Made by a program: the position numbers and the translations under genes
Notes under the pieces: generated by a model
Seen by the model: only the letters and a program-made list of their open reading frames with translations
Told to the model about the DNA's origin: nothing
The model's database searches: none
Source of the DNA: Verrucomicrobiales bacterium
GTDB taxonomy: Bacteria; Verrucomicrobiota; Verrucomicrobiia; Limisphaerales; UBA9464
Length of the DNA stretch: 64,000 nucleotides
Reading direction: 5' to 3'
Assembly: GCA_027488845.1 (NCBI GenBank)
Contig: JAIYBC010000067.1
Coordinates: 1-64,000 of the forward strand
Shown here: positions 1 through 64,000 of the stretch, one piece after another
How the letters are laid out: the number at the start of each line of letters is the position of its first letter
Numbering within the stretch: position 1 is the stretch's first letter

Positions 1-347
1 ACCGATTGGGGTGTTTTGCTGCAATGAAGCGGCAGTCACCAAACTGTTTACATTGTTCAACGATTTCGGCGTAAGTCGCTCGCAATCAACGTAACTGTCT
101 TCACTTCATTGGTAGACGCTGGCCAAGTCCAAGGACCGGAACTGAGCCGAAATCGGCCGAACGGGACGAAGGCGGACCTCACGCAAAACCGCCAAGACGC
201 AAACCGGGATCTGATTTCGGTCCTGCGGTCCGAGCCGGAGCTCTTCCGACTCGACCCGGACCCGAAACCCACCCGACTTCCACGTTCCAGCCGTCTCCGT
301 GTGCCGGCCTGCAGGTTCCGCGGAACCGATCCGGTCCGGGCCCCGGA
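1..347. other. intergenic stretch at window edge, no supported gene
   Basis: This stretch lies downstream of the leftward DUF4337 gene. The first 110 bases are AT-richer than the rest of the window, which would suit a promoter region, but I find no convincing -35/-10 pair. A perfect palindrome, ggttccgcggaacc, sits at 314-327. A hairpin with gatccgg/ccggatc arms spans 328-349 and overlaps the DUF4337 stop codon, so it may help end that transcript, although no T-run follows it. Short open frames here have the arginine- and proline-rich composition of shadow ORFs in GC-rich DNA, and I do not accept them as genes. Confidence 0.5.
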
Positions 348-1190
348 TCAGACCTGGAGATAGACGTAGATCGCGAAGGCGATCGCGGCGACGCCGGCCA
401 CCGCGGCGACGGACCACAGGAAGTTCCGCTTCTGCGTGGCGATGGCGAAGGTCGCGATGATCACCGCGGCCTGGGCCGAGAGCATCCCAAGGAAGAACTT
501 CCCGCTGCGGCTGCGATGGCGCTCCGCGGCCAGGTTCACCTTGCGCACCTGGAGCTCGAGCAACTGGGCGACCACCTGGTTGAGACGGGCCTCGGATTCG
601 TAGCGGGCGGCGTTGATCCGCATCCGGGTGCCGGCGAAGTCCCGGGCCGCGTCGCGATCGCCCTTGGGCAGTTCCTTTTCCATCCGGTCCAAATCCCGCA
701 ACAACGGGCTGCTCGCCACCTCGAAGGCCTCGGCGACCTCCCGGGCCGACTTCAACGACGACTGGATGACCGGCTCGGGGACGGAACGGACGAGGGTGGC
801 GACCTCCGACTCCGGCTTCTGCGCCTCCGCGGCGTCCAGCGCGGACTGCACGGCGGGGTCCAGACGCAGCTCCGGCGGAACCGGCAGCTTGGCCAGCAAC
901 GCGGCGTCGGTCGGCCGGACTTCCCCGATCGCCTGCAACAGCTCCAGGGAGTTCTTCTGCATGGCGCCGCGCAGCTTCTTCGCCTGGAAGTAGCCCCATT
1001 GGTCGCCGGCCTTGGATTGGATCTGGGCGCCGAGCGCGCGTTCGTACTGCGCCCGGGTCATCTCGCTCGAGGCCAGACCCGCGAGGAGCGTCGCCACCAC
1101 GGTCATCACCACCGGGGTGACGGTGAGGATCTTTCCCCATCGGGTCTGGGGCAGTTCGCGTTTGAGTTCCTCCGGGATGGCGGTCTTCAC
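348..1190 (-). CDS. DUF4337-like membrane protein
   Basis: This 280-residue inner-membrane protein starts at GTG. A hydrophobic segment at about residues 20-40 is followed by a long, mostly helical, charged central region of about 170 residues. Two further membrane segments lie at about 218-240 and 252-277, so most of the protein should form one soluble helical domain between TM1 and TM2. The stretch just after TM1 (ASSEMTRAQYERALGAQIQS, then a DQWGYFQAKKLRG block) resembles the DUF4337 family, whose members carry a DQWxYYQAK motif after the first helix. The function of that family is unknown. The gene stands alone, facing away from the LarA pair. I saw no Shine-Dalgarno before the GTG, so the start is less certain than the family call. 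Confidence 0.72.
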   Translation of the reverse strand: MKTAIPEELKRELPQTRWGKILTVTPVVMTVVATLLAGLASSEMTRAQYERALGAQIQSKAGDQWGYFQAKKLRGAMQKNSLELLQAIGEVRPTDAALLAKLPVPPELRLDPAVQSALDAAEAQKPESEVATLVRSVPEPVIQSSLKSAREVAEAFEVASSPLLRDLDRMEKELPKGDRDAARDFAGTRMRINAARYESEARLNQVVAQLLELQVRKVNLAAERHRSRSGKFFLGMLSAQAAVIIATFAIATQKRNFLWSVAAVAGVAAIAFAIYVYLQV

Positions 1191-1311
1191 CCGCGAAGGC
1201 TACGGCACCGACGACACGTCCTGCAATCCGAGCGAAGCGCGAAACCGGCATACCGCGAGCGAGCTTGCCGCTGGCCTGCGGAGAGGACCGGAGGTTGACT
1301 CCGAGGCACCG

Positions 1312-2589
1312 ATGATCGTCGAACTCGCCTACGGCTCAGGAACCCTCCCGGTCGAACTCCCGGAGGCGAGGACCACGGTGATCCGCCCGACGGACCACCC
1401 CGGCCTGGCCGACGAACGGCATGCGCTGTTGGAGTCGCTGCGCAACCCCATCGGGACCCGGCCGCTCTCGGAATGGATCCGGCCCGGGGCCCGCATCTGC
1501 ATCCTCTTCACCGACATCACCCGCGCCACCCCGAACGAACGCATCATCCCGTGGCTGCTGGAGCACCTGGAGTCGCTGGGAGTGCGGGATGAACAGATCA
1601 CCTTGCTGAACCAGCTCGGCACGCATCGTCCGAACACGCCCGGGGAGCTCCGGACCCTGCTCACCGACGCGGTGTTCGACCGGTATCGCGTGCTCAACCA
1701 CGAACCCTATTCGCGCGAGGCCTGCACCGGCTTCGGAGTGACCCGGACCGGGGCGCCGGTGCTGTTGAACCGCGAGTGCGCCGAGGCGGACGTCCGGATC
1801 GTCACCGGCTTCATCGAGCCGCACTTCTTCGCCGGCTTCAGCGGCGGCCCCAAGGGCATCATGCCCGGGGTGGCCCACGTCGACACCGTCCAGAGCAACC
1901 ACGGCGAACACCACATCGGACATGCGAACGCCACCTTTGGCGTCTGCGAGGGGAATCCGCTCTGGGAGGAACTGCTCGAGATCGCGCTGCGCGTCGGACC
2001 GAGCTTCCTGCTGAACGTGAGCCTGAATCCAAGCCGACGGATCACCGGCCTCTTCGCCGGCGACCTCCGTTTGGCCCACGCGGCCGGACGCCGTTTCGTC
2101 CGGGAGTCGGCCATGCAGGCGGTCGACGGGGAGTTCGACGTGGTGGTCACGACCAACTCGGGATACCCGCTAGACCAGAACCTGTATCAGGGCGTCAAGG
2201 GTTTGGCCGCCGCGGGTCGGATCGCGCGGCCGGGCGGACTGGTCCTGCTCGCCGCCGAATGCCGCGAAGGCGTCCCCTCGGGAAGTCCCTACGACCAACT
2301 TCTTCGGGAAGGCCGGGACATGGAGGAGGTGCTCGCACTGCTCGCCACGCCGGGATTCTCACGTCCCGAACAGTGGCAGGCGCAGATCCAGGGAGTGCTG
2401 CAGCGACGTCTGCGCGTCCGCGTGAAGTCCGACATCCCCGATGCGGTCCTGCGCGCGGCCCACCTCGAGCCGTGCCACGACATCGCGGCCGCCGTCGTCG
2501 AGGAGCTCCGCCGACGGGGTCCGGAGGCCCGGGTCGCGGTTCTGCCGCAGGGCCCCCTGACGATTCCCTACGCCCGTCAGCGGACCTGA
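1312..2589 (+). CDS. LarA-family nickel-dependent racemase/epimerase (paralogue 1)
   Basis: At 425 residues this matches the usual LarA length. LarA enzymes racemise or epimerise 2-hydroxy acids using a nickel-pincer nucleotide bound to a lysine. The key positions keep the spacing known from Lactiplantibacillus LarA: D68/R71 in DITRATP, H105 in GTHRP, H171, K181 in FSGGPKG (the cofactor lysine, 10 residues after the histidine), H197 (the nickel ligand, 16 after the lysine) and K296 in QNLYQGVKG. The ATG at 1312 is preceded by GAGG five bases upstream, which favours it over upstream in-frame starts. A second paralogue follows after 71 nt on the same strand. Substrate is not deducible; no larB, larC or larE maturation gene is in the window. 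Family confidence is high, substrate unknown. Confidence 0.88.
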   Translation: MIVELAYGSGTLPVELPEARTTVIRPTDHPGLADERHALLESLRNPIGTRPLSEWIRPGARICILFTDITRATPNERIIPWLLEHLESLGVRDEQITLLNQLGTHRPNTPGELRTLLTDAVFDRYRVLNHEPYSREACTGFGVTRTGAPVLLNRECAEADVRIVTGFIEPHFFAGFSGGPKGIMPGVAHVDTVQSNHGEHHIGHANATFGVCEGNPLWEELLEIALRVGPSFLLNVSLNPSRRITGLFAGDLRLAHAAGRRFVRESAMQAVDGEFDVVVTTNSGYPLDQNLYQGVKGLAAAGRIARPGGLVLLAAECREGVPSGSPYDQLLREGRDMEEVLALLATPGFSRPEQWQAQIQGVLQRRLRVRVKSDIPDAVLRAAHLEPCHDIAAAVVEELRRRGPEARVAVLPQGPLTIPYARQRT

Positions 2590-2660
2590 CTCCGGCCCGG
2601 CGCGCCGACATCCGGGTGTCGACACGTTCCCTCCCCGGTCCCAAGCTCGCGCGACATCCG

Positions 2661-3929
2661 ATGCCACCCGTCATGCTGTCCGAATCCGAGGTCCAGGAGA
2701 TTGTCGCAAGGCAGTGCCCCACCGATTCCTACCGGGGTCGGAAGGTCCTGCTGATCATCCCCGACGGGACGCGGACGGCGCCGATCGGCCTGATGTTCCG
2801 GACGTTGTTCGAACAGATCGGATCCGTCGTCGCCCACTTCGACATCCTCATCGCCTTGGGAACCCATCCGCCGATGTCGGAGGAGGCCATCTGCGGGCGG
2901 CTGGAGATCACGGCGGAGGAGCGGGCGGGGCGCTACGCCTCGGTCCGGTTCTTCAACCACGAGTGGGACAACCCGGCGGCGCTCCACACCCTCGGCGTGA
3001 TCCCGGCGGAGGAGATCCGGCAGCTTTCCGAAGGCCTGTTCGCGATGGACGTGCCGGTCTCGGTGAACCGCCGCGTGCTCGAATGCGACCAGATCATCAT
3101 CGTGGGTCCGGTGTTCCCGCACGAGGTGGTGGGGTTCAGCGGCGGCAACAAGTACCTGTTCCCCGGCGTGAGCGGACCGGAGATCCTCAACTTCTTCCAT
3201 TGGCTGGGAGCGGTGATCACCACCATGGGCGTGATCGGGCACAAGTGGACTCCGGTGCGGAAGGTGGTCGACCGGGCCGGCTCGATGGTGCCGGTTCCCA
3301 AGCTCTGCTTCGCCCTCGTTGTCCAGCCGGGCGGCGGACTTCGCGGACTCTTCTCAGGCACCCCGGAGGAGGCCTGGACCGCCGCAGCGGACCTCTCGGC
3401 CCAGACACACATCGAGTGGAAGGACCACGACTTCCACACCATCCTGAGCTGCGCCCCGGCGATGTACGACGAGCTCTGGGTCGGCGCCAAGTGCATGTAC
3501 AAGCTCGAGCCGGTGCTGCGGCCCGGAGGCGAACTCATCATCTACGCCCCCCACCTCCACGAGATCAGCGTCGTGCACGGGCAGTTGATCCGTCAGGTCG
3601 GATACCATTGCCGCGACTACTTCCTGCGCCAGTGGGACCGCTTCAAGCACCTGCCTTGGGGCACCCTCGCCCACAGCACCCATGTGTTCGGTCTCGGCAC
3701 CTTCGACGGCGAGGTCGAGACCCGACGCGCCCGGGTCACCTTGGCCACGGGCATCCCCGAGGAGGTCTGCCGGGAGATCAACCTCGGCTACCGGGACTGG
3801 CGTTCGATCGACGTGGAGTCGTTCCGGAACCGGGAAGCGGAGGGGATCCTGTACGTGCCGAAGGCGGGTGAGACGCTGTACCGGCTTCGTGAGCCGGCCG
3901 GCGCCGCGAATCCGGGCTCCGGACATTGA
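2661..3929 (+). CDS. LarA-family nickel-dependent racemase/epimerase (paralogue 2)
   Basis: This is a second LarA homologue of 422 residues, clearly diverged from its neighbour. It has the same catalytic frame: D35/R38 in PDGTRTAP, H69 in GTHPP, H154, K164 in FSGGNKYLFPG (10 after the histidine), H180 (16 after the lysine), and a lysine in LWVGAK at the place of the second catalytic lysine. Conservation of all these positions argues for an active enzyme rather than a relic. The C-terminal half differs strongly from paralogue 1, so the two probably handle different 2-hydroxy acids or sugar acids. The start is chosen at the first ATG of MPPVML; the ATG 12 nt later is possible. It probably shares a transcript with paralogue 1 and the genes that follow. 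Confidence 0.87.
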   Translation: MPPVMLSESEVQEIVARQCPTDSYRGRKVLLIIPDGTRTAPIGLMFRTLFEQIGSVVAHFDILIALGTHPPMSEEAICGRLEITAEERAGRYASVRFFNHEWDNPAALHTLGVIPAEEIRQLSEGLFAMDVPVSVNRRVLECDQIIIVGPVFPHEVVGFSGGNKYLFPGVSGPEILNFFHWLGAVITTMGVIGHKWTPVRKVVDRAGSMVPVPKLCFALVVQPGGGLRGLFSGTPEEAWTAAADLSAQTHIEWKDHDFHTILSCAPAMYDELWVGAKCMYKLEPVLRPGGELIIYAPHLHEISVVHGQLIRQVGYHCRDYFLRQWDRFKHLPWGTLAHSTHVFGLGTFDGEVETRRARVTLATGIPEEVCREINLGYRDWRSIDVESFRNREAEGILYVPKAGETLYRLREPAGAANPGSGH

Positions 3930-3979
3930 CAATCCTCAGGTCGGCCAAGGACTCTCCACCTCCTAGCCGACGAGCCGCC

Positions 3980-4717
3980 ATGTCCAAAAACGCATCGACG
4001 TTTCCCAACTTCAAGGAGGCGTACTGTGCCGCTCACGGGTGTTCCCCGGAGAGGTTTACCGGACATCTGCTCTGCCGCTCGGTTCCGCCCCATTTCCGCC
4101 TCTTGGCGGCTCTCACCTATCGGCTGAATCCGTCCCTGTTCGTCGCCGAGATCGACGTCATCTCCCAGATGGGCCGTGCCGCCTCGGGACGTGAAATCGG
4201 TTCGGCCGTCTCGGATCTCGACGGCTTGCGAAGGGTGGAGCGCAGCTTCTGGCGGGGAATCGGATTGAGGGCCAACGGCGACCGCCTGCTCGATGCCTGG
4301 CAGGAGGTGAAGCCCCTGGTCGCGAGGCCCAACCCCACCGCGCCGCCCGACACGACCCTTCTGGCCCCGAGCCCGACCAACGCCGGGGCCGCCCCGGTTG
4401 CGGAACCGCATCGCGACCGCCCCGCGGTCCTGCAACGCAAACTCCGTCAACTTCACACCGAGATCACCTCGGGCCGGAACCTGTCCAGCGTGCTTTCCGA
4501 GATGGACATGACCGAGGCGGAACTGATGGAGACCCTCGAGAGGAACGCCGAGGGGAACGCGCCGATCGCCTGGCTCCACCGGCAGTTGAAGACCACCCAA
4601 AGGGTGGCCGAACTCGAAGCCGAGAACCGGGGACTCATGAAGATGCTGTCCCAGGCCGGCCTGCAGGGAGAATCGGCCGCATCGGGTCCAGGGCGGACTC
4701 CTCCGGCCCCACGCTGA
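3980..4717 (+). CDS. hypothetical protein with C-terminal coiled coil
   Basis: This 245-residue protein is not one I recognise by function. The N-terminal 100 residues look folded: they open with FKEAYCAAHGCSPERF and run through a region rich in aromatics and arginines. A proline/alanine-rich linker at about 112-145 follows. The C-terminal part (about 150-230) is helical and charged and ends in a probable coiled coil around VAELEAENRGLMKML. There is no signal peptide or membrane segment, so it is probably cytoplasmic. It begins 50 nt after the second LarA gene and ends 37 nt before the dehydrogenase, so it may be co-transcribed. The tail could mediate oligomerisation or DNA/RNA binding, but nothing in the sequence decides this. 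Confidence 0.65.
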   Translation: MSKNASTFPNFKEAYCAAHGCSPERFTGHLLCRSVPPHFRLLAALTYRLNPSLFVAEIDVISQMGRAASGREIGSAVSDLDGLRRVERSFWRGIGLRANGDRLLDAWQEVKPLVARPNPTAPPDTTLLAPSPTNAGAAPVAEPHRDRPAVLQRKLRQLHTEITSGRNLSSVLSEMDMTEAELMETLERNAEGNAPIAWLHRQLKTTQRVAELEAENRGLMKMLSQAGLQGESAASGPGRTPPAPR

Positions 4718-4754
4718 CCCCACGGTCCGCAGACCATCCACAAACCCCATTTCC

Positions 4755-5882
4755 ATGAGCAAAGTCATGCGTGTCGGCATCATCGGCGGCGGCCTCATGG
4801 GCCGCGAGGCCGCCAGCGCCTTCGGCCGTTGGTTCGTCCTGAACCAGTTTCCGGTCCGGGCCGAACTGGTCGCGGTCTGCGATCTCCAGGATTCCCTTCT
4901 GGATTGGTTCCGACATATCCCCGGCGTCCGTCTCCTCACCCGCAGCCACCAGGAGCTCCTCGCCTGCCCCGACGTGGATGTCGTCTACGTCGCGGTGCCC
5001 CACAACCTGCACGAGTCGATCTACCTCGACGTCCTTCGGGCCGGGAAGGATCTCCTCGCGGAGAAACCCTTCGGCATCGACCTCGCCGCAGCGCGCCGCA
5101 TCCGCACGGCCGTCCAGGAGTCCGGGCGTTTCGTCCGGTGCAGCTCCGAGTTCCCCTTCCTGCCAGGCCCCCAACGGGTGGTCCAATTCGTCAAGTCCGG
5201 CCGTCTGGGCAAGCCGCTCGAGGTGCGGTCCTGCTTCTGGCACGCCTCGGACCTCGACCCTTCCAAGCCCGTGAACTGGAAGCGGCAGGTCCGGACCTGT
5301 GGCGAGATCGGAGTGATGGGCGACCTCGGGATGCATGTCGTGCACCTGCCGTTCCGGCTCGGTTGGAACCCCGTCCGGGTCTACGCCCAGCTGCAGAAGA
5401 TCCATACGGAACGTCCGGATGGACGCGGAGGGGTGGCTCCCTGTGACACCTGGGACAACGCCATGCTCCACACCGAGGTGGTCATCGACGGCATGGAGAC
5501 GCCGATGCGCCTCGAGACGAAGCGTCTCGCACCGGGCGCGACCAACACCTGGTCGATCGAGGTGCTCGGGACCGACGGCGGCATCCGTTATTCCACCGCG
5601 GAACCCAAGACGCTCTGGGTCTTCGACCGCCAGAAGGAGCAATGGTGGAACCGCACGGAACTCGGCTTCCAGACCCCGTTCCCCACGATCACCGGAGGCA
5701 TCTTCGAGCCGGGATTCCCGGACTGCTTTCTGCAGATGTGGGCCTCCTACGCCGCGGAGCGCGCCGGCGTACTCGGTGAGAGGTTCGGATGCGTCACCCC
5801 GGACGAGGCCGTCCGCAGCCACGAACTCTTCGAGGCGGCCTTGGAATCCCATCGGACGCGGTCGGCGGTGGCCTTGTCCTGA
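4755..5882 (+). CDS. Gfo/Idh/MocA family oxidoreductase
   Basis: This is a cytoplasmic NAD(P)-dependent dehydrogenase of 375 residues. The Rossmann dinucleotide motif GIIGGGLMG is at residues 8-16. The family hallmark EKP is at 103-105 (LLAEKPFGIDL). The later MGDLGMHVVHLP motif carries the aspartate and histidine usual in sugar-acting members. Relatives oxidise inositol, hexoses, disaccharides (to 3-keto sugars) or UDP-sugars. No Tat signal is present, unlike the second family member near 44 kb. It lies downstream of two LarA-type enzymes on the same strand, which fits epimerisation plus oxidation of a sugar acid or polyol; this is inference from context. The reaction cannot be named from sequence. 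Confidence 0.88.
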   Translation: MSKVMRVGIIGGGLMGREAASAFGRWFVLNQFPVRAELVAVCDLQDSLLDWFRHIPGVRLLTRSHQELLACPDVDVVYVAVPHNLHESIYLDVLRAGKDLLAEKPFGIDLAAARRIRTAVQESGRFVRCSSEFPFLPGPQRVVQFVKSGRLGKPLEVRSCFWHASDLDPSKPVNWKRQVRTCGEIGVMGDLGMHVVHLPFRLGWNPVRVYAQLQKIHTERPDGRGGVAPCDTWDNAMLHTEVVIDGMETPMRLETKRLAPGATNTWSIEVLGTDGGIRYSTAEPKTLWVFDRQKEQWWNRTELGFQTPFPTITGGIFEPGFPDCFLQMWASYAAERAGVLGERFGCVTPDEAVRSHELFEAALESHRTRSAVALS

Positions 5883-5927
5883 GCGGACGGCCGAGGACCG
5901 GGATCCGGGCTCATCGGAATCGGCGTT

Positions 5928-7676
5928 TCAGCGAATCGCGGTGCCCGGAGCCGGAGGCAGGTCCCCCGCCAATTCCAGCTCGATTTCCCGGAGCTGGCCT
6001 TGATGGAGACCGACGACCGCGTTCCGCGCCCGATCTTGGAGGCGGTTCGCGCGCAGCACGCCGGCATACACCGCCCTCCATCTCGGTTCCTGGGTGGTCC
6101 AGTCGATCGGACGACCCTCCATGATCTCCATTGCCGGTTCCAGCTTCTGCTGCCGGAGAAGGATCAGCCCCAGGACCGCCACCGGCGCGACCATGTCGGG
6201 CTTCTTCGAGACCAGACTGCGCATCCGTCCTTCGGATTCGGACAGGTTCTCCCCGAGAAGGCCTTCGAGATAGGCCAGTTGGGTCTGGACCACCGGCTCA
6301 CCGCCAAGGACCCGTGACAGGGAGGCGTACACCGCACGCTCGATCCGGATCGCCTTCGAGGCTTCCCCGAAGCCGCGGGAGGGACGGGATCGGACCAGTC
6401 TCAGGAGTTGGGGAGCCGCGACCGCTTCCAGTCCGCTGCGGTTGAGGGCGGAGAGCCAGATGAGCACCGCCGTGTCCTGCTGCCCGATGCTCTCGGCGAA
6501 GTGGGCCAGCTCGACCAACACCTCCGGCCGCGCCTCGTTGCGCCGGGCGGCCTGGTCCAGCCTCTTGACCGCCCCCTCGAAGTCCCCCCGCCCCGCCGCC
6601 GCCAGGGCCCCGGCACAATCGGCCGCCAACAGATCCAAGGTCTGCAAGCCGACGGTCGAAAAGCGCTCCAAGTCATCCCATCGCCCAGTTTCCCCCAGCA
6701 ATTCCATCCAGGCGATGGCCATCGGACGGTTCGTGGAGACCATCTCCATGGGCAACAGCCTACCGGCTTCCGCATGGCATCGATGCTTCCGGAACCAGCC
6801 GACGAGTTCGAGTCGTTCGGAAACACCCAACGACCTTCCAGCCTCCCGATCCGCCACCGCTTCAATCCAGGTGGACTTCCTGTCGGGCTGGACCTGGATC
6901 CTGAGGTCCGCGAGCTGGAGCCGATCCGTCAGGCCGGTCTCGGGAAGGGTTTCCAGTTCCCGAAGCAGCCAGGACTGCTCCGTCTCCGGCAGACCTTCCA
7001 GCTGTCCCAACATCTTCAAGGCCTCCGTCCGAAGGGGTCCGGCTGTGGCCATGCGCTTCAGATGCTGGAACGCCTCCTCTCCCGCTCGCGGATCCCGCGT
7101 TTCCAGGAGAACCCGTGCCAAGGTCATCACCCTCTCGGGATCGTCCTTGGCCCCTTCCAACCCCAGGCGGGCCGCCGCGACCGCGTTCGGGTGGTCGCCA
7201 ATCAGGAGCAGTTGGTCGAGCAACAGCCATTGGAAGCGTCGGTCCCGGGGATTCGACCGGATCAGCTCTTGGATGACGGGCCCGGACTTGTCGAGACGCC
7301 CCAAGGACTGGGCCGCCTGGACATAACCCTGGAGATCCTCGTCCGTTGGATTGATCCGTGTGAACAGCTGCTCCCAATACGTGAGCGCCTCCGGGAGGCC
7401 GGCGACGGTGCAGAAGCGTGCTGTGAGCCGAAGGACGGCAGGTTCGGAGGGAGCCCGCCGCAGGGCGCTTTGGAGGAAGCGACCGGCGCCCGGAAGATCC
7501 CGGCTGGCCAAACGCTGCTCCCCGTTGGCGGCCAAACGCCGCGCCTGGGAGGACTTCCAGGAATCCAGCATCGGTTTGCGGAATGCAGCCAACGCAAATG
7601 CCAAGGCGAGAGCGAAGGGGATCCAATTGGGTGTCCACCAACGGTGGGACTTTGGAACGTCCTGGATACCCGACAC
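5928..7676 (-). CDS. membrane-anchored TPR-repeat protein
   Basis: This 582-residue protein has a short N-terminal cytoplasmic stretch and one membrane segment at about residues 18-32 (WIPFALALAFALAAF). A long helical region of degenerate tetratricopeptide repeats follows, clear in segments such as ANGEQRLASRDLPGAGRFL and in regularly spaced alanine/leucine pairs. TPR arrays mediate protein-protein contacts; with one N-terminal anchor, the repeats should face the periplasm. The start is GTG. The gene is convergent with the dehydrogenase (45 nt gap) and divergent from the PEP-CTERM-like gene. No enzymatic motif is visible and no partner is implied by its neighbours. Confidence 0.75.
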   Translation of the reverse strand: MSGIQDVPKSHRWWTPNWIPFALALAFALAAFRKPMLDSWKSSQARRLAANGEQRLASRDLPGAGRFLQSALRRAPSEPAVLRLTARFCTVAGLPEALTYWEQLFTRINPTDEDLQGYVQAAQSLGRLDKSGPVIQELIRSNPRDRRFQWLLLDQLLLIGDHPNAVAAARLGLEGAKDDPERVMTLARVLLETRDPRAGEEAFQHLKRMATAGPLRTEALKMLGQLEGLPETEQSWLLRELETLPETGLTDRLQLADLRIQVQPDRKSTWIEAVADREAGRSLGVSERLELVGWFRKHRCHAEAGRLLPMEMVSTNRPMAIAWMELLGETGRWDDLERFSTVGLQTLDLLAADCAGALAAAGRGDFEGAVKRLDQAARRNEARPEVLVELAHFAESIGQQDTAVLIWLSALNRSGLEAVAAPQLLRLVRSRPSRGFGEASKAIRIERAVYASLSRVLGGEPVVQTQLAYLEGLLGENLSESEGRMRSLVSKKPDMVAPVAVLGLILLRQQKLEPAMEIMEGRPIDWTTQEPRWRAVYAGVLRANRLQDRARNAVVGLHQGQLREIELELAGDLPPAPGTAIR

Positions 7677-7722
7677 CGGATCAGTCTCAACGAATCCGCC
7701 CCCTTGGAAACAATGGAAATCG

Positions 7723-7751
7723 TTGGGAATGAGACCTAAACCGAGTATTCT
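7723..7751 (+). promoter_or_regulatory. candidate sigma-70-type promoter for the PEP-CTERM-like gene
   Basis: TTGGGA at 7723-7728 and TATTCT at 7746-7751 are separated by exactly 17 nt in a locally AT-rich stretch. They point rightward into the PEP-CTERM-like gene at 7819 and would give a leader of about 60 nt. This is a sequence match only. Confidence 0.45.
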
Positions 7752-7818
7752 CTACCGTGTTGGCTGCATTTGATACAGCCTCTCGGGATCTGGAGGCGCC
7801 GTTGGTCCTCGATTGTTG

Positions 7819-8703
7819 ATGTCGATTTCCCGCCCCAATTTCTTGAGGTTGTCGCAGGGGGTGGCGCTGGCCGCCGCCCTGTCCGCCCCTGCCTTGGCGC
7901 AGATCTCGATCACGAGCTCAACCTTCTCGTACACCAACAACTTCAACTCGCTGGCCGCCTCGGGAACGCCGACCTGGACCGACAACACAACCATGGCGGG
8001 ATGGTATGCGGCGCGCAACGCCAGCTCGGTCAACACGCCCTTCACCAGCTACACGGCCAACGATGGTTCCTCGGCCACCGGCGCCCTCTACAGCTATGGC
8101 AACACCAGCGACCGGGCGCTGGGCAGCATTGCGGACATCTCGGGGGCCACGACCGTCGCCTACGGCGTCCGGTTGCGAAACAACACCGGCGCGACGCTCA
8201 CCCGGCTCTCCATCGGCTTCACCGGTGAGCAATGGCGACGGGCCGGGGGAGGTGCGAGTGCGAACCACACCCTGGCCGTCTCCTATCGCATCTCCAGCAC
8301 GGTCACGACCCCGGATCCCGTCGGTTCCTTGGCTTGGACCACCGTCGGCACCTTGACCTTCAACACCCCACAGGACTCCAGGTCGGGAGGCGGCGCCGCG
8401 TTGGACGGAAACAACGTGGCCAACCGGGTCGAGCTCTTCACCGCCAACATCTCCATCAGCCTTCCCAACAACTCCGAGATCTTCATCCGATGGGTCGATG
8501 CCGCGAATTCCGGTAGCGACCACGGTGTCGCCATCGACGACGTCCGGATTTATGTGCCCGAGGCGGGCGTAGTTGGCCCATTGACATTGGTCGCGTTCGC
8601 CGCCGGACACGCCTGGCTGAAACGGCGGCGGGTCAACCGGAGGTCGGCGGCGGCGACAGGGGCAGCACCAGTTGACGTCCCCCGGACTCCCGCAGACCGC
8701 TGA
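7819..8703 (+). CDS. PEP-CTERM-like surface/exported protein
   Basis: This 294-residue protein has a signal peptide (hydrophobic core VALAAALSAPALA, cleavage before QISITSS). Its mature region is rich in Ser, Thr, Asn and Gly, typical of beta-sandwich surface proteins. A sorting-type tail is present: a VPEAG motif near residue 248, a hydrophobic stretch (GPLTLVAFAAGHAWL) and a KRRR cluster. This resembles the PEP-CTERM signal processed by exosortase, although the third residue of the motif is A rather than P. About 20 residues of Ala/Pro/Arg-rich tail follow the basic cluster, which is unusual, and they lie antisense to the end of dinB. The ATG at 7819 is preferred over two TTG codons just upstream. 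Role unknown; probably extracellular matrix or surface. Confidence 0.75.
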   Translation: MSISRPNFLRLSQGVALAAALSAPALAQISITSSTFSYTNNFNSLAASGTPTWTDNTTMAGWYAARNASSVNTPFTSYTANDGSSATGALYSYGNTSDRALGSIADISGATTVAYGVRLRNNTGATLTRLSIGFTGEQWRRAGGGASANHTLAVSYRISSTVTTPDPVGSLAWTTVGTLTFNTPQDSRSGGGAALDGNNVANRVELFTANISISLPNNSEIFIRWVDAANSGSDHGVAIDDVRIYVPEAGVVGPLTLVAFAAGHAWLKRRRVNRRSAAATGAAPVDVPRTPADR

Positions 8704-9736
8704 CCCCGAGTCCCAGCAGACGCAGCGGCCGATTCACCAGGCGTTCGCGTCCCAACAGCCAGCAGCCCAAACGGTAGAGGTCCCGGGCCTCCGAAACCGA
8801 CTGGTCGCCCGAGTACTGCCGGGTCAACGTGGAGAAGTCCCCATAGCGGACCTTTACCTGCACTGTCTGCGCCTCCAACCGACGCCGATGCAGCTTCTCC
8901 GCGATCTCCTCCGCCTGTTCCTTCAGGGCCGACCGGAGCGTGGGACGATGCTCGGTGTCGTTCCGGAAGGTGGTCTCGCTGGAGATGCTCTTGACGGTGT
9001 CGTCCTGGGAAAGTTCCCGGTCGTCCTCACCCATCGAGAACCGGCGCAGCACGGGGCCCCAGGAACCGACCAACGCCCGGAGGTCCCCCGGATGGTCCTG
9101 CAGGTCGCCGATCGTCCGGATCCCGGCCCGGGCGAGGATCTCCTCGGTCACACGGCCGACCCCATGGAGCGCCCGGGCGGGCATCGGTCGCAGAAAGGCC
9201 ACCCGGTCCCGGTCCGGGATCACGCAGAGTCCGTCGGGCTTCCCGTAGTCGCTGGCGATCTTGGCCAGCAGCTTGTTCGAGGCAATGCCAACGCTCGCGG
9301 TCAGGTCCCGTTCCTCCCGGATGCGCCGCTTCAGGCCGCGTGCGAGTACCAATGCCCTGCAAACCCCCTGCTCCGGGTCCGCCGCCTTCAACAGGGCCGT
9401 GGCGTCGAGGTAGGCCTCGTCGACCGAGACCTTCTCCAGCTCCACGCCGGATTCGGCGACGATGCGGAAGATCTCCCGGGACTCCTCGGCGTAGCGTTCC
9501 ATCCGCGGACGGAGGAACACCCCCTGAGGACAGAGTCGTCCCGCCGTGGTGCTGGGCATGGCGGAACGCACGCCGAAACGCCGTGCCTCATAGCTCGCCG
9601 CCGAGACCACACCCCTGGAAGTCGGCGATCCACCGACGATCACCGGCTTGCCCCTCAACGAAGGCTGGTCCCGCTGCTCCACGGACGCGAAGAAGGCGTC
9701 CATGTCGAGGTGGAGAAGGATCCGGACCGTCGCCAT
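8633..9736 (-). CDS. dinB: DNA polymerase IV (Y-family translesion polymerase)
   Basis: At 367 residues this has the expected length for DinB, an error-prone polymerase that bypasses damaged bases. Metal-binding catalytic residues are visible: D11/D13 in LHLDMDAFFASVE, and D106/E107 in SVDEAYLD. The thumb helix-hairpin-helix region (ARALHGVGRVTEEILARAGI) and the little-finger domain (about 230-350) are present. The C-terminus, QLVLPLSPPP, could be a beta-clamp-binding peptide. Its 3' end overlaps the convergent PEP-CTERM-like gene by 71 nt. It lies 25 nt downstream of a TPR gene on the same strand and may share its transcript. I see no LexA-type box, though I could not search systematically. 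Confidence 0.95.
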   Translation of the reverse strand: MATVRILLHLDMDAFFASVEQRDQPSLRGKPVIVGGSPTSRGVVSAASYEARRFGVRSAMPSTTAGRLCPQGVFLRPRMERYAEESREIFRIVAESGVELEKVSVDEAYLDATALLKAADPEQGVCRALVLARGLKRRIREERDLTASVGIASNKLLAKIASDYGKPDGLCVIPDRDRVAFLRPMPARALHGVGRVTEEILARAGIRTIGDLQDHPGDLRALVGSWGPVLRRFSMGEDDRELSQDDTVKSISSETTFRNDTEHRPTLRSALKEQAEEIAEKLHRRRLEAQTVQVKVRYGDFSTLTRQYSGDQSVSEARDLYRLGCWLLGRERLVNRPLRLLGLGVSGLRESGGRQLVLPLSPPPTSG

Positions 9737-9761
9737 CGGGACTCGGGCCTCCGCCGGCGCG

Positions 9762-10646
9762 TCAACGCTTCTTCGAACTGAATCCCCGCGGGAGGTTGGG
9801 ATTGTCGGCTCCGGTCCCGGGAGGTGTCTCGGCCACGGCCTCCTCGGCGGGTGCCGCCTCTTCCGGAATGCCCAGACGCGAACGGGCCTTCTTGGCGGCG
9901 CCGGTCTCGGGATACTCCGCGATGACGCGTTCCAGGATCGCCATCGCCTTGGCAGGCTGGTTCATCGACCCCGAATAGAGATTCGCGAGGTGGATCGCCG
10001 TCCAGCCCCACTTCTCTCGGCTCAGCCCCTTGGTAAGGACCTCCTCCAGCTCGAGGGTCGCCGCGAGTGGATTGGAGAGGTCCTTCTCGTAGATCTCCGC
10101 GATGCGGATCGCCACGTACTGCTCACGGGGATTCCTGCTGAGGTATTCGCGCATCAACGCGATGGCGTCGAGGTGGTTGCCCTTGGCCCACTCGGCCTCC
10201 GCCGCATCGTACTCGGGATCGTTCTGCGACGGGGCGTCCTCCGAGAAGACCACGCTCCCGGTGCGACGCGAGAACCACTGGGCCACCTCCCAGGCCACCA
10301 AACCGGCGAGGACCAGCATCATGCCCACAAACCCACCCAGCCATCCGAACGACTTCGATTGGGCCGGCTTGGCTTCCGGAGCCTTGGCAAGCGACGCGGC
10401 GGGCGGCGGGGCGGTCGCGGCCACCGGGGCGTTCGTGCCCGCGGACTCGGCCGAAGTCGTCGTCAACACGGTGTCGTTGGTGGTCTCCACGACCGATGGA
10501 ACCGCGGCCGTCCCATTGGCCTCCACCTCCGCCGGAACACCCCGCGAAAGCTCGGCACCCGCGTATCCGGCCCGGAACCGCTGCAGGCAATAGATCGAAC
10601 CGAGCAGCAACAGCAATGCGATGACCCCTTTGACCAGCGTGTTCAT
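9762..10646 (-). CDS. membrane protein with tetratricopeptide repeats
   Basis: This 294-residue protein starts at MNTLVKGV. The first membrane segment (about 7-20) is followed by a 75-residue Thr/Ala/Pro-rich periplasmic linker. A second membrane helix lies near 110-128 (GWLGGFVGMMLVLAGLVAWEV). The soluble C-terminal part has TPR-like helices (about 145-265: AEAEWAKGNHLDAIALMREY, ATLELEEVLTKGL, AKAMAILERVIAEYP) and a disordered acidic tail. With two helices the TPR domain should be cytoplasmic. The upstream in-frame extension of 45 codons lacks a plausible N-terminus, so I take the ATG at 10646. Distantly recalls YfgM/BamD-like TPR scaffolds, but no specific assignment is justified. Confidence 0.72.
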   Translation of the reverse strand: MNTLVKGVIALLLLLGSIYCLQRFRAGYAGAELSRGVPAEVEANGTAAVPSVVETTNDTVLTTTSAESAGTNAPVAATAPPPAASLAKAPEAKPAQSKSFGWLGGFVGMMLVLAGLVAWEVAQWFSRRTGSVVFSEDAPSQNDPEYDAAEAEWAKGNHLDAIALMREYLSRNPREQYVAIRIAEIYEKDLSNPLAATLELEEVLTKGLSREKWGWTAIHLANLYSGSMNQPAKAMAILERVIAEYPETGAAKKARSRLGIPEEAAPAEEAVAETPPGTGADNPNLPRGFSSKKR

Positions 10647-10804
10647 GAGACCTGTGACCAGACTGTTACGAAGGCACCGTTTGGGAAAGACCAAACAGCA
10701 AAGACGACGACTCGACGGGACTTCGGAGGGGGCGAGGTGGACGGTGGGATTGCAATGCGGTCGGCCTTGATCGTCCGCCATTTCCGTCGCCTAGTCGTCG
10801 CGGC

Positions 10805-11527
10805 ATGCAGCTGTACCCACTTCCATCCGAAACCGCGGGAGCGGAGTTCCTCGCCTGGGAGGAGGCGATCCTCGACGCGGTCGACGCGGGGGAATCCGAC
10901 GAGGGGATTTGCCTCTGGGAGTCCGGGCGACGTTTCGTCGTCCTCGGCTGTGGACAGCGGGCCGAGGCGGAGGTCCATCTGGAGCGGTGCCGGGAAATGG
11001 GAATCCCGGTCTTCCGCCGCTGCAGCGGTGGCGGAGCCGTCGTCCAGGGACCGGGTTGCCTGAACTACGCGGTCATCCTGCGGCACGACGCCTCCGGACC
11101 ACTCGCCTCGATCCAGGGAACCAACCGCTGGGTGATGGAACGTCAGCGGGATGTCCTGCGGGAGGCCACCGGATTGCCGATCGAACTTGAGGGGCACACG
11201 GATCTGGTTTTGGGCGACCGCAAGTTCTCCGGGAACGCCCAACGCCGGAAACGGGGAGCCCTGCTCTTCCATGGCACACTCCTCCTGGACTTCCATCTGC
11301 CCACCATCGCCGAGTGTCTCCGGTTCCCTTCACACCAGCCGGGATATCGGGCCGGACGCGACCACCTGGACTTCGTGCGGAACCTGGCGCTCGGCCCCGA
11401 GGCGGCACGCGCCGCATTGATCCGTGGATGGGAAACCGGTGGACCGCTGGCCGAGCCGCCAAGGGAACGGTTCCTTCGGCTTTGGGAGGATCGGTACTCC
11501 CAGGAGGGTTGGCACAGACGGCTGTAG
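10805..11527 (+). CDS. lipoate--protein ligase family protein
   Basis: This 240-residue protein belongs to the biotin/lipoyl protein ligase fold. The family signatures are present: RRCSGGGAVVQGPGCLNYAV (about 77-96, binding the lipoyl-adenylate) and DLVLGDRKFSGNAQRRKRG with the conserved lysine and the SGNAQR motif. Such enzymes attach lipoate or octanoate to lysines of GcvH and 2-oxoacid dehydrogenase E2 subunits. The accessory C-terminal domain of E. coli LplA is absent, so this could be a transferase of the LipM/LipL type rather than a full ATP-dependent ligase. A P-protein of the glycine cleavage system, whose GcvH partner needs lipoylation, lies 24 kb away. Convergent with thiS, with a 9-nt gap. 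Confidence 0.85.
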   Translation: MQLYPLPSETAGAEFLAWEEAILDAVDAGESDEGICLWESGRRFVVLGCGQRAEAEVHLERCREMGIPVFRRCSGGGAVVQGPGCLNYAVILRHDASGPLASIQGTNRWVMERQRDVLREATGLPIELEGHTDLVLGDRKFSGNAQRRKRGALLFHGTLLLDFHLPTIAECLRFPSHQPGYRAGRDHLDFVRNLALGPEAARAALIRGWETGGPLAEPPRERFLRLWEDRYSQEGWHRRL

Positions 11528-11536
11528 ACCCAGGCC

Positions 11537-11737
11537 TCAACCGCCGGCGACGATGCGGACGATCTCCAGGCGGTCGCCGTCGGAGATCCAGCGCTCCGCG
11601 AACTCGGAGGGCGCGACGGCCTCGCCGTTGTGTTCCACCACCACGCTCCGCGGCAGCAGTCCCTGCTGGATGAGGAACCCCTCCAGCGTGCACGCCTCCG
11701 GGGCCGCCACCTTTTCGCCGTTCGCAATCACCGTCAT
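11537..11737 (-). CDS. thiS: ThiS-like sulfur carrier protein
   Basis: This 66-residue ubiquitin-fold protein starts MTVIANGEKV and ends in the diagnostic diglycine (RIVAGG). In ThiS the terminal glycine is adenylated by ThiF and thiocarboxylated to donate sulfur during thiazole synthesis for thiamine. The hydrophobic pattern (TLEGFLIQQGL, VVVEHNGEAVAPSEF, GDRLEIVRIVAGG) matches the family. The longer open frame upstream adds 42 unlikely residues and is rejected. No thiG, thiF or thiO is adjacent, so the gene is isolated here; the rest of the pathway should be elsewhere. A MoaD-type carrier is the alternative, but the NGE start and the length favour ThiS. Confidence 0.85.
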   Translation of the reverse strand: MTVIANGEKVAAPEACTLEGFLIQQGLLPRSVVVEHNGEAVAPSEFAERWISDGDRLEIVRIVAGG

Positions 11738-11847
11738 TGGGGGAATGGTGTCCGCTGGCCGGCCGCAGTAAAGCGCAGGGCGTCCGGCTTCCGATGGCGC
11801 TCCCTTTTTGGATTCAACGCGCACCGCTCCCACCTTAGGTTCGGCCC

Positions 11848-12741
11848 GTGCCGCACGAACCACTGCTGACGCTCGATCTTCCCGGGATCCCGAAGATCAA
11901 ATCCGGAAAGGTCCGCGAAGTCTTCGACCTCGGGGATTCACTCCTGTTCGTGGCCACCGACCGGATCTCGGCCTTCGACTGCATCATGCCCAACGGCATC
12001 CCGCAGAAGGGCGAAGTCCTCACCCGGATCTCCCATTTCTGGTTCGACCTGACCGGCGACTGGCTTCCCAACCACCGCCTGTCGACCGCGTCGGAGCCCC
12101 TTCCGGAACGACTCGCTCCGTTCGCCGACCAGTTGGCAGGCCGCAGCATGATCGTCCGCAAGACCACGCCGCTGCCGATCGAGTGCGTCGTCCGCGGGTA
12201 TCTCGCCGGGTCCGGATGGAAGGAGTACCAACGCTCGGGAACCGTGTGCGGGATCCGCCTTCCGCCGGGCCTGTCGGAATCGTCCGAACTGCCTGAGCCG
12301 ATCTTCACCCCGGCGACCAAGGCGGAGACCGGCCACGACGAGAACATCCCGTTCGAACGGGCCGTGGAACTGGTGGGCGCGGACGTCGCCGAGAAGGCCC
12401 GTCACCTCAGCGTGAGGCTGTATACCTTCGCCCGGGCCTTCGCCCGTGAGCGCGGGATCCTGATCGCCGACACCAAGTTCGAGTTCGGCCTGCTGGCCGA
12501 CGGCCGGTTGATCCTCATCGACGAGGTCCTCACGCCGGATTCGTCCCGCTTCTGGCCTGCGTTCGGCTTTGCGCCGGGGCGGAGCCAGCCCAGCTTCGAC
12601 AAGCAGTTCGTCCGCGACTACCTGGAGACCCTCGACTGGGACAAGACGCCGCCGGCGCCCGCACTTCCGGAGGCGGTGGTCGCACACACCCGCGACAAGT
12701 ACCTCGAGGCCTACCGTCTCCTGACCGGCCAGCCCCTCTGA
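11848..12741 (+). CDS. purC: phosphoribosylaminoimidazole-succinocarboxamide synthase
   Basis: This is SAICAR synthetase, which joins CAIR and aspartate with ATP in de novo purine synthesis. It has 297 residues, as in the longer bacterial/yeast-type form. Family motifs are visible: [20 protein letters not shown] near the N-terminus, [35 protein letters not shown], and [11 protein letters not shown] with [14 protein letters not shown] toward the C-terminus. The start is GTG at 11848; no better in-frame ATG precedes the conserved region. Four genes (purC, ribH, lspA, miaA) follow one another with gaps of 3 nt or overlaps, which implies one transcript. Cytoplasmic enzyme. Confidence 0.97.
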
Positions 12742-12744
12742 CCC

Positions 12745-13230
12745 ATGCTGAAATCCACCCGCAGGAGGACGTCACCGCACTCGGGCGGTCGCTTTGCGAT
12801 CGTCTGCTCGCAGTACAATCCCGAATACACCCAACCGATGTGCAAGGCCGCGGAGGCGGTTCTTGCCGCCGCGGGCGCCCGCTTCGAGGTGGTCTCCGTT
12901 CCCGGGGCCTTCGAGATCCCGGTCGCCGCCGCCGCCCTGCTCGCCCGCAAGTCGGGCAAGCCGGAGGCGGTGCTCTGCCTTGGCCTCATCCTTCAGGGCG
13001 AGACCAACCACGCGGACCACGTCGGCGAGGCGGTGACCCGGGCTCTGATGGACCTGTCGGTCCGCACGGGGATCCCGTGCATCCATGAGGTCCTGACGGT
13101 CCGGACCCGAGAGCAGGCCGAGAAGCGCTGTGTCGACGAGGACACCAATCGCGGGGCCGAGGCCGCCCACACCGGATTGCGGCTGGCGGCCACCCTGAAG
13201 TCCCTTCGCCGGGGAGCCGGAGGCCGATGA
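12745..13230 (+). CDS. ribH: 6,7-dimethyl-8-ribityllumazine synthase
   Basis: This 161-residue protein catalyses the penultimate step of riboflavin synthesis. It shows the lumazine synthase fold signatures: FAIVCSQYNPEYT (strand 1), VPGAFEIPVAAAALL, LGLILQGETNHADHVGEAV and the NRGAEAAHTGL helix near the C-terminus. The catalytic histidine is at residue 89, in ETNHADHV; many relatives read ETPHFDYV, so the aromatic residues next to it are replaced here. Members assemble into pentamers or icosahedral capsids. It starts 3 nt after purC ends and its stop overlaps the lspA start (ATGA). No other rib gene is in the window. Confidence 0.94.
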   Translation: MLKSTRRRTSPHSGGRFAIVCSQYNPEYTQPMCKAAEAVLAAAGARFEVVSVPGAFEIPVAAAALLARKSGKPEAVLCLGLILQGETNHADHVGEAVTRALMDLSVRTGIPCIHEVLTVRTREQAEKRCVDEDTNRGAEAAHTGLRLAATLKSLRRGAGGR

Positions 13231-13751
13231 TTTCCTCGTGGTACCGCTGGAACCCGGCACGACGCACCTGGACGGTGGCCTTCGTGATCTTCGCCGCCGA
13301 CCAGCTCAGCAAGGGGATCGTGACCGCCACCCTGCCCTATCATGAGGAGCGGGTGGTGCTCGACGGCTTCTTCCGGTTTGTCCATTGGGGCAACACCGGG
13401 GCCGCCTGGAGCGTCTTCAGCCAGCGTAACGGATGGCTCGCCGCCTTCTCCTCGGTCGCGGTGGCGGCGCTTTGGATGCTGCGGCGGCAGTTCGAATACC
13501 ATCGCCCGGGCGGCCAACTGGCGCTCGGACTGCTTTTCGGCGGGATCTTCGGCAACCTGGTGGACCGCCTGCGCCACGACCACGTGGTGGATTTCCTCCG
13601 GTTCTACTGGATCCGCCGTTCCGGCGAGGAGATCGGCTTCCCGGCGTTCAACGTCGCCGACATGGCCATCAGTTCCGCCGTGGTGCTCCTGCTGTTCCTC
13701 ACCTGGCAGCCTTCCCCGGCCTCCTCCGCCTCCGACGTCCCCGCGGAATGA
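13227..13751 (+). CDS. lspA: lipoprotein signal peptidase (signal peptidase II)
   Basis: This 174-residue inner-membrane aspartic protease removes signal peptides from prolipoproteins. Four hydrophobic helices are visible (about 15-34, 69-84, 97-112, 141-160). The two catalytic aspartates are in conserved motifs: D122 in HVVDF and D145 in FNVADMAIS. The GGIFGNLVDRL motif is intact. It starts in an ATGA overlap with ribH and ends in another with miaA, so translational coupling is likely. Its substrates here would include the lipobox proteins at 30.3 and 45.1 kb. The C-terminus has a short Ser/Ala/Pro extension after the last helix. Confidence 0.96.
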   Translation: MISSWYRWNPARRTWTVAFVIFAADQLSKGIVTATLPYHEERVVLDGFFRFVHWGNTGAAWSVFSQRNGWLAAFSSVAVAALWMLRRQFEYHRPGGQLALGLLFGGIFGNLVDRLRHDHVVDFLRFYWIRRSGEEIGFPAFNVADMAISSAVVLLLFLTWQPSPASSASDVPAE

Positions 13752-14665
13752 ACCCCGTGCTGATCGCCGGCCCGACCGCCTCGGGCAAGTCGGACCTCGC
13801 GCTCGCGCTCGCGGAACGGATCGGCGGGGAGATCGTCTCGGTCGACTCCATGCAGGTGTACCGGGGACTGGACGTCGGCACCGCGAAACCCACGGACGCG
13901 GAGCGCCGCAGGGTGCCGCACCATCTGTTGGACGTCGTCCCCCTTGACGACACCTACGACGCCGCCCGATTCGTCGCGGACGCCACGGCTGCGATATCGG
14001 GGATCGTGGAGCGGGGCCGGGTTCCCATCCTCTGTGGCGGAACCGGCCTCTACTTCAACGCCTGGCTGAATGGATTGGGCTCCGCGCCCGCGCCGGACCC
14101 GGTTCTCCGGTCCGAATTGGAGTCCCTTTCCACCGAGGTGCTTCTCGATGAACTCGCCCGCCGGGATTGGGAGACCTTCGACGCGATCGACCTGCGGAAC
14201 CGGCGCCGGATCGTGCGGGCCGTGGAGGTGATCCGGATCACCGGACGTCCCTTCTCGGCACAACGAGCATCCTGGCCGGAACGGGCCCCAACGATGGCCG
14301 GACGAGCCTTCGGCATCCGGCGTCCGGCCCCGATGCTGGTGGAAAGGATCCATCGTCGGGTGGACCGCATGTTCGAGGCGGGCCTTGTCGAGGAAACCCG
14401 ACGCCTGCTCGAACTCGGCCTGGAGCGGAACCGGGTGGCGATGCAGGCGATCGGATACCGGCAGGTGGTCGAACACCTCCAAGGCGCCCGCGGATTCCGG
14501 GACACGGTTGAACTGGTCAAGTCCCGCACCCGGCAGTTTGCCAAACGCCAACGGACCTGGTTCGAAGGGCAGATGGACCTCGAATGGCTGGAGATCCCTT
14601 CGGAGGTGGATGCGGCGACCTTGGGGGACAGCCTCGCACGACGTCTTCAGGGGACTCCCCAATAG
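13748..14665 (+). CDS. miaA: tRNA dimethylallyltransferase
   Basis: This 305-residue protein transfers a dimethylallyl group to A37 of tRNAs reading UNN codons. The P-loop GPTASGKS is at residues 8-15. It is followed by the SVDSMQVYRGLDVGTAKPT motif containing the tRNA-recognition aspartate, by PILCGGTGLYF, and by the C-terminal AIGYRQVVEHL and TRQFAKRQRTWF segments, all typical of MiaA. The start codon overlaps the lspA stop (ATGA). It is the last gene of the purC-ribH-lspA-miaA run; an inverted repeat lies just downstream. Cytoplasmic. Confidence 0.96.
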   Translation: MNPVLIAGPTASGKSDLALALAERIGGEIVSVDSMQVYRGLDVGTAKPTDAERRRVPHHLLDVVPLDDTYDAARFVADATAAISGIVERGRVPILCGGTGLYFNAWLNGLGSAPAPDPVLRSELESLSTEVLLDELARRDWETFDAIDLRNRRRIVRAVEVIRITGRPFSAQRASWPERAPTMAGRAFGIRRPAPMLVERIHRRVDRMFEAGLVEETRRLLELGLERNRVAMQAIGYRQVVEHLQGARGFRDTVELVKSRTRQFAKRQRTWFEGQMDLEWLEIPSEVDAATLGDSLARRLQGTPQ

Positions 14666-14687
14666 GAACTTGGCCAGACGACCATGT

Positions 14688-14728
14688 GAAAAAAGCCCGA
14701 CAGCCTGAAAAAAGCGCCGTCGGGCTTT
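14688..14728 (-). terminator. intrinsic terminator (probably bidirectional)
   Basis: The arms aaagcccgac (14692-14701) and gtcgggcttt (14719-14728) pair perfectly over 10 bp. On the minus strand the stem is followed by six Ts, the classic form, so it should end the leftward VTC-DUF4956-HlyD transcript. It also sits 26 nt past miaA, and on the plus strand has a short T-run, so it may serve both. Confidence 0.7.
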
Positions 14729-14866
14729 GGAGGAACCGGGGATACTCCCCACTGACTTCTCGATGGTATCGACGCGGTGCACCCAGTCAAACCACGAATC
14801 AGGGCAGCACGCCAAAATCTTCCCATTCCGATCCCTTCGGCCGCCAATTGAACAATTCTTTAACGT

Positions 14867-16030
14867 TCACCGAGACAACCCATGCAACTCCACCAACTCT
14901 CCGGGGCGGACGACGAGATCGGTGGGCAGCGACACGAACACCGGAAGGCCCAGCTCAGCGGGAGCGTTCCCACCGCCGGCGGCATTGGCGTTTTTCGGGA
15001 GCAGGGTCGGGAACACGGGTTCCAATTGGGAGCCGACGGAAAGGATCTCCCCAACACCGGAGAGCCGACGTCCCCCGCGGCATCGCACTTCGATCTTCAT
15101 GCCGACCTTGGGATCCAGGTTCAACGGTTGGCGGACGAAGGCCACCACCCTTGTGGGCCTCTCCTTGGAGACCGTGAGGATGGCCTCTCCGGCGAGGATG
15201 GTCTCTCCGGCCTGCCGGTGGACGACGCTCACGATCCCGTCGAACGGCGCCACCAGATCCTGGGGCAGCATCTGGGCCTCCAGCAGGTCGAGGTTGCTCT
15301 CCTCCACGTTGATCGCCGCACGGACCGAGGCCGGCAGATCGCCATCGACCTTGGTCTCCGAGACGGACATCTCGCGGATGGCGGATTCGATCTCGGACAC
15401 CAGGCGGTTGAGTTCCACGACCATGGCGGAGGCGGCGTTCACGTCGCGTCGGGCAACGTCGAGGTCCGCCTGGCTGTAGATGGACCGGACAGGTCCCCCA
15501 GTGGACCCGGCGGTCCCGACGAAAAGCCGTTCGACCCGGGCCAGTTCCAACTCCGCGTAGGTCTGCTTGGCGCGGGCATCCACCAACTCCACCCGCTTCG
15601 ACATCATGTCGAGTCGGAGCTTCTCGAAGTTGATCCGCATGTTGTCCTTGCGGAGATCCGAACTGATCCCGCTGCGGATCAGGTCCATACGGGCCTTTGA
15701 GAGCGCGATCTGTGCGTCGAGCACCTTGGGTTCAACGGGGAGGACGGAGGCGATAGTCTGTCCCGCCGCGACCTTCTGAAGCGCCCCGACCTGAACTCGG
15801 AGGATGCGTCCGGAGGTGGTGCTGCCGACGATCGCGCGGACCGATTCCGCCTCACCGACCAGCGCCGAAGTGCCGACATAGCCCTTCCAGACATAGCCGG
15901 TGACCCCAACCATCACGGCGAAAAGCAGGTAGGGAACCACCGCGATCCGGAACTCCCGGAACGCGACATGGGGTGGCGTCGGAATCGGAGGCAGGACCTC
16001 GGGCGGCGACTTCTGTTTCTCGGGGTCCAT
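14867..16030 (-). CDS. HlyD-family membrane-fusion/efflux adaptor protein
   Basis: This protein has 387 residues from the ATG; a GTG two codons upstream, overlapping the previous stop, is equally possible. A proline-rich cytoplasmic N-terminus is followed by one membrane helix at about 28-48 (VVPYLLFAVMVGVTGYVW). A periplasmic adaptor follows: a lipoyl-like half (IVGSTTSGRILRVQVGALQKVAAGQTI), a long alpha-helical hairpin (about 100-230), the second lipoyl half (DLVAPFDGIVSVVHRQAGETILAGEAI) and a beta-barrel. HlyD-type adaptors join inner-membrane transporters to outer-membrane channels. Here the operon partners are a VTC polymerase and a DUF4956 membrane protein, with no ABC, MFS or RND pump, so its role may be to link or hold that complex in the periplasm. 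Confidence 0.87.
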   Translation of the reverse strand: MDPEKQKSPPEVLPPIPTPPHVAFREFRIAVVPYLLFAVMVGVTGYVWKGYVGTSALVGEAESVRAIVGSTTSGRILRVQVGALQKVAAGQTIASVLPVEPKVLDAQIALSKARMDLIRSGISSDLRKDNMRINFEKLRLDMMSKRVELVDARAKQTYAELELARVERLFVGTAGSTGGPVRSIYSQADLDVARRDVNAASAMVVELNRLVSEIESAIREMSVSETKVDGDLPASVRAAINVEESNLDLLEAQMLPQDLVAPFDGIVSVVHRQAGETILAGEAILTVSKERPTRVVAFVRQPLNLDPKVGMKIEVRCRGGRRLSGVGEILSVGSQLEPVFPTLLPKNANAAGGGNAPAELGLPVFVSLPTDLVVRPGELVELHGLSR

Positions 16031-16032
16031 GT

Positions 16033-16719
16033 TCACATCTCGGATTCGTCTTCGGCCTTGAGGCTCGTCACCCGCGAGACCCCCGGAACCGCCTTGAGTT
16101 CGGACATCAGTTCCTCCACCCGACCAGCGTCACGCAAGAGCACGCGGAAGGAGAGGTCGGCGCCTTCGGAAGCGGTGCTGACCCGCTGACTGGCCAATTG
16201 GTTCCTGCGACCATGGCGTTCCAAAAGGGCGAGCAGGCGGGGAAGTTCGTCCAGGGGTCTTCCCCAGTGGAGGTTCAACACCAGGTCGTAGCGGTGGCGG
16301 CTTCCGAACGCGGTCCAGTGCAGGTACAGCATCACCAGCGCGAAAATCACGCATCCGATGATGGCCGTGCTGTATTTCCGTGTCCCGGCCGCCATGCCGG
16401 TGGTGATGCTGGCGAGGATGTAGGTGGTGTCCAAGGTGTCCCGGAGGATGTTGCGGAACCGGACCACCGCGAAGACGGCCATCATCCCGAAGACCATCAG
16501 CAGGTTGTCGAACATCACGGCCATGACCAGGGCCACGATGGTGCAGAGGACGACCAGGGAGTTGACGAAGGACTTGGAATAGCTGAGTCCGGAATGGCAG
16601 GCCATGTACACCCAGGCGATGACATGGCCGCAGAGGAAGGCGACGAGCAACCCCAGGAGCAGCCCAGCCAGGTCGGAGGGCGCGGTTCCGAAATCTCCAC
16701 GAAACAAAAGGTCTGACAT
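16033..16719 (-). CDS. DUF4956 membrane protein
   Basis: This 228-residue protein has about four membrane helices (about 18-40, 50-70, 70-88, 118-135). The segment FGMMAVFAVVRFRNILRDT, near residue 80, is the most conserved-looking part of DUF4956. The C-terminal 90 residues form a soluble domain (LVLNLHWGRPLDELPRLLAL, ... SELKAVPGVSRVTSLKAEDE) with an ACT/ferredoxin-like pattern. DUF4956 genes commonly sit beside VTC-domain polyphosphate polymerases, as here: the VTC gene ends 6 nt upstream. No biochemical role is established to my knowledge. Its stop overlaps or nearly touches the HlyD start, so all three are coupled. Confidence 0.86.
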   Translation of the reverse strand: MSDLLFRGDFGTAPSDLAGLLLGLLVAFLCGHVIAWVYMACHSGLSYSKSFVNSLVVLCTIVALVMAVMFDNLLMVFGMMAVFAVVRFRNILRDTLDTTYILASITTGMAAGTRKYSTAIIGCVIFALVMLYLHWTAFGSRHRYDLVLNLHWGRPLDELPRLLALLERHGRRNQLASQRVSTASEGADLSFRVLLRDAGRVEELMSELKAVPGVSRVTSLKAEDESEM

Positions 16720-16725
16720 GGTGGT

Positions 16726-17580
16726 CTAGGCGGTTTGCTGGCCTCGGGAAAGGAGGGCGTTCAGCCGCTGCATCCGTTCCCTCTTCCGTTCTTCGGCCAA
16801 CTCCGGATCCCCGGGCACCGCCGTGGCCAGTCCGTTCCGGTAGAAATACGCTTCCCCCTTGCGTGCGACACCGTCGGCGTACTTCGAAGCGGACGCCTGC
16901 CGAAGTCCGAAGATCCGGACCATCTCGGCGAACCAGTCGGGGAAACGGCCCGTGAACTTCAGCTCCAAGATCACAATCGGACCGAAAACCGAGGTCGGCG
17001 CATCCATCTCCGCGGTGAACCGGCTGGTGAACTCGGGGGAGATCAGGACGTTCCGGTCGAAGGTCACGCGGACGGAATTGTCATGGGGGCTGATCCAGGC
17101 TTCCCGTTCGTAGTACACGTGGGCCACGGGACCGCTGCGCGTGTCGTTCATCAGCTCGACGAAACGCTGGATCGCCACCACCTGGCGGACATCGTCCTTC
17201 ACCAGCTCCGAGGTATGCGGGATCTGCCCTGCGAGGACCGACTCCACCGCGTGGCGCTTCACGCCGCCCCGCTGCTTCATGATCGCCTCGTTCATCCGAC
17301 GCTTGATCTCGAAGAAGATCGGTGAACCGGGACTGTCCTCATAGAACCGGATCCGCAGCTTGTAGCGGTTCTTGTTGCCGTTGATCGTCCCCCAGTAGAT
17401 CCGGAGATCGTCCGAATCCAGGTAGAGGTTGTGGATGGTGTACGAGAGGTTCGGACGGCCGACACCGTACTCGTCCAACTCCAGGTAGTTGGACACGAAG
17501 TCACGCAGCGCCAGCGCCAGTTCCTCGGGCACGAGGTACTTCAGCTCCCACCGCTGCAACTGCATGTTGTCGCCCGACAT
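16726..17580 (-). CDS. VTC-domain polyphosphate polymerase-like protein
   Basis: This 284-residue protein consists of one VTC domain, the tunnel-shaped fold that in yeast Vtc4 makes polyphosphate from ATP. Expected basic and acidic tunnel residues are present: K14 in RWELKYLV, R76/R78 in NRYKLRIRFYE, E91/K93 in FFEIKRR, R176 in VTFDRNV, and E206/K208 in VILELKF. No SPX domain or membrane segment exists, so membrane attachment probably comes through DUF4956. It is the first gene of a three-gene leftward operon. An alternative is triphosphate hydrolysis (CYTH-like tunnel fold), but the VTC motif set fits better. The C-terminus (about 255-284) is a charged helix. Confidence 0.87.
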   Translation of the reverse strand: MSGDNMQLQRWELKYLVPEELALALRDFVSNYLELDEYGVGRPNLSYTIHNLYLDSDDLRIYWGTINGNKNRYKLRIRFYEDSPGSPIFFEIKRRMNEAIMKQRGGVKRHAVESVLAGQIPHTSELVKDDVRQVVAIQRFVELMNDTRSGPVAHVYYEREAWISPHDNSVRVTFDRNVLISPEFTSRFTAEMDAPTSVFGPIVILELKFTGRFPDWFAEMVRIFGLRQASASKYADGVARKGEAYFYRNGLATAVPGDPELAEERKRERMQRLNALLSRGQQTA

Positions 17581-17763
17581 GATGTCGAATTCCCGATTCC
17601 CCCGGTCACGGCAACGGTTTGTCGCCGCGAATTTTCCCGTTCGTCACCACATGCCGCCCAACGCGGAACCCTCGGACGTCCGGGAAGTTCGGCGACTTTA
17701 GCAACACCAATGCCGGAGGCAACCGGAGGTTCGAAAATGCGGGTTGAGGAACCGACGTCCCGT

Positions 17764-20145
17764 TCAACGGGCATCACCTGCCAACAACGGGTCCCCATCT
17801 CCCCGGCGGTACTGGAACGGCACGCTCCGCACCACTCCATCGATCAACGTGGAGAATCTCAAGCCGTTGGAGGACAGCTCTTTGCAGGCCGCCTCCACCG
17901 CGGGACGGTCGTAGTACTCCAGTCCCCGACCCAAGGCGTAGGTGAACATCTTCTCCACCACGCAGCGGATGAAGTCCTCGCGTTTCGAACCCGAGATGAG
18001 GTTGCCGAACGCGCGATGTCCATCGAACGGCTCACCCGACTCCAACACTCCCGAGGCGTCGATCGACTCCGTGCCGTCCTTTTCCCGGTACCTCCCGATG
18101 GCGTCGAAGTGCTCGAAGGCGAATCCGATGGGATCCATCTTGGCATGGCACGAGGCGCACATGGGGTTGTCGCGATGGGCGTCCATCCGCTGGCGCAACG
18201 TCCCCTTCAGTTCCTTGGCCTCCAGCGGCGGCACCCCAGGCGGCGGGGGGGGCGGCGGTGTCGCGAGGATGTTCTCGAGGATCCATTTCCCACGCTTCAC
18301 CGGGGAGGTGCGGTTGGGATTCGACGTCAGCGCCAGGAAGCTCGCATGGGTCAACAGACCCGCCCTGGGCGTTCCCTTCAGCGACACCTTGACGAAGTCG
18401 TCCCCGGCCACCCCCTCCAGGCCGTAGTGCCGGGCCAACCGCCCATCCACGAAGGTGTAGTCCGCGTCGATCAGTTCCGTCAGCGGCCGGTCCTGCCTCA
18501 GGATGTGTTCGAAGAGCATCTCCGTCTCACGACGGGCAGAAGCCCTGAGACGCTCGTCGAACTCGGGGAACATCTTCGCGTCCGGGGTGATGATCTCCAT
18601 GGTGCGGAGCTGCAGCCATTGTCCGGCGAAGTTGTCCACCAGGGCCTTCGACTTCGGGTCCGCCAACATGCGCCGGACCTCCCCGGCCAGGTTCTTCCTC
18701 AGACTCCCCTTCTCCGCCAAGCGGAACAGCGTCTCATCCGGCATGCTGCTCCAGAGGAAATAAGACAGGCGCGAAGCCAAGGCGTAGTCGTTGATCCGGT
18801 GGACGGCGTTGGGATTGTCCGGATCGGATTGCAACTCGCCGCGGAACAGGAAATGGGGGGAGACAAGGACCGCGGTCAGTGCGTGCCTCACGGAGGTCTC
18901 GAAGTTGTCGCCACCCACCTGCGCCTGCTGGAACAGCGTCATCAACCGGGCCACCTCCTCCACGCTGGCGGGCCGGCGGAAGGCCCTGCCGGCGAAGCGG
19001 GCGACGATCTCCTTCGCCACCTCGTTGGTGGTCTTGGGACCGGGTTGGCGGAAGAAGATCCTTCGATGGGATTCCGGCAGTTCCGGAACCGTGTTGGTGA
19101 ACGGCCCCACCACTTCCACGAACTCCACCTGGAGATTGCGGTCCTCGATCTTCTTCCGCTGGGTCTTCCGGCCCTTGGGACCGGTCTCCTCCACGGTCGA
19201 CTCCTTGTAGTAGTCGTTGAGGAAGGCGACCCCGATGCGATGGGAACCCGGTGACAGGAACGCGCGGTGTTCGTAGGCCTTGGAGTTGCCGCGAGTCCGA
19301 CGCACCTCGAACCGCTCCAGTTCCTTGCCGTCCGCGCTGACCGCCATCAGCACCTTGTCCGGACCCGCCTGGTCGCCGTAGGCCTGGACCCGGATCAGGT
19401 ATTCCGACGGCACCTTCGCCTCGTAGCTCAGGCCCATCTCGCCGTTGGAACCCAAGGTCGCCAACGTCTCGGAACCGCCGTGTCCCTCCAGACGTCCCGG
19501 ATCGAAACGCCGGGCGACCGTCGGCAAGGGACCGGTCACCAGGGCCTCGTCGAAGATCGCCTCCGCCGCCTTCAGGTACCGCTCGATCAGGATCGGAGGC
19601 AGCGAGAGGACGTCACCGATGTTGTCGAAGCCGTAGCCGACGTCGTCCTGTGGGAAATCGGCCGCCGGCTGGAAGTCCACTCCGACCAGGTCGCGGATGG
19701 TGTTGTCGTACTCGACCCGGTTGAGGCGCCGCAGGGTCACCCGACCCGGGTCCGGATGCTCCGGATCCACGGGAAAGAGAGTGCGGTCCAACCACGCCAC
19801 GATGTTCGTGCGCTCGCTGGCCGTGGGCTGCGTCTGACGCTTCTTGGGCGGCATCTCACCGGTCTTCACCGTGTGCAGCACCCGCTCCCACAGCCGGCGG
19901 TCCGCCAGAAGCGTGTGGATGTTCGTGTGGCCGTCGAAGTTGACGTCCCCCTTCCGGGCACCGTCGCCGTGGCAGTCCCAGCAGTTCTTCTGGAGCACGG
20001 GCAACACCTGCGACCCGAACTCCGCGTCGGCCAGGACGAGGTCCAACGCCTTGCGCGGCGCCGCCCTGCGGCTGTTGACGGCCACGGCCAGCGAGGCGAT
20101 CGCCAGGACGGCGAGAACCGAGAGGATGACGTACTGCTTGCGCAT
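17764..20145 (-). CDS. DUF1592-type planctomycete cytochrome protein
   Basis: This 793-residue secreted protein has an N-terminal signal/anchor (YVILSVLAVLAIASLAVAV). A class-I haem motif CWDCH lies near residue 55, within a PSCyt1-like cytochrome domain that ends in the GEMPPKKRQTQPT stretch. Then come the modules that travel together in this family: DUF1587 (LRRLNRVEYDNTIRDLVGVD), DUF1595 (FAGRAFRRPASVEEVARLM), DUF1592 (RLSYFLWSSMPDETLF), DUF1588 (LTSNPNRTSPVKRGKWILEN, CASCHAKMDPIGFAFEHFD) and DUF1585 at the end. CASCH is a second CxxCH. Function is unproven; a periplasmic or surface electron-transfer role in polymer breakdown is usually proposed. A DUF1552 partner normally follows but is absent here. 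Confidence 0.9.
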   Translation of the reverse strand: MRKQYVILSVLAVLAIASLAVAVNSRRAAPRKALDLVLADAEFGSQVLPVLQKNCWDCHGDGARKGDVNFDGHTNIHTLLADRRLWERVLHTVKTGEMPPKKRQTQPTASERTNIVAWLDRTLFPVDPEHPDPGRVTLRRLNRVEYDNTIRDLVGVDFQPAADFPQDDVGYGFDNIGDVLSLPPILIERYLKAAEAIFDEALVTGPLPTVARRFDPGRLEGHGGSETLATLGSNGEMGLSYEAKVPSEYLIRVQAYGDQAGPDKVLMAVSADGKELERFEVRRTRGNSKAYEHRAFLSPGSHRIGVAFLNDYYKESTVEETGPKGRKTQRKKIEDRNLQVEFVEVVGPFTNTVPELPESHRRIFFRQPGPKTTNEVAKEIVARFAGRAFRRPASVEEVARLMTLFQQAQVGGDNFETSVRHALTAVLVSPHFLFRGELQSDPDNPNAVHRINDYALASRLSYFLWSSMPDETLFRLAEKGSLRKNLAGEVRRMLADPKSKALVDNFAGQWLQLRTMEIITPDAKMFPEFDERLRASARRETEMLFEHILRQDRPLTELIDADYTFVDGRLARHYGLEGVAGDDFVKVSLKGTPRAGLLTHASFLALTSNPNRTSPVKRGKWILENILATPPPPPPPGVPPLEAKELKGTLRQRMDAHRDNPMCASCHAKMDPIGFAFEHFDAIGRYREKDGTESIDASGVLESGEPFDGHRAFGNLISGSKREDFIRCVVEKMFTYALGRGLEYYDRPAVEAACKELSSNGLRFSTLIDGVVRSVPFQYRRGDGDPLLAGDAR

Positions 20146-20220
20146 GGATCGGGTATCGACGGCGATTCGGGCTCGGATATTCCTGCGATTCTAGCCTTGG
20201 TTTGGCTTGGGACCAACCTG

Positions 20221-20745
20221 TCAGGAGCCGACCGCGATCCGCGGCCAGAGGGTCTCGAGATCCGGGTCGGCAAGCGCGGTTGCCCGCAGCTCAATGGGAT
20301 TGCCGACCGCCAAGGCCTTGCAAAACCAGGTCCAGGCGCCGTCGAGGTCGCCCATCACCGCCGCATAACATGCCAGGTTGAACCGGATGAGCGGCTCCGT
20401 GGGAAACCGGGTCGCCGCCGGCACCAGAAGGCCCGAGGCGTGCGCGACCCCGCCGCCGTCCATCCGGCGCGCCGCGTAGGCCCGGTGCAGCCAGCCGGAG
20501 ACCTCGTCCGGATGCAACGCCACCTGCTGGGTCGCGGTCCGGTAGCCTTCGGTCCACTGGCCGAGCGCACTGTGCACCTCCCATCGCAACTCCAACACCT
20601 CGGCCCTGCGGCAGACCGGTTGGGGAAGCCGGTCCAACTCCAACGCCGCGTCCGCGGGCAGGCCCAGAAGCATCCAGCCGACCGCCGCATCGAAGTGATG
20701 TCGCGCCGGCAGGGGGATGGCCTCGGATTCGATGGGCTTGGGCAT
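20221..20745 (-). CDS. small TPR-like protein
   Basis: This protein has 174 residues from MPKPIESEAI. It is mostly helical with tetratricopeptide-like repeats: FDAAVGWMLLGLPADAALEL, VHSALGQWTEGYRTATQQVA, AYAARRMDGGGVAHASGLLV and FNLACYAAVMGDLDGAWTWF. There is no signal peptide or membrane segment, so it is probably cytoplasmic. It begins 13 nt after the large DUF1549/DUF1553 gene and should share its transcript. It also lies upstream of the DUF1592 gene (75 nt gap), so all three may form one unit. The in-frame extension upstream of the chosen ATG overlaps that neighbour and is rejected. Confidence 0.72.
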   Translation of the reverse strand: MPKPIESEAIPLPARHHFDAAVGWMLLGLPADAALELDRLPQPVCRRAEVLELRWEVHSALGQWTEGYRTATQQVALHPDEVSGWLHRAYAARRMDGGGVAHASGLLVPAATRFPTEPLIRFNLACYAAVMGDLDGAWTWFCKALAVGNPIELRATALADPDLETLWPRIAVGS

Positions 20746-20758
20746 CTTCGCCACGGTT

Positions 20759-23700
20759 TCAGTCGACGAAGTTGAACTCGTTGGAGGCCAGGAGCACCTG
20801 TGCCAGCCGTTGCCATGGGCCCAGCGGACGCGGCCACTCGCGGGCTCCCGAGAAATCGGCGTTGGCCGCCCAGGCACGTCGGTCGCCATCCACCTGCACG
20901 ACCTCGGGCGCCCATTCGAAGGAATCCGAATTGTCCCCGGACCGCGGGTCCGCCACGAAATCGAGGGTCTCGCCCCGCTTCACGGACACGGAGCCGATCT
21001 CGGCGGAAGCGCTGGTCCCGGAGACTTCCCAAGCCCCTAGCTTCCCCTGGCGGCTGGAGACCACAATGGCCTGGATGCCATCGCCCAGCTTGGCCGAGTG
21101 CGACACCGTCCCCGAAACGCGGACGGTCATGTCGGAGGGTGCCGTCCACCGGCGGATCGCCGCATGGCGGCCGTCCACACCCGGATGGCCGCCCGTCCGA
21201 GTCAACGAGGCGTAGGCTGCGGGGGCCATCGCCGGGAACTTCTCGGCATCCTGCCAGCGCCCGTCACGGAAGGCGCGGAACGGCCGGAACTCGTCGACGC
21301 GGTTGGAGGCCGAATCGTAGTGCCCGCGGCCATACTGCCACGCGGAACCCGGGCTGACCGGCGTCTCGTCGGAACCTTGGCCGTTCACAAAGCGCATCGC
21401 CGCTTCGAGTTCCCCGCGGTCGGGCGGGCGTTGGTAGGCCACGTCGTAAAGCCTTCGGATCCGATCCGCCCCGGAACGGGAGGCGATGTCGGGTCGGCCG
21501 GCCAAGGCCCGCGCCTGTTCCGCCACCACCGGGCTGTTGAGCCAGAAGAGCGCCTGCTGCGGCACGCTGGTTTGGAACCGCCCTGGCGAGGTGGCATCCG
21601 GGCTGGCGAAGTCGAAGGAACGGAGGATTCCGGGGAGGTTCTGTCGGTCGATGAAGCCGTAGAGGGTCCTTCGGTTCGCCGGCTTCTCGGTGTCGTAGAT
21701 CTCCACCGGGCGACCGCCGACCGTGCGGTCCAACGTGCCTGAGACGGCGAGCAGGCTGTCCCGCATCGCCTCGAAGTCGATGCGCTTGCGGTTCATGCGC
21801 CAATACAGGTTGTTCGCTGGATCCTCCTTCTCCGCTTGGGCGACCTCCACCCTGGAGGCGTCGTGGGCCAGCGGATCGCTCGACTGGCGGTAGGTCGCCG
21901 AGAGCAGCAGCTCGCGGTGGAGATTCTTGATCGACCAGCCGTTGTCCATGAAGCGCACCGCCAGGTAGTCCAGCAGCTCGGGATGGGTCGGCGGATCGCT
22001 GCGCACGCCGAAGTCGCTCGGAGTGCGGACGAGCGCGGTGCCGAAGTGGCGTTGCCAGACCCGGTTCACGAACACGCGCGCGGTCAGGGGATTGCCGCGG
22101 GAAACGACAGAACGGGCGAACTCCAGCCGCCCGCTGCCCTTCTCGAAGGCGGGACTGTCCTGGCCCGCCACCACGGTGAGCTGACGGCGCGGCACCTTCG
22201 GACCGGGATTCCCCGGGTTGCCGCGCTTGAACACCACCGGCTCCGAGATCGCCTCCCGATCCAACATGGCCATCGCCCGCAAGGGAGCCCCGGGATGGGT
22301 CGCCTCCAACTCGTCGATCTTGCGCTGCAGCGCGCGGAGCTTCTGCGCCACCGGCGTGTCGAAGAAGCGGTCGATGCCGTTCCGGACCTCCTGGACCGGC
22401 GAATCGGGACCGTAGAGCACCAGCCGAAGCTGCTCCTCGTCGGCGACCGCCAACTGGGTCGGATCGGGTTGTCCCGCCGACTTCGCCGCCTCCAGCGTGC
22501 CGCGCCAGTTGCGTTCCACGGCGGTCAGCAGTTCGCCGTAGTGGGCCGCCACGTTGGTGAAACCGGTTGGGGCGAACCCCTTGAAATGGGCGGCCAGCCT
22601 CGGATTGAGGGCCTTTCCGTCCAGGTTCCCGCCAGTCACGGATCCCACCAACTCCGGGGCACGGCGCGCGAATTCCTCCGGAGTCAGCTTCTCGAAGGCG
22701 AACCACGGCGCGAAGACCGGGTGGGACTGGGTGCGCCACTGTTCCAGGCGACCCTTCCACGCCGCCACCAGCCCCGGATCCAGGCTGCGCTGACGGGCCA
22801 GCCCCTCCAGGTTGGTCCAGTCGAGGCTCGCCGCATCGTGCGCCGCCAACAGGTAGTCTCCCACCCGTTCGCGCAGCTTCTTCATCACCTCAGCGGTGCG
22901 CTCCATCCGGTAGTCGGAGAGCTCCTTCTGGCGTTTCTCCTTCTCCTTCGCGAACTCGGCCGACCGCACCGGATCCGGGTTGGCCGCAATGAACGGCTTC
23001 TCCTCCGGTTCCCGGCTGTTGGAGAAGATCCCGTAGAGCGAGTAGTAGTCGGCGGTCGGAATCGGGTCGAACTTGTGGTCGTGACACCGTGAACACTGAA
23101 CGGTCAGACCCATCAGCCCGCGGGTCACCACGTCGATCCGGTCGTCGATGATGTCGTGCGGATTGTTCAGGAACCGGCGGCCCAGGGTCAGGAAGCCCAT
23201 CGCGGCCAACGGCGTCCGGTCCTCGTCGGTCGCCATCTGGTCGCCGGCGATCTGCTCGATCAGGAAGCGGTCGTAGGGCAAGTCCCGGTTGAGCGCCGCC
23301 ACCACCCAGTCGCGGTAGGTGTGGCTGTAGGCGTAGCGCCGTTCCTCCTCGAACACGTAGCCCTTGCTGTCCGCATAGCGCGCCACATCCAGCCAATGCC
23401 GCGCCCAACGTTCCCCGTAGGCGGAGGATCCCAGCAACCGGTCCACCACCCGCTCGTAGGCACCGGCTCGCCGGTCCGCGAGGAAGGCCGCCATCTCCTC
23501 CGGGGTCGGCGGCACCCCGGTCAAGTCCATGGTCACCCGGCGGATCAACGTCCGCCGATCCGCCTCCGGCGACGGAACGAGCCCCTTCCCCTCGAGGGCC
23601 GCGAGGATGTAGGCGTCGATTCCGGTCCGGACCCAGTCCGCCCTCTCCAGCTTCGGATGGGCCGGCATCACGGGCGGGAGGAACGCCCAGTGGTTCCGGG

Positions 23701-24133
23701 TTGGATCGGCCGCCTTCACGGACGCGGTTCCCACCCGGGGATCCTCGGCGCCGGCCAGGATCCATTCCTCGAACGCCGCGATCTCGGTCTCCGAGAGCGG
23801 ACCTCCCTTCGGCGGCATCGGCTTCACGTCATGGGCTTTCCCCCGGAGCACCTGCACCAGGAGGCTTTCCGCGGGCTTGCCGGGGATGATCGCCGGTCCG
23901 GACGCACCGCCCTTCTGCCAACCTTCCCGGGAATCCAGGAGCAGTCCGCCCCGCAGCTTCTCCGCCTTCACGCTGTGGCATTCAAGGCAGCGTTCCACCA
24001 GAACCGGCCGGATCCGGTTCTCGAAGAGATCCGTCGACGCAGCCCACCCGGTCGTCATGAGGACGGCCCACCCGAAGAACATTGGAATCGAACTCGTCCG
24101 GATCATGTTGGAAATCGCACTCAGCCTCTTCAT
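20759..24133 (-). CDS. DUF1549/DUF1553 (PSD1) protein with PSCyt1 haem domain
   Basis: This 1124-residue secreted protein starts at MKRLSAISNMIRTSS, with the hydrophobic signal core after it. The PSCyt1 domain carries CLECH near residue 50 and ends with MPPKGGPLSETEIAAFEEWI. DUF1549 follows (about 160-370), with WARHWLDVARYADS and the second haem motif CSRCHDHKFDPI. The catalytic-looking region DUF1553 occupies about 640-980 (NPLTARVFVNRVWQRHFG, HPELLDYLAVRFMDNGW). About 130 residues of beta-rich sequence (SDMTVRVSGTVSHSAKLGDG onward) are inserted before the usual last segment LLASNEFNFVD. A DUF1501 partner normally accompanies this family but is not adjacent here; a small TPR gene follows instead. 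Confidence 0.9.
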   Translation of the reverse strand: MKRLSAISNMIRTSSIPMFFGWAVLMTTGWAASTDLFENRIRPVLVERCLECHSVKAEKLRGGLLLDSREGWQKGGASGPAIIPGKPAESLLVQVLRGKAHDVKPMPPKGGPLSETEIAAFEEWILAGAEDPRVGTASVKAADPTRNHWAFLPPVMPAHPKLERADWVRTGIDAYILAALEGKGLVPSPEADRRTLIRRVTMDLTGVPPTPEEMAAFLADRRAGAYERVVDRLLGSSAYGERWARHWLDVARYADSKGYVFEEERRYAYSHTYRDWVVAALNRDLPYDRFLIEQIAGDQMATDEDRTPLAAMGFLTLGRRFLNNPHDIIDDRIDVVTRGLMGLTVQCSRCHDHKFDPIPTADYYSLYGIFSNSREPEEKPFIAANPDPVRSAEFAKEKEKRQKELSDYRMERTAEVMKKLRERVGDYLLAAHDAASLDWTNLEGLARQRSLDPGLVAAWKGRLEQWRTQSHPVFAPWFAFEKLTPEEFARRAPELVGSVTGGNLDGKALNPRLAAHFKGFAPTGFTNVAAHYGELLTAVERNWRGTLEAAKSAGQPDPTQLAVADEEQLRLVLYGPDSPVQEVRNGIDRFFDTPVAQKLRALQRKIDELEATHPGAPLRAMAMLDREAISEPVVFKRGNPGNPGPKVPRRQLTVVAGQDSPAFEKGSGRLEFARSVVSRGNPLTARVFVNRVWQRHFGTALVRTPSDFGVRSDPPTHPELLDYLAVRFMDNGWSIKNLHRELLLSATYRQSSDPLAHDASRVEVAQAEKEDPANNLYWRMNRKRIDFEAMRDSLLAVSGTLDRTVGGRPVEIYDTEKPANRRTLYGFIDRQNLPGILRSFDFASPDATSPGRFQTSVPQQALFWLNSPVVAEQARALAGRPDIASRSGADRIRRLYDVAYQRPPDRGELEAAMRFVNGQGSDETPVSPGSAWQYGRGHYDSASNRVDEFRPFRAFRDGRWQDAEKFPAMAPAAYASLTRTGGHPGVDGRHAAIRRWTAPSDMTVRVSGTVSHSAKLGDGIQAIVVSSRQGKLGAWEVSGTSASAEIGSVSVKRGETLDFVADPRSGDNSDSFEWAPEVVQVDGDRRAWAANADFSGAREWPRPLGPWQRLAQVLLASNEFNFVD

Positions 24134-24261
24134 CCGCGGGACAAAGTCAAAACGGTCCTCCGCGGGCACCTATTCAAGATCGTTTCCCGACGGCCGGAAA
24201 GAACGCCCCGGGGGTTCTTCCTTGCCGCCCCGCTCCCCACCGGGGTCTGGTTTCGCCCGTC

Positions 24262-24930
24262 GTGAGTCCGGAAAACCTCCTGCCATCCCTTGCCCGCGTC
24301 GTCCGCGGGCTCTCGGCGCTGTTCTGGGGACTCCCGACCGCCCTCATGGCCTGCACCCGGACCGCGGTCGGCGATTTCCTCACCCCTGGCGCCGCCTGGC
24401 TGCCCACGGTCTCCTGCGGACTGGTCTGGTTCGGCCTGCGCCAGCTGGCCCACTTCCAACCCCAGGAACGGGTCTGGACCCGCGCCGTGCTCCGCGCCGA
24501 ACTGTTCGCCGTCAGCATGGTCTTCCTGTCCCCGTTCACCGGCTGGTGGAGCCGCCGGCCGGACAACCCCTTCTTCGCCCAAAGCGTCCTCCTGCTGCTG
24601 CTCTTCTCGCTCGGGTTCCTGCTGACCCTGAACCACGTGCTCCAGCGGTTGGCCGCACTCCTGCCCGACGAAACGCTGCGGGCCGACATGCGGCTCTTCA
24701 CGCGGGTCAATGGCGGCCTGATCAGCGGGCTGGCCGCCGTGGCCGCCTTCTGGATGGGCTGCGCCGCCTTCCCAGGTATGCCCGAGCCCGTTCTCGGCTT
24801 CCTGACGGTCCTCGAGCACAGCCGCGGCCCCTTGGTCGTTTCCCTCGGACTGCTTCCCGTGGCCCTCACCATGACCCTCGTCTGGAAGGCCAAGGAAGCC
24901 ATCGTCTCCGACATCTACCGAGGTCGGTGA
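24262..24930 (+). CDS. integral membrane protein of unknown function
   Basis: This protein has 222 residues from a GTG at 24262. I count about five hydrophobic helices: roughly 13-30, 38-56, 73-88, 100-122 and 148-166, with another near the C-terminus (PLVVSLGLLPVALTMTLVW). Loops are short and arginine-rich. No family motif is recognised. It is divergent from the large DUF1549 gene (128 nt between starts) and convergent with the ThuA-DUF1080 gene. Longer upstream starts would add a serine- and arginine-rich segment overlapping the neighbour's start and are unlikely. Its last residues (KAKEAIVSDIYRGR) are cytoplasmic by the positive-inside rule. Confidence 0.6.
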   Translation: MSPENLLPSLARVVRGLSALFWGLPTALMACTRTAVGDFLTPGAAWLPTVSCGLVWFGLRQLAHFQPQERVWTRAVLRAELFAVSMVFLSPFTGWWSRRPDNPFFAQSVLLLLLFSLGFLLTLNHVLQRLAALLPDETLRADMRLFTRVNGGLISGLAAVAAFWMGCAAFPGMPEPVLGFLTVLEHSRGPLVVSLGLLPVALTMTLVWKAKEAIVSDIYRGR

Positions 24931-24968
24931 ACGGCGGCTCGTGCCACCGGCACCGGGTCTGGAAAAGG

Positions 24969-25002
24969 AATGGCAACACCGACCGCAGCCGATGTTGCCA
25001 TT
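24969..25002. terminator. inverted repeat between convergent genes, possible terminator
   Basis: The arms aatggcaaca (24969-24978) and tgttgccatt (24993-25002) pair over 10 bp with a 14-nt loop. The element sits between the 3' ends of the membrane-protein gene and the ThuA-DUF1080 gene. No strong T-run follows on either strand, so Rho-independent action is uncertain. Confidence 0.35.
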
Positions 25003-25079
25003 GGAATCCCTTTGGACCGCGGGCCGGGCCCTTGCGGATCGACGGACCCGCGCGACGGGCCCGCCCGGGTGTCACCAGG

Positions 25080-26444
25080 TCAGTTGAGCTGCTTGATGCG
25101 GATGTTGCGGAAGGCCACCGCGCCATGGTCCCCCTGGAGCAGGATCGGTCCGGGCTGGTCCAGCTTGTCGTCCAACTGCCCCCCGGTTCCACGGTCGCAG
25201 ACCACGTCCTGGTGGACGGTGACGCCGTTCAGGATCAGGGAGATCTTGTTGCCGACGATCCGCGCCTCGGCGGTCTGCCATTGTCCGGCCCGGCGGGACG
25301 CGAACATCGACGCCGGCTTCACGCTGTAGATCGCCCCGTTGCCGCCCATCTCCGGCTTGCCGGACTGGAAGTCGTCGAACACCTGGATCTCGTGGCGACC
25401 ACGCAGGTAGAAGCCCGAGTTGGACTTCGGCGCCACCTGGAACTCATAGCGCACGACGAAGTCGCGGAAGGTGTGCTCGGTGAGGATGTCGGTTCCATGC
25501 TCGGTGAAGTTCCCTTCCCGATCGACCTTGAGCACGTTGCAAAGCATGCCGTTCTGGACGCTCCAGGACTTCATTCCGTCCGGATTGCGGTACTTCCATC
25601 CCTTGAGGCTCTTGCCGTCGAACAGCAGCTCGAAACCTTCCTTCTTCTCGGCGTCGCTCAGCACGTTCGCCGTGTCGGTCACCTTCCCCGAACCCTTGGC
25701 CAGGCCCAGGCCCCAACGGATGCCGCCGAGGATGTGCTTCTGGTAGGCTTCGCTGGTCCAGACGTCCTCGCGATGTCCCAGCGAGGTGTAGAACATCCGG
25801 CCGCCGCCCTTGAGGTCCTTGCACCAGGCGACCGGATAGTCGCCGGGCTGGCGGTTCTGCGGATGCTTGTCGAGGGTCAGGAGCCCGTGGACGCGATCGC
25901 GATGGAACTCCTTGAACTCGTAGATCTCGTCGTACATCGACCAGGTGTCCCCGAGATGCTGGTTCGCCGGGTGCTTGGGATCCTGGTTGTACATGTCCAC
26001 CGTCACCTGGGCTCCGTGGGTGAGGAAGAGTCCACCGACCAGGCCGTAGAACGGAGGATAGCCGTGGAACGTGTCGGAGCAGGAATGCATGCCGATCAAC
26101 GCATGTCCGTCCTCCACCCAGCGGATGAAGCCGTCCTTGTCGGGGATCGCAAGGTCGCCGGTGGTGTTGGCGAAGATCACCGCGTCGATGTCCTTGAGGT
26201 TGGCCATGGACAGCTTGGCGGCCACCTCGGCGTCGTCCTTGCCGTCCGCGCCACCGCGGACGAAGTCCACCACGGTGTAGTCGCCCGTGACCTTGCCGAG
26301 CGTCGCGATGACGTTCTCGGCGGTGGCGATGGAGCTGTGGCGGAAGCCCTTGGTCGCGGTGACGACGAGGACCCGTTTGGGAGCCGCCTCCACCACCGCT
26401 GCGGTGGCGGCGAGAAGCGTGGCGGCGGTCAGGAAGGATTTCAT
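25080..26444 (-). CDS. secreted ThuA-DUF1080 fusion protein
   Basis: This protein has 454 residues from MKSFLTAATLL, with a cleavable signal peptide ending near VEA. The first domain (about 23-255) is ThuA-like, a class-I glutamine-amidotransferase-type fold: KRVLVVTATKGFRHSSIATA, IGMHSCSDTFHGYPPFYGLVG and GRMFYTSLGHREDVWTSEAY are its signature stretches. The second domain (about 275-454) is DUF1080/PF06439, a jelly roll now linked to 3-keto-disaccharide/glycoside hydrolysis: GFELLFDGKSLKGWKY, SNSGFYLRGRHEIQVFDDF, GAVAFRNIRIKQL. Both types associate with Gfo/Idh/MocA dehydrogenases in sugar catabolism, and two such dehydrogenases are in the window, though not adjacent. Periplasmic or extracellular. 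Probably a monocistronic unit. Confidence 0.88.
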   Translation of the reverse strand: MKSFLTAATLLAATAAVVEAAPKRVLVVTATKGFRHSSIATAENVIATLGKVTGDYTVVDFVRGGADGKDDAEVAAKLSMANLKDIDAVIFANTTGDLAIPDKDGFIRWVEDGHALIGMHSCSDTFHGYPPFYGLVGGLFLTHGAQVTVDMYNQDPKHPANQHLGDTWSMYDEIYEFKEFHRDRVHGLLTLDKHPQNRQPGDYPVAWCKDLKGGGRMFYTSLGHREDVWTSEAYQKHILGGIRWGLGLAKGSGKVTDTANVLSDAEKKEGFELLFDGKSLKGWKYRNPDGMKSWSVQNGMLCNVLKVDREGNFTEHGTDILTEHTFRDFVVRYEFQVAPKSNSGFYLRGRHEIQVFDDFQSGKPEMGGNGAIYSVKPASMFASRRAGQWQTAEARIVGNKISLILNGVTVHQDVVCDRGTGGQLDDKLDQPGPILLQGDHGAVAFRNIRIKQLN

Positions 26445-26553
26445 GACGGAATGATGTTGGGAGACGACGACCTGTGGATCAGGCCAGTTCGCGACGTTGG
26501 AAACAGGGAACGGATTCATTTCGCGCTGCCGGGATCCGTTTTGGCAAGTCCGG

Positions 26554-29500
26554 TCAGCCGCGGGTCAGGGTCGCGTCGAGGTTGAGCAGCACGTTGGCCA
26601 CCGCCGTCCAGGCCGCGGCTTCCGACACCGGAACCGCAGGCGGCAACGGCCCCAGCGGTCTGCTGGCGAAGGCGGCGGCGTCCTTCGGCCTTCCGTGGAA
26701 GTCCGAACGCATCGAACCCAGCAGCGCCAGCAGCTCGCCGACCTCCTTCGCATCCGGACGACGTCCGGTGGCCAGGCGGTAGCCGAAGCGGATCCGCTCC
26801 GCGTCCGACCTCCCACCCTCTCCCAGGATGCGCCGTGCCAACGCCTGGGCGGCCTCGACGAACACGGGGTCGTTGAGGGTCACGTAGGCCTGGAGCGGCG
26901 TGTTGGTCGGCTGACGACGGAAGGTGCAGGTCTCGCGGCTCGGGGCGTCGAAGGTCGACATGCTGGGATTCGGAGCCGTCCGCCGCCAGATGGTGTAGAG
27001 ACCGCGCCGGAACCGGTCCTCACCCGGGCTCACCTCGTAGCTGCGTTCCCCGTTGAACGCCGCCCGCCAGAGGCCGTCCGGCTGTGGCGGATACACGCTG
27101 GCCCCGCCGATCTTCCCGCTCAGCAGACCCGAGACGGCCAGCGCCTGGTCCCGCACCATCTCCGCGTCGAGGCGCCTCCGCGGGAAATGGGAAAGCAGAC
27201 GGTTCCTCGGATCCTTGTTCCTCGACGCTTCCGGCACGGTTGACGCCTGCAGGTAGGTCCGGCTGGTCACCAGGGTCTTCAGCAACCGCTTGACGTCCCA
27301 GGCCCGCGCACCGGGATCGGACGGTTCCATGAACTCGACCGCCAGCCAGTCCAGGAGTTCCGGATGGGACGGCAGCGACCCTTGCGTCCCGAAGTCCTCC
27401 TCGGTCTCGACGAGGCCGGTCCCGAACAGGGCGGACCAGTAGCGGTTCACCGCGACCCGCGCGGTCAGCGGATTCCGTCGGTCGGTCAGCCACGCGGCGA
27501 GCCCAAGCCGGTTCGTCGGACTCGCGGGAGACATCGGATGGAACGAAGCCGGCACCGCGGCCGGCACGACTTCACCGGGGTCGAGGAAGTTGCCCTTGTT
27601 CATCAACCGGGTGACGCGGTGCTTGTCCGACGGCAGCTCCTGCATCACCGGCAACGGCACGCCGCGGATCGCGGCCAAGGCGGTGCGAAGCCCCTGGATC
27701 TCGGCCGCCAAGCCGCCCTTGGAACGGGACATCGGACGATGATGCCGTTCCACCTCGGCGCGTTCCTCGGCGGTCCATTCGGCGACCGGTTTCACCACCA
27801 CCTTCGCCACCGACTCCGGCAACTCGCGGACCGGGCCGGGCCGCGTCGTGGCCGAGATGCGGAGACGGCCGAGGGTCTGCCGGTCCCCGAAGGCGTGGTT
27901 CAGTGTGAACTCGACGACATCCGACTCCGCAACCCGGAGCGGCTTGGCCGTCTGGACCACCAACGCGTGCGGAATCCCCAGCCGACCGCCCACCGCCCAG
28001 CCGGACTTCCGGCCCGGATCCCCATCGATGGCATTGGCCGCGGGAAAACCACCTTGGGCGTGGTCCGCAGTGGCTTCCTGCAACAGCACCTCGGTCGCCG
28101 CCGAAGGTCCGGTCCGCAGCACCGGCGTCGGGGCGGACGCGATCGCGCCTTCCCAGACCGTCCGGCGTCCGGCGTCGAGGAGGAGGACCCGGGACTTCGC
28201 CAGGCGCTCACCGGCACCATCGGTACGATTCCACACCGCGAGTTCCTCGACCGGCATCTCGCGACCCAAATCCAGCTCCCACCATGGGTTCGACTCCGTG
28301 TCGGTGTGCGTGGTGGAACGCGCCGCGTCGTAGTTGCCATCCGTGTTGCCGTCGATGGCCCGACCGGCATCGCCGAGGTAGCCGGTGCTCGATTGCCGCG
28401 CCTTTCCGGAGCCGGCCACGTTGGCGCCTCCGCTGAAGACCTGCACCTCCGCCAAAGAGAGGATCCGCCCTTCCCCAGGCGCCTCGATCCGCACGAACCG
28501 CGCTGACGCCGAACGCGCCTTCCGCGGAAGCACCTGCACCCGGAAGTCGGTCAGCACGAAATTGCCTTCGCCAACCGCACGCCCCGGTCCTCCCTTCGGC
28601 AACGAGGGATCCGTCAACGCCTCCAGGCGGAACGCGGTGATCCCGTCCGGAATGCCCCGGACCCGGATCCGGTATCCGTCCCGCTCCGGTCCCTCGCCTT
28701 CGGCCAACACCGAGGCGTCCGCGAGGATCCGCAAGGTCGAGCCGTTGGTGGACGTCGAAACCGCCGATTCCGGCGTGAGCGGAACCCAGGCCGAGGGCTT
28801 CGCCGCCTCGGCCGACCACGCCGCGAGCTCCTCGGCGTATCCGTCGTCCGAAGCCTGGAAACGCTGCTGCAAGGTGTCGATGCGCCGCTGGATCCGTTCC
28901 CGTTCCGCCCGTTCGGACACGGAGAAGAAGGGCATCGTCGGACGCTCGTCCGGCTGGTCGTTGTCGGCGGTCTGGTTGAAGAAGGCGAAGAGCGAGTAGT
29001 ACTCGCGATGGGTGATCGGATCGAACTTGTGCGTGTGGCACTGGGCGCAGCCGAAGGTCAGTCCCATCCAGGCCTGCATGGTGACGTTCGCCCGGTCCTT
29101 CACCGCCGCCACTCGCCACTCCTCGTCGTCGGTGCCGCCCTCGGTGTTGGTCATGGTGTTCCGGTGGAACGCCGTCGCCATGCGCTGCTCCTCACCCGCA
29201 TCCGGAAGCAGGTCCCCGGCGATCTGCTGCCGGGTGAACTCGTCGAAGGGGAGGTTCCGGTTCAGCGCGGAGATCAGCCAATCGCGGTAGGGCCAGATGT
29301 TCAGCCGAAGCGGATCGGAGCCCAACCCGGCGCTGTCCGCGTAACGGGCCACGTCCAGCCATGGACGCGCCCAGCGTTCGCCGAAATGCGGCGACGCCAG
29401 CAACCGGTCCACGACCTTCTCCAGCGCCGCCACGGAGCGGTCGGCTTCGAAGGCATCGATCTCCGCGGGAGTGGGCGGAAGCCCAACGAGATCCAGGCTC

Positions 29501-30078
29501 AACCGGCGCAGCAGCGTCGCGCGGTCGGCCATCCCGGAAAGGGCCATTCCCTCCTTGGACAACCTCGATTCGATGAAACGGTCCACCGGATGCCCTTTCC
29601 CCGCCCCAGGGAGCGGCGGACGCACCGGCGCGGTGAAGGCCCAGTGGCCGGCGTACGGAGCCCCTTCCCCGATCCAGCGCTCCATGAGCCGGATCTCCTC
29701 ACGCGACAACGTGCGTCCGGTCTCGGGCGGGGGCATCACCTCGTCCGGATCCTTCGACAGGATCCGATGGATCAACGGGCTGTCGGCGGCCTTCCCGGGA
29801 ACGAGTGCGGGGCCGTTTTTCCGGGCCTTCACCGCCTCCTCGCGCAGGTCGAGCCTCAGTCCGGCCTTGCGGGACTCCGGGTCGGGACCGTGGCAATGGA
29901 AGCACTTGCCGGAAAGGATCGGACGGATCTCCCGCGAGAAGTCCACAGGCTCGGCGGCCGCGACCGGGCCCACGCACACCATTCCGACCGAGGCGGCCAT
30001 CACCCAGGACCGCGCCACGGACCGGAAACGGATTCCCGCTGCGGACTCAGAATCGTCGTGAAGGGGGGACATCGGCAT
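26554..30078 (-). CDS. DUF1549/DUF1553 (PSD1) protein with inserted F5/8-type discoidin-like region
   Basis: This 1174-residue protein starts at MPMSPLHDDSESAAG; a second ATG two codons on is possible. A hydrophobic signal region (WVMAASVGMVCVGPVAAAEP) leads to PSCyt1 with CFHCHGPDP and the MPPPETGRTLSREEIRLM end. DUF1549 spans about 160-370 and carries CAQCHTHKFDPITHREYYSL. About 250-300 residues then separate it from DUF1553. That segment includes a discoidin-like module (QSSTGYLGDAGRAIDGNTDG ... NPWWELDLGREMPVEELAVW), a fold that often binds carbohydrates. DUF1553 closes the protein (NPLTARVAVNRYWSALFGTG, HPELLDWLAVEFM, NTPLQAYVTLNDPVFVEAAQ). No DUF1501 partner is adjacent. Confidence 0.88.
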   Translation of the reverse strand: MPMSPLHDDSESAAGIRFRSVARSWVMAASVGMVCVGPVAAAEPVDFSREIRPILSGKCFHCHGPDPESRKAGLRLDLREEAVKARKNGPALVPGKAADSPLIHRILSKDPDEVMPPPETGRTLSREEIRLMERWIGEGAPYAGHWAFTAPVRPPLPGAGKGHPVDRFIESRLSKEGMALSGMADRATLLRRLSLDLVGLPPTPAEIDAFEADRSVAALEKVVDRLLASPHFGERWARPWLDVARYADSAGLGSDPLRLNIWPYRDWLISALNRNLPFDEFTRQQIAGDLLPDAGEEQRMATAFHRNTMTNTEGGTDDEEWRVAAVKDRANVTMQAWMGLTFGCAQCHTHKFDPITHREYYSLFAFFNQTADNDQPDERPTMPFFSVSERAERERIQRRIDTLQQRFQASDDGYAEELAAWSAEAAKPSAWVPLTPESAVSTSTNGSTLRILADASVLAEGEGPERDGYRIRVRGIPDGITAFRLEALTDPSLPKGGPGRAVGEGNFVLTDFRVQVLPRKARSASARFVRIEAPGEGRILSLAEVQVFSGGANVAGSGKARQSSTGYLGDAGRAIDGNTDGNYDAARSTTHTDTESNPWWELDLGREMPVEELAVWNRTDGAGERLAKSRVLLLDAGRRTVWEGAIASAPTPVLRTGPSAATEVLLQEATADHAQGGFPAANAIDGDPGRKSGWAVGGRLGIPHALVVQTAKPLRVAESDVVEFTLNHAFGDRQTLGRLRISATTRPGPVRELPESVAKVVVKPVAEWTAEERAEVERHHRPMSRSKGGLAAEIQGLRTALAAIRGVPLPVMQELPSDKHRVTRLMNKGNFLDPGEVVPAAVPASFHPMSPASPTNRLGLAAWLTDRRNPLTARVAVNRYWSALFGTGLVETEEDFGTQGSLPSHPELLDWLAVEFMEPSDPGARAWDVKRLLKTLVTSRTYLQASTVPEASRNKDPRNRLLSHFPRRRLDAEMVRDQALAVSGLLSGKIGGASVYPPQPDGLWRAAFNGERSYEVSPGEDRFRRGLYTIWRRTAPNPSMSTFDAPSRETCTFRRQPTNTPLQAYVTLNDPVFVEAAQALARRILGEGGRSDAERIRFGYRLATGRRPDAKEVGELLALLGSMRSDFHGRPKDAAAFASRPLGPLPPAVPVSEAAAWTAVANVLLNLDATLTRG

Positions 30079-30277
30079 CAGGATGAAGGACGCCAACCAC
30101 GGTGTCACGATTCGAGCCGGAATCCGGGTTGGGTTGGTGATCCCACGAGAACCATCGACCTTGCCTGCACCGACAGCGCCCGACGAAAGACAACGGACAA
30201 CCAGCAACGGACGACGGGCTCCCTGCCGCCATTCTTCAGTTGCCCGCAGGAGCCAACGGGCGGCGGAATCGTGCGGA

Positions 30278-30670
30278 ATGAAAACCCTCATCCCGACGCT
30301 CCTCATCACCGCCTGGTTGGCCGGATGCGCTTCCGGACCGGGAGACATCCAGATCATCCAGACCTACGACAGTCCGCCCAAGGCCCTGGCGACCCCGGCG
30401 CCCAAGTATCCGTACGAGGCGTTGGACGAAGGGGTCAGCGGCCGTTCCACCATCGACTTCGTGGTGACACGCCACGGAAGGGTGACCGAGGTCGCGTTCG
30501 TCGAACCGCTCCCGACGATCCTGAAGGAGTCCGTGCTGGAAGCGACCCGCACCTGGCGGTTCGAACCCGCCATGAAGGCCGGCGTCGCCGTCGACAGCCG
30601 CCTGCGGACGACGGTCGAGTTCCGTCGGAACACCGAATCCACCGCCACCGGAACACCGTCCCCGCGCTGA
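30278..30670 (+). CDS. lipoprotein with TonB-type C-terminal domain
   Basis: This 130-residue protein starts MKTLIPTLLITAWLAGC. LAGC is a lipobox, so the cysteine at 17 should be lipidated after signal peptidase II cleavage. The rest is a single TonB C-terminal-like domain: PAPKYPYEALDEGVSGRSTI, VVTRHGRVTEVAFVEPLPTI, LKESVLEATRTWRFEPAMKA. True TonB has a membrane helix that contacts ExbB/ExbD and a long proline-rich linker; both are missing. It therefore cannot act as a normal energy transducer and may be a periplasmic binding module of the same fold. The beta-helix protein gene follows 31 nt downstream. Longer upstream starts are rejected because they bury the lipobox. Confidence 0.82.
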   Translation: MKTLIPTLLITAWLAGCASGPGDIQIIQTYDSPPKALATPAPKYPYEALDEGVSGRSTIDFVVTRHGRVTEVAFVEPLPTILKESVLEATRTWRFEPAMKAGVAVDSRLRTTVEFRRNTESTATGTPSPR

Positions 30671-30701
30671 ATCGCCGCCCCGCCGCCGACGTCCCACGGG
30701 G

Positions 30702-32696
30702 ATGTCCCGCTCTTTCGCACGCCACCGTTCCGTGTACCGTTCCCTGCTCGTCGCCGCGTTGCTCGGGACATCCTTCCGGTTCTCCCCATCCGGCACCGCC
30801 AGCGAGGCCGTCGCACTGCTGGCAAGGCGGATTCCCCGCTCCACGAACCTTCAGGAACAACCAAACCGCCTTGTTCTCGGAACGGGCACGACGGCGCTGA
30901 CGGAAACGCTTCGGATCGGTCCCGAGCATTCGGGCACGCCCGGTTCGCCGACCATCATCGAAGGCCGTCCCGGCGGAGGCAGCCGTCTCGCCGGCAGCGT
31001 CCGGCTCCTGGGCTGGGTGCGGGAGCCCGGTAGGCCCGGACTCTGGGGCCTCAAGCCCGACACGGCGGCCGTGGGGAACCGTGGCACCCGACAGCTCTTC
31101 GTGGACGGCGTCCGCTGGCGGCGTGCCCGGACCCCGGACTCGGGCTTCCTGCGCGCCAACGGCCGCCTGCGCGGCGCGAACCCGGTCGAGTTGCCGTTCC
31201 ATGCCGGCGACGCCCGGGCTTCCTGGAAATCGCCCGGCGCGGAACTGGTCGCGCTGATGAAGTGGACCGATCTCCACGTCCCGGTCCTGGCCGTCGACGA
31301 AGCCGCCGGCGTGATCCGCTTCCCCGGATCGAAGCTCCCGGACTGGATGGACGAACCCGACGCCCGCTACTGGATCGAGAACACCGCCGACGCCCTGGAC
31401 CAGGCCGGTGAATGGAGATGGGATCCCGCCGAGGGGCGCTTCTGGCTCCGGGGCACCGCCGACTTCGACCCGAACCGCGCCAACGTCACCGCCGCCCGCC
31501 TGACCACGCTCGTCCGCATCGAAGGCACCGCGGCCAACCCGGTCCACGACGTCGTGCTCCGCAACCTCGTGTTCACCGAGTCGGACTACGAGATGCCCGG
31601 CTCGGGGCGCATCTCACCTCAGGCTGCGGTGGAGGTCGAAGGAGCGCTCTCGGCGGTCTACGCCCATCGGATCTCGGTCGAGCAGTCCACCTTCTCCAAC
31701 CTCGGCGGCTACGGCCTCGGGATCGGCGTCGGCTGCAGGAACTGGAGCGTCCGCGCCAACGGGTTCCAGGAACTCGGCGCCGGCGGCATCCGTGTTGGCA
31801 CGACCTCGTTTCCGGCCGAGGACGCCGCGGAATCCGGGCCGGTCTCGGCGGAGTCCTGCCACTCCCACCGGATCGAGGACAACGACCTGCACGCCTTGGG
31901 CAGGGTCTTCCCGCCCGCCTGCGGGATCCTCGTCTTCCACAGCGCCTCGAACCACATCGCGCACAACCGTCTCCACGACCTCTTCTACACCGCGATCTCG
32001 GTCGGCTGGAACTGGGGCTACTCCCCGTCTCCGTGCCACCACAACGTCGTCGAGTTCAACCACGCCCACCACATCGGCCAGGGGCTGCTCAGCGACATGG
32101 GCGGCATCTACACCCTGGGCCCGCAGCCGGGGACGATCGTGCGGAACAACCTGTTCCACGACATCCGCAGCCACCGCTACGGCGGATGGGCGCTCTACAC
32201 CGACGAAGGCAGCACCGGGATCGTGGTGGAGGACAACGTCGTGTACCGCTGCACCGACGCGGGTTTCCACCAGCACTACGGACGCGACAACCGGGTCCGG
32301 AACAACCTGATCGTGGACAACGTGAACCACTCCGTGATGCGCACCCGTTCCGAGGCGCACCGCTCCTTCGTGTTCGAACGCAACGTGGTGGTCGGCGACG
32401 GACGGAAATGGCTCGGCTCGGACTGGAGCGGTTCCACCAACCAGTTCCTGAACCGGTCCAACGTGTGGTGGGATCCGGCAGGACTCCCGGAATCGGAAGT
32501 CCGGTTCGGCAAGGACACCTGGGACGCCTGGCGTGCCCGCGGACAGGACGCCGGTTCCGTCATCGCGGACCCGCAACTGGTCGACCGCGCACATCCGGAG
32601 AAGGGATTGCGTCCCGGTTCCCCGGCGTTCGCCCTTGGGTTCCGGCCCATCGACATGAGCCGCGTGGGACCACGGACCGCGACCGGTCCACGCTGA
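30702..32696 (+). CDS. secreted right-handed parallel beta-helix protein
   Basis: This 664-residue protein has an N-terminal signal (YRSLLVAALLGTSF). After an N-terminal domain with DNA-like or polysaccharide-lyase PL6-type flavour (GPEHSGTPGSPTIIEGRPGG), it becomes a right-handed beta-helix (about 260-560). Stacked short strands and asparagine ladders are visible: IRVGTT, HRIEDNDLHALG, NHIAHNRLHDLFYTAI, HHNVVEFNHAHHIG, TIVRNNLFHDI, NRVRNNLIVDNVNHSV. The WNWGYSPSPCHHN and SDMGGIYTLGPQPGT stretches are typical of a large verrucomicrobial/planctomycete family annotated only as beta-helix repeat proteins. Likely binds or degrades an acidic polysaccharide; catalytic residues are not assignable. 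Its 3' end is 8 nt from the convergent S46 peptidase gene. Confidence 0.85.
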   Translation: MSRSFARHRSVYRSLLVAALLGTSFRFSPSGTASEAVALLARRIPRSTNLQEQPNRLVLGTGTTALTETLRIGPEHSGTPGSPTIIEGRPGGGSRLAGSVRLLGWVREPGRPGLWGLKPDTAAVGNRGTRQLFVDGVRWRRARTPDSGFLRANGRLRGANPVELPFHAGDARASWKSPGAELVALMKWTDLHVPVLAVDEAAGVIRFPGSKLPDWMDEPDARYWIENTADALDQAGEWRWDPAEGRFWLRGTADFDPNRANVTAARLTTLVRIEGTAANPVHDVVLRNLVFTESDYEMPGSGRISPQAAVEVEGALSAVYAHRISVEQSTFSNLGGYGLGIGVGCRNWSVRANGFQELGAGGIRVGTTSFPAEDAAESGPVSAESCHSHRIEDNDLHALGRVFPPACGILVFHSASNHIAHNRLHDLFYTAISVGWNWGYSPSPCHHNVVEFNHAHHIGQGLLSDMGGIYTLGPQPGTIVRNNLFHDIRSHRYGGWALYTDEGSTGIVVEDNVVYRCTDAGFHQHYGRDNRVRNNLIVDNVNHSVMRTRSEAHRSFVFERNVVVGDGRKWLGSDWSGSTNQFLNRSNVWWDPAGLPESEVRFGKDTWDAWRARGQDAGSVIADPQLVDRAHPEKGLRPGSPAFALGFRPIDMSRVGPRTATGPR

Positions 32697-32704
32697 GTCC
32701 GCGG

Positions 32705-34780
32705 TCAGCCCCGACGGCGGCCGGTCCCGAGTTCGGCGACGAGTTCCTTCGCACCGTAGACGCTCCGGAGCGCCTCGAGGATCGCCGAGCTGTGGACCGA
32801 AAGCGCACGGGCCTTCACCTCGTCGTAGCCGAAGTCGAGCACCAGCGAATCGATGTTGCCGTCGAAGATGATCCCCACGAACTCGCCGGCGCGGTTGACC
32901 ATCGGGCTGCCGGAATTGCCGCCGATGATGTCGTGGGTGGAGACGAAGTTGAACGGTGTCTGGAGACGCATCGAGGAACGGCGCTTCAGCCAGCGCGGCG
33001 GCAGGTCGAAGGGCACACGTCCTTCCATGGCGCTGGACCGCTCGAACATCCCGGCCATGCGGGTCTGTGCCGGGACGGTCACGCCCTGCGACTCGTAGCC
33101 CTTCACGACACCATAGGAGAGACGGAGCGTGAAGGTCGCGTCCGGGTACTGCGAGGCGCCCTCGAGCCGGAACCGCGCCGCGGCGATCTCGGAATGGGCC
33201 AGCTTCTTGGTCTCGTCCAACGCCTCCATCTGCTTCCGCAACGCCCGTGCCTCGGCGTCGACGATTCCGGCCAGCCGGATCATCGCGTCCTGGGAACCGC
33301 CGACCGCGGACGCCCCACCCGCGTGCAGCCGACGACGCTCCGCCACGTCGGCCAACCGCGTGCCCTTCACCAGGTCCGCCGCACGGTCACGGGGCGAACG
33401 GCCGGCGAGGACCGCCTGGACGAGCGGATCCGACGTGCCGAGCTGCTCGCAGAGGAAGGTCAGCGAATCGCCCAACGTGAGGATCTCCAGGTCGGAATGG
33501 ATCGGCTGGGCCGAGAAGAGGGCCTGCTCGAACGACTCGCGGGCGGAGTCGGAGTACTCCCGGAGGCGTTCGCCGGAAGGCTTGCCGCGTTCCTCGGACG
33601 AACGCAGCAGACGCCGCGCGATGCCGAACAGCTCCGAGTTGAAGCCATGGCCGGATTCCAACAGACGGTAACGGCGGGAGATCGGCGCCATCGCCGCCTG
33701 GGCCGAGGCGATCCGGTCGAACGCCGCATCGGCCGACGCGAGGGCCGGATCGGCCTTCAGGCGCTTGCGGAACTGGGCCTCGGCCTCGCGCTTCGCCTGC
33801 ATGAGCGCAGGGTCGTGGAGACCGGCATGGCCGCCGTCCCGCGCCTTCCGGCTGTTCTGGATGCCGAGGAGCTCGTCCTTGGCCCGACGCCCGTTCTCCG
33901 CGCTCCGCGCACCCCACGAGGTGAGCAGGACCTCACGCCGCTTCAACAGACCCAAGGTGTGGGGAAACTGGTCGTCCCGCAGGAACTCCAGCTCGGCCAC
34001 GGTGAGCGCGCGGCTGGTTCGGCCAGGATGTCCGGAAACGAAGGTCAACTCACCTTCCGCGGCCCCCTGCTTGGACCAGGCGAGATGGTGGGAAACGCGG
34101 GCAGGCTTGCCGTCCTCGTAGACCCGGAAGAAGCACACATCGAGGTTGAAGCGTGGGAACTCGAAGTTGTCCGGATCGCCACCGAAGAACGCCGCCTGCT
34201 GCTCCGGCGCGAAGACGAGCCGGACGTCGGTGTACTTCTTGAAGCGATAGAGGTGGTACGCGCCGCCCTGGTAGAGCGTCACCACGTCCGAACGGAATCC
34301 GGTGCGGTCCAGCGACTCCTTCTCGATCTCGGACATCACCCGCCGACGCGCCGCGGCCGACGCCTCCGGAGCCAAGCCCGGGGCGACCGCCGAGTTGACC
34401 CGCGCCGTGACGTCCTCGATCGACTCCAGCACGTTCAGCTCGAGGTCCACGCACTTCAGCTCCTCGGAGGTCCTCTTCGCGTGGAATCCGTCCCGGAGCA
34501 GGTTGCGCCCCTCGCTCGACAGCTTCTGGATGGCATCCGCCCCGACGTGGTGGTTGGAAAGGACGAGGCCGTCCTCGCTGACGAAGGAGCCCGAGCCGCC
34601 GCTGTTGAAGCGCACCGAGGAACGCCGCAGGTGTTCCAGCCACGGGTCCGTGACCTCGAACCCGTACTTCGAACGGATCCGTTCCTTGGGCACGTTGTTG
34701 TAGAGCCACATCCCTTCGTCCGCACGCAGCGGACCGAGGACGGCGGCGGCGAGGAACAGCGGGGCAAGGGTGCGCTTCAT
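32705..34780 (-). CDS. S46 family dipeptidyl-peptidase
   Basis: This protein has 691 residues from MKRTLAPLFL, with a signal peptide cut near LRA-DEGMW. S46 enzymes are periplasmic serine exopeptidases that release dipeptides (DPP7 and DPP11 in Bacteroidetes). Triad regions are intact: the histidine in LVLSNHHVG (about 77-78), the aspartate in FEFPRFNLDVCFFRVYEDG, and the serine in IIGGNSGSPMVNRAGEFVG. The following FDGNIDS segment has glycine where DPP11 enzymes carry the arginine that selects acidic residues, so DPP7-like broad specificity is more likely; that point rests on family knowledge. It lies beside gcvP and could feed peptides into amino-acid catabolism. Confidence 0.92.
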   Translation of the reverse strand: MKRTLAPLFLAAAVLGPLRADEGMWLYNNVPKERIRSKYGFEVTDPWLEHLRRSSVRFNSGGSGSFVSEDGLVLSNHHVGADAIQKLSSEGRNLLRDGFHAKRTSEELKCVDLELNVLESIEDVTARVNSAVAPGLAPEASAAARRRVMSEIEKESLDRTGFRSDVVTLYQGGAYHLYRFKKYTDVRLVFAPEQQAAFFGGDPDNFEFPRFNLDVCFFRVYEDGKPARVSHHLAWSKQGAAEGELTFVSGHPGRTSRALTVAELEFLRDDQFPHTLGLLKRREVLLTSWGARSAENGRRAKDELLGIQNSRKARDGGHAGLHDPALMQAKREAEAQFRKRLKADPALASADAAFDRIASAQAAMAPISRRYRLLESGHGFNSELFGIARRLLRSSEERGKPSGERLREYSDSARESFEQALFSAQPIHSDLEILTLGDSLTFLCEQLGTSDPLVQAVLAGRSPRDRAADLVKGTRLADVAERRRLHAGGASAVGGSQDAMIRLAGIVDAEARALRKQMEALDETKKLAHSEIAAARFRLEGASQYPDATFTLRLSYGVVKGYESQGVTVPAQTRMAGMFERSSAMEGRVPFDLPPRWLKRRSSMRLQTPFNFVSTHDIIGGNSGSPMVNRAGEFVGIIFDGNIDSLVLDFGYDEVKARALSVHSSAILEALRSVYGAKELVAELGTGRRRG

Positions 34781-34808
34781 CGTGTCGGAGGTGCGGGTTC
34801 CCAACGGT

Positions 34809-37658
34809 TCAGGCCGAGTAGGCCTCCATGCCCACGCAGGAGCAGACGAGGTTGCGGTCGCCGTAGACGTTGTCCACGCGGGCCGAGGCGGGCCAGAACT
34901 TGAAGTCCTTGAGACCCGGCACCGGGAACGCAGCCCGCTCGCGCGGGTACGGACGATCCCAAGCGTCGGACGCGATCTGGTCCGCGGTGTGCGGGGCGTT
35001 CTTGAGCAGGTTGTTCTTCGGGTCGGCCTTGCCCGACTCGATCTCCATGATCTCGGCGTGGATCGAGATCATCGCGTCGCAGAAGCGGTCCAGCTCGGCC
35101 TTCGGCTCCGACTCCGTGGGCTCGACCATCAGGGTGCCGGCCACCGGCCAGCTGAGCGTCGGCGCATGGAATCCGTAGTCCATGAGCCGCTTGGCGACGT
35201 CCTCGGCGGTGACCGTCTTGAACGGACGCAGGTCGAGGATGCACTCGTGGGCGACGAGCCCGTTGGAGCGGTAGAGCGTCGGGAAGTGGTTCTCGAGGCG
35301 CTTGGAGACGTAGTTGGCGTTGAGGATCGCCGCGCGGGTGGCCTGGGTGAGGCCCTCGGCTCCCATCATCTGGATGTACATCCACGAGATGACGCAGATG
35401 GACGAACTGCCCCAAGGCGCGGCGCTGACGGCGCCGATGGGGGATTCCCCGCCGAGGTTCACCACGGCGTGGCCGGGCAGGAAGTCGACGAGGTGCTCGG
35501 CGACGCAGACCGGTCCGACACCGGGCCCGCCTCCGCCGTGCGGGATGCAGAACGTCTTGTGCAGGTTGAGATGGCAGACGTCGGCGCCGATCGTGCCCGG
35601 AGAGGTGAGGCCCACCTGGGCGTTCATGTTCGCTCCGTCCATGTAGACCTGTCCGCCGGCCTCGTGGATCAGCCCGCAGATCTCCTTCACCGTGGTCTCG
35701 AACACGCCATGGGTGCTCGGGTAGGTGATCATCAGCGCGGCAAGGTTCGCGGCATGCTGCGCGGTCTTGGCGCGCAGGTCGGCCACGTCGATGTTGCCGT
35801 CCGTGTCGCACGCGACCGGCACCACGCTCATTCCGGCCATCACCGCGGAGGCGGGGTTGGTGCCGTGGGCGCTGGCGGGGATGAGGCAGATGTTGCGGTG
35901 GCCTTCACCGCGGCTGAGGTGCCACGCGCGGATGATCAGGAGCCCCGCGTATTCGCCCTGCGAACCGGAGTTCGGCTGGAGCGAGACCCCGGCGAATCCC
36001 GTGCACTCCTTCAGCCAGTCTTCGAGTTCCTCGAACATCTGGCGGTAGCCGCGGGTTTGGGAAAGCGGCGCGAACGGATGGATGCGCCCGATCTCGGGCC
36101 AGCTCACGGGGAACATCTCCGCCGAGGCGTTCAGCTTCATCGTGCACGAACCCAGCGGGATCATGCTGTGGCAGAGGGAGAGGTCCTTCGATTCCAGCCT
36201 CCGCAGGTAACGCAGCATCTCGGTCTCGCTGTGGTGGCTGTTGAAGACCGGGTGCGTGAGATACGACGAAGTCCTGACCGGCAGCACAGGAGATGCGGGC
36301 GAGAGCGCGGCCACGTCGAAGTCGGGAACCGACCCGGCGCGGAGCACGGCGACCAGCGGGGCGAGATCCTCGGCGTCGGTCGTCTCGTCGAGGGAGACTC
36401 CGACGTGGGTGGCGTCGATGCGGCGGAGGTTGATGCGCGCGGCCTCGGCGGCCCGGTGGACCGCGGCCGCATCCGGCACGCGGACGGTGAGGGTGTCGAA
36501 GAAGGCGGCGTTCACCACCTGGAGCCCGGACTTGGCGACCGCCGCGGCGAGGATGCCGGTGAGCGTGTGGACCCGGGAGGCGATGGCCTTGAGTCCCTGC
36601 GGGCCGTGGTAGGCGGCGTACGCCATCGCCATGTTGGCGAGCAGCGCCTGGGCGGTGCAGATGTTCGACGTCGCCTTCTCCCGGCGGATGTGCTGCTCAC
36701 GGGTTCCCAGCGAAAGACGGAGTGCCGGACGTCCGCGGGCATCCTTGGACACCCCGACCAGCCTGCCCGGCATGGAACGCTTGAAGGCGTCGCGGGTCGC
36801 GAAGAAGGCCGCGTGCGGGCCGCCGTAGCCGAGCGGAACGCCGAATCGTTGGGCGCTTCCGACGACCACGTCGGCTCCGAACTCCCCGGGGGGCTTGAGC
36901 AGCGTCAGCGCGAGCAGGTCGGCCGCCACCACCACCAGGGCACCGGCGGCGTGGGCTGCCGCGACCAGCGAACCGAGATCCTCCACCGAACCGCAGCTTG
37001 CCGGATATTGAACCAGGACACCGAACACGGACGCGTCGGGCTGGAAGGTTTTCCAGTCGCCGACCACGACCTTGAGCCCGAGCGCCTCGGCGCGGGTGCG
37101 GACGAGGTCGACGTTCTGCGGATGGCAATGGTCCGCGACCAGGAAGGTGTTCCGTTGGGCGTCGGCCTCCTTGGCCCGGCGGCAGAGGGTCATGGCCTCG
37201 GCGCAGGCGGTGGCCTCGTCGAGGAGCGACGCGTTGGCGATCTCCATCGCGGTGAGGTCGCAGACCAAGGTCTGGAAGTTCAGCAGGCCTTCGAGGCGTC
37301 CCTGGGAGATCTCGGCCTGGTAGGGTGTGTACTGGGTGTACCAACCCGGGTTCTCGAGGATGTTCCGCTGGATCACCGGCGGCGTGACCGTGTCGTGGTA
37401 GCCGGTCCCGATGTACGAGCGGAACACCTGGTTGCGGGAGGCGATCGACCGGAGCCGGGCCAACGCCGCGGTCTCCCCAAGCGGTTCCGGAAGCTTCATG
37501 CCGTCGGCCCGGCGGATCGTGGCCGGAACCGCGCCGTCGACCAGCGCATCCATCGATCCGTACCCACAGGCGCGGGCCATCTCGTCCAACTCCCCGGGAC
37601 GGGGTCCGATGTGGCGTAGGGAGAAACGGTCGGGATGCTGAAGGGATCCTTGGCTCAT
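34809..37658 (-). CDS. gcvP: glycine dehydrogenase (decarboxylating), P-protein
   Basis: This 949-residue protein is full length for the single-chain P-protein of the glycine cleavage system, which decarboxylates glycine and passes the aminomethyl group to lipoylated GcvH. The N-terminal half shows [20 protein letters not shown] and [20 protein letters not shown]. The C-terminal half holds the PLP lysine (about residue 700) in [18 protein letters not shown] and the GSCTMKLNA motif. The start [12 protein letters not shown] is chosen over a 56-codon upstream extension with no family similarity. gcvT and gcvH are not adjacent. It diverges from hisC across 169 nt. I looked for a glycine riboswitch in that leader and did not see one. 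Confidence 0.96.
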
Positions 37659-37827
37659 GTAGGTCGGGCCCGCTGTCCGCGGGCGCCGGCCACCGTAGGA
37701 GCAGCCGCCCGGCTGGCAAGCGCCGGATGAATCGGCCGTCAATCCGGCTAATCCTGAGGTTAATCCGGCGACCACGGCGGCTTCCGCGGTTGGCGTGACG
37801 TTCCCCGGCTGGTAAACCGTTTCCATC

Positions 37828-39021
37828 GTGCCGAAGAAAACCGTCCCGCCCCCGCCCTCGAGACTCGTGCGTCCCCTGGTGCAACGGATCCACGCCTACG
37901 TCCCCGGCGAACAGCCCAAGGTGAAGGGCCTCGTGAAGCTGAACACCAACGAGAACCCCTACCCGCCCTCCCCCAAGGTGCTGAAGGCGGTCCGGGACGC
38001 CGTGGACGGACGCCTGCGGCTCTATCCCGATCCCTCGGCGCTGGCCGTGCGCACCGCGCTGGCCGCGCTGCACGGCTGCTCCCCGGACCAGATCATCGTG
38101 GGCAACGGCTCGGACGAACTGCTCGCCCTCGCCGTGCGCGCCTTCGCCGAACCGGCCGGCGGCTTCCGCGAGGTCCCGCTCCGGTCCAAGGAGGCTTCCG
38201 GTTCCATGCTGCAACCCATACCGGAATCGGCCAGCCGGGTGCAGTTCCCCACTCCCTGCTATTCGCTCTATCCGGTCCTCGTCGAGACCCATGGCGCCAC
38301 CCCGCACCCGGTCCCCCTGCGCCCGGATTTCGGACTCCCTTCCGTCGCCGAGCTCAAGAAGGGCGGCTTATGGGACTTCCGGGCGGCCCTGACCTTCATC
38401 ACCACGCCCAACGCCCCCAGCGGACGCGGCTACCCGACGGCAGAGCTCGATGCGCTCTGCCAGGCCCAGAAGGGCGTCACCATCCTCGACGAGGCCTACG
38501 TCGACTTCGCCGGCGAGGACGCCCTCGAACTCGCGCTGCGCCATCCGCACGTGCTGGTCTCGCGCACCTTCTCCAAGGCGTACTCCCTCTGCTTCCAACG
38601 CGTCGGCTACTTCGTCGGCCATCCCGACCTCATCGCGGCCCTCCACCGCATCCGCGACAGCTACAACGTCAACGGCCTCGGCCAGGTCGCCGCCGCCGCC
38701 ACCCTGAAGGATCTCCCATACTACCGGAGGAATTTCCGGCGCGTCGTCGCCTCGCGGACACGGCTCACCCGCGAACTCGCAGGGCTCGGATGGAAGGTCC
38801 TTCCGTCCTCCACCAACTTCATCCTCGCCGAACCCCCGACCGCTCCCGCCAAGGACTGGCTCGAGGCCCTCCGTGAACGGAAGATCCTCGTCCGCTGGTT
38901 CCGCGGACAGGGCATCGAGAAGTTCCTCCGGATCACCATCGGGAGCGAAAAGGAGATCGACACCTTGCTCCGGGAAGTCCGACGCATCCGGTTCCACGGC
39001 GGCGACGTGAACCGCGGTTGA
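37828..39021 (+). CDS. hisC: histidinol-phosphate aminotransferase
   Basis: This 397-residue class-I/II PLP aminotransferase acts in histidine synthesis. Motifs: [17 protein letters not shown] at the N-terminus, [37 protein letters not shown] (aspartate to the PLP pyridine), [20 protein letters not shown] with the PLP lysine near residue 250, and [11 protein letters not shown] at the end. The start is GTG at 37828. An extra segment of about 20-25 residues (around 112-137) sits between the EP of RAFAEP and the conserved PCYSLYP, where most HisC proteins have only a few residues. No other his gene is nearby. Aromatic aminotransferase activity is a possible alternative. Confidence 0.92.
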
Positions 39022-39073
39022 TCGCCGGCACCGACAGCAGCTAGCCTCGCCGGATCGCCTTCTGCCACACGGG

Positions 39074-39664
39074 ATGAACCTCCCCAACCAACTGACCGTC
39101 TCCCGGTTCGTTCTGACCGCCCTCTTCCTGGTGGCGGTCTTCATCCGTTTCCCGGGCTGCGAGACGGTCGCGCTGCTGCTCTTCAGCGTCGCCGGGATCA
39201 CCGACTTCCTCGACGGACGCATCGCCCGCCAGCGGAAGCTCATCACCAACTTCGGCATCCTGATGGATCCGTTGGCGGACAAGATCCTCACCTGCTCCGC
39301 CTTCATCGCCTTCGTCGAACTCCAGAGGATCGAAGCCTGGATGGTCGTGGTGGTCGTGGCCCGCGAACTCGCGATCACCGGACTGCGCCTGCTGGCCGCA
39401 TCCAAGAACGTCGTCCTCGCCGCCGAACGCTTCGGCAAGCACAAGACCATCTCCCAGATCGTCACCATCATCGTCACCTTGCTCGCCCTCTGCCGTCCCG
39501 AATGGGGCGCTTTCGGGGACCTCGTGCTCGGCTCCCGGATCGGCGGTCGCCCATGGATCGACCTCGCCGCCGAGATCACCCAATGGGCGGCGGTGGCGCT
39601 GACGCTCTACAGCGGTGCCGCGTACCTCTGGCGGAACCGACGTCTCTACCTCGACGAGATGTGA
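39074..39664 (+). CDS. pgsA: CDP-diacylglycerol--glycerol-3-phosphate 3-phosphatidyltransferase
   Basis: This 196-residue integral membrane enzyme makes phosphatidylglycerol phosphate. The CDP-alcohol phosphotransferase signature D-G-x2-A-R-x8-G-x3-D-x3-D is intact in DFLDGRIARQRKL ... NFGILMDPLADK (about 43-71). The N-terminus NLPNQLTVSRFVLTALF is typical of PgsA rather than of phosphatidylserine synthase. Several hydrophobic helices follow. It lies 52 nt downstream of hisC on the same strand and could be co-transcribed. A PgsA paralogue with different alcohol specificity cannot be excluded. Confidence 0.92.
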   Translation: MNLPNQLTVSRFVLTALFLVAVFIRFPGCETVALLLFSVAGITDFLDGRIARQRKLITNFGILMDPLADKILTCSAFIAFVELQRIEAWMVVVVVARELAITGLRLLAASKNVVLAAERFGKHKTISQIVTIIVTLLALCRPEWGAFGDLVLGSRIGGRPWIDLAAEITQWAAVALTLYSGAAYLWRNRRLYLDEM

Positions 39665-39851
39665 ATCCGGCGGCTTCCCGGTGAAACGAGTCGGCCCTCG
39701 CTGGAATGGTCTGAAACCAATCCGGATCCACCGGGGTGCTGGAACCGGCCCGGGAGCGATCGGAGTCCGGGAAGGATGAGCTGGCCGCCGTGCCTCCCCA
39801 TCGCCGCCTTGCTCCCGGGCTTCTTCGACGGTATCGCTGGCCGCGACTGTG

Positions 39852-40457
39852 ATGAGCGCTCCCAACCCAGACTCCACGGCCACGGCGGCCATCCTCGCGA
39901 TCGAACGTCCCGCCAGGAAGCTCCTCACCTACTACTCCCTCTCCTGCGCCCTGCTCCTGCCGATCCCCCCGGCGGCGCTGATCCTCTGGCTGGTCCACTA
40001 CTTCCGGTACAACACCCTCCGCTACCGCTTCGACTCCGAGGGTGTTTCGATGCGCTGGGGAATCCTGTTCCGACGGGAGATCCTCCTGAGCTACTCCCGC
40101 ATCCAGGACATCCACCTCGTCTCCAACTTCGTCGAGCGCCACCTCGGCCTGGCGCGCATCCAGATCCAGACCGCCAGCGGCAGCGCGACGCCCGAGATGA
40201 CCATCGAGGGACTGCACGAGTTCGAGGCGGTGCGGGACTTCCTCTACTCGCGGATGCGTGGGACCCGCGTTTCGGCCGCCGATGCCGACCGTGGACCCGA
40301 GACCGTCCTGCCGCCGATCCCGCCTTCCGCAGCGCCGACGGGCGTCGCCCCCGTCTCGACGGCCTCCCACTCCTCCGACCTCGGCCCGGTGCTCCGTGAG
40401 ATCGCCGCCGAGGTCCGCGAGATCCGTCGCCACCTCGAATCCAAGGATGCCCGATGA
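39852..40457 (+). CDS. bacterial PH-domain membrane protein (first of pair)
   Basis: This protein has 201 residues from ATG 39852 (a GTG lies one codon earlier). Two closely spaced membrane helices (about 28-56: YYSLSCALLLPIPPAALILW and on) precede a bacterial PH-like (DUF304/bPH_2) domain with YRFDSEGVSMRWGILFRREI, LLSYSRIQDIHLVSNFVERH and LGLARIQIQTA. A proline-rich linker leads to a C-terminal charged helix (VLREIAAEVREIRRHLESKD). The next gene, also a PH-domain membrane protein, starts in an ATGA overlap. Such pairs (YdbS/YdbT type) are common and poorly understood, with a suspected role in envelope stress or secretion. The two C-terminal helices of this pair look alike and may interact. 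Confidence 0.83.
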   Translation: MSAPNPDSTATAAILAIERPARKLLTYYSLSCALLLPIPPAALILWLVHYFRYNTLRYRFDSEGVSMRWGILFRREILLSYSRIQDIHLVSNFVERHLGLARIQIQTASGSATPEMTIEGLHEFEAVRDFLYSRMRGTRVSAADADRGPETVLPPIPPSAAPTGVAPVSTASHSSDLGPVLREIAAEVREIRRHLESKDAR

Positions 40458-41287
40458 ACGCGCTGCTCGTCCGCATTCGTGTCTGGATCCTCGAGGTGCT
40501 CAGGGTTCCAAGCGAACCCCAGGCGCCCGCCGGATCCCCGGGTTCGCTTCGGGTGTTCCGTGCCGGCACCAGCTATTCCCGGATCCTCTTCTGGGGGTGG
40601 GTCGGCAAGCAGTTCCTGCTGATCCTGCCCTTCGTGTTCTGGATCGGCCTCGGTGTGCGGTTCCTTCCCGAGGAGATGACCATCGGAAGCCGTCGGAAGG
40701 GCAATCTCCGCAAGGTCAGCACCGCCCAATTCCGCGAATGGCTGCTGATGTTCGAGGTGCCCTTCATCGCACTGGGACTGCTCCAGATGCCGTTCACCTA
40801 CGTGCTCATGCGACTGAGGTACGAACAGCACTGGTACATGGTCACCGACCGCAGCCTGCGAATCCGCGAGGGCATCACCACGGTCCGCGAAACCACCCTC
40901 GGTTTCGCCAACATCCAGAACATCGCCGTCAACCAGAACCCGTTCCAACGCCTGTTCGGTCTCTCCAACGTGGAGGTGAAGAGCGCCGGCGGCGGCGCGG
41001 TCGGACACCACGCCCAAGGTCAGGCCGTCGAATCGTGGCACACGGCGGTGTTCCGCAACGTGGACAATCCGGAGGAGATCCGCGACCTGATCCTCAGCCA
41101 CCAACGCGCCTTGAAGGAGACCGGTCTCGGGGATCCCGAGGAATCCCGTCAAGCCGCCCCTCGCCCCCACCAGACGACCGGCGTCCGCCCCATCACGGGA
41201 AGCCCCGACGATCTCGACGCCGCTCGGGAACTGCTCGCCGAGGTCCGCCGGTTGCGCGCCACCACCACCGGCACCGACCGGGCCTGA
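40454..41287 (+). CDS. bacterial PH-domain membrane protein (second of pair)
   Basis: This 277-residue partner of the preceding gene is translated from an ATGA overlap. Membrane helices lie at about 48-68 (FLLILPFVFWIGLGV) and 95-115 (FEVPFIALGLLQMPFTYVL). The PH-like domain follows with YMVTDRSLRIREGITTVRET, TLGFANIQNIAVNQNPFQRL and FGLSNVEVKSAGGG. It then has a linker and a C-terminal helix (LDAARELLAEVRRLRATT) resembling the tail of the first protein. The soluble parts should be cytoplasmic. The role is unknown; coupling suggests a heteromeric complex. It converges with acs, with an inverted repeat between the two. Confidence 0.83.
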   Translation: MNALLVRIRVWILEVLRVPSEPQAPAGSPGSLRVFRAGTSYSRILFWGWVGKQFLLILPFVFWIGLGVRFLPEEMTIGSRRKGNLRKVSTAQFREWLLMFEVPFIALGLLQMPFTYVLMRLRYEQHWYMVTDRSLRIREGITTVRETTLGFANIQNIAVNQNPFQRLFGLSNVEVKSAGGGAVGHHAQGQAVESWHTAVFRNVDNPEEIRDLILSHQRALKETGLGDPEESRQAAPRPHQTTGVRPITGSPDDLDAARELLAEVRRLRATTTGTDRA

Positions 41288-41336
41288 CAAGGCGGACACG
41301 GCACCAGTCCCCGGGGATCCGGTCGCACTCCGGAGA

Positions 41337-41362
41337 CCACGGATTCATGGGATAATCCGTGG
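41337..41362. terminator. inverted repeat between PH-pair and acs, possible terminator
   Basis: The arms ccacggatt (41337-41345) and aatccgtgg (41354-41362) pair perfectly over 9 bp with an 8-nt loop. The element lies between convergent 3' ends. No T-run follows, so intrinsic termination is only possible, not shown. Confidence 0.35.
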
Positions 41363-41379
41363 ATTCCGTGTCTCCCGCG

Positions 41380-43383
41380 TCACTCCTCGCCGCTGGCGAG
41401 CTTCGCGATGACGCTGAGGTCCTCCAAGGTGGTGGTGTCGCCCTTGATCTCCATCCCGCTGGCGATCTGCTTGAGCAGCCGGCGCATGATCTTTCCGGAT
41501 CGGGTCTTGGGCAGCGCCTCGGCGAAGCGGACCTCGTCGGGCTTGGCCACGGGACCGATCTCCTTGCCGATGTGGTTCCGCAGCTCGTTCTTCAGTTCCG
41601 GCGACGCCTTCTGTCCGGTCTTGAGGGTGACGAAGCAGACCAGCGCCTGGCCCTTCAGCTCGTCCGGGCGACCGACGACCGCCGCCTCGGCGACCGACGG
41701 ATGGCTCACCAGGGCGCTCTCGACCTCCGCCGTGCCGATGCGGTGGCCGGCCACGTTCAGGACGTCGTCGATGCGGCCCACGATCCAGAAGTATCCGTCC
41801 TTGTCTTGACGGCAGCCGTCGCCGGTGAAGTAGCTGCCCTTGACCTCGCTCCAGTAGGTCTGCTTGTAGCGTTCCGTGTCGCCCCAGATGCCGCGGAGCA
41901 TCGAGGGCCACGGCTTGCGGATCACCAGCTTGCCGCCGGAGTTCTTCGGCACCGGCCGGCCCTGGTCGTCGACCACCTCGGGAAGGATGCCGAAGAACGG
42001 GAGCGTCGCCGTCCCGGGCTTCAACGGCGTGGCGCCCGGCAGCGGCGTGATGAGGATGCTGCCGGTCTCGGTCTGCCACCAGGTGTCCACGATCGGACAA
42101 CGCCCGCCGCCGACGACCTTGTGGTACCACATCCACGCCTCGGGATTGATGGGTTCGCCGACGCTGCCGAGCAGGCGGAGCGAGGAGAGGTCGTGCTTCG
42201 CGGGCCATTCGTCGCCCCACTTCATGAAGGCGCGGATCGCGGTCGGCGCGGTGTAGAGGATGCTCACGCCATACTTCTGGATGATGCGCCAGAAGCGGTC
42301 CGGCTCGGGCCAGTTCGGGGCGCCCTCGTACATGACGGCCGTGGCGCCGCAGGCGAGCGGCCCGTACACGATGTAGCTGTGGCCGGTCACCCAGCCGACG
42401 TCGGCGGTGCACCAGTAGACATCCTCCTCGCGCAGGTCGAAGACGTACTTGGAGGTCATCTTCGCGCCGAGCAGGTAGCCGGCGGTCGAGTGGAGGATGC
42501 CCTTGGGCTTACCGGTGGAACCGGAGGTGTAGAGGATGAACAGCGGCGCCTCGGAATCCATCTTCTCGGCGACGCAGCGGTCGGAGACGTAGTCCAGCTC
42601 GCGGTGCCACCACACGTCGCGGCCCTCGGCCATGTGGACCTCGTTGCCGCAGCGGCGGACGACGACGACCTTCTCGATCGAGGCGGCGATGGCCTTGCCC
42701 GCGGCGTCCTGGATGCGGAGCGCCTCGTCGACGTTCTTCTTGAGCGGGACCACGGCGCCCCGGCGATAGCCGCCGTCGGCGGTGATCACCATCTTGGCGC
42801 CGGAATCCTGGATGCGGTCGGCCACCGACTGCGCGCTGAAGCCGCCGAAGACCACGCTGTGGACCGCGCCGATGCGGGTGCAGGCCAGCATGGCGATGGC
42901 GGCCTCGGGGATCATCGGCAGGTAGATGATGACCCGGTCGCCCCTCCCGACGCCGTTCCGCTTGAGCACGTTGGCGAACCGGCAGACCTCGCGGTGGAGC
43001 TGCTTGTACGTGAGGACGCGTTCCTCGCCGGGCTTGCCGTCGGTGGCAGGCTCGCCTTCCCAGATGAGGGCCGCCTTGTTGGCCTGGGCGGTTCCGAGCC
43101 ACTGGTCGAGGCAGTTGGCGGAGACGTTGAGCTTGCCGCCGAGGAACCACTTGGCGAAGGGCTCCTTCCACTGGAGCACCTTGTTGAACGGCTTCTGCCA
43201 GACCAGTTCCGCCTCCGCCTGCTTCTTCCAGAAGCGCTCGGGATTGCGGACCGACTCGGTCCACATCCGCTTGTACTGGGCCATGGAACGGATCCGGGCC
43301 TTGGAGGCGAACTCCTTGGAAGGCTTGAAGACGCGGGACTCCTGGGAGAAGGACGTGATGTTCGCGGCAGGTGCGTTGCTCAT
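41380..43383 (-). CDS. acs: acetyl-CoA synthetase
   Basis: This protein has 667 residues from [12 protein letters not shown]. It activates acetate to acetyl-CoA through acetyl-AMP. ANL-superfamily motifs: [20 protein letters not shown] (P-loop-like A3), [38 protein letters not shown] and, near the C-terminus, the regulatory/catalytic lysine in [15 protein letters not shown], the site acetylated by Pat-type enzymes in many bacteria. The N-terminal block ([20 protein letters not shown]) is typical of Acs. The ATG at 43383 is preferred to an upstream in-frame start. No acetate permease or actP is adjacent. Expressed leftward as probably a single gene. Confidence 0.96.
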
Positions 43384-43449
43384 GAAAGGAAGACGCGGAG
43401 TCTGGAAAGCGCGCACCGCGGAGTCAATGCGCCCACCCGCCCAAAGCGG

Positions 43450-43483
43450 AAAAAGGGCCGCATCCGTCGCCGGATGCGGCCCT
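43450..43483 (-). terminator. intrinsic terminator of the Tat-signal oxidoreductase gene
   Basis: The arms agggccgcatccg (43454-43466) and cggatgcggccct (43471-43483) pair perfectly over 13 bp with a 4-nt loop. On the minus strand a run of five Ts (complement of 43450-43454) follows directly. It lies 30 nt past the stop of the oxidoreductase gene and upstream of acs, so it separates the two leftward units. Confidence 0.85.
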
Positions 43484-43512
43484 TCGATCGCGGCTGAAAC
43501 CGAGGTCCGCCC

Positions 43513-44955
<1,443 letters not shown>

Positions 44956-45095
44956 GGTGTGACAAGGTGGAACCCCGTCCTTATCGCCCCGTCCGAGCCC
45001 GCGTTTCAACCGGATTCCCGGAAGGAGGGGCGAAAAGCGAAATTGGTCGCACTTTCGGTTTGGGATTCGGACCCGCTGCACGTAAAGGCACTCGC

Positions 45096-46199
45096 GTGCC
45101 TCGCTCCCGTCGCGCCGGACCGACCTCACTCCTCCTGGGCGCCCTGATCCTCCTGCTCGCCTCCGGTTGCGCCGGCTCGCGACCCGCCATCGCCGTCACC
45201 CGCATCCCAGGCGACCCGCCGCCGGCCTCCTCGTTCCCGATCACCGTCGATCCCCCCACGACCCCAACTCCCGCGGCCCTCCCGCCACCGGTCCCGATCC
45301 CGGCTCCCGAAGACGCCCCGCCTTTCCCCGTCGCGACCACCCCGGCGGCCACCAACGTCTTTCCGCCGGCTCCGCCCACGGCGCCACCCACGAACTGGGT
45401 GCGCCTTGATTCCTGGACTGCCAGGCATCCGGGAGTCCGCCCCGAGATCCGGGCCGGCTCCAAGCTGCTGCGTGTCGGTGGCGTCACCACCGTGCTCGCC
45501 TTCGAACCGTTGCCCACTTCGGGCTCCGCCCTCCTGCACCCGCTCGACGTCGCCAAGAACCTCGATCCGCTGACCGATCCCGCGCCGCCGTGGCGCCGCA
45601 AGTCGATCGTGCTCGACCCAGGCCACGGCGGGATCAACGCCGGCACACGCATCATCACCGGCAACCGGTTCGAGAAGGAATTCACCCTCGATTGGGCCCG
45701 TCGCCTCAAGCCGCTGCTCGAGGCCAAGGGTTGGTCCGTCACCCTCACCCGGACCAACGACGTCGACCTCTCCCTGCCCGACCGCGTCCGGATCGCCGAA
45801 GCCAGCGGCGCCGAACTGTTCGTGAGCCTCCACTTCAATTCCGCCTTCCCCAGCCAGACCGCGGAAGGCCTCGAGACCTACTGCCTCACTCCGACCGGAA
45901 TGCCGTCCACGATCACCCGGCAATACGCCGACGACCCGTCCTCGCGGCATCCCAACAACCGCTTCGACGCCGAGAACGTCCGCCTCGCCTGGCGGATCCA
46001 CCGCAGCCTCCTGGGTTCGGTCGCCATGAAGGACCGGGGAATCCGTCGCGCCCGATTCATGGACGTCCTCCGCGGCCAGGGCCGGCCCGCCGTGTTGGTG
46101 GAAGGCGGCTACCTCTCCAATCCCGAGGAAGCCCGCCGGATCGCCACCCCGGAGTACCGTCAACGCCTCGCCGTCGGTGTGGCGAAGGCCTTCGATTGA
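45096..46199 (+). CDS. N-acetylmuramoyl-L-alanine amidase, lipoprotein
   Basis: This protein has 367 residues from a GTG giving MPRSRRAGPTSLLLGALIL, with a LASGC lipobox at about 23-27, so it is anchored as a lipoprotein. A 100-residue proline-rich linker precedes the amidase_3 catalytic domain (about 168-367). Zinc-ligand and catalytic positions are present: histidine in VLDPGHGGINAG, glutamate in FEKEFTLDW, histidine in LFVSLHFNSAF and glutamate in AVLVEGGYLSNPEEA. The enzyme cuts the bond between muramic acid and the stem peptide in peptidoglycan turnover or division. Upstream in-frame starts would not leave a lipobox near the N-terminus. Divergent from the oxidoreductase gene. Confidence 0.92.
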   Translation: MPRSRRAGPTSLLLGALILLLASGCAGSRPAIAVTRIPGDPPPASSFPITVDPPTTPTPAALPPPVPIPAPEDAPPFPVATTPAATNVFPPAPPTAPPTNWVRLDSWTARHPGVRPEIRAGSKLLRVGGVTTVLAFEPLPTSGSALLHPLDVAKNLDPLTDPAPPWRRKSIVLDPGHGGINAGTRIITGNRFEKEFTLDWARRLKPLLEAKGWSVTLTRTNDVDLSLPDRVRIAEASGAELFVSLHFNSAFPSQTAEGLETYCLTPTGMPSTITRQYADDPSSRHPNNRFDAENVRLAWRIHRSLLGSVAMKDRGIRRARFMDVLRGQGRPAVLVEGGYLSNPEEARRIATPEYRQRLAVGVAKAFD

Positions 46200-46326
46200 C
46201 ACCACTCGCCCGCCCCGTCGCCCGTCTCGGGAACACGTTCCGGGTGGGCTCATCCGAATCGCATCCTCCTGTTCACAAGGCAGTTGCAGATCCGGAAACC
46301 GTCCCCGACGTCCATTCGGATTTTTT

Positions 46327-46357
46327 TTGAACGATTCCGCGGGGAACGGTCTATAGT
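46327..46357 (+). promoter_or_regulatory. candidate promoter for the Gld-like ABC operon
   Basis: TTGAAC at 46327-46332 and TATAGT at 46352-46357 lie just after an eight-T run in an otherwise GC-rich gap of 245 nt between the amidase and the ABC ATPase gene. The 19-nt spacer is longer than ideal. It would give a leader of about 80 nt. Confidence 0.4.
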
Positions 46358-46444
46358 CGCAGACCTCGGCGGAATCATCGTGAAGAACTGCATTCCGTCG
46401 CGGAACGCCGCCGGAAGGCGGCCGATCAACCCACGAATCCGTCA

Positions 46445-47404
46445 ATGATCCAGGTAGATTCTCTCATCAAGGAATTCGGTCCGAAACGGGCGGTGAACGG
46501 CGTGTCGTTCACGGTCAACCGCGGTGAGATCCTCGGATTCCTCGGGCCCAACGGCGCGGGGAAGTCGACCACCATGCGGATGATCACGGGCTACATCCCG
46601 CCGACATCCGGACGCGTCCGCATCGGAAACCACGACATCTCGGAACAGCCCATCGAGGCCAAGAAGCTGATCGGTTACCTGCCCGAAAGCGCCCCGTGCT
46701 ATTCGGACATGACCGTCTACGGTTTCCTCCGCTTCACTGCGGAACTCCGTGGCCTCAAGGGCGCCGCCATAGAAACCGCCATCGCCCATGTGGCCGGGCT
46801 CTGTTTCCTGGAAGGCGTTCTCCACCAGAGCGTGGACACCCTCTCCAAGGGCTACCGGCACCGCACCTGTTTCGCCCAGTCGATCCTCCATGATCCGGAG
46901 GTCCTGGTGCTCGACGAACCGACCGACGGCCTGGATCCCAACCAGAAGCACGAGGTCCGGCAGATCATCAAGCGGATGGGGCAGACCAAGGCGATCATCT
47001 TCTCCACGCACATCCTGGAGGAGGTCGAGGCCTGCTGCACCCGCGCGATCATCATCGACCGCGGCAGCGTGGTCGCCAACGGCACGCCGAACGAACTGAA
47101 GGCGCGCGCCGAGAACGCCGGCTCGGTCTCGCTCCGGGTCCATGGCGTCGCCGCCGAGGCCCTCCGCTCCCGCCTCAATTCCCTGTCCATCGCCGGCAAG
47201 GTCTCCGTCCAGGGAGATGCCACCACCGTTCTCGCCCGCGTCGCTCCCCGCGACCGGTCGATCCAAGGCGAACTCGCCAGGGCCGTCGCCGAGGTGGTGC
47301 TCAAGGAAGGCTGGAAGTTCGACGAGCTGCACACCGAAGAGGGGCGCCTCGACGATGTGTTCCGCTCCATCACCCTGCCCGATTCGGTGAAGGCCCGCGC
47401 CTGA
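46445..47404 (+). CDS. ABC transporter ATP-binding protein (GldA-like)
   Basis: This 319-residue cytoplasmic ATPase is the first gene of a four-gene operon. Walker A GFLGPNGAGKST is near residues 31-42, the signature loop DTLSKGYRHRTCFAQSIL follows, then Walker B VLVLDEPTDGLDPNQ and the H-loop histidine in IFSTHILEEVE. The C-terminal 100 residues form an extra domain found in ABC-2 type exporters. The closest recognisable type is GldA of the Gld gliding-motility/secretion ABC transporter, but outside Bacteroidetes such operons are not tied to gliding. The permease gene follows after 94 nt. Confidence 0.92.
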   Translation: MIQVDSLIKEFGPKRAVNGVSFTVNRGEILGFLGPNGAGKSTTMRMITGYIPPTSGRVRIGNHDISEQPIEAKKLIGYLPESAPCYSDMTVYGFLRFTAELRGLKGAAIETAIAHVAGLCFLEGVLHQSVDTLSKGYRHRTCFAQSILHDPEVLVLDEPTDGLDPNQKHEVRQIIKRMGQTKAIIFSTHILEEVEACCTRAIIIDRGSVVANGTPNELKARAENAGSVSLRVHGVAAEALRSRLNSLSIAGKVSVQGDATTVLARVAPRDRSIQGELARAVAEVVLKEGWKFDELHTEEGRLDDVFRSITLPDSVKARA

Positions 47405-47498
47405 ATCCCGAAGTGGAGCGCCCGACGGTTTCGGTCCCAAGCCGATCCCCTGGCCGTTCCCCGCAACCCAACCTGATTTTCCCAATCCCTTCGAACCC

Positions 47499-48248
47499 AT
47501 GAACGAATCGTTTCGCAACATCTGGACGATCCTCAAACGGGAGCTGACCGGATACTTCGCCTCGCCCGTGGCGTACGTGTTCATCGTCATCTTCCTTCTG
47601 CTCAACGGCTTCTTCACCTTCATGCTGGGCGGCTTCTTCGAGGCCGGCGAGGCCGCCTTGGCCCGCCCGTTCTTCAACTGGCACCCGTGGCTGTACCTGT
47701 TCCTCGTTCCCGCCGCCGGCATGCGCCTGTGGGCCGAGGAACGCCGCGTCGGCACCCTCGAACTGCTCCTGACCATGCCCGTCACCGCCTGGCAGGCCAT
47801 CGTCGGCAAGTTCCTCGCCAGCTGGGCGTTCCTTGCCCTGGCCCTCGCCCTCACCTTCCCCGTCGCCATCACGGTGTTCTACCTCGGCAACCCCGACGGC
47901 GGCGCGATCCTCACCGGCTACCTCGGCAGCCTCCTGCTCGCCGGCGCCTACCTCGCGGTCACCGTGGCCACCTCCGCGCTCACCCGGAACCAGGTCATCA
48001 GCTTCATCCTCTCCGTGGTGATCTGCTTCTTCCTCATCCTCGCCGGATGGGAACCGGTCACCAGCCTGCTCGTGCGTTGGGCCCCCACGGACCTCGTGGA
48101 GCTGATCGCCGGCTTCTCGGTGATGCCCCACTTCGCGAGCTTCCAACGCGGTGTCGTCGACTTCCGCGACCTGCTCTTCTTCGCCTCGGTGATCACCTTC
48201 AGCCTCTTCGGCACCAGCGTGATCCTGCGCAACCTGCGCGGAGCCTGA
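47499..48248 (+). CDS. ABC-2 type permease (GldF-like)
   Basis: This 249-residue integral membrane protein has six hydrophobic helices, including YVFIVIFLLLNGFFTFMLGG near the N-terminus and VISFILSVVICFFLILAG in the second half. The EERRVGTLELLLTMPVTAWQ motif between helices 2 and 3 is the conserved cytoplasmic coupling segment of ABC-2 permeases. It pairs with the upstream ATPase and the downstream GldG-like protein. The substrate is unknown. A 25-nt gap separates it from gldG. Confidence 0.92.
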   Translation: MNESFRNIWTILKRELTGYFASPVAYVFIVIFLLLNGFFTFMLGGFFEAGEAALARPFFNWHPWLYLFLVPAAGMRLWAEERRVGTLELLLTMPVTAWQAIVGKFLASWAFLALALALTFPVAITVFYLGNPDGGAILTGYLGSLLLAGAYLAVTVATSALTRNQVISFILSVVICFFLILAGWEPVTSLLVRWAPTDLVELIAGFSVMPHFASFQRGVVDFRDLLFFASVITFSLFGTSVILRNLRGA

Positions 48249-48273
48249 AACCACCACCCCCTCTCTTCCCGAC

Positions 48274-50148
48274 ATGAAACAGAACAAGCTTCAGACGATC
48301 CTGTTCTCCACGGCGGGCCTGCTGCTCGTCTTCATCGCCCTCACCGGCCTGAACCTGATCTTCAGCCCGGTCCGCGTCCGACTCGACCTCACCGCCGACC
48401 AGCTGCACACGCTCTCCGACGGCACCCGGAAGATCCTCTCCAAGATCGATTCCGAGGTGGAGGTCCGACTCTACGTCTCCCGCTCCGAGAACCGGATGCC
48501 GAGCGCCCTCAAGAACTACGCCCAGAACATCGAGGACCTGCTCCAGGAGTTCCGCACCGCCTCGGGGAACAAGATCACCATCAAGAAGCTCGATCCCGAG
48601 CCCGACTCCGAGGCCGAGGACGCCGCCAAGCTCGACGGCGTCGAACCGGTCTCCCTCGGCCAGATGGGTGGCGATCCCTTCTACTTCGGCCTCGCGGTCA
48701 GCCTCGCGCCGGAAACCAAGGCGATCCCCTTCCTCTCGCCCCAGCGTGAGAAGCTCCTCGAATACGACCTCGCCCGCGTCATCTCCCAGGTCATCAGCAC
48801 CAACAAGCCCGTGCTCGGCGTCATGTCCGCCCTGCCCGTGCTCGGCGGACCCGCGGCGAATCCCATGGCCATGATGCAGATGGGCCGCCAACAGCCCCAG
48901 CCCGCCTGGGTCACCTTCAGCGAACTCAAGCGCGACTTCACCGTGGAGTCCGTCGGCACCGACGTCGACGCCATCCCCGATTCGGTCCAGGTGCTGATCC
49001 TCGTCCACCCGAAGGAGATCACCGAGAAGACCCAGTTCGCCATCGACCAGTTCATCCTGCGCGGCGGCAAGGTGGTGGCCTTCCTCGACGCCATGTGCCT
49101 CGCCGACAACCGCAGCCCGAACCCCATGGGCCTCAACTTCGGCGGCGGTTCCAGCCTGCCCAAGCTGCTGGAATCCTGGGGCATCCAGTTCGACACCACC
49201 AAGGTCGTCGCCGACCGCACCTTCTCCCGCGAACTCGCCGGCCGTGACGGACGCCCGCAGCCGGTTCCCGCGTTCCTGTTCCTCAACGGCGACGGCGTGA
49301 ACAAGGAGGACGCCGTCACCGGCCAGAGCGACAACCTCTGGATCCCCTTCGCCGGCGCCTTCACCGGCAAGCCGGTCGACGGACTCCGCGCCGACGTCCT
49401 GCTCAAGTCCTCGGACGACGCCCAGCTCGTCGACGGCATGACCTCGCAGTTCAACGGCGGCAAGATCCTCGACGAGTTCGCCTCCGCGCGGACCAACTAT
49501 CCGTTGGCGCTCCGGCTGACCGGCAAGTTCAAGACCGCCTTCCCGTCCGGCAAACCGGGCGACACCAACGCCACCGACGTGCTCAAGGAATCGAAGGTCG
49601 ACGGTGCCGTCTACCTGTTCGGCGACGCCGATTTCCTCTACGACGCCTACTCGGTCGAGGTGAACCCCATGTTCGGGATCGCCGTCCCGCGGAACGGCAA
49701 CCTCGCCCTGGTGCAGAACCTCATCGAACAGGCCGCCGGCGACGTGAACCTCGTCGGCGCCCGCGGACGCGCCTCCGTGAGCCGTCCGTTCACGGTGGTC
49801 CAGAAGATGGAGGCCGAGGCCCGGTCCCGTTACCAAGGCAAGATCGAGGCCCTCAACCGCAAGGTGGAGGATCTCCAGAACCGCCTGAACGAGGTGCAGG
49901 TGAAGAAGGAGGGCAACGCCTCCAAGATCATCCTCACCAAGGAACAGCAGGAGGCCATCGCCCGCTTCAAGGAGGACCAGGTGGCCGCCCGCAAGGAACT
50001 CCGACAGGAGCGCCGCAACCTCGACGTCGAGGTCAAGAACCTCGAGAACCGCGTCAAGTGGCTCAACATCGCCCTGATGCCGTTCCTCGTCTCGGCCACC
50101 GGCATCGCCTTCGCCATCGCCCGTAAGAACCGCACCAACGCCAAATGA
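48274..50148 (+). CDS. GldG-like ABC transporter auxiliary protein
   Basis: This 624-residue protein has an N-terminal membrane helix (about 10-31, FSTAGLLLVFIALTGLNLIF) and a large periplasmic domain of the GldG/ABC-type uncharacterised transport family (PF09822): LTADQLHTLSDGTRKILSKI, EVRLYVSRSENRMPSALKNY, VQVLILVHPKEITEKTQFAI, ILRGGKVVAFLDAM. A charged coiled coil (about 510-595, rich in E, K, R and Q) precedes a C-terminal membrane helix (LNIALMPFLVSATGIAFAIA). The last codons overlap the DUF4340 start (ATGA). The architecture suggests a periplasmic subunit working with the ABC pair, perhaps on a surface polymer or lipid. Confidence 0.88.
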   Translation: MKQNKLQTILFSTAGLLLVFIALTGLNLIFSPVRVRLDLTADQLHTLSDGTRKILSKIDSEVEVRLYVSRSENRMPSALKNYAQNIEDLLQEFRTASGNKITIKKLDPEPDSEAEDAAKLDGVEPVSLGQMGGDPFYFGLAVSLAPETKAIPFLSPQREKLLEYDLARVISQVISTNKPVLGVMSALPVLGGPAANPMAMMQMGRQQPQPAWVTFSELKRDFTVESVGTDVDAIPDSVQVLILVHPKEITEKTQFAIDQFILRGGKVVAFLDAMCLADNRSPNPMGLNFGGGSSLPKLLESWGIQFDTTKVVADRTFSRELAGRDGRPQPVPAFLFLNGDGVNKEDAVTGQSDNLWIPFAGAFTGKPVDGLRADVLLKSSDDAQLVDGMTSQFNGGKILDEFASARTNYPLALRLTGKFKTAFPSGKPGDTNATDVLKESKVDGAVYLFGDADFLYDAYSVEVNPMFGIAVPRNGNLALVQNLIEQAAGDVNLVGARGRASVSRPFTVVQKMEAEARSRYQGKIEALNRKVEDLQNRLNEVQVKKEGNASKIILTKEQQEAIARFKEDQVAARKELRQERRNLDVEVKNLENRVKWLNIALMPFLVSATGIAFAIARKNRTNAK

Positions 50149-51347
50149 AAACCCAGCAACTGGCCCTACTCGTCGTCGCCGGCGTCGCGCTCGGTGGCGC
50201 AGGTCTCTACGTCCGCAGCCGTCAGGCCGCCGGCTTCCAGCAGTCCAAGGCCTCCCTCGGTGCCCCGGTGCTCGGCAAGCTCGACGCCTCCACCATCCAG
50301 GGACTCCGCATCACCGCCGGCACCAACCAGCTCAACCTGGTGAAGTCCGGCGACAACTGGACGGTCCAGGAACGCGGCGGCTACAACGCCAACTTCGCCA
50401 GCATCCAGGACTTCGTCCGGAAGCTCGTCGACCTCAAGGCCACCCAGCCCGTCTCGGTCGGTCCTTCCCGGCTCGCAGCCCTCGAACTCACCGCCCCCGA
50501 CAAGGGACCCGGCGTGCTCGTCGAACTGCTCGGCGCCGACGGCAAGGCCTCCCGGTCCCTGCTCCTCGGCAAGAAGGTCAACAAGGAGTCCAAGGGTGAC
50601 GACGCCTTCGGCGGCGGTTCGTGGCCCATCGGCCGTTACGTCCAGGTGGACGGCAAACTCGACTCCATCGCCATGGTCAACGAGGTCCTCGCCAACGCCG
50701 AGCCCAAGCCCGACGACTGGCTCGAGAAGGACTGGATCAAGGTGGAACAGCCGGTCGCCGTCTCGGTGACCCACCCCGCCGCGACCAACAGCTTCTCGCT
50801 GATCCGGACCAACGAGTTCGCCTCCTGGTCCCTCGCCGACGCCGCACCCACCGAGAAGCTCGACACGACCAAGCTCGGGTCCTTCGGCACACTCCTCAGC
50901 TCGCCGTCCTTCGACGACGTCGTCGTGGACCCCAAGGAAGAGGCCCTCGGTTTCGCCGGGGGCACCAAGGCGGTCGTCAAGACGGCCGCCGGTTGGACCT
51001 ACGAATTCCAGGTGGGCAAGGCCCAGGAAGCCGACCGCTACCCGTTCCGTTTCACCGTTGCCGCGGAACTCGCCACCCAGCGGGTGCCGGGCAAGGACGA
51101 GAAGCCGGAAGACAAGGAGAAGCTCGACAAGGAGTTCGCCGAGAAGCTGAAGAAGCAGCAGGAAAAGCTGGCCGCCGAGAAGGCGCTATCGAAGTGGACC
51201 TTCCTCACCAGTCGCTGGTCCATTGATCCATTCTTCAAGAACCGCTCCGAGCTGTTCGAGGATCCCAAGAAGGACGACTCCAAGCCCGCCGCCGGCGGCG
51301 CAGACGCCCCGGTCTTCACCGCGCCCAACCTACCCGGCGCCAACTGA
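50145..51347 (+). CDS. DUF4340 domain protein
   Basis: This 400-residue protein has one N-terminal membrane helix (LALLVVAGVALGGAGLYV), then a periplasmic part made of repeated DUF4340 units: LRITAGTNQLNLVKSGDNWT, DFVRKLVDLKATQPVSVG, then SFSLIRTNEFASWSLADAAP and TKLGSFGTLLSSPSFDDVVV. DUF4340 commonly closes Gld-like ABC operons, as here. A lysine/glutamate-rich helix (about 325-350) and a Pro/Ala tail end the protein. Start overlaps the gldG-like stop. A strong intrinsic terminator lies 25 nt downstream. Role unknown. Confidence 0.87.
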   Translation: MKTQQLALLVVAGVALGGAGLYVRSRQAAGFQQSKASLGAPVLGKLDASTIQGLRITAGTNQLNLVKSGDNWTVQERGGYNANFASIQDFVRKLVDLKATQPVSVGPSRLAALELTAPDKGPGVLVELLGADGKASRSLLLGKKVNKESKGDDAFGGGSWPIGRYVQVDGKLDSIAMVNEVLANAEPKPDDWLEKDWIKVEQPVAVSVTHPAATNSFSLIRTNEFASWSLADAAPTEKLDTTKLGSFGTLLSSPSFDDVVVDPKEEALGFAGGTKAVVKTAAGWTYEFQVGKAQEADRYPFRFTVAAELATQRVPGKDEKPEDKEKLDKEFAEKLKKQQEKLAAEKALSKWTFLTSRWSIDPFFKNRSELFEDPKKDDSKPAAGGADAPVFTAPNLPGAN

Positions 51348-51372
51348 TCGGCGGACACCTGTCCCCTCATCC

Positions 51373-51417
51373 AAAAGGCCGAATCGGGCTCACACCCGGT
51401 TCGGCCTTTTTGTTTTG
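51373..51417 (+). terminator. strong intrinsic terminator of the Gld-like ABC operon
   Basis: A 16-bp stem, left arm 51373-51388 and right arm 51395-51410 with one G-T pair, encloses a 6-nt loop. It is followed by TTTTTGTTTT, the classic Rho-independent form. It lies 25 nt after the DUF4340 stop and directly before the tandem-repeat block. Confidence 0.93.
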
Positions 51418-51439
51418 GGGAGTTGGTTGTCGGTCGTTG

Positions 51440-51565
51440 TCCGTCGCCGGTTGTCCGTCGTCCGTCGCCAGTTGTCCGTTGTCCGTCGTCAGTTGTCCGT
51501 TGTCCGTCGTCAGTTGCCCGTCGCCCGTTGCCCATTGCCCGTTGCCCATTGCCCATTGCCCGTCT
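51440..51565. repeat. heptanucleotide tandem array (18 imperfect units)
   Basis: Eighteen contiguous 7-nt units run from tccgtcg at 51440 to cccgtct at 51565. Units are variants of tccgtcg, tccgttg, tcagttg, cccgttg and cccattg. The variation is ordered: tcc/tca types occupy the left two thirds and ccc types the right third, so local duplications are visible (tccgttg-tccgtcg-tcagttg occurs twice in a row at 51475-51495 and 51496-51516). No ORF across it looks real. The period equals that of the heptamer short tandem repeats known from cyanobacteria, but the sequence is different. Confidence 0.9.
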
Positions 51566-51580
51566 CCGCCCCCTTCACCC

Positions 51581-51736
51581 TTTCAACCCTTTCAACCCTT
51601 TCAACCCTTCAACCCTTCAACCCTTCAACCCTTCAACCCTTCAACCCTTCATCCCTTTCAACCCTTCATCCCTTCATCCCTTCATCCCTTCATCCCTTCA
51701 TCCCTTCATCCCTTCATCCCTTCATCCCTTCATCCC
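51581..51736. repeat. 8/9-nt tandem array (ttcaaccc and ttcatccc units)
   Basis: Three tttcaaccc units (51581-51607) are followed by five ttcaaccc (51608-51647), one ttcatccc, one tttcaaccc, then nine perfect ttcatccc units (51665-51736). The array is pure and pyrimidine-rich on the plus strand except for one A pair or single A per unit. It runs into the 3' end of the leftward glycosyltransferase gene: its last residues, its TGA stop and about 15 bases of coding sequence are made of repeat units. Unit number is therefore likely to vary, and could shift the stop. Confidence 0.95.
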
Positions 51737-52912
51737 TTCCCCCAACCTCCTCCTCCCCACCGCCTCCCTCAATATCTCCAACTCCCGCTCCGCCACCGCC
51801 CGATGGTCATAGCGCCGCACGAACTCGCGTCCCGCAATCCCACGTAGGCGCGCCTCCTCCGGATGCCCCAGCCAATGGAGCACCCGGTCGGCGGCGGCGG
51901 CGATCCCGCCCTGCGGCACGAGATCGAGCTGGTCTGGGAACACCGACCGGAAGACGGGCACCTCCATCGCCACAACGGGCAGACCGATGCCCAGGAACTC
52001 GTTGACCGAAAGTCCCCAGCCTTCCTCGCGGGAAAGGCTCAACCCCACCCGCGACCTGGAAAGCAGACGGCACTTCTCCGCCTCGGACACCGCGCCGGTA
52101 AGCGTCACCGATGCGGCCAGTCCGGCGTCCCGCACCCGGTTCTCCAATTCCAGACGATGGGGTCCCTCGCCCACCACCAGCAAACGGGCTCCGGGCCTGA
52201 CTTCCAACACCCGCTTCCAGAGCGGAACCACGTCGAAGACGCCCTTGTGTTCATGGACCCGACCGAGGAGCACCGCGTCGAACTCCTTCTCGGCGTCCAC
52301 GGACAACGGCAAGGCCTCCAGATCCAAGCCATAGCCGGTGGAAAACGTCCGCGAAGGCGTCAAACCCAGCCGGGACTCCAGCGCATTGAAGTCACGGGCG
52401 ATCAACTCCGTGCCACACAGGATCGCATCCGCCTCCCGGTTGAGCCATCGGGCCGTGAGGCGCTCCGACACAAGATGGAAGCGATCGAAAACGGAAGTCA
52501 CCCTTCGCTGGCTCGAGACGACATGATGAATCTTCACGGTCAATGCTGCCGCGAACCGACGGGCCAACCATCGGGCAGGGAAAACCTCGTAGATGAACTG
52601 AGCACACGAGAGCACTACATCGTAGTCGCATGAAAACCGCGTCCACGCGCAGGAAAGTGTCCTCCAAGCAAAAACTGGAAGGTAACGCCACGTAGTTCCC
52701 AGATAGCGGTTCGGGTCGAAAAGACTGTCGCTGCTGATCAAACCACAATTTGGAAACAATGCTCGAAAAACGGGCCAAGCCGACTTCGCCACAAAGAAAT
52801 CGACCTGATGTCCCGCTCGCACCCAATGCCCAACGACACCGGAAAGGTAGGTCTGGACGCCAGAGATCGACTTTGAATCCAAGGCGGAGTTGTAAACGAT
52901 CAGGACCTTCAA
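51722..52912 (-). CDS. family 4 glycosyltransferase
   Basis: This 396-residue GT-B enzyme starts at a TTG (MKVLIVYNSAL) supported by AAGG six bases upstream. The N-terminal Rossmann domain begins SGVQTYLSGVVGHWVRAGH. The C-terminal nucleotide-sugar-binding domain shows FDAVLLGRVHEHKGVFDVVP, LLVVGEGPHRLELENRV, and the retaining GT4 signature SREEGWGLSVNEFLGIGLPV with its glutamates. Such enzymes build exopolysaccharide or lipopolysaccharide chains. No signal peptide is present, so it acts at the cytoplasmic face. Its C-terminus (EGMKG) and stop codon fall inside the octamer array, so it may have gained or lost tail residues. Methyltransferases and a secreted protein follow on the other side. 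Confidence 0.9.
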   Translation of the reverse strand: MKVLIVYNSALDSKSISGVQTYLSGVVGHWVRAGHQVDFFVAKSAWPVFRALFPNCGLISSDSLFDPNRYLGTTWRYLPVFAWRTLSCAWTRFSCDYDVVLSCAQFIYEVFPARWLARRFAAALTVKIHHVVSSQRRVTSVFDRFHLVSERLTARWLNREADAILCGTELIARDFNALESRLGLTPSRTFSTGYGLDLEALPLSVDAEKEFDAVLLGRVHEHKGVFDVVPLWKRVLEVRPGARLLVVGEGPHRLELENRVRDAGLAASVTLTGAVSEAEKCRLLSRSRVGLSLSREEGWGLSVNEFLGIGLPVVAMEVPVFRSVFPDQLDLVPQGGIAAAADRVLHWLGHPEEARLRGIAGREFVRRYDHRAVAERELEILREAVGRRRLGEGMKG

Positions 52913-53022
52913 GCAGTGCCTTCAAGCGTCCCAAAGCAACCCGTCCATCGCAACTTCCGATTGGTCCTGCTTGACAGTCAAGCCCAACACCGACCCAATT
53001 TTGACCCAACTTCGATTCCTTG

Positions 53023-53736
53023 ATGATCCTCCCGAAACTTCTCATTCACTTCCTCAAGCATCGGGATGACCCGGAATTCTACAATATCCAGGCCTCTGAC
53101 TCCATTCGCTGGATGCGGGAGTCCAACCTCCTACCCAGGCAAGAGGGGAAAGTACTTGACCTAGGTTGCGGCCACGGCGTTTTCGGTAACGAACTTCGGA
53201 AACTTGGTTATCAAGTCGTATTTTCTGACGACTCCAATTTTCTACAACCTGGAATCAAGGACCCCACTTTTATCAAGGCTAACCTTGATACGGAAGGAAT
53301 CGAAAAGCTTCAGAGCAGCGGACCCTACGACCTTGTAATCTTATCTAACGTTTTAGAGCATCTTAGGCACCCTGACCAATTTCTAGTCAATGCTCACCGC
53401 TTGCTAAATAATGATGGAATCCTCTACCTAAGCTGGACGAATTGGCTTTCTCCTTGGGGTGGCCACGAGTTTTCACCATTTCACTATCTGGGACCAAAAC
53501 TAGGAACAGCGATCTACGACATTCTCAAACCAGCGAGGTTCCATAGGCCTGGTGAGAATCTTTTCGTAACCTACATTGGAAAAATAGAGAAGATTATCCA
53601 ATCAAATAACAATCTCTCCATACACAAATCAACAGCCCGATATTACACAGAGTTCTCCTTCATCACAAAGATCCCAATTGTCCGAGAGTTTTTAACTTGG
53701 AATTGCGTCTTCGCAATAAAGAAGGTTTTGAAATGA
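53023..53736 (+). CDS. class I SAM-dependent methyltransferase in AT-rich island
   Basis: This protein has 237 residues from ATG 53023; a TTG one codon earlier is possible. SAM-binding motif I is VLDLGCGHGVFGNEL (about 44-58), motif II region VVFSDDSNF, and the NVLEHLRHPDQFL acid/helix region follows, as in Methyltransf_11/25 enzymes of surface-polysaccharide clusters. The C-terminal part is aromatic-rich (HEFSPFHYLGPKLG). The coding sequence uses AT-ending codons (TTA, ATA, AGA, AAT) far more than its neighbours. A perfect TTGACA lies at 52971-52976 but I see no good -10. The start of the next gene overlaps its stop (ATGA), a close coupling to a secreted protein. The substrate is probably a glycan or lipid-linked sugar. 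Confidence 0.85.
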   Translation: MILPKLLIHFLKHRDDPEFYNIQASDSIRWMRESNLLPRQEGKVLDLGCGHGVFGNELRKLGYQVVFSDDSNFLQPGIKDPTFIKANLDTEGIEKLQSSGPYDLVILSNVLEHLRHPDQFLVNAHRLLNNDGILYLSWTNWLSPWGGHEFSPFHYLGPKLGTAIYDILKPARFHRPGENLFVTYIGKIEKIIQSNNNLSIHKSTARYYTEFSFITKIPIVREFLTWNCVFAIKKVLK

Positions 53737-55586
53737 TTTTAAAATATATAAAAAAGCTGCTCGCTTTAGTTTTCTGTAGCCAATTTACCGTTACAGCCCA
53801 ACAATACCAGCAAGACCAGATCATCAATATCCAGTTTGCTGGCAGCGGTTCCTCTCTAAAATCAGGAACAGCAGCAGTGGGAGCCAACACAACGGACCAT
53901 TGGAATCTTCACAACCGAGACAGTCAACTACTTGGAACCCCTAACAATCGGCTACACTGGGCCAATCAACAGGCCTCTCCTGCATCCATAACTGTCAACA
54001 ACGCGCCCGGATTATGGGGTAATGGTCATCCAGACCCGATGTTTGGAGCATATGTTTACCCTGCAAACGCCGGAGACATCTCTGTCTCAATAACGAATCT
54101 ACCACCTGGAATCTACAGAGTTCTTGTTTATGCTCACGGAGGACCACCGGACGAACAAAACTCAAAGGTTTACCTCCAATCAGGAAACGCAGATTTCGGT
54201 TGGAGACGAACGACTACAACGAGCGCTTGGCGTTCCACAGAGTGGGTTGAAGGAAACCAGTTCGTTGCCTTTACCAATGTCACTATCGCCCCTAATGGCG
54301 GACTTTCCATTCAATGCAAGCCGGATGGCGCGTCCCAATCATTTTTGAACGGAATTCAACTGGTTCGCGAGCAAAGCCCAACCCCTCCGAACCTGATCAA
54401 CGTCCAATTCACTCAAATCACCTCTCCGAATCGCGTCGGTCTCGCTGCAATTGGAAACTCAACAAACGATCTATGGAACAAATATATACGCGATGACCCC
54501 GCTGGTGGATACCGAAACTTTGGAACACTAAGCAACCTATTCTGGAGCACTGGAGAATCTTCCCCTGCAAGTCTATCCATAGCAAATGCTCCAGGCGCCT
54601 GGGGAAATGGATTTCCAGACACCATGTTTGGAGCCTACCTCTATCCATTGGGGGGTGGCAACATTGACATCAACCTTTCGTCTTTGCCTACAGGAACTTA
54701 TGATGTCCTCGTATATGCTCACGGCGGGCCTCCTGATTCACAAAACTCACTTATCGAAGTTTCCTCTTTAGGGGATTCCTACGGTATCAAGGCTACCTCC
54801 GCAGCTCCTGACTGGTCTTTGCCAACTTGGCAAAATGGCCGGCAATACGTACTCTTCACCAACGTGTCGGTGGCGCCTTCGAGCGGCCTAACAATCGTCT
54901 CACGGCCAGGGCAAGCAAACGTAGCCGTAATCAACGGACTTCAATTGCTACGTCGCAGCAGTTCGGTCGATTTGACGCCACGGTTTTCCATTGTTCCCAA
55001 CGGCTCTGGAATTTTTACGAACTCAACTTCAGCGGCAATTGAAGGATTCCTGTATGGTAGCACTGTCCGCTATACAACGGACGGCACCACTCCGACATCT
55101 TCGTCTCCCCAGTTTACAAATCCTATCTCCATCACGACCAACGTCACGCTTCGGGCCTTGGCATTCCAGAACAATGCCCCGGTTGGCTCAGTCGTTTCGC
55201 AGTCCTTCCGCCGCGCCTATGTTTTCAACGATGGAATCACAGCTGAATGGAGAACTCGCTACTTCGGAGCGGAATACTGGTTAAATATCAATGCCTTCGC
55301 TGCAGCGGATCCCGACGGTGATGGCTCTACCAATGCTCAGGAATTTATCAACAATACCGATCCTACTGATCCAAACTCCGGGTTCAGAATCAATCTGACA
55401 CTGGTTCCGCGGATCGCTTGGAGAAGCACGACCGGAACGGTGTATCAGGTACTTCGTAAAGACTCCCCTACCGATCGCGATTGGAGCCTCGTACGGGAGT
55501 TCAGTGCGACCAACTCGGAGTCTGTCTTTGTCGATTCCGCGGTTACGAATCCGCATGGATTCTACACCGTCAGGCCGAAGCCATAA
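53733..55586 (+). CDS. secreted protein with two tandem ~180-residue repeats, chitobiase-type C domain and Ca-binding repeat
   Basis: This protein has 617 residues from ATG 53733, supported by GAAGG seven bases upstream. A signal peptide (LLALVFCSQFTVTAQ) leads to two homologous domains of about 180 residues. Both carry the block NAPGxWGNGxPDxMFGAY, then LPxGxYxVLVYAHGGPPDxQNS and NGxQLxR. Next come a chitobiase/hexosaminidase C-terminal-like segment (VRYTTDGTTPTSSSPQFTNP), a thrombospondin-3/EF-type repeat (DPDGDGSTNAQEFINNTDPT) and a last module ending HGFYTVRPKP, common at the ends of verrucomicrobial exported proteins. I do not recognise the duplicated domain; a jelly-roll/lectin-like fold is a guess. 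Codon use is AT-rich like the upstream methyltransferase. No sorting motif is visible. Confidence 0.8.
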   Translation: MILKYIKKLLALVFCSQFTVTAQQYQQDQIINIQFAGSGSSLKSGTAAVGANTTDHWNLHNRDSQLLGTPNNRLHWANQQASPASITVNNAPGLWGNGHPDPMFGAYVYPANAGDISVSITNLPPGIYRVLVYAHGGPPDEQNSKVYLQSGNADFGWRRTTTTSAWRSTEWVEGNQFVAFTNVTIAPNGGLSIQCKPDGASQSFLNGIQLVREQSPTPPNLINVQFTQITSPNRVGLAAIGNSTNDLWNKYIRDDPAGGYRNFGTLSNLFWSTGESSPASLSIANAPGAWGNGFPDTMFGAYLYPLGGGNIDINLSSLPTGTYDVLVYAHGGPPDSQNSLIEVSSLGDSYGIKATSAAPDWSLPTWQNGRQYVLFTNVSVAPSSGLTIVSRPGQANVAVINGLQLLRRSSSVDLTPRFSIVPNGSGIFTNSTSAAIEGFLYGSTVRYTTDGTTPTSSSPQFTNPISITTNVTLRALAFQNNAPVGSVVSQSFRRAYVFNDGITAEWRTRYFGAEYWLNINAFAAADPDGDGSTNAQEFINNTDPTDPNSGFRINLTLVPRIAWRSTTGTVYQVLRKDSPTDRDWSLVREFSATNSESVFVDSAVTNPHGFYTVRPKP

Positions 55587-55604
55587 TCTGCTGAAACGCC
55601 GACA

Positions 55605-55643
55605 TAGGATGGCCGCTCTTTCCAAGATGGAGCGGCCATCCTA
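55605..55643 (+). terminator. hairpin terminator of the methyltransferase-secreted protein unit
   Basis: Arms taggatggccgctc (55605-55618) and gagcggccatccta (55630-55643) pair perfectly over 14 bp with an 11-nt loop. It lies 18 nt after the stop and is followed only by a short T-run (gctttg). It separates the AT-rich unit from the next methyltransferase. Confidence 0.6.
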
Positions 55644-55657
55644 GCTTTGCCGACCTG

Positions 55658-56254
55658 ATGTCGACTCCCATTACCACCTCCACTGCTGGTAGCCACCAAA
55701 GACTCAACGTCGGGTGTGGCCTCGACATCCGACCGGGGTGGGTGAACCTCGATTCGGTCGACTACGGCGGAAACGACCTCTGCGATCTCAACCGCTACCC
55801 GTGGCCGTTCCCTGACAACCACTTCGACGAGGTCTACGCGTCCCACATCTTGGAGCATATGGGGAATTTCAACGCCGTGGTCACCGAGATCTGGCGGGTG
55901 TGCCGTCACGACGCCGTGATCACGGTGAAGGTCCCCTTCTTCCTCAGCACCAAGTTCTACTCCGAACCGGACCACCGGATCCCCTTCGGCATCCGCTCGT
56001 TCGACAACTACGAGGACATCCGCGGCCGCCGCCTCCGCTTCTACGAAAAGTGGAAGCTCGGCCATCGCACGAACTACGGCAGCCCCGCCCGGTTCGTCGT
56101 GGAGTCCAAGCGGTTCCATTTCTCCAACTTCGCGGTCCTGCGTTGGCTGAATTTCTTCATCAATCTGGAACCTGTCCTCTTCGAGCGCTTCTTCGCGACG
56201 CTGATCACCCCGGAGGAGGTCCATTTCCGTCTGCGCGTCTCGAAGGACGCGTAA
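55658..56254 (+). CDS. class I SAM-dependent methyltransferase
   Basis: This 198-residue protein has motif I QRLNVGCGLDIRPGWVNLD (14-32) and the FDEVYASHILEHMGNF region (about 57-72), typical of Methyltransf_11-like enzymes in polysaccharide clusters. The middle and C-terminal parts are rich in aromatic and basic residues (RIPFGIRSFDNYEDI, RFHFSNFAVLRWLNFFIN). Codon use returns to the GC-rich norm of the window. It is 14 nt past the hairpin that ends the AT-rich unit, and its own promoter is unclear. There is no signal peptide; it is cytoplasmic. It differs from the first methyltransferase, so it is not a recent duplicate. Confidence 0.87.
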   Translation: MSTPITTSTAGSHQRLNVGCGLDIRPGWVNLDSVDYGGNDLCDLNRYPWPFPDNHFDEVYASHILEHMGNFNAVVTEIWRVCRHDAVITVKVPFFLSTKFYSEPDHRIPFGIRSFDNYEDIRGRRLRFYEKWKLGHRTNYGSPARFVVESKRFHFSNFAVLRWLNFFINLEPVLFERFFATLITPEEVHFRLRVSKDA

Positions 56255-56406
56255 GTCCACGGCGAGGGGGATTCCCTCTCACGCGGAGACGCGGTGCGCT
56301 CGGAGGATGATGTTCCCGCCGGGGCACGGCGTGCCGCACCCAAGGTCACTGGGAGCCACTCCCCTTCGCGGCTTTGCGGATTTGCGTGAGGCTCCTCCGG
56401 GGCAGC

Positions 56407-56685
56407 TCAACCGTTCCCCGTCACCGCCGGGTCGCCGGTGGTGAAGTCCCGTCTTCCGTCCGGTCGGAACACCACGGCGCGCACGCCGCAGCCGCGTCGT
56501 CGGGTCTCCGCGATCGCCCACAGCCGGGCCGAGGAGGCGTCGGCCACCTCGACCTCGGCACACGGCGCAAGCAACCCGTCGCGCCCGACTCGGAACAGGA
56601 CCACCCGCCAACCCGACTCGGACGGGAGCTCGACCACCTGGGAAAACCGGATCACATCCCCAACCTCCCAGACGGGGTGGGACAT
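56407..56685 (-). CDS. small hypothetical protein downstream of the WD40 gene
   Basis: This 92-residue protein starts 18 nt after the WD40 gene on the same strand. Its sequence opens VWEVGDVIRFSQVVELPSES and has alternating hydrophobic strands (WRVVLFRVGRDGLLAPCAEV), suggesting a small beta-rich domain. The end (GDPAVTGNG) is flexible. It has no signal peptide, membrane segment or recognised family. Position, spacing and a composition unlike the arginine-rich shadow frames support a real gene at the end of the DUF1549/DUF1501/WD40 operon. Confidence 0.6.
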   Translation of the reverse strand: MSHPVWEVGDVIRFSQVVELPSESGWRVVLFRVGRDGLLAPCAEVEVADASSARLWAIAETRRRGCGVRAVVFRPDGRRDFTTGDPAVTGNG

Positions 56686-56703
56686 CGGCAGGGAGACCGT
56701 CCT

Positions 56704-57801
56704 TCAGGTCACCACCGAATGGATTTCCACGAGCCCGGCATCCGACCATCGGCCTTCCTTGGGACGGTCCTGTCCCTTCACCTTGGCCACGAACAGGCGG
56801 GAGCCGTCCGCCGAGAACCGCACCTGGCTGATCCGATGTTTGGCGTCCGTGGTGAACACGGATTTCCCGGTCGCCGTTTCGAAAAGGGCCAGGTTCCACG
56901 TTCCCTGGAAAAGCCGGCCGGCCATCACGAAAAGCCCGGCCTTCGGGTGGAACTCCAGCGTCTCCATGAGTCCCTGCCCGCTCTCGCCTTCATGGGTCTG
57001 GTCGAGCTTCTTCCCGCTGCGCCAATCGAACCGCTGCCAGCGCTGGACGCCGTTGCCTGCCATCGGATCCGCCATCGGCCCCATCCCGCAGGTGTAGATC
57101 TCGGATCCGTCCGGACTGAAGGTCAGGTCGAAGATGCCGCCGACGAAATGGTGGCTCTTGATGACGCCCCAGCCGGTGAGGTCGTCGGTCTTCCACCCGC
57201 CGACCTGACGGCCTGTTCCCACCTCCCACACGCGGACCTCGCCCATCAGGTTGCCGGCGGCCACCAGGGAGCCGTCCGCGGAGACGGCCACCGCCTGGGT
57301 TGGCGGCACGTGCGGAAAGGCGCCGAGAAGTTCACCGGTGGCCGTGTCGTACACCTTCACCGAAGGCTCGGTCTCCGGCGCGGGTTCATAGCGGTAGCCG
57401 CCGACCTCATAACGCCCCGTCACCGTCGCTACCCGACGTCCGTCCGCGGAGACCGCCATGTCCCACGACCAGAACCGGTGCGCCTTCACCGCGCGGATCT
57501 CCTTCCCCTCGGTCAGGTCGTGCCAACGCAGCGTGCCGTCGTAGCCACCCGAGAGCACGGTCCTGCGGTCCGGCAGCAACGCCACGGAGGAGGCGTAGCT
57601 TTCGTGGCGTCCGACAATCCGCGGCGAACCGGCTTCCGCGTCGAGGGCGGTGATCGATCCGTCCTGTCCCGCGGCGAGCAGGAGCGATCCGTCGGGGGTG
57701 GCGTCGAGGGCCAGCACGGGCGACGGCAGACGGAATTCCCGGAGGCGCTCGATGCGCGGAACCGCCTTCGTCGGCGGGGTCTTCGGTACGTTCTCGGACA
57801 T
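56704..57801 (-). CDS. WD40-repeat protein
   Basis: This 365-residue protein has about seven WD40-type blades: SPVLALDATPDGSLLLAAGQ, SSVALLPDRRTVLSGGYDGT, SWDMAVSADGRRVATVTG, TQAVAVSADGSLVAAGNLMG, FDLTFSPDGSEIYTCGMG, LETLEFHPKAGLFVMAGRLF and ISQVRFSADGSRLFVAKVKG. The repeats form a beta-propeller scaffold for protein contacts. No signal peptide is present. In Planctomycetota and Verrucomicrobiota, WD40 genes often follow DUF1549/DUF1553 and DUF1501 genes, as here: it starts 21 nt after the DUF1501 stop. It should be cytoplasmic by sequence, which is odd given that its operon partners are exported. Confidence 0.9.
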   Translation of the reverse strand: MSENVPKTPPTKAVPRIERLREFRLPSPVLALDATPDGSLLLAAGQDGSITALDAEAGSPRIVGRHESYASSVALLPDRRTVLSGGYDGTLRWHDLTEGKEIRAVKAHRFWSWDMAVSADGRRVATVTGRYEVGGYRYEPAPETEPSVKVYDTATGELLGAFPHVPPTQAVAVSADGSLVAAGNLMGEVRVWEVGTGRQVGGWKTDDLTGWGVIKSHHFVGGIFDLTFSPDGSEIYTCGMGPMADPMAGNGVQRWQRFDWRSGKKLDQTHEGESGQGLMETLEFHPKAGLFVMAGRLFQGTWNLALFETATGKSVFTTDAKHRISQVRFSADGSRLFVAKVKGQDRPKEGRWSDAGLVEIHSVVT

Positions 57802-57822
57802 GGCGGGTTCGGGGGAAGCGGT

Positions 57823-59163
57823 TCAGGCCAGCACGCCACGGATCGGTTCGGCGCGGTCCTCCACGCGATGGAAGGTCGGCAGGTCGCCGAGGTCGTAGGG
57901 CGCATGCGGGTCGATGCCCAACGCCGTGAAGATCGTCGCGAAAAGGTTCTTCTCGTCGTGGGCGGAACCGACGACGTCCACGCCGTCGGCATCGGTCTCC
58001 CCGACCACCACGCCGCGACGGATGCCGCATCCGGCAAGGGCGAGCGACCAGGCGTTGGGATAGTGGTCGCGTCCGCGGGCCTGGTTCATCCAGGGCGTCC
58101 GGCCGAACTCCCCCATCATCACCACCAGCGTGTCGTCGAGCAGGCCGCGCTCCTCGAGGTCGGTGACGAGGTTGAAGGCGATGCGGTCGAACTCGGGCAC
58201 CAGCATCTGGTAGATCTCGTTGTGGAACACGTGGGTGTCCCAGGGCATGCCGTTGGCGACCATGACGAACGGCGCGCCGTTCTCGACGAGGTGCCGTGCC
58301 TGGAGCGCATGGAGCCCGAACGCGCCGGGTCCGTAGCGCTCGCGGTCGCGGGCGGGAAGCCGGTCCAGGTCGAAGAGATGCGCGCAGCTCATCAGGCCCT
58401 TCACCCGCTCGAAGACGGCGTTCTGCGAGGCCGCGGCGGCGGAGCGTCGTTCGTTCTCATAGCGTTTGGCGAAGAACCGTCGCAGCGCCGAGCGCGCCTC
58501 GTGGTCCTCGGTGGTCATGTCCGCCTGCCGCACGGCGTTCTCGATGCGGTACTCGCCGCCGACGCGGACCGGACCGTACTGCGCCCCGAGCCAGCCGGCC
58601 CAGTTGCCGGCCTTGAACTCCTTGAACTCGTTCCCTTCGGGACAGGGATCGAGCAGGATGAAGTTGGGGACCGGGTTCTCCAGGTGTCCCAACTGCTGGG
58701 CGAGCACGGAGCCGAGCGTGGGCCGGATGAATGGCGGCCTCGGAGCGGACCCGCGGTTCAGCAGGTCGATGCCCTGGAGGTGTTCGCTCTGGTTGGTCTT
58801 CATCGACCGTACCACCGCGAGCCGGTCGGCGATGCCGGCCAAACGCGGCATGAGCTCGCCGAAGTGCACCCCGGGGATCTTCGTGGCGATGCTGCGGAAC
58901 GGTCCGCCGCTGACCCGGCCGGGCTTGGGATCCCAGGTCTCGAACTGGCTCGGAGCGCCGCAAAGCCAGAGGAGGATGCACTTCTTGGCCTTCTTCCGGA
59001 CGGTTTCCGCGAAGGTCGGCACCGAGAACAGTCCCGCCCAACTGGACACCGAGACGGCCCCCGCCGTCGCCATGCCGGTGAGGAAACGGCGGCGGTGCAG
59101 CACATGGTCCGGCTCGCCGCAGAGGGATCCGTTCAGGCCGGGGATGGACTCGGGAAGCGGCAT
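57823..59163 (-). CDS. DUF1501 family protein, Tat-exported
   Basis: This 446-residue protein has a twin-arginine signal (HRRRFLTGMATAGAVS, about 22-37). DUF1501 is an alkaline-phosphatase/sulfatase-like fold of unknown activity: KKCILLWLCGAPSQFETWDP, HFGELMPRLAGIADRLAVVR, then WDTHVFHNEIYQMLVPEFDR and VVMMGEFGRTPWMNQARGRD, with the metal-binding-like Asp/His residues in GRDHYPNAWSLALAGCGIR. It follows the DUF1549/DUF1553 gene by 4 nt and is surely co-transcribed; this pair is the classic arrangement of the system. Probably periplasmic. Confidence 0.93.
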   Translation of the reverse strand: MPLPESIPGLNGSLCGEPDHVLHRRRFLTGMATAGAVSVSSWAGLFSVPTFAETVRKKAKKCILLWLCGAPSQFETWDPKPGRVSGGPFRSIATKIPGVHFGELMPRLAGIADRLAVVRSMKTNQSEHLQGIDLLNRGSAPRPPFIRPTLGSVLAQQLGHLENPVPNFILLDPCPEGNEFKEFKAGNWAGWLGAQYGPVRVGGEYRIENAVRQADMTTEDHEARSALRRFFAKRYENERRSAAAASQNAVFERVKGLMSCAHLFDLDRLPARDRERYGPGAFGLHALQARHLVENGAPFVMVANGMPWDTHVFHNEIYQMLVPEFDRIAFNLVTDLEERGLLDDTLVVMMGEFGRTPWMNQARGRDHYPNAWSLALAGCGIRRGVVVGETDADGVDVVGSAHDEKNLFATIFTALGIDPHAPYDLGDLPTFHRVEDRAEPIRGVLA

Positions 59164-59167
59164 CGGT

Positions 59168-61177
59168 TCAGTGGTTGGTCTGGAATTCCGGCGAGGTCAG
59201 CAGCGCCCAGAGCAGCTGCTTGGTCCCGGCTTCGACGGAGCGCGAGGCGAGGAAACCGGCCGCCTCGCGGACCTCGTCCTTCGCCGCGGGTCGGCCGAGC
59301 ACGATCCGAATGGCTTCTGCCGCGCGCTTCGACGGATCGGGTATGCCGGCCAACCGACGGGTGAGGCCTCCGTCCCGGGGCTCCAAGAGCGCGTCGAATC
59401 CCGGCGCGTTGGAGAGGAACAGCGCCTGTTGCAGGGTGGCGTTGTACTCGGTCGGAAACAGGTCCGGGAACTGCCGGACGAAGGCCCGGCGCAGGTCGCG
59501 GTCCGTCGCCTTCACGGCGTCGCCCGAAGCCGTCAGCAGGACGATCGAGCGGTACAACGCCTCGGCCGAAAGAGGCTTCTCCGGGCCGCAGGCGAAGGCA
59601 TCGGCGGGCGGCGCCTTGGATCCCTTGGGGCGCGAATCCATCGCGTAGGCCCGGGTGAGCGCCAGCGTCCGGATCAGGCGCCGGACATCGTGTCCATGGG
59701 CCTGGAAATCCGCGGCCAACCAGTCGAGCAGGTCCGGGTGGCTGGCCGGATGCTTGGAGTCCATCAACTCCACCGGATGGACCAGCCCACGGCCGAAGAG
59801 CATGGCCCAGACGCGGTTGACCATGGCCCGGGCGAGGAGCGGGTTGTCCGCGGTGACCGCTTCCGCCAGCGCGGCGCGCCGGGAGAACAGCGGCTCCGCC
59901 GGAGCCGGCACGGGTCCCTTGTCGGTGCTGGGCGGAACCTTGTAGCGGGCCGGTTCGTCGACCTCCTTTTCGCCTTCCTTGGGCCAGGCCTCGTCGATGC
60001 GACGGCCGTTGAACAGGGTCATGAGGGCCGGCTGCGATTCCTTCTTGAGGTTCGCGAACGAGACGAACCCTCCGATGGCCGACTCCGCCAGGCCGGGCCC
60101 CTTCGGCGTTTCCACGTTCCGGGTCCGGTTGAACGCCGCGACCAGGCCCCAGTAGTGGGCCTGCTTGATCTCGCGGGCGATCATGTGGTCGTGGCATTGG
60201 GCGCACTGGATCTGGACGCCGAACACCAGGGGCGCGACCGCCTCGGCCATGGCCTGCGCGTTGCCCTTGCGCTCGTACAGGAACCATGCGGCGCCCCGCT
60301 CCTCCGGATTGCGCGGCCGCGCCACGATCAGCTCGTGCAGGACGCCGTTCCAAGGGCGGTTCTCCCGGAAGGACGCCTCGAGGTAGTCGAACCAGCCGTT
60401 CTGGCGCCGCTGGTCCTCGAAGTCGCCGCGCCGACGTCCCATCAGCACCACGTCGAACACCTCCGCCAGATGCCGCGGATGCTCCGGCGACGCCAGCAAA
60501 CGGTCGACCCAACGCCCGTGGCGTCCGGGTTTCCGGTCGGCCAGCGCCTCGGCCAATTCCGTCTCGGTGGGAATCCGGCCCACCAGGTCCAGATGGAGCC
60601 GGCGGAGGAACGCCGCGTCGTCGGCCGCATCGGAAGGTCGCACCTTGCGCTCCTTCCATCCGAGTTCCAGGAACCGGTCCACGACCCGTGTCGGGGAAAG
60701 GTCCGAGGGCGGCGTCCAGACCGGCGGCTTCCGCGGCGGCGCCGATGTGGCCACGGCCGGCACACCATTGGTCACCGGCGTTCCGTCGGAGGCCTTCTGA
60801 CGCTGGATCCAGGTCCGGACCAGGCCGATCTGCTCATCGGTCAACTGCCCCTTCGGCGGCATGTGGGGATCGCCTCCCGGGACGAGGACCTTCAACAGCA
60901 GGCTGTCGTCCGGACGCCCCGGAACGATCGCCGACCCGCGGTCGCCACCCCTCAGGATCGAGGCGAAGTCGCCGAGATCGAGTCCGCTCTTGGTCTTCAC
61001 GCCGCTGTGGCAATTGCCGCAGCGGTCGCGGAACAGCGGTTCGACGTGGTCCTTCCAGAACGGATCGTCCGCCGCCGTCAGCGTGCCCACCGCCAACAGG
61101 ACCGCCATCGCCCATCGGACGGTGTTCCCGGCTCCCGTCAAACGGTGGCCGAACGGAGTTGGGGAAGATTGGGACAT
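59168..61177 (-). CDS. DUF1549/DUF1553 (PSD1) protein with DUF1501 partner
   Basis: This 669-residue protein is much shorter than the two other PSD1 proteins here. The signal region WAMAVLLAVGTLTA leads to PSCyt1 with CGNCHSG and GDPHMPPKGQLTDEQIGLV. DUF1549 spans about 160-370 (LRRLHLDLVGRIPTETELAE, CAQCHDHMIAREIKQAHYWG with the second haem motif). DUF1553 covers about 425-665 (NPLLARAMVNRVWAMLFGRG, HPDLLDWLAADFQAHGHDVR, LLWALLTSPEFQTNH). It is the first gene of a leftward operon with DUF1501, WD40 and a small protein. The complex is thought to be periplasmic, with electron transfer inferred from the CxxCH motifs. No discoidin or other extra domain is present. Confidence 0.92.
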   Translation of the reverse strand: MSQSSPTPFGHRLTGAGNTVRWAMAVLLAVGTLTAADDPFWKDHVEPLFRDRCGNCHSGVKTKSGLDLGDFASILRGGDRGSAIVPGRPDDSLLLKVLVPGGDPHMPPKGQLTDEQIGLVRTWIQRQKASDGTPVTNGVPAVATSAPPRKPPVWTPPSDLSPTRVVDRFLELGWKERKVRPSDAADDAAFLRRLHLDLVGRIPTETELAEALADRKPGRHGRWVDRLLASPEHPRHLAEVFDVVLMGRRRGDFEDQRRQNGWFDYLEASFRENRPWNGVLHELIVARPRNPEERGAAWFLYERKGNAQAMAEAVAPLVFGVQIQCAQCHDHMIAREIKQAHYWGLVAAFNRTRNVETPKGPGLAESAIGGFVSFANLKKESQPALMTLFNGRRIDEAWPKEGEKEVDEPARYKVPPSTDKGPVPAPAEPLFSRRAALAEAVTADNPLLARAMVNRVWAMLFGRGLVHPVELMDSKHPASHPDLLDWLAADFQAHGHDVRRLIRTLALTRAYAMDSRPKGSKAPPADAFACGPEKPLSAEALYRSIVLLTASGDAVKATDRDLRRAFVRQFPDLFPTEYNATLQQALFLSNAPGFDALLEPRDGGLTRRLAGIPDPSKRAAEAIRIVLGRPAAKDEVREAAGFLASRSVEAGTKQLLWALLTSPEFQTNH

Positions 61178-61355
61178 GATGGATCGACGGATTCGCTCTG
61201 AAAGCGGTTCGGCCTACGGGGACGCCCCGGAATCTCCGTGGCTTCATGGAATTGTTCAAGTCGTCGGCCGCTGACTGCAGAACGGGAATCGAGACCCGAC
61301 CCCAGAGTTCGCCTCGCGTCCGTAACCGAACCGTCACCTTCGTGTCTCTGCGCGG

Positions 61356-63425
61356 GTGAACCATCGATTCCTGATCACAGGCCTGGCATTGGCCACCGCG
61401 GGATCCCTCCACGCGGCGGCCCCGAAGAAGAGTTCCGAACTCTTTCAACTCGAGACGGTTTGGGATGCGACCCTGACATTCACCACGGAGAACTGGAAAG
61501 CCATCCAACCTCCCAACGGGAACTTCGGTCCGCCGGGATTCCCAGGTCCGGGAGGCGGAAACCGCGGACCAGGGCGGCCGGAAGGACCTTCGGGCCGCGG
61601 ACCCGGTGGAGGGAACCAAGGCGGACCCGGCGGGCCGGTGATGTTTGGCCCCGGCAACTTCCTGGCAGGCGGCTTCATGACCGCCATGGACGCCGACAAG
61701 GACGGCGCGTTGACCCGGAAGGAGTTCCAGGACGCCTTCGGTCGGTGGTTCACCGAATGGGACACCACCAAGGGCGGAGCCTTGGACATCGAGTCGATCC
61801 GGGGCGGGCTGAACCGCGCTCTCATGGTTGACGGCCGTCCCGGCGGACCGGGCGGACCGGGCGGCGGTGCCGGCGGACCGGGTTTCGGACTCCAAGGCCA
61901 GGCGGGCGGTCGAAACGGAATGAGCGCCGCCAGCGGGATCCACTTCGAGTACGTCGAGGCCGGACTGAACTTCGACGGCACCGAACTCCCGAAGGTCGCC
62001 GTCCGCTACAAGGGCAACGGCACCTACATGGACTCCCGGATGAGCGACAAGAAGTCGCTGAAGGTCGACCTGAACGAGTTCACCAAGAAGCAGAAGGTCG
62101 GCGACGTCACCAAGCTGAACTTCCACAACAACACCACCGACGGGGGCTGGATGAACGAGCCCCTGGCCCACCAACTCTACCGCGACGCCGGCGTTCCCGC
62201 CCCGCGTTCCAGCTACGCCCGCGTCCGGATCAACGTCCCCGGCACCTGGACCAACCACTACCTCGGTCTGTACTCGATCGTCGAGAACCCCGACCAGAAC
62301 TGGGCCGAGGACCGCTTCGGCACGAAGAAGGGGCTCATCCTCAAGCCGGTCACCCGCGAGCCGTTCAAATACCAAGGGGACGACTGGGAGACCTACCGGC
62401 AGGCGTACGACCCGAAGACCGAGGTCACGGACGCCCAGAAGCGGCGCTTCCTCGAACTGGCCCGCCTCGTGACCAACGGCGGCGAGGCCGACTTCGCGGC
62501 GAAGATCGGCGACTACATCGACCTCGACGAGTTCGCCCGTTTCCTGGCGGTGACCGTCTGGCTCAGCAACACCGACTCCATCCTGATGGTGGGACAGAAC
62601 TACGTGGTCTACCTGCATCCGGAGACCCAACGGTTCCAGTTCGTGCCCTGGGACCTCGACCGGGCCTTCGGCAACTTCTTCAACCCGTCGCCCGAGGAGA
62701 TGTCGATCACCCAGGCTTGGGCGCCCGACAACCGGTTCCTGGAGCGGATGATGAAGGTCGACGCCTTCCGGAAGCTCTACTTGGCCAAGATGGGCGAGTT
62801 CCAGAAGACGATCTTCCGTCCCGAGCGCCTCGCTGGTCAGGTGGACGCCCTGGCGAAGGCCCTGAGACCCGCTGTCGTCGAGGAAGGCGCGGACAAGGCT
62901 GAGCGCTTCGACAGGATCGTGGCTGGCCAACGTCCGGAAAACGGCGGTCCCGGCTTCGGCGGTCCCGGAGGACGGGGCGGATTCCGCATGCCGTCCGCGC
63001 CACCCATCAAGGCCTTCGCCAAGGCGCGTCACCAGTCGGTCGGCGACCAACTGGCGGGCCGGTCCGAGGGCGTCCCGCTCTCCGGCGGATTCGGCGGCCC
63101 AGGCGGTGGACGCCGCGGGCCCGGTGGCGGCCCCGGCCGTCCGGGTGGTCCGGGTGGTCCGGGTGGTCCGGGTGGTCCGGGTGGTCCGGGTGGTCCGGGT
63201 GGTCCGGGTGACATGGGGCCCGGCAACTTCATCGCCCCGGTCTTCCTGAAGTCGGCGGACACCAACGGGGATGCAAAGGTCCAGAAGACCGAGTTCGAAG
63301 CCCTCGCGGAGGGGTGGTTCCGCCGGTTCGACCGGAAGGCTGCCGGCAAGCTCAGCCAGGACGACCTGGTCCAGGGCTTGAACGCGGTGATCCCGCCACC
63401 CGACTTCGGTCCTCCCGGGGGCTGA
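61356..63425 (+). CDS. CotH-kinase family protein with EF-hands and collagen-like segments
   Basis: This 689-residue protein starts at GTG, with a signal peptide (GLALATAGSLHA). A Gly/Pro-rich segment (about 52-95) is followed by an EF-hand-like loop MDADKDGALTRKEF near 110-123. The CotH domain (about 195-515) has SLKVDLNEFTKK, LNFHNNTTDGGWMNEPLAHQ, YLGLYSIVENPDQNW, KKGLILKP and the metal-site VPWDLDRAFGNFF. CotH proteins are atypical secreted protein kinases, first known from spore coats. A second Gly/Pro region encoded by perfect 9-nt repeats and an EF-type loop SADTNGDAKVQKTEF precede the C-terminus. CotH, VTC and DUF4956 genes often co-occur; the latter two lie 44 kb away here. Confidence 0.9.
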   Translation: MNHRFLITGLALATAGSLHAAAPKKSSELFQLETVWDATLTFTTENWKAIQPPNGNFGPPGFPGPGGGNRGPGRPEGPSGRGPGGGNQGGPGGPVMFGPGNFLAGGFMTAMDADKDGALTRKEFQDAFGRWFTEWDTTKGGALDIESIRGGLNRALMVDGRPGGPGGPGGGAGGPGFGLQGQAGGRNGMSAASGIHFEYVEAGLNFDGTELPKVAVRYKGNGTYMDSRMSDKKSLKVDLNEFTKKQKVGDVTKLNFHNNTTDGGWMNEPLAHQLYRDAGVPAPRSSYARVRINVPGTWTNHYLGLYSIVENPDQNWAEDRFGTKKGLILKPVTREPFKYQGDDWETYRQAYDPKTEVTDAQKRRFLELARLVTNGGEADFAAKIGDYIDLDEFARFLAVTVWLSNTDSILMVGQNYVVYLHPETQRFQFVPWDLDRAFGNFFNPSPEEMSITQAWAPDNRFLERMMKVDAFRKLYLAKMGEFQKTIFRPERLAGQVDALAKALRPAVVEEGADKAERFDRIVAGQRPENGGPGFGGPGGRGGFRMPSAPPIKAFAKARHQSVGDQLAGRSEGVPLSGGFGGPGGGRRGPGGGPGRPGGPGGPGGPGGPGGPGGPGGPGDMGPGNFIAPVFLKSADTNGDAKVQKTEFEALAEGWFRRFDRKAAGKLSQDDLVQGLNAVIPPPDFGPPGG
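63147..63209 (+). repeat. seven perfect 9-nt repeats (ggtccgggt) inside the CotH gene
   Basis: Seven identical units encode Gly-Pro-Gly triplets in frame, preceded by a partial, slightly different unit. Because 9 is a multiple of 3, gain or loss of units by slippage would change only the length of the collagen-like linker, not the frame. The identical codon choice in every unit points to recent expansion. Confidence 0.95.
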
Positions 63426-63460
63426 AAGGCCGATCGGAGAACGACCTCTTCGGAAACGAA

Positions 63461-63488
63461 ACGGGGCGGACCTGGTGGTCCGCCCCGT
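63461..63488 (-). terminator. terminator between CotH and peroxiredoxin genes
   Basis: Arms acggggcggacc (63461-63472) and ggtccgccccgt (63477-63488) pair perfectly over 12 bp around a 4-nt loop. On the minus strand the stem is followed by TTTCGTTTCC, so it mainly suits the leftward peroxiredoxin gene; it may also stop CotH transcription. Confidence 0.7.
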
Positions 63489-63523
63489 CTGCCTTCCGGC
63501 CGATGACCGGAGTCGAAATCGTC

Positions 63524-64000
63524 TCAGCCCAACTTGGCGAGGACGTCCTTCACCGCGGCGAAGTTCGGGAGATCCTTCGGCGTGGCGGTCTGCTCGGCAT
63601 AGGCGACCTTGCCGTCCTTGCCGACGACGAACGCGGCGCGCGCCGAGGTGTCACCGATGCCGGCGAGGCCCGGGAACAGGACGCCATAGGCCTTGGTGGT
63701 CTCCTTGTTGAGGTCGCTCACCAGGGTGATGCCGATCTTGTGCTGGGTCGCCCAGGCTTCCTGCGCGAACGGGCTGTCGACGCTGATCCCGACGACCTCC
63801 GCGTTCAGGCCGCTGTACTGGCTCAGGCCCGCGGTGATGTCGCACAGCTCCTGGGTGCAGACGCCGGTGAAGGCGAGCGGGAAGAACAGGATGACGGTGT
63901 TCTTCTTCCCGAAGTTGGCGCTCAACTGCACGTCCACGAGACCGGTGGAGTTCTTCGACTTCAGCTTGAAGTCCGGGGCGGCGGATCCGACGGCGATAGG
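63524..64000 (-). CDS. peroxiredoxin (AhpC/TSA family), 5' end beyond window
   Basis: The open frame continues past the window edge, so only the C-terminal about 158 residues are seen. The visible start reads PIAVGSAAPDFKLKSKNSTG, the normal N-terminal region of an AhpC/TSA peroxiredoxin, so only a few residues are missing; the GTG at 63937 is not the start. The peroxidatic cysteine is in FFPLAFTGVCTQELCD, with a second cysteine five residues on, as in 1-Cys/atypical 2-Cys AhpE-BCP-like enzymes. Later segments (VVGISVDSPFAQEAWATQHK, ARAAFVVGKDGKVAYAEQTA) match the fold. It reduces peroxides using thioredoxin or similar. Cytoplasmic as far as can be seen. Confidence 0.92.
   Translation of the reverse strand, partial: PIAVGSAAPDFKLKSKNSTGLVDVQLSANFGKKNTVILFFPLAFTGVCTQELCDITAGLSQYSGLNAEVVGISVDSPFAQEAWATQHKIGITLVSDLNKETTKAYGVLFPGLAGIGDTSARAAFVVGKDGKVAYAEQTATPKDLPNFAAVKDVLAKLG

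Follow-up and report, generated by a model that had tools for sequence, protein, structure and literature searches.

A leftward operon in the window (the whole 64,000-nucleotide stretch of DNA analysed) joins a VTC-domain protein, a DUF4956 membrane protein and a HlyD-type adaptor, and this gene order recurs across Verrucomicrobiota, making the conserved VTC-DUF4956-HlyD unit a candidate route for polyphosphate synthesis and export. Bacterial polyphosphate has mostly been studied as a cytosolic PPK product, and its route to the cell surface is poorly understood. The unit gives DUF4956 a testable role, that of a membrane channel partner, and suggests a reason for which bacterial VTC genes track CotH kinases. 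VTC–DUF4956–CotH groups are already known; a search of the literature on VTC plus DUF4956, bacterial CotH plus VTC, and surface polyphosphate export turned up no account of a form that includes HlyD, in agreement with the initial annotation, which had known of no described system of this composition.

Architecture of the Locus

The operon comprises (i) the VTC-domain gene (16726-17580, minus strand; 284 aa; Pfam VTC, 1.8e-41), (ii) the DUF4956 gene (16033-16719, minus strand; 228 aa; Pfam DUF4956, 1.3e-8), and (iii) the gene of the HlyD-type adaptor (14867-16036, minus strand; 389 aa; Pfam HlyD_3, 8e-10), each domain match lying over its cut-off. All three genes run leftward. VTC is separated from DUF4956 by 6 nt, and DUF4956 and HlyD share 4 nt, the latter starting at a GTG that is followed 6 nt further on by an in-frame ATG. 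An intrinsic terminator hairpin with a T run (14689-14728, minus strand), recognised from the sequence and its RNA fold, lies about 140 nt past the HlyD stop, between the operon and the convergent miaA. The hairpin is the perfect pair AAAGCCCGAC/GTCGGGCTTTTTT (about 14728-14689), the region bearing it shows an RNA folding z of -3.4, and it was missed by a pattern scan because its loop exceeds 8 nt. The three leftward genes, the gaps of 6 nt or less and the terminator of the initial annotation were verified by the coordinates and the hairpin, with the qualification that the latter is symmetric, has T runs on both strands and also suits miaA, and is therefore not exclusive to the VTC-DUF4956-HlyD unit. 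No Rfam element was found between positions 13000 and 19000 of the window.

On one side of the operon lie the unrelated housekeeping genes miaA, lspA, ribH, and purC, and beyond its opposite end genes for PSCyt/DUF1592 and DUF1549/1553 proteins, in a genome that lies near Pedosphaeraceae MAGs (Verrucomicrobiota). The early claim that no transporter ATPase, RND or MFS pump is encoded here holds for the ten genes flanking the operon, among which no ABC, RND, or MFS gene was found; in addition, no such pump gene was seen at a conserved position in relatives, and the adaptor encoded together with its pump, as in tripartite efflux or type I secretion, was not found at the locus.

Conservation of the Gene Order

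The genome survey covered one phylum, Verrucomicrobiota, by means of a sample of the window's order and a phylum-wide draw of 195 genomes. VTC was present in 36 of the 195, and 21 of these 36, the window's genome included, carry VTC>DUF4956>HlyD, inside as well as outside the window's class; the arrangement is near-universal in genomes of the same family and is found in further families of that order too. HlyD lies directly 3′ of DUF4956 in 40 of 45 DUF4956-bearing relatives from the order, plus about 20 more VTC-bearing genomes phylum-wide, bearing out the expectation that HlyD is a conserved third gene beside VTC and DUF4956, the failure of which had been set beforehand as a refutation. In the other five, HlyD is divergent and adjoins VTC (L068 and L084), stands at a distance of about 1.4 kb (L087), or is missing (two relatives). 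DUF4956-HlyD junctions measure 20 nt or less in 51 of the 55 examined, which argues that the arrangement is not due to chance. A hitchhiking HlyD gene was considered as well and is strongly disfavoured by the survey.

Where VTC stands elsewhere in the genome, DUF4956 and HlyD are still paired (6/6; G029, G043, G045, G046, G050, and G053), which ties the adaptor to DUF4956 rather than to VTC; DUF4956-HlyD is a more stable pair than the linkage to VTC, and all six genomes retain a VTC gene. At loci L069-L083, VTC has no adjoining DUF4956, and the DUF4956-HlyD pair was seen on another contig or at another place in six genomes examined.

A second operon type of the same phylum (L127-L138, L177-L181) comprises VTC, DUF4956, and CotH, the latter often of 600-1050 aa, without HlyD; CotH stands after or before the VTC-DUF4956 pair, and some genomes hold both types. 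Upstream of a HlyD-less VTC-DUF4956 pair, L019:378-4997 encodes a protein of 1539 aa that combines a CotH domain with three stretches of lamin-tail domain. HlyD or DUF4956 frames look shifted or split at L007:7558-8769, L106:4294-4990, and L107:2856-4147, which may reflect assembly errors or decay.

The VTC Protein

The VTC protein is soluble, with a single Pfam domain, no SPX, and no hydrophobic segment, so that neither the SPX nor the own transmembrane domain of a eukaryotic-type catalytic subunit was found in its 284 aa. A profile of its relatives matches the structure of yeast Vtc4 (3g3q) with an E value of 3.6e-8. In the strong segment of this match R76, R78, K93, K102, Y157, R159, and R171 are tunnel residues, whose Vtc4 partners, numbered by offset counting, are R264, R266, K281, K294, Y359, R361, and R373; in a weak second segment E206, K208, S232, and K233 are aligned, by the same counting, with E426, K428, S457, and K458. 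The tunnel residues that had first been noticed in the sequence alone thus align to Vtc4 and are invariant across 15 aligned sequences, save S232, which is not listed as invariant, and the protein displays both the basic tunnel residues and the metal-binding Glu of a VTC (TTM) polymerase. Vtc4 is inactivated by mutating R264, R266, and E426 (PMC9911596). On these sequence features, the window VTC is a putative polyphosphate-type polymerase.

The DUF4956 Protein

The match to the DUF4956 family (PF16316) reaches 35.2 bits against a cut-off of 30.6, and sequence search found no homologue of known structure. Structure models of DUF4956 and HlyD, both of modest confidence, were built on 16-19 related sequences; that of DUF4956 (AlphaFold, pLDDT 66) displays five predicted transmembrane helices within residues 17-136 and a C-terminal domain (about 140-222) modelled as β-α-β-β-α-β, an ACT/ferredoxin-like topology. 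A fold search with residues 140-228 retrieved ACT, NikR, and S6 folds at Z about 10, the fold being a common one. A resemblance of the protein to MgtC (transmembrane part plus ACT) was considered as well; MgtC was not listed by the fold search, the query being the ACT-like part only. All 86 homologues compared, among them proteins from Bacteroidota, Actinomycetota, Bacillota, and Pseudomonadota, share an invariant R87-F88-R89.

DUF4956 was also observed in other surroundings, including (i) pSymA of Sinorhizobium meliloti (L120:5260-7630), where it directly follows a caspase-domain (Peptidase_C14) gene and no VTC, HlyD, or CotH was recognised nearby, and (ii) a Hymenobacter plasmid (L116:6920-9003), where it is followed by a TolC-family gene and no VTC was recognised nearby. 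Since it can stand apart from VTC, in one case next to a caspase-like gene, DUF4956 may serve more than one system as a general membrane module.

The HlyD-Type Adaptor

The adaptor model (pLDDT 64.5) comprises one transmembrane segment (22-54), a barrel-sandwich domain, a long helical hairpin, and a β-barrel, the complete membrane-fusion architecture of HlyD/MFP adaptors, in keeping with the lipoyl and hairpin parts that had been called intact from the letters. The nearest solved structures are E. coli HlyD (5c22), MacA, LipC, and AcrA, at modest Z values of 8-9, and TIGR00998 (EmrA-like) matches at 1.8e-14, below its cut-off. The window's subfamily conserves a cytosolic PIPxPxxxxFREFR segment. 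The hairpin tip carries R-x3-L...S, the pattern of TolC-docking adaptors, in a tip loop that is longer and variable in the window's family; judged by these residues, the tip looks like that of TolC-docking adaptors. No TolC gene was found within the operon in the Verrucomicrobiota loci surveyed; the window's genome holds 23 OEP/TolC domain matches.

In the tree, the operon adaptors form a family apart from the other adaptors of the same genomes, with two well-supported subfamilies. Counting the displaced adaptors of L068, L084, and L087 as background, a single clade was rejected (AU 3.8e-5); with these three put in the family and ten long background rows dropped, it was not rejected (AU 0.72). 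The grouping was altered after the first tree had been seen, so a single origin of the adaptor is not established, nor, with the displaced members counted in, rejected. No HlyD relative was found in plasmid records at 1e-8.

Association with CotH Kinases

The window encodes a CotH-kinase-family protein (61356-63425, plus strand; 689 aa; Pfam CotH, 3.3e-53) with an apparent signal peptide, an EF-hand, and long Gly/Pro-rich stretches. Its gene lies 44 kb away from the operon, no CotH being adjacent to VTC-DUF4956 in the window, and the window's genome holds 20 matches to CotH. Across the 195-genome phylum draw, CotH occurs in 34 of the 36 genomes with VTC and in 11 of the 159 without (Fisher 5e-26), a count in which kinship is allowed for only through a family-level tally (25 families with VTC, 25 with CotH, and 23 with both). 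CotH is linked to VTC by genome-wide co-occurrence, not by position. Among close relatives, a protein search found VTC in none of the seven CotH-less genomes; one of these seven, G032, has a diverged VTC-DUF4956 pair that only a broader profile found, and the exclusion therefore covers window-type VTC only. PPK1 is present in 55 of 59 relatives; ordinary polyphosphate synthesis is thus already covered, and VTC is not the sole polyphosphate-type enzyme. The co-occurrence of VTC and DUF4956, often with CotH, which had been put forward as known, is upheld by the VTC/DUF4956/CotH gene group of Gram-positive pel loci (PMC7112168).

Proposed Mechanism and Alternatives

In the yeast VTC complex, polyphosphate is made in the cytosol and threaded through a transmembrane channel lined by basic residues (PMC9911596), and the MexA-like domain of Alg44 has been suggested to form a bridge across the periplasm (PMC3815931). 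By analogy, the operon may encode a membrane-coupled synthase of a polyphosphate-like polymer, as in yeast VTC, together with an Alg44-like export adaptor; this is the likeliest of the readings considered, one for which our confidence and our doubt are about evenly balanced. The cytosolic VTC enzyme, to judge from its intact Vtc4-type tunnel, would add ATP-derived phosphates to the growing polyphosphate-like chain; DUF4956 would stand in for the transmembrane part of eukaryotic VTC and carry the emerging chain through the inner membrane, its invariant arginine cluster being part of what would be a five-helix chain-passing membrane protein and its ACT-like domain possibly sensing a ligand; and the HlyD adaptor, anchored beside DUF4956, would guide the chain onward across the periplasm, towards a TolC-type channel whose gene lies outside the operon. 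The TolC gene beside DUF4956 in Hymenobacter and the TolC homologues of the window's genome agree with such an outer-membrane exit. The Gram-positive VTC-DUF4956-CotH sets, and some Verrucomicrobiota loci that have no HlyD, indicate that the adaptor is not universally needed.

Going by co-occurrence, the polymer output probably serves secreted CotH-family proteins. It is conceivable, though rather doubtful, that polyphosphate exported by VTC, DUF4956, and HlyD is the phosphoryl donor of secreted CotH kinases, or is attached by CotH to surface proteins, outside the cytoplasm, in a setting poor in ATP; the ATP source of CotH kinases on the spore has been termed an unanswered question (PMC7821199). 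If true, this would amount to a phosphate-polymer-fuelled extracellular phosphorylation serving the about 20 CotH proteins of the window's genome.

The operon is without a TolC gene, monoderm relatives have retained VTC-DUF4956-CotH but no adaptor (PMC7112168), and CotH occupies the third slot at some loci, all of which would suit a polymer made or held in the periplasm with no export, HlyD acting as a scaffold by which DUF4956/VTC would be tethered to partners that are secreted or belong to the cell wall, e.g., CotH. We consider this unlikely, but to be reckoned with, as the adaptor still has the hairpin, and at its tip the motif, typical of adaptors that dock to TolC, and DUF4956 adjoins TolC in Hymenobacter. 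It appears unlikely that VTC is a hydrolase or a ligand-binding TTM protein regulating DUF4956, with DUF4956 and HlyD transporting or sensing something else: the tunnel residues match Vtc4, including E206/K208 for E426/K428, and are invariant, and VTC is encoded elsewhere in all six genomes in which the DUF4956-HlyD pair stands apart from it. On the other side stand the occurrence of DUF4956-HlyD without adjoining VTC, the ACT-like domain of DUF4956, and the diverse activities of TTM folds (PMC4641920). That HlyD is an ordinary efflux adaptor, a chance neighbour without functional tie, as the large size of HlyD families and the 21 HlyD_3 matches in the window's genome might suggest, is highly improbable in view of its slot, strand, and tight spacing conserved phylum-wide, the separateness of the operon adaptors from the other adaptors of the same genomes, the persistence of DUF4956-HlyD without VTC, and the absence of a pump gene nearby.

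Comparison with Known Systems

Read as a polymer synthase coupled to an export adaptor, the unit resembles parts of several known systems. Like the TolC-dependent HlyD, EmrA, and MacA adaptors, the window protein comprises a transmembrane anchor, a barrel-sandwich domain, an α-hairpin with the tip motif, and a β-barrel, whereas its partner is DUF4956 and no ABC, MFS, or RND protein, and its tip loop is longer and variable. Alg8–Alg44 likewise combines an inner-membrane polymer synthase with an MFP-like periplasmic protein and no pump (PMC3815931), but makes a polysaccharide, has PilZ in Alg44, and has its outer part formed by AlgK/AlgE. Neither a channel nor a TPR partner of this kind was found within the operon or among the genes next to it, convergent housekeeping genes separating a TPR-repeat gene (9765-10781) from the operon, and the likeness to Alg8/Alg44 is an analogy of mechanism only.

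The Gram-positive pel accessory set cotH–PPP(VTC)–DUF4956–DUF4832 (PMC7112168) shares the placement of VTC beside DUF4956 and the link to CotH; in contrast, the window has HlyD as the third gene and CotH elsewhere in about 20 copies, has neither pel genes nor DUF4832 adjoining the operon, and belongs to a diderm host. Compared to the eukaryotic VTC complex (Vtc4/Vtc1/Vtc3), the window unit has no SPX, divides the catalytic and membrane parts between separate proteins, employs DUF4956 as the membrane part in place of the three-helix VTC transmembrane domain, and adds a HlyD adaptor in a bacterial envelope and not a vacuole; nevertheless, both have a TTM/VTC catalytic domain whose tunnel residues agree and, in the mechanism proposed here, would share cytosolic synthesis coupled to a membrane channel (PMC9911596).
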